Shown: piece after piece, positions 1-34,099 of the stretch
Layout: the number at the start of each line of letters is the position of its first letter
How positions within the stretch are numbered: position 1 is the first letter of the stretch
Source: an uncultured Bacilli bacterium
GTDB lineage: Bacteria; Bacillota_I; Bacilli_A; RF39; UBA660
Reading direction: 5' to 3'
Assembly: GCA_947624175.1 (NCBI GenBank)
Contig: CANQJD010000010.1
Location: 1 to 34,099 of the forward strand
DNA: 34,099 nucleotides
Notes under the pieces: generated by a model
Told to the model about the DNA's origin: nothing
Database searches by the model: none
What the model saw: only the letters and a program-made list of their open reading frames with translations
Translations under genes and position numbers: made by a program

Positions 1-1028
1 TAAATAATTATAGTAAAGATATATGGTATGAAATAGTATTAAAAGATGGAGATCCACCTGCTGATGAACTCAAAAGAACTGAAAGATTAAGAGATGACTT
101 ACTACGATTTAGGTTAGTAGAAGTAGTAGGAGAAGAAGAACAAGAAATATTTACAAATAGAGGCTATGAAGATATAAGTGATGAAACAATATATGTAAGT
201 ACAATAAATGCAAATACAACAGAAAAAATAACAAGAACCTATAGAATATATATGTGGATATCAGATAGTGTAAAAGTCGGAGTAGGAGATAATATAGATT
301 ATGATATGGAAACATGGAATAATGAAGTATATGCAAGTGTTAAGATAAATGTAGCAGGAGACTTTAATGAGAAAGAAGTAAATTATACTCCACTTCCTCA
401 ACCAGCATCATGTTTCATAACTCAAGAATTTCAAAATAATGGTAAAACTGAAATCATGATAACAGATTATGATACATCATGTGGAACTGATGTTGTAATA
501 CCAAGCAAAATAAATGGACATGAGGTAACAGTTATAGGAGACGATGAAGGCTATAATGAAGACTATATAATGCCTATTATTAACGGTGACCCTATGTCAT
601 TTAATTCTAAAAATTTAACAAGTGTAGTAATACCAAATACAGTAAGGACATTAGGAAGTTGGGCTTTTTCTAATAATAATCTGACAAAAGTAGAAATACC
701 AGATAGTGTAACTTGGATAGATGAAGGTGCTTTTGCTAATAATCCATTAGAAGAAGTAAAAGTCGGAAGTGGAATAGAGTATATAGGTTCAGATGCTTTT
801 GATGCTAAACCTAATTCAGATGATTATAGTAATTTTCAAAGATTAGAAATTGAGAAGACATGTGAAGAAATAAAGAATATACCAGCAAGTAAAAATGGTT
901 TAGAAGATAAATATTATCCATGGACACCAGCAACTCATAAAGAAGGATTAAAAGTCTATGGATATGGAGATGGAGAAATAATATTATGTGATACTAAAAT
1001 TATCAGATTTTCTCCCCCACCTTTTTAA
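1..1028 (+). CDS. BspA-type LRR surface protein, 5'-truncated by window edge
   Basis: The reading frame is open from base 3 to the TAA at 1026-1028, so only the C-terminal part is present. It aligns codon for codon with the second half of the complete paralogue at 8602-10125, starting at that protein's VNNYSKDIWYE segment. The first part is a beta-rich ectodomain of the kind following SipW/TasA-like signal anchors. The C-terminal part carries BspA-like (LRR_5) repeats: VVIPNTVRTLGSWAF, KVEIPDSVTWIDEGAF, and EVKVGSGIEYIGSDAF. These families are exported or cell-surface proteins that bind host or matrix ligands; the ligand here is unknown. The extreme C-terminus (RFSPPPF) differs from the paralogue. 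No LPXTG sorting motif is seen. The start and any upstream leader lie outside the window. Confidence 0.85.
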   Translation, partial: NNYSKDIWYEIVLKDGDPPADELKRTERLRDDLLRFRLVEVVGEEEQEIFTNRGYEDISDETIYVSTINANTTEKITRTYRIYMWISDSVKVGVGDNIDYDMETWNNEVYASVKINVAGDFNEKEVNYTPLPQPASCFITQEFQNNGKTEIMITDYDTSCGTDVVIPSKINGHEVTVIGDDEGYNEDYIMPIINGDPMSFNSKNLTSVVIPNTVRTLGSWAFSNNNLTKVEIPDSVTWIDEGAFANNPLEEVKVGSGIEYIGSDAFDAKPNSDDYSNFQRLEIEKTCEEIKNIPASKNGLEDKYYPWTPATHKEGLKVYGYGDGEIILCDTKIIRFSPPPF

Positions 1029-1035
1029 AAATATA

Positions 1036-1070
1036 AAAATTCTTAATTAATTTTAAGAGTTTTTTTCTTT
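1036..1070 (+). terminator. Rho-independent terminator of LRR surface gene
   Basis: The arms ATTCTTAA (1039-1046) and TTAAGAGT (1053-1060) pair with one G-U, have a 6-nt loop, and are extended by flanking A/T pairs and a T-rich tail. The same hairpin sequence follows the paralogue at 10132-10166, so gene and terminator were duplicated together. Confidence 0.8.
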
Positions 1071-1126
1071 TTATGTCAAGTAAATGTTAAGTTTTAACAA
1101 TTTATATACCTATTTTTTGTCGCTTG

Positions 1127-1135
1127 TGGTAGAAT
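1127..1135 (+). promoter_or_regulatory. Extended -10 promoter for rlmN operon
   Basis: TG-G-TAGAAT (TG at 1127-1128, -10 at 1130-1135) lies about 20 nt upstream of the rlmN start. No good -35 box is visible at 17 bp, so the promoter would rely on the extended -10. It is the only plausible start for the rlmN-prpC-prkC-rsgA-rpe transcript in the gap after the preceding terminator. Confidence 0.5.
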
Positions 1136-1155
1136 TATGTTGGGAGTTTATAATT

Positions 1156-2175
1156 ATGAATATATACGATATGACTTATGATGATTTAGTAGAATATTTT
1201 AAGACTTTAAATTTAAAACCTTATCGGGCTAAACAATTATATGATTGGTTATATGTTAAGAGAATTAAAAGTTTTAAAGAGATTACGAATATTAAAAAAG
1301 AAATAGTTAGTAAATTAGAAAATGATTTTTATTTTGATAAGATTAGTATTCTTAAAAAAGAAAGTGCTGAATTAGTTCATAAATACTTATTAAAATTAAG
1401 TGATGGAAATACCATTGAGGCCGTTTTAATGGAACATGATTATGGAACTAGTTTATGTATATCATCAGAAGTTGGTTGTAATATGGGATGTAAGTTCTGT
1501 GAAAGTGGTAGAATTAAAAAAATCCGCGATGTAACAGCCGGTGAGATGGTAGAAGAGATATTAGTAATTGAATCTGATTTAAAAATTCGAATTAGTCATA
1601 TTGTAATAATGGGAATAGGAGAACCATTTGATAATTATAAAAATATATGTAAATTTATTGAAATAGTCAATAATAGTAATGGAATTAATATAGGAAGTCG
1701 TCATATAACAATTTCAACTTGTGGAATTGTCCCAAAAATTTATGAATTTAGTGAATTCCCTTATCAAGTTAATTTAGCAATTAGTCTTCATGCTCCAAAT
1801 GATACTTTAAGAAATAGTTTAATGCCTATTAATAAAGCATATAATTTAAAAGAGTTAATGAAAGCAATTGATAATTATATTAAAAAAACTAATAGAAGAG
1901 TAACATTTGAATATATCATGTTAGATAAAATCAATGATACTTATGAATGTGCTTTGGAACTTGCTTCGTTACTGAAGGGAAAGAATTGTTATGTGAACTT
2001 AATTCCTTACAATGAAACAAATAATTTAGGTTATAAAAGAAGTAGTAAAGAAAATATTTTAAAGTTTTATGATACTTTAAAGAAAAACAAAATTGCTGTT
2101 ACCATAAGAAGAGAATTTGGAAGAGGAATTAGTGCTGCTTGTGGCCAACTTAAAACAATGAAGGAGGAAGCATGA
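1156..2175 (+). CDS. rlmN: 23S rRNA/tRNA adenine-C2 methyltransferase RlmN
   Basis: This is a radical-SAM enzyme that methylates C2 of A2503 in 23S rRNA (and A37 of some tRNAs). The cluster CxxxCxxC is at C108, C112 and C115 (CNMGCKFC). The family blocks IMGIGEPFDNY, HITISTCGIVPKI and NLAISLHAPND follow in order, and the methyl-carrying Cys is at about 329 in AACGQLK. ATG at 1156 is chosen over an in-frame ATG 24 codons upstream because TTGGGAG sits 9 nt before it and the extra N-terminus would be atypical. Length is 339 aa, normal for RlmN. The segment before the catalytic Cys reads GRGIS rather than the common GxDIx. Cfr is the alternative family member, but position ahead of prpC-prkC-rsgA-rpe matches rlmN in Bacillus. 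The stop overlaps prpC by ATGA. Confidence 0.93.
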   Translation: MNIYDMTYDDLVEYFKTLNLKPYRAKQLYDWLYVKRIKSFKEITNIKKEIVSKLENDFYFDKISILKKESAELVHKYLLKLSDGNTIEAVLMEHDYGTSLCISSEVGCNMGCKFCESGRIKKIRDVTAGEMVEEILVIESDLKIRISHIVIMGIGEPFDNYKNICKFIEIVNNSNGINIGSRHITISTCGIVPKIYEFSEFPYQVNLAISLHAPNDTLRNSLMPINKAYNLKELMKAIDNYIKKTNRRVTFEYIMLDKINDTYECALELASLLKGKNCYVNLIPYNETNNLGYKRSSKENILKFYDTLKKNKIAVTIRREFGRGISAACGQLKTMKEEA

Positions 2176-2930
2176 AAAGTTTTTATTTAACTGATACTGG
2201 TAAAGTTCGAGAACATAATGAAGATAGTGTCATTATTCTAAAAAATAGTGAAGATGAATATATATTAGCAGTAGCGGATGGCATGGGTGGACATCGAGCT
2301 GGCGAAGTTGCATCATCAATAGCAATATCTTATCTTGCTAAACACTTTGGAGAAACTTTTCATGGTTTAAGTAAGGATGATGCTATATTATGGATAAATG
2401 ACATGGTAAGTGAAATTAATACTTTAATTTTTAAACATGAAGAATCGCATCCTGAAAGTGTTGGTATGGGAACAACTTTAGTTTTAGCAATTTATACGAA
2501 AGATTATTTATTATTTGGAAATATTGGAGATTCAAGTGGCTTTGTTATTAAAGATAGGAAACTTCATAAAGTAACGGTTGACCATTCCTTAGTAAACTTA
2601 TTAGTTGAAGCTGGAGAAATCACCGAAGAAGAAGCCAAAGACCATCCAAGAAAAAATGTTTTAATGCGAGCCCTTGGTTCTAGTCCTGAAATTGAAGCTG
2701 ATATCTTTGATGTCATTGAAAAAGATAATGTTACAGGGATACTTTTAGCAAGTGATGGCTTGACTAATATGCTAGATTCGAGTAAAATAGAAGATGTGTT
2801 AAATAGTAAAGAGGAAATTGAAGAAAGAATTGTAAGTTTAATAGAAAAAGCAAATAATTTAGGAGGTACTGATAACATCTCGATTGCTTATATGGAAAAA
2901 GAAGAAGAAGGTGGAAAAATTGATAACTAA
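2172..2930 (+). CDS. prpC: PP2C-family Ser/Thr phosphatase PrpC
   Basis: This is the metal-dependent phosphatase that reverses phosphorylation by PrkC. PP2C motifs appear in order: REHNED (13-18), ADGMGGH (35-41, metal Asp36), GNIGDS (about 117-121), SDGLTNML (Asp195), and GGTDNIS (Asp234-Asn235). Length is 252 aa, typical of bacterial PrpC/Stp. AGGAGGAAG precedes ATG 2172, which overlaps the rlmN stop (ATGA), so the two are translationally coupled. The C-terminus is Glu/Lys/Gly-rich and overlaps the start of the kinase gene, fitting a phosphatase-kinase pair on one transcript. Confidence 0.95.
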   Translation: MKSFYLTDTGKVREHNEDSVIILKNSEDEYILAVADGMGGHRAGEVASSIAISYLAKHFGETFHGLSKDDAILWINDMVSEINTLIFKHEESHPESVGMGTTLVLAIYTKDYLLFGNIGDSSGFVIKDRKLHKVTVDHSLVNLLVEAGEITEEEAKDHPRKNVLMRALGSSPEIEADIFDVIEKDNVTGILLASDGLTNMLDSSKIEDVLNSKEEIEERIVSLIEKANNLGGTDNISIAYMEKEEEGGKIDN

Positions 2931-4656
2931 AGGGCAAAAAATAAATGACCGTTATGAAATAATTAGAAGTATCGGAGAAGGTGGCATGGCTAATGTTTAT
3001 CTTGCTCGAGATATTATTTTAGATAGAAATGTAGCAATTAAAATATTAAGAGGCGATTTAGCAGGTGATGAAAAATTTGTTAGAAGATTTCAAAGAGAAG
3101 CCTTATCTGCAAGTTCTTTGTCACATCCTAATATCGTTGAAATGTATGATGTTGGAGAAGATGCTGGAACTTATTACATAGTTATGGAATATGTTGAAGG
3201 TATGACTTTAAAACAATTATTAAAGAAAAAAGGTGCCTTATCTTTATCAGAAGCCATTGATATTATGTTACAAATAACTGATGGTATTAAAGAAGCTCAT
3301 GATTCTTACATCATTCACCGGGATTTAAAACCTCAAAATATTTTAATTCAAGATAATGGAGAAATAAAAATAACCGATTTTGGAATAGCTATGGCCTTAA
3401 ATAGTACTCAGTTAACTCAAACTAATTCCGTTATGGGAAGTGTGCATTATTTGCCGCCGGAACAAGCCAGTGGAAAAGGGGCTACTATAAAAAGTGATAT
3501 TTATTCCATGGGAATTTTATTCTATGAATTATTAACTGGTCATATTCCTTTTAAAGGAGAAAATGCGGTTGAAATTGCTTTAAAACATATGAAAAGTGAA
3601 ATTCCAAGTGTAAGGAAAGAAAATGATTCAATTCCTCAAAGTGTTGAAAATATTATTATAAAAGCAACAGCTAAAAATCCTAAAAATCGTTATGAAACCG
3701 CAAAAGAAATGCATGAAGATTTGCTTACATGTCTAAATGAAGATAGATTAAATGAAAGAAAATACGAGTTTCCGTACCCTGAACATGATGGAGAAGAACC
3801 AAAACAACCTGTTATTGCTGAAGAAGTTGAAGAGAAACCAATCACCGAAGATGATAGTTTAATCGATGATGATGATACAAAAAATAAATGGATTTGGATA
3901 TTAGCAGCTGTTTTCATCTTTATAGTTTTAATATTAGTTGGAATATTTATTATTTATCCAAAGATAACCGAAGTTCCGGATGTTGTTATTCCAAATGTTG
4001 CAGGTATGACGGTTCAAAAAGCGGAAGATACTTTAAGAAAAGCTGGATTTGAAATTGAAACTAAAGTTGAAGAGATAAGTGATGAAAAGATGGAAGCTGG
4101 ATTAGTTGTTAAAACATCTCCAGCAATTGGTTTAAAACGTAAGAAAGGAACCAAGATAACATTATATGAATCACTCGGAGATACAGTCTATGCTATTGAA
4201 GATTATACAGGTCGAAATTATATTGAAGTTAAAACTATTTTAACAACTCAATATGGATTAGATGTTATAATTGAAAAGATGGATGTTCCTGAAGGAAAAG
4301 AATATGGAGAAGAAGAAATAATTAAACAAGATTTGGAAGTTGGTAAAAAAGTTGCAAAAGGAGAAAAGATTACCCTTTATATTCCAAATATTGTTGATGA
4401 ATATCCAAACTTCGTTGATGAAGAATGGACTTTAGAAGAGATTCAAAACTTCTGTGATGAATATGGAGTAGTTGTAACTTTTGTACCAAAACAAACGGAT
4501 GAATATCCAGAAAATACCATCATTAGTCAAAGTAGAGCAGCTAAAACTACGATTGTAAAAGGTGCAACTTTAAAAATTGTTTATGCTGTTAAATATGTAG
4601 AACAAACGGAAACTCCAGAAGATACAACAACTGCTGATACTAATAAAACAAATTAA
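2920..4656 (+). CDS. prkC: PASTA-domain Ser/Thr protein kinase PrkC
   Basis: This is a membrane Ser/Thr kinase that senses cell-wall fragments. The kinase domain is cytoplasmic (about 1-270): GEGGMANVY glycine loop (19-27), catalytic Lys41 in VAIK, HRDLKP (133-138), DFG (153-155), and GSVHYLPPEQ activation segment. An acidic linker leads to one membrane helix (about 326-346). Outside are three PASTA repeats (from about 352 to the C-terminus), the muropeptide/beta-lactam-binding units of the family. The start is ambiguous: TTG 2920 gives the usual N-terminus (ITKGQKINDRYEI) with AAGGTGG just upstream; GTG 2911 is the alternative, and TTG 2884 is less likely. It overlaps prpC by 11 nt. Length is 578 aa. 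Confidence 0.94.
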   Translation: MITKGQKINDRYEIIRSIGEGGMANVYLARDIILDRNVAIKILRGDLAGDEKFVRRFQREALSASSLSHPNIVEMYDVGEDAGTYYIVMEYVEGMTLKQLLKKKGALSLSEAIDIMLQITDGIKEAHDSYIIHRDLKPQNILIQDNGEIKITDFGIAMALNSTQLTQTNSVMGSVHYLPPEQASGKGATIKSDIYSMGILFYELLTGHIPFKGENAVEIALKHMKSEIPSVRKENDSIPQSVENIIIKATAKNPKNRYETAKEMHEDLLTCLNEDRLNERKYEFPYPEHDGEEPKQPVIAEEVEEKPITEDDSLIDDDDTKNKWIWILAAVFIFIVLILVGIFIIYPKITEVPDVVIPNVAGMTVQKAEDTLRKAGFEIETKVEEISDEKMEAGLVVKTSPAIGLKRKKGTKITLYESLGDTVYAIEDYTGRNYIEVKTILTTQYGLDVIIEKMDVPEGKEYGEEEIIKQDLEVGKKVAKGEKITLYIPNIVDEYPNFVDEEWTLEEIQNFCDEYGVVVTFVPKQTDEYPENTIISQSRAAKTTIVKGATLKIVYAVKYVEQTETPEDTTTADTNKTN

Positions 4657-4663
4657 GGTGTAT

Positions 4664-5506
4664 ATGAAAGGACAAGTTGTAAAAGTTATAAGTGATAAAT
4701 TCTTTGTGAAAGTTGCTGATGAAGTAATTGCTTGCAAGGAACGTGGTAATTTAAGACACATGAAAACCCTACCTTTGGTAGGGGATTTCGTGTCTATAGA
4801 TAAAGAAAAAGGTGTTATCAATGAAATATTACCAAGAAGTAATATGTTAATAAGACCAAATGTTGCTAATATTACCCAAGCCTTTGTTGTAACAAGTTTT
4901 AAAAATCCCGATTTTAGTACTAATTTACTTGATAAATTATTAGTTCAACTTGAAATTAATAAAATAAAACCAGTTATTTGTTTAACTAAAAGAGATTTAA
5001 TAAGTGATGAAGAGTATTTAAAATATAAAGAGACAATTGATTATTATAAAAAAATAGGTTATTTAGTTTTAGAAAATACCGAGATTAAAAAAATAAAACA
5101 AGTATTAGAAGGAGAAATGACGGTTTTTACAGGTCAAACCGGAGCTGGAAAAAGTACTTTATTAAATCATTTATTTAAAGATTTAAACTTAAAAGTTGGG
5201 GAAGTATCTTTAGCCCTTGGAAGAGGACGTCATACAACAAGACACATCGAAATTTTAGAAAAAGATAAAATTAAAGTATTAGATACACCTGGTTTTTCAG
5301 CCTTATCATTTTTAGATTACAAGAAGGAAGACGTTCGAAATGCTTTTATAGAGTTTCAAAATTATCCTTGTATTTATAAAGATTGTATGCATGATAAAGA
5401 GGCAGAATGTAATGTAAAAAAGGCCGTTAATTCAGGATTAATATTAAAAAGTCGTTATGAAAATTATTTAAGTTTAATTAAAGAATTCGAAGGATGGAAG
5501 TGGTAA
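4664..5506 (+). CDS. rsgA: Ribosome small-subunit GTPase RsgA
   Basis: This is a circularly permuted GTPase that checks late 30S assembly. An N-terminal OB-fold is followed by G4 TKRDL (about 108-112), the P-loop GQTGAGKS (157-164), G3 DTPG (207-210), then the family zinc knuckle Cys236-Cys241-His243-Cys249. The permuted order G4-G1-G3 is diagnostic. ATG 4664 is preferred over GTG 4658, because AAGGTG (4655-4660) works as its binding site although the spacing is short. The gene starts 7 nt after prkC. The prkC-rsgA(cpgA)-rpe order is the same as in Bacillus subtilis. Length is 280 aa. Confidence 0.95.
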   Translation: MKGQVVKVISDKFFVKVADEVIACKERGNLRHMKTLPLVGDFVSIDKEKGVINEILPRSNMLIRPNVANITQAFVVTSFKNPDFSTNLLDKLLVQLEINKIKPVICLTKRDLISDEEYLKYKETIDYYKKIGYLVLENTEIKKIKQVLEGEMTVFTGQTGAGKSTLLNHLFKDLNLKVGEVSLALGRGRHTTRHIEILEKDKIKVLDTPGFSALSFLDYKKEDVRNAFIEFQNYPCIYKDCMHDKEAECNVKKAVNSGLILKSRYENYLSLIKEFEGWKW

Positions 5507-5507
5507 A

Positions 5508-6137
5508 ATGAAAATATCAGCCTCATTTTTAGGAGCAAGTAATATAGGAAGTACTTTAAGAAGATTAAATGTTACAAGTGTAGACTATATTCATGTTGAT
5601 GTAATGGATGGTAAATATGTTAAAAATAAATCTTTATCATTATCAGAATTAAAAGAAATACCAGATTATACCAGAAAAAGATTAGATGTTCATTTAATGG
5701 TTCAAAGTCCTTTAAAAATGATTGATACCTTTGCAACTTTAAATGTAGAATATCTAACAGTCCACATTGATATTAAAGATAATTTAGATAAAATATTTGA
5801 AAGATGCAAGTTATATGGTATTAAAGTAGGACTTGCTGTTAATCCCAAAGATGATATTAGTATAGTGTTCCCATATTTAGATAAAATCGATTTAGTTCTA
5901 ATCATGAGTGTTGAGCCAGGTCTTCCAGGTCAAGAATTTATTAAAACAAGTTTAACTAAAATAAATCGATTAAAAGAAGAAATTAAAAATCGCGGTTTAA
6001 ATACCTTAATCAGTGTTGATGGAGGAATAACCCTTGATAATGTTAAATACTTAAGAGATGTTGATATTATAGTCTCTGGCTCAACAATCACCAAGTCTCC
6101 TGATTTTGAAGAGACAATTACAAAGTTACGATGCTAA
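5508..6137 (+). CDS. rpe: Ribulose-phosphate 3-epimerase
   Basis: This enzyme interconverts ribulose-5-P and xylulose-5-P in the pentose phosphate pathway. TIM-barrel motifs are visible: HVDVMDG (metal His29, Asp31; catalytic Asp34), DVHLMV (His62), NPKDD, MSVEPGLPGQEFI, SVDGGI (Asp171), and VSGSTI. Length is 209 aa, slightly short against the usual 215-225. The phosphate/substrate loop reads EPGLPGQ where most family members have PGFGGQ. GAAGGATGG lies upstream and the gene begins 1 nt after the rsgA stop, so it is the last gene of the rlmN operon. No clear hairpin terminator follows; a new promoter begins within 2 nt of its stop. Confidence 0.9.
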   Translation: MKISASFLGASNIGSTLRRLNVTSVDYIHVDVMDGKYVKNKSLSLSELKEIPDYTRKRLDVHLMVQSPLKMIDTFATLNVEYLTVHIDIKDNLDKIFERCKLYGIKVGLAVNPKDDISIVFPYLDKIDLVLIMSVEPGLPGQEFIKTSLTKINRLKEEIKNRGLNTLISVDGGITLDNVKYLRDVDIIVSGSTITKSPDFEETITKLRC

Positions 6138-6138
6138 T

Positions 6139-6167
6139 TTGAAAAATAAAGAAAAATAGTATATAAT
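6139..6167 (+). promoter_or_regulatory. sigma-A-like promoter of the ADA-like/prs unit
   Basis: TTGAAA (6139-6144), a 17-bp spacer and TATAAT (6162-6167) form a near-consensus promoter starting right after the rpe stop and 24 nt before the next start codon. Confidence 0.8.
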
Positions 6168-6190
6168 AATAACCCAAAGGAAGTGATTAG

Positions 6191-7162
6191 ATGACTTTAT
6201 TTGAACAGTTAAAGTTATTTCCAAAAGTAGATTTACATATTGACTTTTTAGGTTCAATTACCAAAGACACAATAAGTAAATTAAATGATGAAGATATATC
6301 AAGACATGAACTTGATGATATCTTAGATTTTGATAGTTTAAAAGACTATGATAAATCAAGACATATGGCAATTGAACTATTAAATAGTATTGACAATATT
6401 AAAATAGCAACCAAAGATTTAATTGAAAAATTAAAACAAGATAATTTAATATATGCTGAAGTATTTTTAAATTTAGATTTATTTGATAAAAGTTTAAAGA
6501 AAGAAGAAATTCTAAATACTATTTTAGAAGAAATTAGAAATGCAGAATTAGATATAAATTTAGTTTTAGAAGTAGATACTCAAATTGGACCTAATCTTAT
6601 GTATGAAAACTTATCTTTATTATATAAATATTATAATAAAGGAATAAACGGTATTTATGTTAAAAAAGGAAAACAAGAAAACTTTGATTCTTATCAAGCT
6701 TTATTTGATAAACTTTTAAAAGATAAGATAGATTATATTATTTTACTAGATTCTAAACTTACAAATCAAAATAAAGAAATATATTATAATGCTAAAAGAA
6801 TTATTTATAATTTAATGGAAATTCCAACGGATAACTTTAAAGAAGTTATTAAAGATAATGAGATTATATTAGAGTTTCCAATTACATATCAAAACTATTT
6901 CAATTTATATGATGAGTTAACTAATCATTTTGTATATGATTTATATAAAGAAAACTTAAAAATTACTTTTACAACAATTGATATGACAGCCTTAGATACT
7001 GATTTATTAAATGAATATTGTAAATTATTTAATGTATTTCCATTTAATTTACATGATTTAGTAAATATTAATTTAAGTATTTTAAATAAAATAAATACAA
7101 GTGATGAAGTTAAAAATAAGCTAATTACAGATTTTAAAGAAAAAGCTAATGAATTGTTATAG
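6191..7162 (+). CDS. Degenerate adenosine-deaminase-like protein
   Basis: The N-terminus FPKVDLHIDFLGSI matches the adenosine/AMP deaminase opening LPKxDLHxHLxGS, and DNLIYAEVFLNLDL occupies the place of the YxExRxxP strand. The zinc-site His pair HxH is reduced to HID. No clear counterpart of the family's GHG segment is seen, and the metal-binding TDDP stretch appears only as FTTIDMTAL. Length (323 aa) fits an ADA TIM barrel. This looks like a pseudoenzyme that kept the fold and lost zinc catalysis; its role is unknown. AAAGGAAGTG precedes ATG 6191. It is likely co-transcribed with prs 30 nt downstream, placing it next to purine and PRPP metabolism. The family call is moderate and loss of activity is inferred. 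Confidence 0.6.
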   Translation: MTLFEQLKLFPKVDLHIDFLGSITKDTISKLNDEDISRHELDDILDFDSLKDYDKSRHMAIELLNSIDNIKIATKDLIEKLKQDNLIYAEVFLNLDLFDKSLKKEEILNTILEEIRNAELDINLVLEVDTQIGPNLMYENLSLLYKYYNKGINGIYVKKGKQENFDSYQALFDKLLKDKIDYIILLDSKLTNQNKEIYYNAKRIIYNLMEIPTDNFKEVIKDNEIILEFPITYQNYFNLYDELTNHFVYDLYKENLKITFTTIDMTALDTDLLNEYCKLFNVFPFNLHDLVNINLSILNKINTSDEVKNKLITDFKEKANELL

Positions 7163-7192
7163 TTTTTTCTTTGAAAATAGATAGGAGTAAGT

Positions 7193-8275
7193 ATGGAGAA
7201 ATTAGGATTAATCGTGATGGATAATTGCAAGGAGTTAGGTGAAAGTGTTAATAATCACCTAAAAGAAATCATGGGGGTAACGGGAGATTTTATCATTCCT
7301 ATTGATGAAATTAGATTCAATAATGGAGAAGGGAAAGTTGTCTTAAAAGAAAGTGTTAGAAAAAGAGATTTGTATATTTTAACCGATATTTTAAATCACT
7401 CGATTACTTATAAAATGTATAATTATTATAATCATAAAAGCCCAGATGATCATTATGTAGATGTAATTAGAGTTTTATGTGCAATTAGAAATCAGGCGGA
7501 TTCAGTTTCTCTTATCATGCCATTTCTATATGAATCAAGACAACATAAAAGAGATGGAAGAGAGTCTCTTGACTGTGCGGTTGCACTTCAAGAATTTATC
7601 CATCAGGGAGTTAAGAATATTATAACGTTTGATGTTCATGATTCAAATGTTCAAAATGCGATTCCAGCATCATCTTTTGATAATTTTTATCCAACCAATA
7701 TTATTTTAGAGAAATTTATTATTTTAGAAGATGTTGAAAGAGAAAATTTACTTGCTGTATCACCTGATAATGGAGCTTTAAAAAGAACCAGATTTTATGC
7801 TAATATGTTAGGATGTGAACTTGGAGGACATTTTGAAAAACACAGAGATGTATATAGAGTAGTAGATGGAAAGAATCCTATTTTAGAGCATGAATATATA
7901 GGTAAAGATGTTAAAGGTAAAGATATAATTATAGTTGATGATATGATAGCATCAGGTGAAAGTATGATTGATGTTGCAGAAGAAGTTAAAAAACGAGGAG
8001 CAAGAAGAGTTTATATGTTAGCTGCTTATGCAATGTTTACTAAAGGTTTAGATGTTTTTGATGAAGCTTATAAAAAAGGATTATTCACCAAAGTATTTAC
8101 AACTAATTTATCTTATATAAGTGATGAAGCTAAAAGTAGAGACTGGTTAGTTATAGCTGATTGTTCTGAATATTTGGCTAAGATTATTTATAATTATCAT
8201 ATAGGCGGTTCCGTATCTCCAATTTTAACAGCAACTAGTAAGGTATTAGAAGATTTTGCTAAAAAAGATAATTAA
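7193..8275 (+). CDS. prs: Ribose-phosphate pyrophosphokinase (divergent PRPP synthetase)
   Basis: It makes PRPP from ribose-5-P and ATP for nucleotide, His and Trp synthesis. Visible motifs are the catalytic-flap region MPFLYESRQHKRDGRES (about 109-125), FDVHDSNVQ (about 146-154, equivalent to the FDPHSxQxQG segment), SPDNGALKR, and the PRPP-binding loop IIVDDMIASGES (about 246-257). Length is 360 aa, longer than the usual ~315, with an insertion before the flap (about 60-95) and a longer C-terminus. The sequence belongs to a divergent branch, but the key PRPP loop is intact, so activity is likely. GATAGGAG lies before ATG 7193. No hairpin terminator is obvious before the next promoter at 8313. 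Confidence 0.88.
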   Translation: MEKLGLIVMDNCKELGESVNNHLKEIMGVTGDFIIPIDEIRFNNGEGKVVLKESVRKRDLYILTDILNHSITYKMYNYYNHKSPDDHYVDVIRVLCAIRNQADSVSLIMPFLYESRQHKRDGRESLDCAVALQEFIHQGVKNIITFDVHDSNVQNAIPASSFDNFYPTNIILEKFIILEDVERENLLAVSPDNGALKRTRFYANMLGCELGGHFEKHRDVYRVVDGKNPILEHEYIGKDVKGKDIIIVDDMIASGESMIDVAEEVKKRGARRVYMLAAYAMFTKGLDVFDEAYKKGLFTKVFTTNLSYISDEAKSRDWLVIADCSEYLAKIIYNYHIGGSVSPILTATSKVLEDFAKKDN

Positions 8276-8312
8276 TTATTGTAAATTATTGTAAATTAAT
8301 AAAAATTAGTTA

Positions 8313-8341
8313 TTGTAATTCCTCAATTCTCATGATAAGAT
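8313..8341 (+). promoter_or_regulatory. Promoter of leader element A
   Basis: TTGTAA (8313-8318), a 17-bp spacer ending in TGA, and TAAGAT (8336-8341) give a -35, an extended -10 TG and a -10. Transcription would begin near 8348, a few bases before the leader's Shine-Dalgarno. The leader therefore appears to be its own transcript start. Confidence 0.7.
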
Positions 8342-8372
8342 TAATTCATAAGTAGAAAGGAGTGACCCTCAT

Positions 8373-8441
8373 ATGATAAATATTATCAATGTAGCAAATA
8401 TGACTTGTCAACATACAGTTAACCATGGGGGGGGTTACTAA
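8373..8441 (+). CDS. Leader peptide A (22 aa, ends in a G8 tract)
   Basis: ATG 8373 to TAA 8439-8441. It is preceded by AGAAAGGAGTGA (8354-8365), which matches the complement of the 16S rRNA 3' end far beyond the usual SD. The last codons are CAT GGG GGG GGT TAC TAA, so the frame stops five bases after a run of eight G (8427-8434). G8 is very unusual in this AT-rich sequence. The same layout with an identical 18-nt motif recurs at 25406-25471 ahead of another surface-protein gene, but in a different codon phase. Conservation of bases rather than peptide suggests that the G tract itself matters. No known family is recognised. Confidence 0.6.
   Translation: MINIINVANMTCQHTVNHGGGY
8418..8435 (+). 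repeat. Conserved 18-nt G8 motif, copy A
   Basis: GTTAACCATGGGGGGGGT is identical at 25450-25467. These are the only runs of eight G (or C) noticed in the window. Each copy sits inside a leader ORF just before its stop codon. Confidence 0.85.
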
Positions 8442-8482
8442 CTAAGATACAAAGTATAAAAATAGCAATATATGACAAATTT

Positions 8483-8530
8483 AAACATAAAGTGTTTAGT
8501 ATAATAAATACTAGATTTCTTTATGTTTTT
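8483..8530 (+). terminator. Two-tier hairpin terminator/attenuator A
   Basis: The outer stem is AAACATAAAG (8483-8492) with CTTTATGTTT (8519-8528). The inner stem is TAGTAT (8497-8502) with ATACTA (8508-8513), and a T run closes the hairpin. Copy B (25511-25557) has the same two-stem plan with different paired bases in the outer stem, i.e. covariation, and the same GATTT 3' internal loop. Confidence 0.8.
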
Positions 8531-8548
8531 CGTTTGTAGAAAAAACAT

Positions 8549-8577
8549 TTGTAAAATATAAGTAAATAAAGTATAAT
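8549..8577 (+). promoter_or_regulatory. Promoter of full-length LRR surface gene
   Basis: TTGTAA (8549-8554), a 17-bp spacer and TATAAT (8572-8577), giving a start near 8584 and a short 5' UTR containing GGGAGGA. It lies downstream of terminator A, so this surface gene can be expressed independently of the leader. Confidence 0.8.
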
Positions 8578-8601
8578 TAGATTAGAATAGTGGGAGGATA
8601 T

Positions 8602-10125
8602 ATGATAAAAAGCAGTAATCATAAAAAGGGAGTAATGGTTGGAGTAATAGTAGCACTTCTTCTAGTAGTAACACTAGGAGTAACATTTGCAATCTATAAT
8701 TATTCAAAAGTAGGAGAAAATCAAATATTAGTAACCGGAGATATTTATATGAAATATACAGGAACTAATCAAATAAATGCACCAGATATGTTACCTATTG
8801 ATATTAATAATTATTATAGTGGTGGATATATAGTAAATCCAAATATGACAGAAGAAGAACTATCCAGTTGTGAGAGTTATTTTAATGAATTAAATGAAAC
8901 TTTAAGTGGAAGAGTGTTTCAAGAAGGAGAAACAGCCAAAGCATTTTGTGAGGGAACAGGAACGATTTTTAGTGAAACTACTTTTCAACAAGCACTTGAT
9001 ACTAATTTTTTTGATGATTCACCAGTTAATTTAGAAGAATTAAAAAGTCTAAATATAATAAAACAAGATACATCAAAAATAAAAGAAAATATACCATATT
9101 TTGAATTTAAAATAGAAGGAGTAAATAATTATAGTAAAGATATATGGTATGAAATAGTATTAAAGGATGGAGAACCACCAGCTGATGAACCAAAAAGAAC
9201 TGAAAGATTAAGAGATGACTTACTCCGATTTAGATTAGTAGAAGTAGTAGGAGAAGAAGAGAAAGAAATATTTACAAATAGAGGATATGAAGATATAAGT
9301 GATGAAAGAATATATGTAAATACAATAGGTGCAAATACTAAAGAAAAAATAACAAGAACATATAGAATATATATGTGGATATCAGATAGTGTAAAAGTCG
9401 GAGTAGGAGAAGATATTGATTATGATATGGAAACATGGAATAATGAAGTCTATGCAAGTGTAAAGATAAATGTAGCAGGAGACTTTAATGAAAAAGAAGT
9501 AAATTATACTCCACTTCCTCAACCAGCATCATGTTTCAAAACTCAAGAATTTGATAATAAAGGAACTACTGAAATCATGATAACAAATTATAATCCATCA
9601 TGTGGAAGAGAAGTAGTAATACCAAGCAAAATAAATGGACATGAGGTAACAGTTATAGGTAATAGTTCTGGTTATAATGAAAGTTATATAATGCCTATTG
9701 TTGTTGTACATGACCCTATGTCATTTTGTGGTAAAGGTTTAACAAGTGTAGTAATCCCAAATACAGTAAGGACAATAGGAAGTGTTGCTTTTGCTGGTAA
9801 TAATCTAACAAAAGTAGAAATACCAGATAGTGTAACTTGGATAGATGATAAGGCATTTCAAGATAATCCATTAGAAGAAGTAAAAGTCGGAAGTGGAATA
9901 GAGTATATAGGAAATGTGGCTTTTAATGCAGGTTCTTATAGTAATTTTCAAAGGTTAGAAATAAGGAAAACTTGCAATGAAATAAAGAATATACCAGATA
10001 AAAATGAAGTTATACAATATCCATGGACATGGGCAACCCATAAAGAAGGATTAAAAATCTATGGCTATGAAGAAGGGCAATTAACATTATGTGATACACA
10101 AATTAAAGGTATATCACCAGCATAA
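8602..10125 (+). CDS. TasA/SipW-class surface protein with BspA-like LRR domain
   Basis: ATG 8602 has GGGAGGA 4 nt upstream; a GTG four codons earlier would overlap that site and is rejected. The N-terminus is basic (MIKSSNHKKG), then a hydrophobic segment (about 11-30) ending in TFAIYNYSKVG, typical of SipW-processed TasA/CalY-like exports, followed by a beta-rich ectodomain (about 35-300). The C-terminus carries BspA/LRR_5 repeats (VVIPNTVRTIGSVAF, KVEIPDSVTWIDDKAF, EVKVGSGIEYIGNVAF). Length is 507 aa. There is no LPXTG. The part corresponding to 1-1028 is nearly identical in its first ~430 bases and then diverges in patches within the LRR region. Likely a surface adhesin or matrix protein; the ligand is unknown. 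The gene has its own promoter, leader element A upstream and a terminator copied in the paralogue. Confidence 0.88.
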   Translation: MIKSSNHKKGVMVGVIVALLLVVTLGVTFAIYNYSKVGENQILVTGDIYMKYTGTNQINAPDMLPIDINNYYSGGYIVNPNMTEEELSSCESYFNELNETLSGRVFQEGETAKAFCEGTGTIFSETTFQQALDTNFFDDSPVNLEELKSLNIIKQDTSKIKENIPYFEFKIEGVNNYSKDIWYEIVLKDGEPPADEPKRTERLRDDLLRFRLVEVVGEEEKEIFTNRGYEDISDERIYVNTIGANTKEKITRTYRIYMWISDSVKVGVGEDIDYDMETWNNEVYASVKINVAGDFNEKEVNYTPLPQPASCFKTQEFDNKGTTEIMITNYNPSCGREVVIPSKINGHEVTVIGNSSGYNESYIMPIVVVHDPMSFCGKGLTSVVIPNTVRTIGSVAFAGNNLTKVEIPDSVTWIDDKAFQDNPLEEVKVGSGIEYIGNVAFNAGSYSNFQRLEIRKTCNEIKNIPDKNEVIQYPWTWATHKEGLKIYGYEEGQLTLCDTQIKGISPA

Positions 10126-10131
10126 TAAACT

Positions 10132-10166
10132 AAAAAATTCTTAATTAATTTTAAGAGTTTTTTTTC
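10132..10166 (+). terminator. Rho-independent terminator after LRR surface gene
   Basis: The same ATTCTTAA...TTAAGAGT hairpin and T run as at 1036-1070. It begins a few bases after the tandem stop codons TAA TAA. Confidence 0.85.
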
Positions 10167-10189
10167 TTACTTAAATTTTGAAAAACATC

Positions 10190-10218
10190 TTGCATTTTTA
10201 AGGATTTTATTGTACTAT
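10190..10218 (+). promoter_or_regulatory. Promoter of the 10245/11209 gene pair
   Basis: TTGCAT (10190-10195), a 17-bp spacer and TACTAT (10213-10218), upstream of AAAGAGGTAG and ATG 10245. Confidence 0.7.
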
Positions 10219-10244
10219 AAAAAGTAATTTTAAAGAGGTAGTAT

Positions 10245-11207
10245 ATGAACAATAATAATAATCCTTATAATCATGCAATTAATTGTTATAATAGTGGTGA
10301 TTATCTAAATGCCAGGAAGTGGTTAGTTATAGCAAGTGGTAATCCTTTATATGAAGAAAAGGCTATAAATATGTTGGCTATAATTGAAATAAGTTGTAGT
10401 AACTATTTAAAAGCTAGAAGTATTTTAGAAGAAAACAGGGATATTTTATATCCTAATCATGCTGAAAACTATGGTATTCTTGAAATGAAAGAATATAACT
10501 ATAATAAATCAAAAGAAAATATTATAGATAGTTTTAATAATTCGGATTTTCAACCTGGTAAGTTAATTTATTTAGCTGATTTATATGTTGAACTTGGAGA
10601 ATATGATATAGCTAGAAAAATGTATGAAACTTTGCTAAATAAATCCGATTATTATGTAAAAGCAACATTGAAATTAATCTATTTAAGTATAATTGAAAAA
10701 AATTATAGTTATGCAAGTAGGTTATTTAAAAATATAAATGAAAGTGAAATTAATAGAAAATTATATACAAGATTAAGTATTACTTTAGATTATTTTAATA
10801 AAAAATTAAAACTATCTAAATATCCTCAATATTATGTTAGAAGACTTTTAAGAGATGATGATAATGATTTAATGGAACATGTTAAAAGACATGTTGGAGA
10901 AAATAATGCCAGTGATGGTAGTTATTTCTTTCCGGATATTAATCTTGAAAAAACAATTTTGGAAGTAAGGAAGTTAATTGGAGAACTTAATCCAAAATAT
11001 GATGAAGATTCATATGAATATAAAATAAGTTTTCCAACAGGAGTTGGTTACAATGGGGGAGAAGTTACTAATTCTTTAAAAGCCATTACGGCAATTGGAA
11101 CTAATCGAATTATAACTATGTATCCAATTCTTTTATCAAATGAATTTAATCAAGAAGGATATATGGAAAATAAGCAATTATTATTGAAACGGAAAAGAGG
11201 AAAATAA
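10245..11207 (+). CDS. TPR-like helical-repeat protein, function unknown
   Basis: 320 aa, no signal peptide or membrane segment, so cytoplasmic. Residues 1-190 read as tetratricopeptide-like helix pairs: NHAINCYNSGDYLNARKWL, GKLIYLADLYVELGEYDIARKMYE and KATLKLIYLSIIEKNYSYA have the small-residue spacing of TPRs. After about residue 190 there is a basic stretch (KYPQYYVRRLLRDDD) and a distinct C-terminal module (SYEYKISFPTGVGYNGGEV and onwards) that I do not recognise. AAAGAGGTAGTAT precedes the ATG. The next gene, also helical-repeat-rich, begins one base after the stop, so the two probably act together, perhaps as scaffold or adaptor proteins. No specific function is claimed. Confidence 0.7.
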   Translation: MNNNNNPYNHAINCYNSGDYLNARKWLVIASGNPLYEEKAINMLAIIEISCSNYLKARSILEENRDILYPNHAENYGILEMKEYNYNKSKENIIDSFNNSDFQPGKLIYLADLYVELGEYDIARKMYETLLNKSDYYVKATLKLIYLSIIEKNYSYASRLFKNINESEINRKLYTRLSITLDYFNKKLKLSKYPQYYVRRLLRDDDNDLMEHVKRHVGENNASDGSYFFPDINLEKTILEVRKLIGELNPKYDEDSYEYKISFPTGVGYNGGEVTNSLKAITAIGTNRIITMYPILLSNEFNQEGYMENKQLLLKRKRGK

Positions 11208-11208
11208 A

Positions 11209-12687
11209 ATGCTTGATAAATTAAATAAATTATACGAACTAGTATTAAGTGATAAAGAATTAACTAGTAAAAGTTTAAAAGGAATTGGTTTAAATAATAA
11301 AAATATTAATTTATTAATTAAAAATGAAGTATTAGAAAAAGTAAAAATAAAAAATATCTTGGATATATTTAATCGAAGATATAATTTTAAAAATTTAGAT
11401 GGATTAATATCTTATCTTAAAACTTTAGAAGATATTGATTCTAAAAAAGCTATTGCTGGTTATGAAAAGATATTAGAAAATAATGAAGATAAAATAATAT
11501 CTTTAAAATTATTATTACTTTATCTTAAAAATAATGAATATGATAAAGCATTTAAGTTATTTTTAAATTTATATAATAATTTAGATTATAACTTTTATTT
11601 ATATTTATTTAGTATGTTAACAAAATTAGATGATAGTTATATAGCAAGAGTTAAAAACTTTAAATATAAAGATTATGAAATAAATGATAATACAATTGAT
11701 GATAGTGTTCTTGATATTTTAAATAATATTAGACTTAGTGCCTATAAACATAAGTTTCATGATGCTATTTTATTAATGAATAATTTAAATAAAGATAATA
11801 TATCTAATCAAATATTATTAGTTTTATTAGAAAAGATAAATGAAATAGATAGTATTAATAAAAATAATGATTTAACTTTAGTTAAGAATAAGCAATATAA
11901 AAGAGTAGTAGAAGTTTTGGAAGAGAGAAATAGATGGAGAAATTTAGGAATTATAGAAAATTATACTTTGATTCTTACTAAAAAACTTTTAGAATTAAAA
12001 GAAAATCATTTAATTGATGAAATTGATAATAAAGATAGTAATACAGTCTTTGATGCTATAAATAATAAAGATTATAAGTTAGCTTTGAATATAATTGAAA
12101 AGTATTGTAGGGATAGAAAGTCTCTTCGAAGTGATAACATATTATTTCTTTTATTAAGAGAGATAGTTATCGAAATAGAATTAATTGAAAAAGCTGATAT
12201 GATTGATTTAAATGATATAGAATTAGAAGAGTTACCTGATGTTGAAGAAACTATAAATGATGAGACTAAAAATCAATTATTTGAACAAATAATAGGTATG
12301 ATAAAAGAAAATAAGTTATGTGAAGTAAAAAAATATATAAAAGAATGGTTAGATTTAATAGGTCGAGGGGAATATGAGTTTTTAATTTTTGATTTGATTA
12401 ATATAATTAAACTTGAAAGTTATAATAGTATTGATAAACTTTTAGATATTTTAAATAAATTAAATGAGAATAATTATCATTATCGATTAGGAGAATATAT
12501 TATAAAGTTTTATGAGGCTTTAAATAATAAAGAGATTAATAAAGCAAGAATTTATTTAGATATTATTAAGAATTCTGATAAATTAGGATGTGAATGTAGG
12601 TTAACTGGACCTATTGAAATGCTAGTTGAAGAAGAAAAATATGGAAAGAAATATAAAAAAATTCGGAAAAATTATTGGGATTATTAG
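11209..12687 (+). CDS. Large helical-repeat protein with winged-helix-like N-terminus
   Basis: 492 aa, very rich in Lys, Asn, Ile, Leu, Asp and Glu. The first ~45 residues (KELTSKSLKGIGLNNKNI, then LIKNEVLEKV) resemble the small helix-turn-helix found at the N-terminus of AbiEi-type antitoxins and some regulators, but the typical basic end (RVKRGVY) is reduced to KVKIKN. The rest is alpha-helical with TPR-like periodicity (AIAGYEKILENNEDKIISLKL and KDYKLALNIIEKYCRDR, plus a similar stretch near 430). No catalytic motif and no membrane segment are seen. GAAACGGAAAAGAGG precedes the ATG. Very low GC is normal for the window. A regulatory or scaffolding role with the preceding TPR protein is a guess. 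Confidence 0.65.
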   Translation: MLDKLNKLYELVLSDKELTSKSLKGIGLNNKNINLLIKNEVLEKVKIKNILDIFNRRYNFKNLDGLISYLKTLEDIDSKKAIAGYEKILENNEDKIISLKLLLLYLKNNEYDKAFKLFLNLYNNLDYNFYLYLFSMLTKLDDSYIARVKNFKYKDYEINDNTIDDSVLDILNNIRLSAYKHKFHDAILLMNNLNKDNISNQILLVLLEKINEIDSINKNNDLTLVKNKQYKRVVEVLEERNRWRNLGIIENYTLILTKKLLELKENHLIDEIDNKDSNTVFDAINNKDYKLALNIIEKYCRDRKSLRSDNILFLLLREIVIEIELIEKADMIDLNDIELEELPDVEETINDETKNQLFEQIIGMIKENKLCEVKKYIKEWLDLIGRGEYEFLIFDLINIIKLESYNSIDKLLDILNKLNENNYHYRLGEYIIKFYEALNNKEINKARIYLDIIKNSDKLGCECRLTGPIEMLVEEEKYGKKYKKIRKNYWDY

Positions 12688-12703
12688 AAAAATAGTTTAT
12701 AAT
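12675..12703 (+). promoter_or_regulatory. Promoter for 12720 gene inside preceding coding end
   Basis: TTGGGA (12675-12680), a 17-bp spacer and TATAAT (12698-12703), overlapping the last codons of the upstream gene and 16 nt before ATG 12720. Confidence 0.65.
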
Positions 12704-12719
12704 GAAAGAGGAGGTTTAA

Positions 12720-13142
12720 ATGGAGAATTTAGAAGATAAGATATATTTTTATATTCAAGAGATATATGAAATATTAAAGAATATTCATGATTATGTTAAA
12801 GAAAATCAAGATACTAACAAGTTAAGTTATTTGAAAACAGGAGTCGATGGATTTGAATCTGCGAATATCTATTTTCAAAATATTTATTTTAAAGTAAGTG
12901 ATAGATATGCTAATAGTTTATATTTTGATTATGTCGATGAATTAGGAGAAATGCAATTACCACCTAGTTTAGATGGTTTGTTTTATGGAAGTAAGATTAA
13001 GTTAGCTAATAATTCTAAAACTGTAATTGGAGTTAAAAACATGTTAGATAAAGATATTATTAATTATTTAGAAAAAGTATATCAAAAATTATTAATTTAT
13101 AAAAATATTAATAAGCAAGAAGAGAAAGTTAAAGTAAAATAA
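12720..13142 (+). CDS. Small cytoplasmic protein of unknown function
   Basis: 140 aa, not recognised. It has an N-terminal amphipathic helix (KIYFYIQEIYEILKNIHDYV), a central segment rich in Tyr, Phe and Asp (about 40-85) and a C-terminal helix ending in a charged KQEEKVKVK tail. There is no signal peptide or membrane helix. AGAGGAGGTTTAA is a strong binding site before ATG 12720. It has its own promoter and the bidirectional terminator at 13145-13170, so it can be a single-gene unit as well as the distal gene of the upstream pair. Confidence 0.65.
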   Translation: MENLEDKIYFYIQEIYEILKNIHDYVKENQDTNKLSYLKTGVDGFESANIYFQNIYFKVSDRYANSLYFDYVDELGEMQLPPSLDGLFYGSKIKLANNSKTVIGVKNMLDKDIINYLEKVYQKLLIYKNINKQEEKVKVK

Positions 13143-13144
13143 AA

Positions 13145-13170
13145 AAAAGCACCGCTTGGTGCTTTTCGTT
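13145..13170. terminator. Bidirectional terminator
   Basis: AAAAGCACC (13145-13153), loop GCTT, GGTGCTTTT (13158-13166). T-rich tails lie on both strands: TTTTCGTTTT on plus, eight T on minus. It serves both the 12720 gene and the convergent tRNA-Glu unit. Confidence 0.9.
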
Positions 13171-13175
13171 TTGAT

Positions 13176-13251
13176 TGGTAGTCTGTACGGGATTTGAACC
13201 CGTGAATGTCACCTTGAGAGGGTGATGTGTTAACCGCTTCACCAACAGACC
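13176..13251 (-). tRNA. tRNA-Glu (anticodon CUC)
   Basis: On the minus strand: acceptor GGTCTGT pairs with ACAGACT with a G-U first pair. The anticodon arm is TCACC-CTCTCAA-GGTGA, giving CUC, which reads GAG. The T arm is ACGGG-TTCAAAT-CCCGT, the discriminator is A, and CCA is encoded. The D-arm AAGCGGTTAA and the overall body match bacterial tRNA-Glu. The CUC isoacceptor is notable in so AT-rich a genome, where UUC alone often suffices. Confidence 0.93.
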
Positions 13252-13274
13252 AAGTAGTCCCTTAAGACATTATT

Positions 13275-13303
13275 ATTCTATCATAAAGAAACCACTTTGA
13301 CAA
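13275..13303 (-). promoter_or_regulatory. Promoter of tRNA-Glu
   Basis: On the minus strand TTGTCA (13298-13303), 17 bp, TAGAAT (13275-13280), with TGA just before the -10 (extended -10). It starts the tRNA about 20 nt downstream. Confidence 0.85.
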
Positions 13304-13311
13304 GATTTTCT

Positions 13312-13935
13312 TTAAAATTCTTTCTTTAAATAAAATTTCAAAGAGAGAAAATAAGACAAAAGACTAAAACCGATAACAAAGATAGGTAAGATAACAAGTC
13401 CATAATTATCTAGAAAATTAATTATATTAGTTAAATCAAGATATGGAAGAAGGATACTACCTAAAATTGCTATTCCAAAGACAATTACAAAGATAGCAAT
13501 TCGGGCTTTTTCAATTCCAAATTTAAAAACAATTGGATACATGAAGATAATGACAAAAGTTGTTGCTACAATAATCATCATCATACTATTTAATAAATAT
13601 AGATAATCAATAGCATCCCCTTTAAAACAACTAATTAAAATTGATGCCAGATAAGTTAGAAGGGTAGTAATAATAACTAAAATAATAGTTGATAAATATT
13701 TAGCTAATACCATATTTCTTCTTCCATTTGGAAGAGTAATACCATAAGCATCAAAGTTATTATAATTATCATAACTAAAAGTTGATAACATAATCATTGT
13801 TGAAAGAAAAGGGGGAATAAAGGAAATATCAAAATCTCCGGTTGCCATTAGCAAGAAATAAATCAAAATAACAAATATCAAACTTTTCAAATTACCTTTA
13901 ATTAAAAGTAAATCTTTTTTTATAAAACCTAACAT
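13312..13935 (-). CDS. ABC-2 type permease
   Basis: 207 aa with about six hydrophobic segments, starting MLGFIKKDLLLIKGNLKS, the usual opening of small ABC-2 permeases (ABC2_membrane_5 type). A conserved-looking cytoplasmic loop YDNYNNFDAYGITLPNGRRNMVLAK sits between segments 2 and 3; the 'LP' plus basic segment is typical of this family. It overlaps the upstream ATPase gene by 7 nt and is the last gene of a GntR-ATPase-permease operon, the YtrA/BcrAB-like arrangement that usually responds to cell-envelope-active agents. The substrate is unknown. No hairpin follows its stop, so transcription could continue into tRNA-Glu. Confidence 0.82.
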   Translation of the reverse strand: MLGFIKKDLLLIKGNLKSLIFVILIYFLLMATGDFDISFIPPFLSTMIMLSTFSYDNYNNFDAYGITLPNGRRNMVLAKYLSTIILVIITTLLTYLASILISCFKGDAIDYLYLLNSMMMIIVATTFVIIFMYPIVFKFGIEKARIAIFVIVFGIAILGSILLPYLDLTNIINFLDNYGLVILPIFVIGFSLLSYFLSLKFYLKKEF

Positions 13936-14795
13936 TCTTTCACTCCTTTAATCATTAAAACCATTAATTCTTCTAAAGTTACTTTATCAACGATGAAATC
14001 TTTATACTTTTTCTTTAATTTAGAACGATTATTAATTAATATTTCACAGTTATATTTATTTTTCTTATAAGAGATAATATCATCTTTATCTATTTTATCA
14101 AATTCTTCTAAACTACATTTCAAAATACCATAGTTATTAAGAATTTCTTGACATTCATCTTCTAATAAAACTTTTCCATTATCAATAAAAATAATTTTAT
14201 CAGCAATTTTTTCTAAGTCTGAAGTTATATGGGTTGAAAAGATAATGGAATGTTCTTCATCATTTATAAACGTTTGAAATAATTCTAAGATTTCATCTCT
14301 TACTACGGGGTCAAGACCACTGGTTGGTTCATCTAAAATTAAAAGTTTGGGGTGATGTGAAAGAGCAGTGATAATTTCCAACTTTTTCCGCATCCCTTTC
14401 GACATTTCTTTAATTATCGTTTTACTATTAAGATTAAAATCTTTTAAATATTTAAAAAATAAATTACTATCAAAGTTTTTATAAATACCTTTCATGATAA
14501 TATTAATATCATTTGGACTTAATAATTCAGGAAAGAAAGTATTGTCTAGTACAACTCCGATTTCTTCTTTAATAATATTTTCTTCCTTTTTAAAATCTTT
14601 ATTAAATATTTTAATTGAACCTTCATTTATTTTAACAACATTTAAAATCGATTTTAAAAGTGTTGTTTTTCCAGCACCATTTTCACCAATTAATCCAATA
14701 ATTAAACCACTTGGAATATTTAAGTTAATTGGTCCTAGTTCAAAATTATCTTTATAACTTTTCTTTAGATTTTTAATTTCAATTACATTTTTCAT
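13929..14795 (-). CDS. ABC transporter ATPase
   Basis: 288 aa nucleotide-binding subunit: Walker A GENGAGKTT (37-45), signature MSKGMRKKLE (131-140; SKGM replaces LSGGQ, common in this class), Walker B LLILDEPTSGLDP (151-163), and H-loop STH near 193. A C-terminal extension of about 70 residues after the nucleotide-binding domain is probably a regulatory or permease-contact domain. Start ATG overlaps the regulator stop by ATGA and its end overlaps the permease, so the three proteins are made in a coupled fashion. It pairs with the 13312 permease; export or sensing of an envelope-active compound is inferred from operon type. Confidence 0.9.
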   Translation of the reverse strand: MKNVIEIKNLKKSYKDNFELGPINLNIPSGLIIGLIGENGAGKTTLLKSILNVVKINEGSIKIFNKDFKKEENIIKEEIGVVLDNTFFPELLSPNDINIIMKGIYKNFDSNLFFKYLKDFNLNSKTIIKEMSKGMRKKLEIITALSHHPKLLILDEPTSGLDPVVRDEILELFQTFINDEEHSIIFSTHITSDLEKIADKIIFIDNGKVLLEDECQEILNNYGILKCSLEEFDKIDKDDIISYKKNKYNCEILINNRSKLKKKYKDFIVDKVTLEELMVLMIKGVKEC

Positions 14796-15172
14796 TCCTT
14801 ATCACTCTCCATTAATATTTTAATTAAATCTATAATTTCTTGACTTGATACATCAAATTGTTTAGCAAGTAAGATAGCTTGTTCTAAATAATTTTCGATT
14901 TCTTTTAAAGCATTTTCTTTAATCAATTCGGAATTTCTTTTAGCAACATAACTACCTTTACCTTGAACTTGAAAGATATAACCTTCTTTTTCTAATTCAT
15001 CATAGGCTTTTTTAATCGTCATAATACTAATATTAATATCACTTGCAAGGGTTCTAATAGAAGGTAAGGGTTCTTCTTCTACAAGTTCTCCAGATATGAT
15101 TTGATTGATAATGGTATTTTTAATTTGTTCATAGATTGGAGTAGGGCTACTATTACTAATAATTATTTTCAT
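14792..15172 (-). CDS. GntR-family (YtrA-type) transcriptional regulator
   Basis: 126 aa. The N-terminal winged helix reads TPIYEQIKNTIINQIISGEL, LPSIRTLASDINISIMTIKKAYDELEKEGY and QGKGSYVA. The short C-terminal helical tail (about 85-126) without an effector domain marks the YtrA subfamily. ATG 15172 is chosen because GGAGGTG lies 3 nt upstream; an ATG 15 codons earlier (15217) would start inside the promoter. It is first gene of the operon with ATPase and permease, and its promoter overlaps a dyad (15183-15205) expected to be its own operator. Autorepression relieved by an envelope signal is the family's known mode; the signal here is unknown. Confidence 0.9.
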   Translation of the reverse strand: MKIIISNSSPTPIYEQIKNTIINQIISGELVEEEPLPSIRTLASDINISIMTIKKAYDELEKEGYIFQVQGKGSYVAKRNSELIKENALKEIENYLEQAILLAKQFDVSSQEIIDLIKILMESDKE

Positions 15173-15182
15173 TTGCACCTCC

Positions 15183-15217
15183 ATATACACTATATAACAG
15201 TATATAACATTTGTCAA
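15183..15217 (-). promoter_or_regulatory. Promoter and probable GntR operator
   Basis: On the minus strand TTGACA (plus 15212-15217), 17 bp, TATAGT (plus 15189-15194). A dyad with ATATAC/GTATAT ends spans 15183-15205 across the -10, a likely site for the regulator encoded just downstream. Confidence 0.75.
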
Positions 15218-15241
15218 GAGAATATTAAAAAAAGAATTAAA

Positions 15242-15601
15242 TCATTGGTTATTTAATTCCTTTTTAATCCAAGTCATGATTACATCTACAACATAATCAA
15301 TTTCTTCATTACTTAATTCATGTCCCTTTTTAATATGATGCCATTTTTCTAGGCAACCTCGGCAACAAGTAGCTGTTGCATGTTCAGCTATAAAAACGGG
15401 ATGTCCTCGCATGGGAGTTTGCTTCCCATCATTTGAAATAAAACTTGGAGCCAGTCTTTTCTTGATAAAATCATATGCATGACTTTCAATTTTACTTAAA
15501 CCTTTTTCTTTAATATATAAAATATCTTTGTCTTTTAAATGAAATTTATTTCTAAAAGTTGATTTCTCGAGATTTTTTAAAACTATATCGATATCAGTCA
15601 A
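15242..15601 (-). CDS. DUF4186 family protein
   Basis: The block RLAPSFISNDGKQTPMRGHP followed by VFIAEHATATCCRGC and LEKWHHIKKG is the hallmark of DUF4186, a ~110-aa family of unknown function. The CCRGC cysteines with nearby His residues suggest a metal site, which is inference. There is no ATG near the N-terminus. TTG 15601 (with GGTG 6 nt upstream) gives MTDIDIVLKN; TTG 15613 and GTG 15610 are alternatives. It overlaps the end of the upstream permease, so it is the fourth gene of the second GntR-ABC operon and translationally linked to it. Its role with a transporter is not known. 119 aa with the chosen start. Confidence 0.85.
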   Translation of the reverse strand: MTDIDIVLKNLEKSTFRNKFHLKDKDILYIKEKGLSKIESHAYDFIKKRLAPSFISNDGKQTPMRGHPVFIAEHATATCCRGCLEKWHHIKKGHELSNEEIDYVVDVIMTWIKKELNNQ

Positions 15602-16388
15602 GATTAACACCAACTTTTAAATTCTTAATATTAATAAAATAGAAAATAATTATTAATAATAAATAGTAAACTGAACATCCAATTAAGATAACTTTAAAAG
15701 TATTAGGACTAGAAAAAGTATTAGATATAAACATATCCATTAAATTAGGTGTAAAAAGAGCAATGATATATAAAAGGAGCAGACTTAATAAACTAACTAA
15801 ATAATAAATACCGATGCCAATTCCAATTGATTTGGCAATTTTACCTTGATTTCCTTTATGCCCAAGTATCATACCTGTATAACCAATTTGAACCATGAAA
15901 ATTACTTCAAGGATTAGTATGATAATTAAGATTATAATTAGAGAAATATTACTAAAACCTGTCATATCCCTAAAACTAGCTAAAATCATATCTTTAAAGA
16001 TTATTAGATTTTCTTTATTAAAATAAGCAATTAAAATACTTAATATAACAACTAGGAAACTAGTTAGAGTAGTAATTAGTAAAGCAAGAAATTTAGAATT
16101 ATAGATAGTTTGCTTGGTAATTGGCAGAGTATGAGTTAAATAAGCTTCATCTCCATAGATATTCTTCCGAAATCTTACCCAAATTCTCATGAAATTATTA
16201 ATTAAAATATTAAAGAATAAAGCAATTAAAGTACCACTTGATATTAGTCCTAGAGTATGCATGACCATCGAATTATCAAAACCTAAAAGTATTCTTGTTA
16301 AAATAGCCATTCCAAAAGTTAAAAGATAAAAAACTCCTAATATTTTATAAATATATTTTAAATCATATTTTAAAACTTTACCTAACAT
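15594..16388 (-). CDS. ABC-2 type permease (second operon)
   Basis: 264 aa with about six membrane segments. The N-terminus is MLGKVLKYDLKYIYKILG, and a cytoplasmic loop (YGDEAYLTHTLPITKQTIYNSK) carries the HTLP motif common in Ytr-like ABC-2 permeases. It overlaps the ATPase gene upstream by 7 nt and DUF4186 downstream by 8 nt. It belongs to the same architectural class as the 13312 permease but is clearly longer and different in sequence, so the two operons are not a recent tandem duplication. Substrate unknown. Confidence 0.82.
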   Translation of the reverse strand: MLGKVLKYDLKYIYKILGVFYLLTFGMAILTRILLGFDNSMVMHTLGLISSGTLIALFFNILINNFMRIWVRFRKNIYGDEAYLTHTLPITKQTIYNSKFLALLITTLTSFLVVILSILIAYFNKENLIIFKDMILASFRDMTGFSNISLIIILIIILILEVIFMVQIGYTGMILGHKGNQGKIAKSIGIGIGIYYLVSLLSLLLLYIIALFTPNLMDMFISNTFSSPNTFKVILIGCSVYYLLLIIIFYFINIKNLKVGVNLD

Positions 16389-17077
16389 TTAAACATCCTC
16401 CTAAATACTTCATCAATTGAAGCTTTTTCTTTTTCTCTTAATTTATCACTTTCCATAGTTAAGACAATTTCTCCTTTATCAATAAAAATTACTTCATCTA
16501 ATATTCTTTCAATATCACTTATTAAATGGGTTGAAATAATAATACTAGCCTTTTCATTAAAATTATTTAAAATGGTATCTAGGATATAATCTCTTGTTGC
16601 TGGGTCAACTCCACCTAATGGTTCATCTAAAATATATAAAAGAGCATTCCTTGACATAACTAGAATTAATTGTAATTTTTCAAGCATACCTTTACTCATT
16701 TTATTTAACTTTTGATTCAAATTGAGATTTAAATCTTGAACTAATTTCTTAGCTTTTTCTATATCAAAATCTTCATAGAATAAACTAAAGTATTCTAAAG
16801 TCTCTTGAACGGTTAAAGTTTTATCTAAATAAGTTCTTTCTGGTAAATAAGAAATTATTTTCTTGCTATCAACGCCAATTTCCTTACCATTTACAAGAAT
16901 ACTTCCTTCATTTATGGTTAATAAATCATTGATTAATTTAATTAAAGTAGATTTACCAGCTCCATTTTTACCAAGTAAACCATAGATTTTACCCGGTTTA
17001 ATTTTTAAATTAATATCATTTAATATAAGTTTATCATCAAACTTTTTAGTAACATGTTTAATTTCTAATAAATTCAT
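16382..17077 (-). CDS. ABC transporter ATPase (second operon)
   Basis: 231 aa, a complete nucleotide-binding domain with little extra: Walker A GKNGAGKST (36-44), signature MSKGMLEKLQL (127-137), Walker B LLYILDEPLGGVDP (146-159), H-loop STH near 183. It overlaps the regulator stop by 4 nt (ATGA). Compared with the 13929 ATPase it lacks the long C-terminal extension. It energises the 15594 permease. YtrB/BcrA-like ATPases with GntR partners are known to respond to cell-wall antibiotics in Bacillus; extension to this organism is inference. Confidence 0.9.
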   Translation of the reverse strand: MNLLEIKHVTKKFDDKLILNDINLKIKPGKIYGLLGKNGAGKSTLIKLINDLLTINEGSILVNGKEIGVDSKKIISYLPERTYLDKTLTVQETLEYFSLFYEDFDIEKAKKLVQDLNLNLNQKLNKMSKGMLEKLQLILVMSRNALLYILDEPLGGVDPATRDYILDTILNNFNEKASIIISTHLISDIERILDEVIFIDKGEIVLTMESDKLREKEKASIDEVFRRMFKC

Positions 17078-17430
17078 TTTTCTTCCTCCAAATATTTAAT
17101 TACTTCTTTTTTACTATAACCTAAAATATTCATATCCTGTAAATACTTTAAAGTTTTATCATGAGCCCATTTTTCTTTTTCCTTTTTAATTATCTCTAAA
17201 TTAGTTGTTACAAACTTTCCATTAGTTCTTTCCGTTGTAACTAACTTTATATCTTCTAAATAGGAGAGGGCTTTTTGCATGGTATTGGGATTTACTTTAG
17301 CAAGCAGGGCTAGGTCTCTTACGGATGGTAATCTTTCTCCAGGTTTAAATTCATTTGAGATAATCTTTAAAGTTATTACTTCGGATATCTGAATATAAAT
17401 AGGTCTTTCATTATCAAATAAAAACTCCAT
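17074..17430 (-). CDS. GntR-family (YtrA-type) regulator (second operon)
   Basis: 118 aa: winged helix RPIYIQISEVITLKIISNEF, PGERLPSVRDLALLAKVNPNTMQKALSYLED and TNGKFV, then a short helical tail (WAHDKTLKYLQDMNILGYSKKEV) without an effector domain, as in YtrA. GGAAGGAGAAAT precedes ATG 17430. Its promoter carries a dyad, so autoregulation is likely. First gene of a four-gene operon with ATPase, permease and DUF4186. The two GntR operons lie head to tail with 24 nt between the DUF4186 stop and the next unit's -35 box, so read-through from one to the other is possible. Confidence 0.9.
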   Translation of the reverse strand: MEFLFDNERPIYIQISEVITLKIISNEFKPGERLPSVRDLALLAKVNPNTMQKALSYLEDIKLVTTERTNGKFVTTNLEIIKKEKEKWAHDKTLKYLQDMNILGYSKKEVIKYLEEEK

Positions 17431-17452
17431 ATTTCTCCTTCCTGTATCAATT

Positions 17453-17491
17453 AACTAATACAATAATACAATAGTTGTTTTTCTTTGTCAA
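17453..17491 (-). promoter_or_regulatory. Promoter and probable operator of second GntR operon
   Basis: Minus strand TTGACA (plus 17486-17491), 17 bp, TATTAT (plus 17463-17468). AACTA (17453-17457) and TAGTT (17472-17476) form an inverted repeat around the -10, and ATTGTATT is directly repeated within it. Likely operator for the 17074 regulator. Confidence 0.72.
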
Positions 17492-17494
17492 GAA

Positions 17495-17530
17495 AAAAAT
17501 AAAAAAAATATCAGATTTTTTTATCTGACA
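17495..17530 (-). terminator. Terminator of kinase/membrane protein unit
   Basis: TCAGAT (17511-17516) and ATCTGA (17523-17528) pair around a 6-nt loop. On the minus strand they are followed by a long T-rich tail. Separates the 17531 gene from the GntR promoter. Confidence 0.8.
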
Positions 17531-17860
17531 TTACTTTTTATTATTCTTTAACTTATAAATACAAATTCCAATTACTTCTCCAAATAAACTATCAATTAAA
17601 TACCAAATGACATGAATCCAAGCACTTGAATTGTAGTAAATAAATAAACTTGGTATAAAGATAATGATAGCAATTAAAGGATAGAAATACTTAAGTTTAT
17701 TACTTGATATAACATTGATAATTAAAGTAAGAGTAAACGTTCCAAGTAATAAAATAAGTATCATGGCTATGACCATATCACCTTTAATAATAAGAGGTAA
17801 TAAGTAAAATAAAGCAATTTGGAGTAAGATAATAATAATCTCTTTTAAATATTTTTTCAT
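17531..17860 (-). CDS. Small integral membrane protein
   Basis: 109 aa with about four hydrophobic helices: EIIIILLQIALFYLLPLII, MVIAMILILLLGTFTLTLII, YPLIAIIIFIPSLFIYY and AWIHVIWYLIDSLFGEVIGI, ending in a basic tail KLKNNKK. It does not match a family I can name. ATG 17860 overlaps the stop of the kinase gene (ATGA), with AAGGAGGA inside the kinase's last codons, so it is made with the kinase. It could be a membrane partner or anchor for the HipA-like kinase, but small membrane proteins of this shape are common and the link is only by context. Confidence 0.68.
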   Translation of the reverse strand: MKKYLKEIIIILLQIALFYLLPLIIKGDMVIAMILILLLGTFTLTLIINVISSNKLKYFYPLIAIIIFIPSLFIYYNSSAWIHVIWYLIDSLFGEVIGICIYKLKNNKK

Positions 17861-18795
17861 AATCCTCCTTTTAATTTATCATATATATTTTTAAAAATAT
17901 TATATTTATATTCTAATGATTTATAATAAACTTGTTTTTGAATATCACTGAAAACAATTATATCTTGATAACTATTTGGAATAGAATCAAATAAATCTTT
18001 AATTTTCTTTAAATCTATTTTTGGAAATATACGAATTAAGGCTTGATTACAATCTTTATTTTTCATACTTTCAATATATTTTAAAGGGTTTATAGTTTTT
18101 TCATTTTCTTTAAAGATAGAAATAGAACTATCATAAACCATTTGTTTAAATTTAAAATCATCATTTAAAATTCCAATTAATTTACTATCATCACTTTTAG
18201 AATAGAAAGATGCACCATTGTCAAAGACAGGACAAAGTCTTAATTTTTTAGTTTCCTTATTATAAATAAGTCCCCAATTTGCCTCATTTCGATCATTGTT
18301 ACTTATAAAAGCATCAATGATAAACATATCCCAAAATCTTGTTTTAAGAGATGGAACTTTTAGAAAATAATCATTGTGTTCCATTATGTATAAAATATTT
18401 TCTAAATCATTATTTTGGTTTTCACTAGATGATGAATTTTTAATTAAAAAGTTTTCTATTTCTTCATTATAGTTATTTTTTATAGCATTAAAATCAATGA
18501 TTTCTTCAGTTGTTTCTAAAAAATCTTTACAAGCAACTACTAATTTTTCATTTAAAATCCCAAGACTTGTATCATGAGTATCAATTCCTATAATTTGATA
18601 AATATTTGAACCTAAAAATTCTGATAAGGGACTAGTTGTATAAGATAAACTTTGAAAATCTATATTTTTAATTAATTTAGGATATTTTATTAGACAGTCT
18701 TTATTATCAATGATAAGGCTTTTTTTACTACCACTATGACCACCATAACCTTTATTAGTAGTTTCATAGTTGCTTAAATCTTTAATATTAATCAT
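17857..18795 (-). CDS. HipA/CtkA-like protein kinase, stand-alone
   Basis: 312 aa. Kinase features of the HipA superfamily: glycine-rich GGHSGSKK (18-25) followed by LIKYPK as the ATP Lys, the catalytic loop ISNNDRNEANWGLI (about 164-177, HipA-type NxDRHxxNxG with His replaced by Asn), and metal Asp in VCPVFDNGASF-like context (PVFDNGASF, about 189-197). It lacks the HipA N-terminal subdomain and there is no HipB-like antitoxin next to it, so it resembles CtkA-type single kinases rather than a classical HipBA pair. GGAGG precedes the ATG. The coupled small membrane protein downstream is its only operon mate. Substrate unknown; toxin activity is not shown by sequence. Confidence 0.75.
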   Translation of the reverse strand: MINIKDLSNYETTNKGYGGHSGSKKSLIIDNKDCLIKYPKLIKNIDFQSLSYTTSPLSEFLGSNIYQIIGIDTHDTSLGILNEKLVVACKDFLETTEEIIDFNAIKNNYNEEIENFLIKNSSSSENQNNDLENILYIMEHNDYFLKVPSLKTRFWDMFIIDAFISNNDRNEANWGLIYNKETKKLRLCPVFDNGASFYSKSDDSKLIGILNDDFKFKQMVYDSSISIFKENEKTINPLKYIESMKNKDCNQALIRIFPKIDLKKIKDLFDSIPNSYQDIIVFSDIQKQVYYKSLEYKYNIFKNIYDKLKGGL

Positions 18796-18813
18796 ATATA
18801 GACCTCCAATACA

Positions 18814-18822
18814 ATTATAACA
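18814..18822 (-). promoter_or_regulatory. Extended -10 promoter of HipA-like kinase
   Basis: On the minus strand TG-T-TATAAT (-10 at plus 18814-18819), a consensus extended -10 with no strong -35. Start would be near 18807, about 10 nt before the GGAGG binding site. Confidence 0.65.
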
Positions 18823-18856
18823 AATATTCCTTAAAATTAGAATATAAAATGTTTTA

Positions 18857-19795
18857 CTATTTATTAATCATATTACTTTCATAGAACAATGGAAGAAGTA
18901 AGTAACCTTTATTTTGTAAGTATTCAATAGCTTTCGGTAATATTTCCGTTGTATAAGGATTATAATCATGAAATAAGATAACTTCAATATTACTATTAAT
19001 TGTTGAAGTTAAAGTATTCCAAGCCATATCAGTTGAGGTTAAATTACCACCATCTCCATCTTCCGCTGTCCAATCAACATATCCATAATGCATATTTCGA
19101 AGTTCAGCAATAATTGAAGATTTGAGACTACCAGCAGTTGAACTTCCCCCAGGAAATCTTACAATATTAGTAACATAACCATCCGTTTCCGTTTTAACTC
19201 TTTCTTCTTGCTTCTTAACTGCATTTATAAAACTTTCTGTACTACTATATAACCCTCTATAAATACCATGAGTGAATGTATGATTAGCAATTGTATGCCC
19301 TCGTTTAACATATTCTTTATATAAAGATAAGCATTTCTCTTTTGGATTATCAAAACAATTTTCACCATTAATACTCGTTGTAAAGAAAGTTGCTTTAACA
19401 TTATATTTATCTAGGATATCTAAAACTTTATAAGTATTATAATAAGGACCATCATCGAAAGTTAAATAAGCAATTTTACTATTTGATTTATGATTTAAAA
19501 TATTATCTTCTAAATCTTTAATGGCTTTAAAATATTCGCCTTCTAAATTATTTGTATCTTCTTCTATATTATTAAGACTTTTTATTTTCTCATCAATTTC
19601 TTGAATTTTTAAAGAATCATTAGTTAAATTCTTGGAATTATCTTCATAAGTTTTCGTTAATTTTTGATATTCTTTATTTAGATTTTGATTATTTATTATG
19701 ATTAAGATATTAGCATTTATTAAGAGAACTAAAACTAAAGTTAAAGGCCAAATTATTCTAAGTTTTCTTTTATTTTTCCTACTTTTTCCTGCCAT
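18857..19795 (-). CDS. Membrane-anchored polysaccharide (peptidoglycan) deacetylase
   Basis: 312 aa, NodB/CE4 family, which removes N-acetyl groups from cell-wall or chitin-like glycans outside the cell. A basic N-terminus is followed by one membrane helix (about 14-35), a coiled coil (about 36-100), then the catalytic domain: TFDDGP (112-117; base Asp114, metal Asp115), metal His pair in NHTFTH (172, 176), RFPGGSS (213-219), DWTAEDGD (241-248) and LFHDY (274-278, catalytic His276). All five CE4 motifs are present, so it should be active. The coding start overlaps the preceding gene by 43 nt in another frame. That 91-aa protein is also a membrane-anchored coiled coil, suggesting the two form a complex. 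Confidence 0.9.
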   Translation of the reverse strand: MAGKSRKNKRKLRIIWPLTLVLVLLINANILIIINNQNLNKEYQKLTKTYEDNSKNLTNDSLKIQEIDEKIKSLNNIEEDTNNLEGEYFKAIKDLEDNILNHKSNSKIAYLTFDDGPYYNTYKVLDILDKYNVKATFFTTSINGENCFDNPKEKCLSLYKEYVKRGHTIANHTFTHGIYRGLYSSTESFINAVKKQEERVKTETDGYVTNIVRFPGGSSTAGSLKSSIIAELRNMHYGYVDWTAEDGDGGNLTSTDMAWNTLTSTINSNIEVILFHDYNPYTTEILPKAIEYLQNKGYLLLPLFYESNMINK

Positions 19796-20028
19796 TTTTC
19801 ATACTCCTTAATTTTATCTTCCATTTCCTTTTTTAAATTTTCGTATTCTTCTTCCTTGGCTTGATAAGTTTTATTATTATCATCTTGATTAGTTTCTAAC
19901 TTATTTAAATTAATTTTTATATCTTGAACTTTATTTTTAATTTCAACATATTTAACTGTATTAAAGGCTAGAAAACCAAGGGATAGGATAATTAAAATAG
20001 TTGTAATTATTACTAATACCTTCTTCAT
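19753..20028 (-). CDS. Small membrane-anchored coiled-coil protein
   Basis: 91 aa: N-terminal helix MKKVLVIITTILIILSLGF (membrane anchor), then a long charged coiled coil (about 30-90) rich in Lys, Glu and Asn. There is no cysteine and no enzyme motif. It has its own promoter and is transcribed first, with the deacetylase starting inside its last 43 nt. The deacetylase has the same topology (anchor then coiled coil) before its catalytic domain, so hetero-coil pairing at the membrane is a reasonable idea, unproven. A DivIC/FtsL-like general shape also exists, but no family match is visible. Confidence 0.68.
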   Translation of the reverse strand: MKKVLVIITTILIILSLGFLAFNTVKYVEIKNKVQDIKINLNKLETNQDDNNKTYQAKEEEYENLKKEMEDKIKEYEKWQEKVGKIKENLE

Positions 20029-20043
20029 ATTATCACCGATTTA

Positions 20044-20072
20044 ATTTTAGTATAAAAAATATTAGTAGTCAA
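20044..20072 (-). promoter_or_regulatory. Promoter of coiled-coil/deacetylase operon
   Basis: Minus strand TTGACT (plus 20067-20072), 17 bp, TAAAAT (plus 20044-20049). Divergent from the plus-strand promoter at 20118-20146. Confidence 0.75.
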
Positions 20073-20124
20073 GATAAATAAAGTATTAAACATCCGTAAA
20101 AAAAATACGGATAAATCTTGACTA
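20066..20124. repeat. Nested inverted repeat between divergent promoters
   Basis: The outer arms TAGTCAAGAT (20066-20075) and ATCTTGACTA (20115-20124) are perfect 10-bp inverted repeats, each containing a -35 box. The inner arms ATCCGTA (20092-20098) and TACGGAT (20106-20112) surround seven A. It could be an operator for a dimeric regulator acting on both promoters, or simply symmetrical promoters around a hairpin. Confidence 0.8.
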
Positions 20125-20146
20125 TCTAAAATAAAAGATATATACT
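20118..20146 (+). promoter_or_regulatory. Promoter of AAA ATPase/TOPRIM pair
   Basis: TTGACT (20118-20123), a 17-bp spacer and TATACT (20141-20146), just upstream of AAGAGGTGA and ATG 20165. Confidence 0.8.
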
Positions 20147-20164
20147 TAATAAGAGGTGACTTGT

Positions 20165-21271
20165 ATGCTAGCTAAATTTAAAGTAAAAGGATATAAAGGT
20201 TTTGAAAATGAAATAATACTTGATTTAGAAAAACATAATGATTATCAATTTAATAAAGAAATGATAAAAAATAACTTAATTAATAAAGCCGTTATTTATG
20301 GAAGCAATGGAAGTGGTAAGACTAATTTAGGAATTGCTATCTTTGATTTAACTTTTCATTTACTTGATAAATCTAAAAATATGAATATAAAAATTAATAA
20401 TAACTACTTAAATTTAAAATCTAATTTAGGATATGCTGAATTTTATTATGAATTTAAATTTGATAATAATAGAATAATTTATAAATATCGGAAAAAAGAT
20501 TTATATAATTTAATCTATGAAGAAGTAATTTATAATGGTAAAAAAATAATTGAATATGATTTTTTAAATCCTGATAATAAAATCATTGAAATAGAAGAAG
20601 CTAAAACTTTGAATTTTAAATATAATTCAGACTTATCAATTGTAAAATATATTTGCAATAATACTATTTTTAATGATGATTTCGCTTTGCCTAAAATGCT
20701 TGATTTTGTAAAAGGTATGCTATGGTTTAGAAGTGTTGATTCATTTTCTTTTATTGGACTTGAAAATAAAATTAATGGATTAGATAGAATTATAATAGAA
20801 AATAATAAAATTGATGATTTTAAAAAGTTTTTAAAACAAAACAAAATTGATTATGATTTAGTAGAAATTAATGCTTTAAATGGTAATTTTTTAGGAGTAA
20901 AAATGGGAGATAATATAACTACTTTTGATAGTTTAGCATCAACTGGAACCAAAGCATTGTGGCTATATTATTGTTTTAAAATTTATTTTTCTGATGTTAA
21001 ATTTTTGTTTATTGATGAATTTGATTATACTTATCATTTTGATTTAGCAGCCAATATTGTTCGTAATTTAAATGAATATCAAGGATTTCAATCAATTTTA
21101 ACAAGTCATAATACTTATTTAATGTCTAATAGATTAACAAGACCAGATTGCTGTTTTATAATAACACCAACTAGTTTAAAAAATTTGGCTTCTTGTACCG
21201 ATAAAGAATTAAGAGAAGCACATAATATTGAAAAATTATATAGAGAGGGGTTGTTTACTGATTATGAGTAA
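20165..21271 (+). CDS. AAA15/AAA21-type ATPase of a putative defence pair
   Basis: 368 aa, an ABC/SMC-type ATPase as in OLD, AbiL and PARIS-like systems. It opens LAKFKVKGYKGFENEIILDL (the 'F..N...F' opening of RecF/OLD ATPases). Walker A GSNGSGKT (46-53), signature-like SLASTGTKAL (256-265), Walker B KFLFIDEFD (279-287) and switch TSH (313-315) are all intact. ATG 20165 is preferred to GTG 20156 because GAGGTG (20153-20158) is its binding site. The stop overlaps the TOPRIM gene by 8 nt. The pairing of an AAA ATPase with a TOPRIM partner is typical of anti-phage abortive-infection modules; the activity here is inferred. Low GC matches its neighbours. Confidence 0.82.
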   Translation: MLAKFKVKGYKGFENEIILDLEKHNDYQFNKEMIKNNLINKAVIYGSNGSGKTNLGIAIFDLTFHLLDKSKNMNIKINNNYLNLKSNLGYAEFYYEFKFDNNRIIYKYRKKDLYNLIYEEVIYNGKKIIEYDFLNPDNKIIEIEEAKTLNFKYNSDLSIVKYICNNTIFNDDFALPKMLDFVKGMLWFRSVDSFSFIGLENKINGLDRIIIENNKIDDFKKFLKQNKIDYDLVEINALNGNFLGVKMGDNITTFDSLASTGTKALWLYYCFKIYFSDVKFLFIDEFDYTYHFDLAANIVRNLNEYQGFQSILTSHNTYLMSNRLTRPDCCFIITPTSLKNLASCTDKELREAHNIEKLYREGLFTDYE

Positions 21272-22025
21272 GATTTTATTTATTTGTGAAGGAGAAAAAG
21301 CAGAAAAGAAATTTTGCAATTTAATAATAGATAAATACTTTAATGTTAATGGTAAAGAAAAAGAATATGTGGCTTTTGGGACTAACATATATGGTTTATA
21401 CGATGAATTAATTAAAGATTATGGTTTAGATGTTACAACGTTAATTACATTAAAAGCCAAAGAAAAAAGAGATATGTATAATTATTCTAAACTTCTTAAA
21501 GGTAATTTTGCAGAAACATTTTTGATTTTTGATTTTGATCCTCAATCACCACAATATAGTTCACATAAAATCAAAAAAATGATTAAATATTTTGATAATG
21601 AAACAGAAAATGGAAAATTATATATAAACTATCCAATGTTAGAATCCTTTAAACATTTTAAACATTTACCAGATTTGTATTTTAATAATTATGTTGTTAA
21701 ATTAGAAGACTGTATTAACTATAAAGAATATGTTTCTAAAATAAGTTGTATTAATCATTTTGGTTTAATAAATGAAGAACAATTAAAAATTATTGTTGCT
21801 CAAAATCTTAAAAAATATAATATTATTTCAAATTCTGATATAAATGATTATAATGATTATTTAGCCAATTTTTCTCAATTAAATCTTTTAAATGTTCAAC
21901 TTGAAAGTATAAATAATAATAATGAGCTTTATGTCTTAAATTCTTCTGTATTTTGGGGTATAGATTATTATGGTGAAAACTTATTTAATAAGTATTTTGA
22001 ATTTAATCAATTAGAAGTAAATTAA
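21264..22025 (+). CDS. TOPRIM-fold nuclease-like partner (RloB/AbiLii-like)
   Basis: 253 aa. The N-terminus ILFICEGEKAEKKF matches the TOPRIM/RloB opening cEGekTE (Glu9 catalytic), and LIFDFDP (Asp90-x-Asp92) supplies the acidic DxD pair. The segment YINYPMLESFKHF (about 116-127) is seen in RloB-like relatives. These residues fit a metal-dependent nuclease; AbiLii, RloB and AriB (PARIS) are related effectors next to AAA ATPases, and I cannot say which subclass this is. ATG 21264 with GAGAGGGG upstream overlaps the ATPase end. A hairpin follows the stop, then a repeat-bounded region against tRNA-Met, consistent with accessory cargo. Confidence 0.75.
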   Translation: MSKILFICEGEKAEKKFCNLIIDKYFNVNGKEKEYVAFGTNIYGLYDELIKDYGLDVTTLITLKAKEKRDMYNYSKLLKGNFAETFLIFDFDPQSPQYSSHKIKKMIKYFDNETENGKLYINYPMLESFKHFKHLPDLYFNNYVVKLEDCINYKEYVSKISCINHFGLINEEQLKIIVAQNLKKYNIISNSDINDYNDYLANFSQLNLLNVQLESINNNNELYVLNSSVFWGIDYYGENLFNKYFEFNQLEVN

Positions 22026-22028
22026 AAA

Positions 22029-22046
22029 AACACTATTGCTAGTGTT
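22029..22046. terminator. Hairpin after TOPRIM gene
   Basis: AACACTA-TTGC-TAGTGTT. On plus the tail is weak (AATTTCATTT). On minus seven T follow, so it would stop leftward transcription better. The same stem recurs at 28189-28208 with loop TCGC. Confidence 0.65.
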
Positions 22047-22058
22047 AATTTCATTTGG
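22044..22058 (+). repeat. 15-bp direct repeat, distal copy (possible att)
   Basis: GTTAATTTCATTTGG is identical to 22261-22275, where its last three bases are the CCA end of tRNA-Met. Similarity continues imperfectly beyond (AAG-AAGA against TAGCGAGA). Confidence 0.7.
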
Positions 22059-22260
22059 AAGTAAGATGAAGCTTAAAACTTCGATCAAATGATTAAAAAT
22101 TTTAATTTATGGCACAATTTTATGGCACAACACAAAAAAAGAAAGTGTTGCCTTTTTGTTGCCTACACTTAAATTTTCATATGTTTTTATAGAAATTTAT
22201 AATATATATATTAAAAATGAAATTTATATAATAAAATACAAAAACCCTTATAAAATAAGG
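22059..22260. other. Geneless interval with integrase-arm-like repeats
   Basis: No gene is seen in these ~200 bp. It holds two tandem TTATGGCACAA boxes (22107-22117, 22120-22130), two GTTGCC boxes 11 bp apart (22147-22152, 22158-22163) within a larger AAGTGT/ACACTT dyad, and then AT-rich sequence. Paired short direct repeats beside a tRNA-overlapping repeat resemble tyrosine-integrase arm sites. Interpretation as the scar of an integrated element is inference. Confidence 0.45.
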
Positions 22261-22263
22261 GTT
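22238..22263 (-). terminator. Terminator of tRNA-Met
   Basis: AACCCTTAT (22243-22251), loop AAA, ATAAGGGTT (22255-22263). On the minus strand TTTTTG follows. It lies 9 nt beyond the tRNA 3' end and overlaps the proximal direct repeat. Confidence 0.85.
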
Positions 22264-22275
22264 AATTTCATTTGG
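22261..22275 (+). repeat. 15-bp direct repeat, tRNA-proximal copy (possible att)
   Basis: GTTAATTTCATTTGG covering the CCA of tRNA-Met (22273-22275) and the trailing arm of its terminator. Pairs with 22044-22058. Confidence 0.7.
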
Positions 22276-22349
22276 TAGCGAGAGGGGGAATCGAACCCTC
22301 GACCTATCGGGTATGAACCGATTGCTCTAGCCAGCTGAGCTATCTCGCC
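22273..22349 (-). tRNA. tRNA-Met (elongator, anticodon CAU)
   Basis: On the minus strand the acceptor GGCGAGA pairs with TCTCGCT (first pair G-U). The D arm is AGCTCAGCTGGCTAGAGC, the anticodon arm ATCGG-TTCATAC-CCGAT, variable AGGTC, T arm GAGGG-TTCGATT-CCCCC with one A-C mismatch, and CCA encoded. The body matches Bacillus elongator tRNA-Met rather than initiator tRNA. CAU could also mark tRNA-Ile2, which is less likely from the body sequence. Confidence 0.92.
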
Positions 22350-22365
22350 ATCTGAAAACATATCA

Positions 22366-22394
22366 ATAATAACATACTTTAAACAATTTGGCAA
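22366..22394 (-). promoter_or_regulatory. Promoter of tRNA-Met
   Basis: Minus strand TTGCCA (plus 22389-22394), 17 bp, TATTAT (plus 22366-22371), about 16 nt before the tRNA 5' end. Confidence 0.8.
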
Positions 22395-22435
22395 GTAAAT
22401 TTTAGTTTTTTTTGCAAAAAACTGAAGAAACTAGT

Positions 22436-22463
22436 TTGACATTAAGTTTAAAAGTGTTATAAT
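22436..22463 (+). promoter_or_regulatory. Promoter of HD-domain gene
   Basis: TTGACA (22436-22441), a 16-bp spacer and TATAAT (22458-22463). The expected start near 22470 leaves only about 12 nt before ATG 22482, so the GGGTG site is at the very 5' end of the transcript. Confidence 0.85.
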
Positions 22464-22481
22464 CTAGTATGGGTGTTAGAT

Positions 22482-22979
22482 ATGGTAAAACTTACATTTT
22501 TAGAAATAGCATATCCAATTATAAATACAAAAAAATATCAATCATTAAAACAGGATCATCATCATGGATTAACTAGATATATTCATTCAATGAAAGTTGC
22601 TAAAGTAACATATTTTATAACTAAACATTTAGGACTAGATTATATATCTGCAACCAGAGGTGCTTTATTACATGATTACTTTAATGAAAGTGAATATCTT
22701 GATACTAAAGGATTAGATAAACCAAGGATTCATCCTTTTCTTGCTTTAAATAATGCTAACCAGGAATATGAACTCAATTTAATTGAAAAAAATATAATTA
22801 TTAGCCATATGTTTCCAATTGGGAAAATTAAACCAAGTTACTTAGAAAGTTGGGTTGTAAGTGGTGTTGATAAATTAGTGGCACTTGACGAGTATTTTCT
22901 TTATAAATTTAAAGATGCATTTATATTATTTGCTATTTTTGTACTTAATTTTATAAGAATTAAATGTGATTTCTTTTAA
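22482..22979 (+). CDS. HD-domain phosphohydrolase-like protein
   Basis: 165 aa from ATG 22482 (GTG 22473 would be too close to the transcription start). HD signature: DHHHGLTRYIHSMKVAKVTY (first His), GALLHDYF (His-Asp), then IHPFLALNNA and NIIISHMFPI (further His ligands), and VVSGVDKLVALDEY (distal Asp). These residues fit a metal-dependent phosphohydrolase of the small HD family acting on nucleotides or related phosphates; the substrate is not known. The C-terminus is a hydrophobic helix (FILFAIFVLNFI) that may attach it to the membrane. It stands alone on its own promoter, followed by ftsA on another promoter. Confidence 0.78.
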   Translation: MVKLTFLEIAYPIINTKKYQSLKQDHHHGLTRYIHSMKVAKVTYFITKHLGLDYISATRGALLHDYFNESEYLDTKGLDKPRIHPFLALNNANQEYELNLIEKNIIISHMFPIGKIKPSYLESWVVSGVDKLVALDEYFLYKFKDAFILFAIFVLNFIRIKCDFF

Positions 22980-23006
22980 TTACATTTATTTTTTTCACAG
23001 TTTGTC

Positions 23007-23034
23007 TTGAAAAAAATTTATAATCATGTATAAT
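23007..23034 (+). promoter_or_regulatory. Promoter of ftsA-ftsZ
   Basis: TTGAAA (23007-23012), a 16-bp spacer and TATAAT (23029-23034), about 24 nt upstream of the ftsA GTG start. Confidence 0.8.
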
Positions 23035-23057
23035 TATATTATAAGGTAGGTGTTAAA

Positions 23058-24284
23058 GTGATTTATACAAGTATCGATTTAGGCAGTAATTCTATAAAAA
23101 TTGTTGTTGCTTTAAAAAGTAATGATAAATTTTATGTTTTAGCATCTACTAATGTTAAAAGTAAAGGTATTAAAAAAGGTTATATAAAAGATAGAGATTT
23201 AGTAATAGAATGTTTAAAAGAAGCTATTTCTAATATAAATAAAGATTTAGGAATTGAAATTAAAGAAGTCTTATTAAATTTTCCATTACAAGAAGCAAAA
23301 TCTTCAATCGAAACAGCAGTTATTAATGTTAATGGAGTTGTAACTGGTAATCATATTAAAGAAGTAATTGGTTCAGCCGTTCGTGAAAATATATCAAATA
23401 ATTTAGAAGTTGTTTATTTAGAACCAATTATGTTTGAACTTGAAAATGGAATTCAGGTTGTTGATCCAAAAGGTCAAAATACTGGAACGTTAGAAGTTAG
23501 GTGTGCAGTTGCAACAGTTGAAAAAGAAGTTTTGTATCCATATCTTGAACTTTTAGATGAAGTTGGATTAGAAGTAGTTGATGTTAATTATGGAATTGTT
23601 GGAGATTACTTTGAAAGTAAAAATCATGATACTGATATGAAAGTAGGAGTGGTTGTTAATATTGGTTATGGAAAAACCGAGATTGCTGTATTTAATAAAG
23701 GAATCATGATAAGAGGAACAACCCTTTTATTTGGAAGTAGTAAGATTGATAAAGATATAAGTTATGTATATAAAATAGAAAGAAAGTATGCTAGTTCTTT
23801 AAAAGAGAATTTTGCTGTTGCGAGTTCAAAATATGCAGATAGTAATGATATTGCAGAAGTTATTAATTTAACTGGTGAAGAGATAAAAATAAATCAATTA
23901 GAATTAAGTCAAGTTGTGGAAGCTCGACTTATGGAAATAATAAAAAATGTAAAAAATGAAGTAAACAACTTAACAAATCGCGAGATTGGTTATATAATGG
24001 TTACAGGAGGAATAACCAATTTAGTTGGTTTCCCATATTTACTTGATAGAGAATTTGAATGTGATAAGATAGGTACAAACATTATTCCTTTAGGAGTTCG
24101 AAGTAATATTTATTCAGCAAGTTTAGGATTTATCAAGTATTATGATGCTAAAATGAAATTTCGAGATATAAAATATACAATGCTTAGTGATGAGGCAATT
24201 AAAAAATTGTCATCGAAGAAGAAGGAAGTAAGTACAGAAAATAATCTTATTGATAAATTGAAAACTTACTTAGAAAGCAATTAA
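23058..24284 (+). CDS. ftsA: Cell division protein FtsA (actin-like FtsZ anchor)
   Basis: 408 aa, actin-fold ATPase that tethers FtsZ to the membrane at the division ring. Phosphate-1 motif [14 protein letters not shown] (5-18), SHS2-type 1C subdomain with [19 protein letters not shown], phosphate-2 [15 protein letters not shown], adenosine motif [13 protein letters not shown], and C-terminal amphipathic end [12 protein letters not shown] as the likely membrane-targeting helix. The start is GTG 23058, with AAGGTAGGTG just upstream. The downstream ftsZ, 14 nt away with AAGGAGG, confirms the identity. Sequence is divergent from Bacillus FtsA (DLGSNS instead of DIGTS). Confidence 0.9.
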
Positions 24285-24298
24285 GGAGGAAAAAGAAT

Positions 24299-25384
24299 AT
24301 GCTTAGTGGATTAGAAATGGATCAATTAGCCAAGATAAAAGTTGTTGGAGTAGGTGGTGGAGGCGGCAATGCCGTCAATAGAATGATTGAAACAGGTGTA
24401 AAAGGTGTTGAGTTTATTGTTGCTAACACTGATTATCAAGTTTTATCAAAATCGAAAGCTGATGTTAAGATTCAACTTGGAAAACAACTAACGGAAGGAT
24501 TAGGAGCTGGGGGAAAACCAGAAGTAGGAAGAGAATCAGCTGTTGAATCCAAGAAAGAAATTGAAGAAGCATTGAAGGGCGCGGATATGATTTTCATTAC
24601 CTGTGGCATGGGTGGTGGAACTGGAACGGGAGCTGCTTCCATTGTTGCTGAAATTGCTCAAGGTTTAGGAGCATTAACTGTTGCTATTGTCACGAAACCA
24701 TTCTCATTTGAAGGCAAGAGAAGAATGGAAAATGCGATGGCTGGTCTTGAAGAATTAAAGAAACATGTTGATACTTTAATTGTTATTCCAAATGATCGAT
24801 TAAGAGAAATAATTGATAAATCAACTCCACTTCTTGAAGCTTTCAAGGAAGTGGATAATGTTCTTCGTCGTGGTGTGCAATCTATATCTGATTTAATTGC
24901 CGTTGTTGGACTTGTTAACTTGGATTTTGCTGATATTAAAGCTGTTATGGAAAAATCAGGAGATGCCATTATTGGAATTGGAATTGGAATGGGTGAAGAT
25001 AGGGCTGTTGAAGCGGCTAAACAAGCTGTTTCATCACCACTTCTTGAAACATCAATAACTGGAGCAACTGATGCTATTATTAATATAACTGGTGGTGTTA
25101 ACTTAACTTTATTTGAAGCTGAACAAGCGGCTGAAGTAGTCAGAAATGCTGCTAATAATGATATTAATACAATCTTTGGTTCTGTTATCAATGAAAATTT
25201 AACTGATGAAGTTATTGTAACCGTTATAGCAACGGGATTTAATAAACAAAAACCTCAAAAGCAAATCTATGATCAACAAGCTAGTAAAAATAAAGAAATC
25301 ACCATCATGGATGATGATGACGATGATGATGAAGGAGAATCAGAATATGATTTTCCACCATTCTTAAGAAATAGAAATTTTTAA
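24299..25384 (+). CDS. ftsZ: Cell division GTPase FtsZ
   Basis: 361 aa tubulin-like GTPase forming the Z ring. [18 protein letters not shown] (N-terminal nucleotide loop), [15 protein letters not shown] (tubulin signature), VIPNDRL, and [11 protein letters not shown] (T7 synergy region) are all present. The C-terminal linker is short and very acidic (a run of Asp codons with near-perfect GAT repeats, 25309-25332). It leads to the conserved tail peptide [12 protein letters not shown] that binds FtsA. Strong AAGGAGG before ATG 24299. No terminator is seen directly after it: leader element B and a surface gene follow within 200 nt. Confidence 0.97.
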
Positions 25385-25405
25385 TAGAAAGAAAGGAGTC
25401 CTCAT

Positions 25406-25471
25406 ATGGTAAAAAATAGTAATGTATCAAACTTATATGTTAACAATTTGTTAACCATGGGGGGGGTATAG
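25406..25471 (+). CDS. Leader peptide B (21 aa, ends in a G8 tract)
   Basis: ATG 25406 to TAG 25469-25471, starting 21 nt after ftsZ, with AGAAAGGAGTCCTC upstream (near-identical to AGAAAGGAGTGACCCTC of leader A). The end reads ACC ATG GGG GGG GTA TAG, the stop falling just after the same eight-G run (25459-25466). The leader has no evident promoter of its own and is probably transcribed from the ftsA-ftsZ promoter. The first 15 residues differ from leader A apart from an N-V-x-N pattern. No family is recognised. Confidence 0.6.
   Translation: MVKNSNVSNLYVNNLLTMGGV
25450..25467 (+). repeat. Conserved 18-nt G8 motif, copy B
   Basis: GTTAACCATGGGGGGGGT, identical to 8418-8435. In this copy GTTAAC also occurs once more 11 nt upstream (25439-25444). 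Confidence 0.85.
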
Positions 25472-25510
25472 CACCTAAGTATTTTTCTATAAAAAAAATA
25501 ATAAAAGAAC

Positions 25511-25557
25511 AACACTTAAGAATTAGTAACCTAGTTACTAGATTTTTAAGTGTTTTT
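25511..25557 (+). terminator. Two-tier hairpin terminator/attenuator B
   Basis: The outer stem is AACACTTAA (25511-25519) with TTAAGTGTT (25546-25554). The inner stem is TAGTAAC (25524-25530) with GTTACTA (25534-25540). A T run follows, and the surface-gene ATG is only 18 nt beyond it. No promoter fits between, so the surface gene depends on read-through. Confidence 0.82.
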
Positions 25558-25574
25558 ATGTTTGGAGGAAGTTT

Positions 25575-27101
25575 ATGAAAAGAAAAAATATAATGATTTT
25601 AATGATATCTTTAAGTTTAGTTTTATTATTAGGTTCAAGTTATGCACTTTTAAGGAGTACCCAAGTAGGAACTAATCCATATGTAATAAATGTTGGAACT
25701 TTACAAGTAACATTTGTAGATAGTGAAACAGAGTTTTTAAATCTTACTGATATGTATCCCATGAGTGATAAAGAAGGAAGTAGTCAAGATAAAGAACTTT
25801 CATTTATGGTTAAAAATACTGGAAATGTAGATTCTTACTATGATGTAACTTTAGAAGAAACAAGTACAAATCCGGAATTTAAGAGTGTAATAAGATATAT
25901 AATTAATAATGATGATAAAGGTTATAATGAACCTAAAACATTAGGAGAAAATAAATATATCGAAGTAGGGGGATATTTAAAACCTAATGAAAGTAGTAGT
26001 TATAAAGTAAAGATATGGTTAGATTATAATGCAGATAATAACTATATGGATAAAACTTTTACAGCTAAAGTAGCAATAAATAGTTTTCAAGAAAGCGAGT
26101 ATGCTAAAGATGTAATTAAGAGTAAATTAGTAAAATATTCTGAATCAAGTAAAGATGATTTTACTGGAGGACTTGTTGCAATAAATACAAATGGTGAGTT
26201 ATATAATGAAACTGATTTTAACCAAAAAATAAGAGAATATCGTTATTCTGGTCCTACTGTAAATAACTATGTAACATTTAATGATGAGTTATGGAGAATA
26301 ATAGGAGTATTCGAAGAAGAAAATGAGGAATTTGTAAAAATAGTTAGTAACAAATTATTAGAAAGTGATAAAATTCCTTTTAACTATCAAATTAGCAATA
26401 CAAATTATATTATAAAAACAAAGGAGCCATTTGATTATAGTCAGGGTGTTTATTGGAATAAAATTGAAGATGGTAATGCAAAATTAGATTGGACAACTTC
26501 TGGATTACAATATTATCTAAATACGGAAACGGATGAAAGTGTAGAAAATAAAGGATATTTTAACTATCTTTCAAGTGTTTCTAAAACTATGATTAGAGAA
26601 TCCAATTATTATTTGGGAAATATTCATATAGATGCAACAAATAGTTTTTCAAATTATGATAATACTATTTTGGCATATACTCATGAGCGAGATGAAAGCA
26701 ATATTTTCAGTGATCAAAAAAGTAGATGGACAGGGAAAGTCGCTTTAATGTATCCAAGTGATGTCGGATATGCAAATTTATCTAAAAATTGGAATCTTAA
26801 ACTGCATGTTATGCTAAATCAAAAAAATTATAATTGGATGTATAATACTATGGAAGATATTTTGAATAATGGTAATTGGCTTATTAGCAGAGGTGATGCC
26901 ACTTGGGCTGCTATGATTCTAGGTCGATCTGGAAGCCTTGGAACTTCAAATTATACTAAATTAGATAGTCTTGATGATGTTTATCAAACTTCCTTTATGT
27001 ATGATTATAATGTTCGACCTGCATTATATTTAAAAAGTAATGTTAAAATAACAAGTGGTGATGGAACCAGTGATAGTCCTTACGTTTTAACAATAAATTA
27101 A
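25575..27101 (+). CDS. TasA/SipW-class surface protein with YSGPTVNNYV module
   Basis: 508 aa. The N-terminal signal anchor NIMILMISLSLVLLLGSSYA is followed by LLRSTQVGTNPYVINVGTL, typical of SipW-processed TasA/CalY-like proteins. A beta-sandwich region (about 30-180) includes KNTGNVDSYYDVTL. The C-terminal module begins REYRYSGPTVNNYVTFNDEL followed by WRIIGVFEE, and ends RPALYLKSNVKITSGDGTSD-type sequence; it resembles DUF6273-like extracellular modules, an uncertain match. The same module makes up the C-terminus of the 30079 protein. GGAGGAAG precedes the ATG. It lies behind leader B and its terminator, 190 nt after ftsZ, with no visible promoter of its own. Surface location is well supported; function is unknown. 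Confidence 0.85.
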   Translation: MKRKNIMILMISLSLVLLLGSSYALLRSTQVGTNPYVINVGTLQVTFVDSETEFLNLTDMYPMSDKEGSSQDKELSFMVKNTGNVDSYYDVTLEETSTNPEFKSVIRYIINNDDKGYNEPKTLGENKYIEVGGYLKPNESSSYKVKIWLDYNADNNYMDKTFTAKVAINSFQESEYAKDVIKSKLVKYSESSKDDFTGGLVAINTNGELYNETDFNQKIREYRYSGPTVNNYVTFNDELWRIIGVFEEENEEFVKIVSNKLLESDKIPFNYQISNTNYIIKTKEPFDYSQGVYWNKIEDGNAKLDWTTSGLQYYLNTETDESVENKGYFNYLSSVSKTMIRESNYYLGNIHIDATNSFSNYDNTILAYTHERDESNIFSDQKSRWTGKVALMYPSDVGYANLSKNWNLKLHVMLNQKNYNWMYNTMEDILNNGNWLISRGDATWAAMILGRSGSLGTSNYTKLDSLDDVYQTSFMYDYNVRPALYLKSNVKITSGDGTSDSPYVLTIN

Positions 27102-27131
27102 AAACTGTTTGAAAATTCAAGCAGTTTTTTT
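27101..27131. terminator. Bidirectional terminator between convergent genes
   Basis: AAAACTG...CAGTTTT with inner TTGAA/TTCAA pairing, then a T run on plus. The hairpin overlaps the last codons of the minus-strand gene ending at 27117. Confidence 0.85.
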
Positions 27132-27647
27132 AAAACGAAATTTATTTAAAATTTTGCCAACGACAGCAACAATTTTATCAGCATTTTTAATTGCATATTT
27201 TTTACCTAGGGCTTTACCACCAACCGTTAAACTTGATATTAAACTTGAAATAAGTAAAGCTGTAATTGTAATATTAATTGTAGTTAAATTACTGAGTGTA
27301 ATTGCAATCATGGCTCCCATTGAACCAGAGACAATTCCACAAATATCACCAACAATGTCATTACAAAAACTAGCAATATTACTACTTTTTTTAATTAACT
27401 TAATTCCTTCTTTACTTCCTTTAACTTTATTAGAAGCCATCGCATGAAAACTTGCTTCTTTAGCAGTTAGAACACTAGTACCAATAATATCAAATATAAT
27501 TCCTATAATAATAATTACAACTGTAATTCCTAGTAAAATAAAAAAATTACAATAAGTTGAAATTGTATTTGAGATACCACTTACGATTAAAGAAATAAAA
27601 AAAGTGAGCAAGAAGGCTTTTATAATCCATGTATCTTTCCTCTTCAT
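27117..27647 (-). CDS. CorB/CNNM-like (DUF21-type) integral membrane protein
   Basis: 176 aa with about four membrane segments (FLLTFFISLIVSGISN; FFILLGITVVIIIIGIIFDI; the GIVSGSMGAMIAITL region; ITITALLISSLISSL). The conserved middle IGTSVLTAKEASFHAMASNK and NIASFCNDIVGDICGI resembles short Clostridia/Bacilli proteins usually labelled Mg/Co transporter CorB-like, which have the membrane core without CBS domains. Transport activity is not demonstrated for these. The start ATG 27647 has AAAGGAGCTAAA upstream. The gene lies at the end of a ~480-nt transcript leader (27660-28139) with strong promoter, so it may be controlled by RNA structure. The family assignment is moderate. Confidence 0.58.
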   Translation of the reverse strand: MKRKDTWIIKAFLLTFFISLIVSGISNTISTYCNFFILLGITVVIIIIGIIFDIIGTSVLTAKEASFHAMASNKVKGSKEGIKLIKKSSNIASFCNDIVGDICGIVSGSMGAMIAITLSNLTTINITITALLISSLISSLTVGGKALGKKYAIKNADKIVAVVGKILNKFRFKKTA

Positions 27648-27659
27648 TTTAGCTCCTTT

Positions 27660-28139
27660 ATTTATTAAAATGGTTTTGTAATGGTATGCTATAAATTAAT
27701 TTTACGGCTTGAGGTCGAGTTGACTTTCTCTGATTTCTACCACTAGTTACCCAGTTGGCTATTTCTATTTAAAGAAATCAATCAAGCGTTACCAATCTTG
27801 ATCACTCGATCACCACTTAGTCCGCACTTCAATCCTTATAGCACAAACACCCTAGAGGTTTTCCCTGATAGATAGTCTGTATTTTTATTCGCTTTTGCAG
27901 TATTTCTTTCAACCAAAAAGGTATCCCGTCAACCACGCACGACATGTACATATTTATATTACGAAGTGATAAAAGGATAACATTATATGCCATTATAACT
28001 TCTCCTTAAATCTAAAATTATATACACACCCTTCTTTGGGCAAGAACAGCATATATATAAAGTATCATTATCGTACAATTGATGGATTTTTAGCCCCATC
28101 TTCGAATACATTTATCTAACTAGGATAATGCACCATACA
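27660..28139 (-). ncRNA. Unidentified structured RNA or long structured leader
   Basis: About 480 nt without a convincing gene, behind a consensus minus-strand promoter. By hand count 27721-27960 has about 37% G+C, well above surrounding genes. Local pairings on the minus strand include GATGG/CCATC (near 28097 and 28081), GCCC/GGGT (near 28035), GATCAAG/CTTGATT (about 27803 and 27786) and ATTTCT/AGAAAT (about 27777 and 27763). CATTATC near 28129 can also pair with GATAATG near 28070. The landmarks of RNase P RNA, tmRNA, SRP RNA, T-box or M-box are not found. A 54-codon frame (27993-27829) with AAGGAGAAG upstream exists inside but looks incidental. No terminator separates it from the CorB-like gene. 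Confidence 0.5.
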
Positions 28140-28145
28140 ACGTAC

Positions 28146-28174
28146 ATTATACTATATTTTATGCTTTTTGTCAA
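28146..28174 (-). promoter_or_regulatory. Consensus promoter of the structured RNA
   Basis: Minus strand TTGACA (plus 28169-28174), 17 bp, TATAAT (plus 28146-28151): a perfect consensus, the strongest in the window. Confidence 0.9.
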
Positions 28175-28181
28175 ATTTTAA

Positions 28182-28208
28182 TACTAAAAAACACTATCGC
28201 TAGTGTTT
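28182..28208 (-). terminator. Terminator of HerA-like gene
   Basis: AAACACTA (28189-28196), loop TCGC, TAGTGTTT (28201-28208). On minus a T run follows the stem, which overlaps the gene's stop codon. Confidence 0.85.
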
Positions 28209-29967
28209 ATTTAACATCCAAAAACCAAGTATTAGAAATATCGACATTATCACTTTCTGGAGTAGGATTTGGTTTATCAATTCGAATAATCGTTGGAATT
28301 TTAAATGCCGTTCCAAAGGCATAACAATAACCTGGTTGTAAGACTTGAATTCGTTTTGAAATTTCATCAGTCATATATGGAATTAAACTTGTTATATACT
28401 CTAAATCTTTCGGATGGGACATTTTAAAGATTAGGAAATTATTTGATTGAGATAGAGAAGTTTCCGATAATTCACTAGGTCTTTGAGAAATAACTCCAAG
28501 TAATATTCCATATTTTCGTCCTTCTTTACTAATTCTTTCAAAAATATTATACCCAAGTAAATCAACTCCATCATCATTTTGAACATAACGGTGAGCTTCT
28601 TCTAAAATAATATGAATAGGAAAAGAGGCTCTTGGTTTATAAACTTTTAAAGTATCAAATAACATTTTTGACATAATTTTAACAATGGTTTTAGCAAATC
28701 TATCATCAACATAATTAATATTAATGTTGATTAACTGAGCTTTTCTATTTCCCTTAGTTAGAAGAGAATTAATATAATTTTCTTTACTTATATAATTAGG
28801 ATAATCAAAATATGTATGATAATAATCAGTTACTAATGTATGAATTCGAACTTTTAATAAGTTATTATTTTCATAGATTTTTTCACTTTTAAACATACCT
28901 TCACTGATAAGGGCAAAGTCAATGGCATTTTCAATATCAGCCATTGTATAAGCAACATTAGCTGTCGGTAAATCTTTTAAGCTATCTTCAATTAGAAAAT
29001 GTGAAAAGAAGTCAGTTAATAATTCCATTTCCCGAAGTTTTCCATCAGCATCAATTATCAAACAATGTTTTAAAGCCCGATTATACCCAGGTTGAGTTAA
29101 AACAGTTTCAAGATTTAATTCTTCTGTTTTATAAAAAGATAAAATTGAGAATATTTGGTCTCTTACTTGAACTGATGGTCTTCCACTTAAAAGTAAATCT
29201 AAGATAGCTCTTGCAATAATATCATTTTTAATTCTTAAAATATTAGCATCTTCTTGTTTAAAAATTCTAACTAAACTTAAAGCTTTTTCAATAATTTGTA
29301 ATTGGTCTGTATTGGTTGCATTAAGTAAAATTGCTAAATCATCAACATCTAAAAGAAAAGGTGGTATTTTTAAGATTTCTTCGTTTGATTCTAAATTAGT
29401 TGTATAACTTTTAAAAGATATATAAGGATTAGCTGCTTCAATTCCTGTAAATGAATTATGGTATTCACCAAAGGTATCAAAGATAAATAAACTTGCTTTA
29501 TAAGGAACTTTATTTCCATTTTGAAAAACATTTTGAATAATTTTAGATAAAGACCAAGATTTACCAGAACCAGATCCACCTAAAATAGCAAAATGACCAT
29601 TAAAAAATTTATTTAAATCTAAACTAATTCTTAAATTATTATAAATAGGACTAAATCCTATAAATAAACTCTTACTTATTTCTTCAGGATAACTTAAAAT
29701 AGTAGAAACTCTACTAGCATCAATTAAAAAGATATTAGCTTTTAAACTAGGTTTTGTAGTAATACCATAGACAAAGTCATTATTAATAATTTCACCAACT
29801 AAATTAGCATATAATATATCTTCTTTAACTTTAATAATTTCTCCAATAATGGTTTTAGTATCTTGAAAAGCAATATAAGTATTAACAAGATTACCTAAAC
29901 TACTAGTATCACCACTTAATTTTACAACTATTACATTTTCTTGTATTTCAATTATATTCCCTTGCAT
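28207..29967 (-). CDS. HerA-like (DUF87) hexameric ATPase
   Basis: 586 aa FtsK/HerA-superfamily DNA translocase-type ATPase. The N-terminal beta-barrel (about 1-100, HAS-barrel-like, VIVVKLSGDTSSLGNLV) precedes Walker A GGSGSGKS (130-137). Later come Walker B HIILEEAHRYV (about 450-462), the arginine-rich RISKEGRKYGI and the sensor-like VISQRPSELS. HerA usually works with nuclease NurA in end resection or with SIR2/nuclease partners in defence. Neither is adjacent here, and the flanking genes are an RNA/CorB-like unit and a surface gene. So it is a solitary bacterial HerA; its partner may be elsewhere. ATG 29967 follows TAGGTGAAG. Its promoter is not clear (TATACT or TGTTAGAAT around 29980-29993). 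Confidence 0.87.
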   Translation of the reverse strand: MQGNIIEIQENVIVVKLSGDTSSLGNLVNTYIAFQDTKTIIGEIIKVKEDILYANLVGEIINNDFVYGITTKPSLKANIFLIDASRVSTILSYPEEISKSLFIGFSPIYNNLRISLDLNKFFNGHFAILGGSGSGKSWSLSKIIQNVFQNGNKVPYKASLFIFDTFGEYHNSFTGIEAANPYISFKSYTTNLESNEEILKIPPFLLDVDDLAILLNATNTDQLQIIEKALSLVRIFKQEDANILRIKNDIIARAILDLLLSGRPSVQVRDQIFSILSFYKTEELNLETVLTQPGYNRALKHCLIIDADGKLREMELLTDFFSHFLIEDSLKDLPTANVAYTMADIENAIDFALISEGMFKSEKIYENNNLLKVRIHTLVTDYYHTYFDYPNYISKENYINSLLTKGNRKAQLINININYVDDRFAKTIVKIMSKMLFDTLKVYKPRASFPIHIILEEAHRYVQNDDGVDLLGYNIFERISKEGRKYGILLGVISQRPSELSETSLSQSNNFLIFKMSHPKDLEYITSLIPYMTDEISKRIQVLQPGYCYAFGTAFKIPTIIRIDKPNPTPESDNVDISNTWFLDVK

Positions 29968-30022
29968 TATTCTTCACCTAGTATAATTCTAACACAAATC
30001 CTAAAAAAAATCATTAAAATTA

Positions 30023-30051
30023 TTGTAAAAAACTAAAAAATATTGTATTAT
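30023..30051 (+). promoter_or_regulatory. Promoter of surface gene 30079
   Basis: TTGTAA (30023-30028), a 17-bp spacer and TATTAT (30046-30051). No G8 leader is present here, unlike the other two surface genes with a visible upstream region. Confidence 0.8.
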
Positions 30052-30078
30052 ATCTTTATAGGATAAAGTAGGTGAGAT

Positions 30079-31614
30079 ATGGAACCTAAATTAATAAGAA
30101 AAGATATAAAATATCAAAAGAAAACTTTAATAGTTGTAAGTCTTTTAGTAATAAGTTTATTTGTAGGTGGAAGTTTTGCTTTACTATCTAGTTCAGATGA
30201 AACAGAAGAAGTAGTAACTTTTAAAACTGGAAACTTTAATTTAGAAGCAAAAACAACTGGAACTTTAAGTTTAGATGGAGAAGTACCAAAGAGTTATGAT
30301 GATGGATTTAAGAATAATGATATAACGTTAACCTTAACTAATACAGGAAGTTTAGAAATTGGAAAATATGATGTTAAGTTAGAAGGAGATACTGGAACAA
30401 CACTTGATGCTAGTTATATTAGATATAGTGTCTCAGATGATGAAGGAAAAACCTATCTTGCATCTAAATTATTAAGTGAAACAAATAATATAATTTATAC
30501 AGGATATAGTTTGAAGACAACTAAAGTATTAAAAGTAAAGTTATGGATAGATGAAGCTGCAGGTGAAAATGCCTTAAAGAAAAGTTATAATGGAAAAATA
30601 AATGTTGAATTATATCAAAATGATGATACATTAGTAGATGTTGTAAAGAGTAAATTAGTAAGTAATTATTCTGGAAGTAATGAAAGTTTTGAAGGCGGAG
30701 TAGTAGCAGTTAATAATGATGGTAATTTATATCATGAAACAAACTCTGAAACTATAAGAGAATACCGTTATTCAGGGCCAACTGTTAATAATTATGTAAC
30801 ATTCAATGATGAAGTTTGGAGAATAGTTGGAGTATTTAAAGATGAAAATAATGAAGAAAATGTTAAAATAGTAAGAAATAATGCTTTATTAATTAGTGAT
30901 TTTCCAGTGAATTATACAATAAATGGAATTAAATATACAATAGGTGATACTACTACTACTGATAGAGCTTTTTGGAATTATGTTACTGGTACAAATAGTG
31001 ATAAAAATGATTGGACAACCGCAGGACTTCAGTATTGGTTAAATACTTATCAAGATGAAGAAGGAACTAATGGCTATTTAAGTAAACTTTCAAATACATC
31101 AGTACAGATGATTGCTGATAAAAAATATTATTTAGGGAATGCTCCTTTTGTAGCTTTAGCAAAAGTTATTTATAATGATGAAAGAAAAGATATAGTTTGT
31201 TCTTCTAATATAATAGAAAGATCTGATTTAAATAACTGCTATATATGGTATGGAAATAAATCTACTTGGACAGGAAAAGTAGGCTTATTATATCCAAGTG
31301 ATTGGGCTTATAGTGCTAATACTACATACTGGAATACAGAAAAGTTATCTGGATTTTCAAATGGTGCTAAAAATACTACTTGGATGTTTGAAACATTAAC
31401 ATTTAAATCAGCAGCACTTTTATTTATATCGCCAAGTCAGACATATAATTATTATGTTGTTAATGTAAGAGGAAATGATGGTAATGCTGGAGCCTATTTT
31501 GTAAATAAAAAAGATACTGGTGTTTCACTTCCATCACTTTATCTAAAAAGTAATGTTAAAATAACATCTGGTACAGGAGAACAAAGTAATCCTTATAAAT
31601 TAATACTTGAATAA
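30079..31614 (+). CDS. TasA/SipW-class surface protein, paralogue of 25575 product
   Basis: 511 aa. A basic N-terminus (KLIRKDIKYQKK) leads to the signal anchor TLIVVSLLVISLFVGGSFA and LLSSSDETEEVVTFKTGNF, the SipW-substrate style. A beta-rich region (about 50-190) follows. From about 230 it carries the module REYRYSGPTVNNYVTFNDEV and WRIVGVFKDEN shared with the 25575 protein, including KSTWTGKVGLLYPSDWAY, and ends LPSLYLKSNVKITSGTGE. TAGGTGAG precedes the ATG. It has its own promoter and a bidirectional terminator. No sortase motif. Probably exported and wall- or matrix-associated; ligand and function unknown. Its N-terminal half is only weakly similar to the other paralogue, whereas the C-terminal module is well conserved. 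Confidence 0.85.
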   Translation: MEPKLIRKDIKYQKKTLIVVSLLVISLFVGGSFALLSSSDETEEVVTFKTGNFNLEAKTTGTLSLDGEVPKSYDDGFKNNDITLTLTNTGSLEIGKYDVKLEGDTGTTLDASYIRYSVSDDEGKTYLASKLLSETNNIIYTGYSLKTTKVLKVKLWIDEAAGENALKKSYNGKINVELYQNDDTLVDVVKSKLVSNYSGSNESFEGGVVAVNNDGNLYHETNSETIREYRYSGPTVNNYVTFNDEVWRIVGVFKDENNEENVKIVRNNALLISDFPVNYTINGIKYTIGDTTTTDRAFWNYVTGTNSDKNDWTTAGLQYWLNTYQDEEGTNGYLSKLSNTSVQMIADKKYYLGNAPFVALAKVIYNDERKDIVCSSNIIERSDLNNCYIWYGNKSTWTGKVGLLYPSDWAYSANTTYWNTEKLSGFSNGAKNTTWMFETLTFKSAALLFISPSQTYNYYVVNVRGNDGNAGAYFVNKKDTGVSLPSLYLKSNVKITSGTGEQSNPYKLILE

Positions 31615-31635
31615 AACACATATCATATGTGTTTT
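31613..31635. terminator. Bidirectional terminator overlapping two stop codons
   Basis: AAAACACATA (31613-31622), loop TCA, TATGTGTTTT (31626-31635). The left arm overlaps the stop of the 30079 gene and the right arm the stop of the convergent 31634 gene. Confidence 0.88.
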
Positions 31636-32380
31636 ATTCATTAAGTAAAGTATCTAAACTTACAATTTTAAAACCTAAATTCTTGATATTAGAAATAACT
31701 CTTTCAAGTTCTACTAAACTATTTTGATTAATAATTTGATAAGTTAAAATACTACCATTTTCTAAATTTTTCATAGTATTATAAGCATAATTATAAGTAA
31801 TAGGTTCTATATAAATAGTAGGAATAGTTTTACAAACATTACTTTCTTTTAAATTAACAGAGTAACAATAATCACTTACTTCTTGAATATTATTACTAAC
31901 AATATTATTATCAATATTTTTTAAATAATCAAGATTATTATTAATAAACTTAGAATCTAAAATTAAATTATAATCTTTATTATTTATAGACTTTAAAATA
32001 TCTAAATTATTTATTTTTAATAAAATACTAACATTGTTATTAACAGAATTTCCGGATATTACTAATTTATCTAAATTATCTTTTAAAGAAATACTTGGTT
32101 TAATTGATTCAAAGACTAACATATTTTCTAAATAACTATTGACTTTTTTCATATTCGAATAACTATCTTCAATATTAATGCCCACACCACTTACTCCAGG
32201 AATAATCGTATTATCATTTATAATAGCATTGATTGGTTCTTTATAAAATTTATTATAATTACTTTTTATTTTAATCATAATGGGGTCTTTATTTTTAATA
32301 TAATTAGATACTTTATTTGTATAATAAAAACTAAAATAAATAAGTAAAATTGTAAAAGTAACATTTAATATCTTTTTCAT
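31634..32380 (-). CDS. Degenerate polysaccharide-deacetylase-like membrane protein
   Basis: 248 aa. N-terminal anchor ILNVTFTILLIYFSFYY, then an extracellular domain. The stretch TIIPGVSGVGINIEDSYSNM, KPSISLKDN and LDKLVISGN resembles the N-terminal domain of deacetylase-like proteins of Bacilli. The C-terminus NGSILTYQIINQNSLVELER and GFKIVSLDTLLNE matches the last strands and helix of a NodB domain. The catalytic motifs TFDDGP and HxxxH are absent, so enzymatic activity is unlikely. It might bind cell-wall glycan instead; that is inference. TGAGGT lies before ATG 32380. It sits 42 nt downstream of rpmB beyond that gene's terminator, with no clear promoter. Confidence 0.6.
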   Translation of the reverse strand: MKKILNVTFTILLIYFSFYYTNKVSNYIKNKDPIMIKIKSNYNKFYKEPINAIINDNTIIPGVSGVGINIEDSYSNMKKVNSYLENMLVFESIKPSISLKDNLDKLVISGNSVNNNVSILLKINNLDILKSINNKDYNLILDSKFINNNLDYLKNIDNNIVSNNIQEVSDYCYSVNLKESNVCKTIPTIYIEPITYNYAYNTMKNLENGSILTYQIINQNSLVELERVISNIKNLGFKIVSLDTLLNE

Positions 32381-32410
32381 ATACCTCAGTTAAATATATG
32401 TTTAAGAATA

Positions 32411-32448
32411 AAAAAAAGAAGATTACTCTGAAACTTTATCTTCTTTTT
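32411..32448 (-). terminator. Terminator of rpmB
   Basis: AAAAAGAAGAT (32413-32423) pairs with ATCTTCTTTTT (32438-32448). The T run is on the minus strand. The hairpin begins inside the last codons of rpmB. Confidence 0.82.
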
Positions 32449-32620
32449 CTTTCATATCTTTTCTATATTTTTTAGCTTCCCGTGTAGTTACTTTAACTTT
32501 TGTACCATCTTCTAAAGTTACATTTTGTAAATTTAACTTTTGCATATGTTTAGTAGCATTAAGTGCATGACTACGACGATTTCCAAATAATGGTTTTTTG
32601 CTAGTTGCTTTAATTGCCAT
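32423..32620 (-). CDS. rpmB: 50S ribosomal protein L28
   Basis: 65 aa, small basic ribosomal protein of the large subunit. The family region KPLFGNRRSHALNATKHMQK corresponds to GNxxSHANxKTKR of L28, and the central strand NVTLEDGTKVKVTTREAKKY fits its C-terminal half. The start ATG 32620 is set by AAGGAGGAATT directly upstream; a longer frame reaching 32722 would begin inside the promoter and divergent region. The acidic tail (MKEKEDKVSE) overlaps the terminator. Transcribed alone from its own promoter and divergent from rsmE. Confidence 0.9.
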   Translation of the reverse strand: MAIKATSKKPLFGNRRSHALNATKHMQKLNLQNVTLEDGTKVKVTTREAKKYRKDMKEKEDKVSE

Positions 32621-32660
32621 AATTCCTCCTTTTTTATATATAAAATTACTTCGCTTATTA

Positions 32661-32689
32661 ACTTTATCATAATATTTTATGAAAGTCAA
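32661..32689 (-). promoter_or_regulatory. Promoter of rpmB
   Basis: Minus strand TTGACT (plus 32684-32689), 17 bp ending TGA, TAAAGT (plus 32661-32666), i.e. with extended -10. Confidence 0.8.
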
Positions 32690-32706
32690 ACAAAATAAGT
32701 CTTTTT

Positions 32707-32736
32707 TTGGAAAAATTTGCAAATTTATGATATACT
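32707..32736 (+). promoter_or_regulatory. Promoter of rsmE
   Basis: TTGGAA (32707-32712), 18 bp ending TGA, TATACT (32731-32736). The AAGGAG binding site begins immediately after the -10. Confidence 0.7.
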
Positions 32737-32754
32737 TAAGGAGAAGTGATTAAG

Positions 32755-33468
32755 ATGCAAAGGTATTTTACAAATATAAAAGATGGTAATTATTTAGTAT
32801 TAAGTAAAGATGATTCCTATCATATAACTAGGGTTATGAGAATGAATATAGATTCTTTAATTGAAGTTGTTTATCAGGAAGTTGTGTATATAGTAAAGAT
32901 AACGGAATTAAATCCAGTTAAGGGAATAATAATTGAAAAGTTAGATACATATAATGAAATGACTAAAAAAGTTATCATTTGTCAAAGTTTAGTTAAAGAA
33001 GCAAAGATGGATTTAGTTATTCAAAAGAGTGTTGAGTTAGGAGTGTATTCGATTATTCCTATGGAAACAAGGAATAGTATTATTAAATTAAGTCTAAAAG
33101 ATAAGGAAAAGAAAGTTTTAAGATGGCAAAAGATTGCTAAAGAAGCTAGTGAACAATCTAAAAGAAATATTGTTCCTGAAGTTTATAATATTATGAGTAT
33201 TAATGAGGTTATAAAACTAAATTTTGATTTAAAAATTTTATTAAGTGTTAATGAAGTGTCAAGTACCTTAAAAAATGTTTTGCAAAATCATAAAAAGTGT
33301 GATACGATTATTATAGTAATAGGTCCGGAAGGTGGATTTAAAAAAGAGGAAGAAGATGTTTTTATAGAAAATGGTTTTCTAAGCACTTCTTTAGGAAATA
33401 GAGTTTTAAGAACTGAAACCGCATCTATTACGGCACTTAGTATGTTAAATTATGAATATGAGAGGTGA
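32755..33468 (+). CDS. rsmE: 16S rRNA m3U1498 methyltransferase RsmE
   Basis: 237 aa SPOUT methyltransferase that methylates U1498 of 16S rRNA. An N-terminal PUA-like part (MQRYFTNIKDGNYLVLSKDD, then HITRVMRM) is followed by LVKEAKMDLVIQKSVELGV, RWQKIAKEASEQSKR and the trefoil-knot SAM site IIVIGPEGGFKKEEEDVF...LGNRVLRTETASITAL. The motifs and length are typical. ATG 32755 is chosen (AAGGAG 11 nt before); GTG 32746 would leave almost no spacing. It is followed within 5 nt by an acidic membrane-protein gene, so the two are co-transcribed. Divergent from rpmB. Confidence 0.93.
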   Translation: MQRYFTNIKDGNYLVLSKDDSYHITRVMRMNIDSLIEVVYQEVVYIVKITELNPVKGIIIEKLDTYNEMTKKVIICQSLVKEAKMDLVIQKSVELGVYSIIPMETRNSIIKLSLKDKEKKVLRWQKIAKEASEQSKRNIVPEVYNIMSINEVIKLNFDLKILLSVNEVSSTLKNVLQNHKKCDTIIIVIGPEGGFKKEEEDVFIENGFLSTSLGNRVLRTETASITALSMLNYEYER

Positions 33469-33473
33469 TAATC

Positions 33474-34099
33474 ATGGAATTATTTACAAGATTTGAAATT
33501 ATGATTATGGTAAGTGTTGTAGGATTCCTAGTTTTTGTTATATTACTTTTATCTTTAATTGAGTTAATAAGTAGAAGGAAAGAAAGAAAGAACTTAGCAG
33601 AGATTCAAGTAGAAACAGGTACTGAAGATAAAGTAGAAGAAAAAATTCAAGTTGAATCTTTAGAAGAAACGGAAGAAGCTAATTTAGGTGAACTAGTAAT
33701 TGAGAAAACAGAAACACAAGAAGATGTAAATGAAGATTTTTCAGAAACTATAAATCTTGAAGAAGAAAAAACAGAGTTATTTCAAAATGAGAAAGAAACG
33801 TCTCAAATTGAAGTACAACCAGAAATACAAATAAGTGAACCTGAGATTTTAATTGAAGATTTGGATGCACCGATTATGCCTACAATTGAGAGTTTAGAAG
33901 AAGATTCTAGTGCTAAGGCTAATCTTGAATTATTAAAAGTTGAAGAAGAGTTAAAGAATCCAATGTCGTTAGAAGATACTATTTCAAGTTTAGAAGCTAT
34001 TGAAGAAGAAAGTGCAATTATTAGTTATCAAGAATTACTTGATGTAACAAAAGAAATGCAAATATTACCTCAAGAAGATGCTGGTGATGAACCTATTTC
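33474..34099 (+). CDS. Single-pass membrane protein with long acidic tail, 3'-truncated
   Basis: Open from ATG 33474 (GAGAGGTGATA upstream, 5 nt after the rsmE stop) to the window end: 208 codons and no stop. One membrane helix lies near the N-terminus (about 10-32, IMIMVSVVGFLVFVILLLSL), then a basic stop-transfer SRRKERK. The remainder is a very Glu-rich, low-complexity cytoplasmic tail (many EE, VEE and LEE units), with IISYQELLDVTKEM near the end of the visible part. It is unrecognised. The topology suggests a bitopic scaffold, perhaps for division or envelope proteins, but nothing in the sequence shows this. Its C-terminus is outside the window. Confidence 0.75.
   Translation, partial: MELFTRFEIMIMVSVVGFLVFVILLLSLIELISRRKERKNLAEIQVETGTEDKVEEKIQVESLEETEEANLGELVIEKTETQEDVNEDFSETINLEEEKTELFQNEKETSQIEVQPEIQISEPEILIEDLDAPIMPTIESLEEDSSAKANLELLKVEEELKNPMSLEDTISSLEAIEEESAIISYQELLDVTKEMQILPQEDAGDEPI

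Follow-up and report, generated by a model that had tools for sequence, protein, structure and literature searches.

The closest described counterparts of the locus studied here are the pil1 and pil3 loci of Streptococcus gallolyticus, in which GCAGA repeats in a leader ORF shift its frame (Danne et al. 2014, PMC3894217). There, pilus expression is low when the leader ends 28 nt or more ahead of the terminator, and high when it ends beside the terminator, within it or past it; this logic has experimental proof, and the effect of removing the leader ATG or the terminator was also tested (PMC3894217). The homopolymeric-tract contingency loci form a second related class, where poly-G or poly-C tracts in promoter spacers or within genes cause phase variation, e.g., in Neisseria, Campylobacter, and Bordetella (PMC2831843, PMC1891110).

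We analysed a stretch of 34,099 nucleotides (hereafter, the window) from an uncultured Bacilli bacterium. The locus in question, leader B, lies just downstream of ftsZ and has the structural features of the pil1 type: a leader ORF, a repeat whose unit is not a multiple of three, a terminator with no later promoter, and a stop codon that is moved through the hairpin by repeat length. The features on which the analysis rests are the following.

8371–8440, + strand: paralogous leader A (L107), encoding MINIINVANMTCQHTVNHGGGY and a stop, with G8 at 8427–8434; by frame reading, G9 would pass its terminator.
24299–25384, + strand: ftsZ, the last gene of the ftsA–ftsZ pair (NCBIfam ftsZ, E 2.6e-124).
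25392–25398, + strand: Shine-Dalgarno sequence (SD) AAAGGAG of leader ORF B (sequence).
25406–25471, + strand: leader ORF B at G8, the off form, 21 codons encoding MVKNSNVSNLYVNNLLTMGGV and a stop (frame reading and paralogous leaders).
25406–25578, + strand: long leader frame, open only with one added G or a -1 shift (frame reading).
25459–25466, + strand: G8 tract, the proposed slipped-strand switch, giving the long frame with G9 (sequence).
25511–25557, + strand: intrinsic terminator, a hairpin AACACTTAAGAATTAGTAAC...GTTACTAGATTTTTAAGTGTT with a U-tract (dG -17.8 kcal/mol).
25575–27101, + strand: surface protein gene, 508 aa, with a signal/TM segment and a putative TasA-like beta-sandwich (sequence and structural match).
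27102–27132, + strand: ancestral ftsZ terminator, apparently displaced by insertion of a cassette (alignment to congeners, from 5–20 nt past their ftsZ stop).

Leader B is a short ORF, predicted to be translated from its SD and the ATG at 25406; this start codon, like those of the other leaders, was inferred from SD and frame. A direct check of the sequence gives a gap of 21 nt between the ftsZ stop codon (25382–25384) and the ATG. With G8, frame 0 ends at the TAG at 25469–25471, 39 nt short of the hairpin. One more G, equivalent to a -1 shift, yields MVKNSNVSNLYVNNLLTMGGGIAPKYFSIKKIIKEQHLRISNLVTRFLSVFMFGGSL and a stop: this frame crosses the hairpin, reads the next SD as GGA GGA, and ends at the TGA at 25576–25578, which overlaps the ATG at 25575. 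The third frame stops at +9. By tract length, the stop therefore lies 32 nt short of the hairpin with G7, 39 nt short with G8, and beyond it with G9, the frame having run through. The preliminary description had claimed a second copy of the leader 21 nt after ftsZ, a frame-0 stop right after the tract, and a -1 frame running over hairpin and SD onto the start codon of the surface gene; the copy matches the sequence base for base, the stop was checked directly, and the elements of the -1 frame are all present.

Folding places the hairpin at 25511–25554, with a U-tract that runs to 25557, and this terminator is the only firm hairpin in the fold of 25385–25600. Near-identical hairpins occur in leaders C6 and C21 and in others. 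The hairpin ends only 21 nt from the ATG of the surface gene, which leaves no room for a promoter between them, and no + strand promoter-like site scoring at least 9/12 was found in 25100–25575. Both results uphold the earlier statement that the terminator and the surface gene have no promoter between them, and the second makes the ftsZ transcript the likely source of leader B transcription. An Rfam scan at gathering thresholds and another at a low threshold returned no known RNA family at leader B.

Comparison with congeners bears on how the locus arose. In those that keep the same neighbour, the sequence starting 5–66 nt after the ftsZ stop aligns to the window from 27102–27128 onward (244/291 identical in one example), and ftsZ is followed by a terminator and then by a convergent small membrane-protein gene (27117–27647 in the window). 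Of the 13 congeners whose sequence downstream of ftsZ is readable, not one has a G-tract there. The segment 25385–27101, comprising leader and surface gene, is thus most simply read as a cassette inserted between the ftsZ stop codon and the ftsZ terminator. The terminator of leader B would now both end the ftsA–ftsZ transcript and gate the surface gene. This neighbourhood also holds an OLE RNA (RF01071, 225.7 bits) at 27665–28152 on the - strand, followed by the small membrane protein gene (27117–27647, - strand) in the position expected for an OLE-associated protein; an OLE RNA is unusual for a gut MAG with a genome of 1.5 Mb.

The surface protein has no match in Pfam and NCBIfam, and is 40% identical to the product of 30079–31614 in the window. 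Its full-length structure prediction has too low a confidence (pLDDT 40), and the model of the domain next to the N-terminal signal/TM segment is of low to moderate confidence (pLDDT 58.6). Foldseek alone gave weak, mixed beta-sandwich matches to this domain; in a second look, the best structural match was TasA of Bacillus subtilis (5of2, Z 9.9, rmsd 2.6, 128 residues; 5of1, Z 9.7), the next unrelated rows being at Z 8. The genome also encodes signal peptidases of the TIGR02228 group, a further possible likeness to the TasA/SipW-dependent surface proteins of Bacillus. The protein differs from TasA in sequence (9% identity, from a low-confidence model) and in having an extra C-terminal region.

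A plain search for G8 in the 1.48 Mb genome (G000) recovered about 30 distinct loci with G8 or G9 tracts, against 0.2 expected at 25.9% G+C. Almost every one immediately precedes a gene that encodes a signal/TM segment followed by a TasA-like or other secreted protein, and most are in leaders (about two dozen) before TasA-like surface genes. Four leaders of this genome have the form CATATG-(35–60)-CCATGGGGGGG: A (8370) and B in the window, C6, and C21. The tail of the A type, GGGGGGGTTACTAA, occurs at 12 places in the genome, 6 in G330, 3 in G395, 1 in G136, and 0 in the rest of the 386 family genomes, and its reversed control gave 0 matches. The exact motif GGGGGGGTTACTAACTAA, searched over all species genomes, was found only in two rabbit-gut MAGs named 'uncultured Bacilli bacterium' (Lapin-004 bin24 and Lapin-022 bin57), which are apparently G330 and G395; IMG/VR had none. 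When the 96-nt leader was used as a DNA query across the family, matches outside its own genome were at chance level, except for a short one to GGGGGGGGTTACTAACTAA that leads to G330 and G395. The pattern SD-ATG-N20-50-G8 is present in 61 of the 386 family genomes and 40 of the 150 genera, where it gives 433 matches and its reversal 51, both being summed totals in which overlapping matches count more than once. Tracts of G9 or longer occur in 65 of 117 genomes of the wider family (G9–G14 in the loci read).

The tracts stand in three contexts. The first is a leader ORF followed by a terminator, as in B. The second is the promoter spacer (TTGACA-N10-G8/9-TATAAT in G330, other spacings in G395 and G028), and the third lies within a gene, in its 5' coding part (L104, L129, and many in G278, G354, G414, and G174). 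Lengths seen in leaders elsewhere are G8, G9, G10, G12, and G13; tracts of sister genomes range overall from 8 to 14, and three genomes have G8 as their most frequent length. The promoter-spacer tracts (G8–G14, TTGACA...Gn...TATAAT-like) belong to secreted-protein genes in G330 (L146, L147, L150, L154, L155, L159), G395 (L135, L137–L139, L141), and G028 (L168–L170), and their layout is that of a predicted promoter-type phase variation beside the leader type. The module GTTARC-N5-GTCAAC-CAY-G8 of the leaders is also found in the 5' coding part of L104 (G000:C5:4268) and L129 (G000:C77:17247), as if it had spread as a unit.

Some of these loci, and others in the window, carry further peculiarities. 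At tract loci of G174, G278, G354, and G414 (L202–L205), the SD (GGAGG or GGAGAG) is matched about 30 nt downstream by CCTCC or CTCTCC, and the two change together between copies; a hairpin sequestering the SD beside the tract is possible. Leaders L109 (G000:C12:1-110) and L116 (G000:C20:1-68) are joined at different points to a common upstream sequence (..CTTGTCCAAAAATTATTCTAACTCCC), which suggests a rearrangement or the end of a mobile element. At L121 (G000:C30, - strand), the surface gene is broken a few codons past its start by the 5' end of a putative group II intron (GTGCGCCAG...). Two BspA-type LRR surface genes of the window (1–1028 and 8602–10125) share up to 93% identity across 300 nt and have the same terminator sequence at their ends (1035–1066 and 10133–10164), possibly by gene conversion or duplication.

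For all leaders whose start could be identified, we computed where translation would stop at every tract length and how far that stop lies from the hairpin obtained by folding; L158 is truncated at the end of its contig, and the hairpin assigned to it is misplaced. One or more tract lengths modulo 3 bring the stop to 3 nt or less from the hairpin, or inside or beyond it, in 39 of the 40 leaders, and the exception (L143) is likewise truncated where its contig ends. In most, exactly one length reaches the hairpin and the others stop 16–52 nt upstream, and across the set the gaps are either at most 3 nt or at least 16 nt. Two lengths reach the hairpin in L101 and L130. The ATGA arrangement of leader B recurs in G395, another genus of the family: in L131 and L142 (stop +93, ATG +92), and in L132 and L133 (+96, +95). 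In the other leaders of G000 and G330, the long frame runs past the hairpin or ends in its 5' arm, and a ribosome reaching this arm should still block the hairpin. The short, or off, frame is the one found in 37/40 leaders, a larger share than the two thirds that chance would give (P about 1e-4), so that the assembled consensus usually shows the off state. Together with tracts that are mostly exactly G8, this means that little switching is visible in the assemblies.

These frames could be shifted in the DNA or by the ribosome. Most leaders have their long frame at n+1, but L103, L132, L133, L140, L179, and L187 have it at n-1, the on-length being G7 for L132, L133, and L140. Among the G9 paralogues, L112 already has the long frame, and homology indicates the same for L111. 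The end of contig C15 and the start of C44 share exactly the same 77 bases beginning at the tract, which fits a graph branch with mixed lengths, or paralogues. The n-1 loci, the promoter-spacer and intragenic tracts, and the G9 paralogues favour slipped-strand phase variation, and the shifting element is most likely the length of the DNA tract. The preliminary description had attributed the switch to a shifted ribosome: its proposal that the frame decides whether the terminator is covered and whether a ribosome is delivered through ATGA to the surface gene is supported by the comparison, but the same observations point to a shift in the DNA.

It appears unlikely to us that a fixed G8 brings about programmed -1 frameshifting, ribosomal or transcriptional, with a constant fraction of readthrough in every cell. 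Such frameshifting would account for the predominance of G8 in three genomes, for G GGG GGN as a possible slippery heptamer, and for the -1 frame being the long one in B and in most leaders of G000 and G330. However, the six loci with the long frame at n-1 need a shift in the wrong direction, which rules out such frameshifting as the general mechanism. Nor can ribosomes act on tracts in promoter spacers (L146, L147, L154, L155, L159, L168–L170). Tract lengths, moreover, range from G8 to G14, G9 paralogues exist, and no conserved stimulatory structure was found, the terminator alone forming a firm hairpin in the fold of 25385–25600.

It is very improbable that the terminator is simply that of the ftsZ operon, preceded by a small ORF of no significance whose -1 frame is open by chance. 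A single locus does show the pattern of one open and two closed frames with a chance of 0.08–0.35 in dinucleotide-preserving shuffles. Yet it is shown by 16/16 distinct leader–terminator spacers against 4.3 expected, for loci picked by architecture and not by frame, among which paralogues are not fully independent; when each of the 7 genera contributes a single spacer, the chance values multiply to 4e-5. Chance also fails to explain the excess of tracts, the conserved SD–ATG, the independent ATGA coupling in another genus, and the compensating indels. Compared with A, leader B lacks one base ahead of the tract and has gained one behind it; G9 remains the long frame in both register families, as selection on frame would leave it.

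We give equally little credence to an attenuator of the trp type, in which stalling at rare GGG glycine codons would alter RNA folding and report on charged tRNA-Gly. Two or three Gly codons do lie near the leader end, and in C6 and C21 the segment GTTACTAA just past the tract is complementary to TTAGTAAC in the 5' arm of the terminator. This pairing is missing from B and from G330 and G395, the targets are surface proteins and not genes of glycine metabolism, the codon phase of the tract differs between A and B, and the scheme is unworkable for tracts in promoter spacers. A long-range stem CCCUC...GGGGG of the G000 leaders, considered as a riboswitch aptamer, was dropped because it is not conserved in G330 and G395.

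That the short peptide (..NHGGGY type) is what functions, as a secreted or signalling product for which the tract merely codes, is the least probable of these readings: TCQHTVNHGGGY is almost exactly common to three leaders of the genome, and in several extended loci leader and surface gene each have a promoter of their own, but the peptides of other genomes share only the tract-encoded GGG, for which reason a function of the conserved NHGGGY was dropped, and B has lost the shared C-terminus by a change of frame while retaining tract, terminator, and long frame.

We thus regard leader B as likely to be a phase-variable attenuator. This is supported by the confirmed frames, the 39/40 leaders and 16/16 spacers, the compensating indels, the tract excess, and the recurrence in the family, as well as by the promoter-spacer and intragenic tracts, the paralogues with a G9 long frame, the pil1 precedent, and ATGA in another genus. 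RNA polymerase leaving ftsA–ftsZ would transcribe the short leader ORF, with its good SD. At G8, translation would stop 39 nt before the hairpin, so that the hairpin would form, the terminator would close the ftsZ operon, and the surface gene would be off. Slipped-strand mispairing to G9 (or to a length equal to 9 modulo 3), given the tract instability that we infer for the living population, would switch the leader to the frame that stays open across the hairpin. A ribosome following the polymerase would then prevent termination and, ending in ATGA, could reinitiate at the start codon of the surface gene and turn it on.

A strong promoter-like site (10–11/12) follows the terminator in about a dozen loci of the genome, copy A included, so the leader cannot be their only switch. 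The simple switch of the preliminary description has a logic that fits B, but it does not extend to copy A (8370) and these other loci. Sites made of TTGTAA or TTGAAA, 17 nt, and TATAAT lie between terminator and surface gene at 8490–8600 in the window and in L101, L103, L110, L114, L118–L120, and L122.

On balance, we favour a broader scenario, in which this uncultured gut Bacilli family would run much of its surface proteome through three kinds of poly-G loci (leader attenuators, promoter spacers, and 5'-coding tracts), and in which the leader cassette would move as a unit and enter housekeeping operons such as ftsA–ftsZ, turning a terminator into a stochastic switch of a surface antigen. 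If so, translation-controlled attenuation by a slipping mononucleotide would be a genome-wide strategy in uncultured gut bacteria, beyond one streptococcal pilus. A single testable rule, whether the leader stops before or inside the hairpin, would predict from tract length alone which surface proteins are on, and existing metagenome reads could be used to track antigen switching in the gut. The ftsZ case would be that of a phase-variable cassette plugged into an essential operon with termination kept intact.

The mechanism class is already known from the GCAGA-repeat leader attenuator of pil1. As in pil1 and pil3, an SD-bearing leader ORF with a slip-prone repeat precedes surface genes and is followed by an intrinsic terminator, the repeat number decides whether the leader stops far short of the hairpin or within or past it, and the state is mostly off. 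Likewise, both forms of homopolymeric contingency locus, poly-G altering promoter spacing and poly-G altering the frame of a surface gene, occur in the sister genomes. The tract of B differs from these in lying in a separate leader ORF, where it would act on termination and not on the surface protein's own frame. Searches of open-access full texts found no report of a poly-G version of the leader attenuator, or of such loci in this bacterial group. The streptococcal repeat is a pentanucleotide at two pilus loci, whereas the leaders described here have a mononucleotide tract of G8–G13, number about two dozen in one genome, and extend to many genera; leader B, in addition, overlaps the downstream gene by ATGA and would ride on the ftsA–ftsZ transcript. 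What is new here is the mononucleotide tract, the genome-wide scale, the ATGA coupling, and the placement of a cassette between ftsZ and its terminator.
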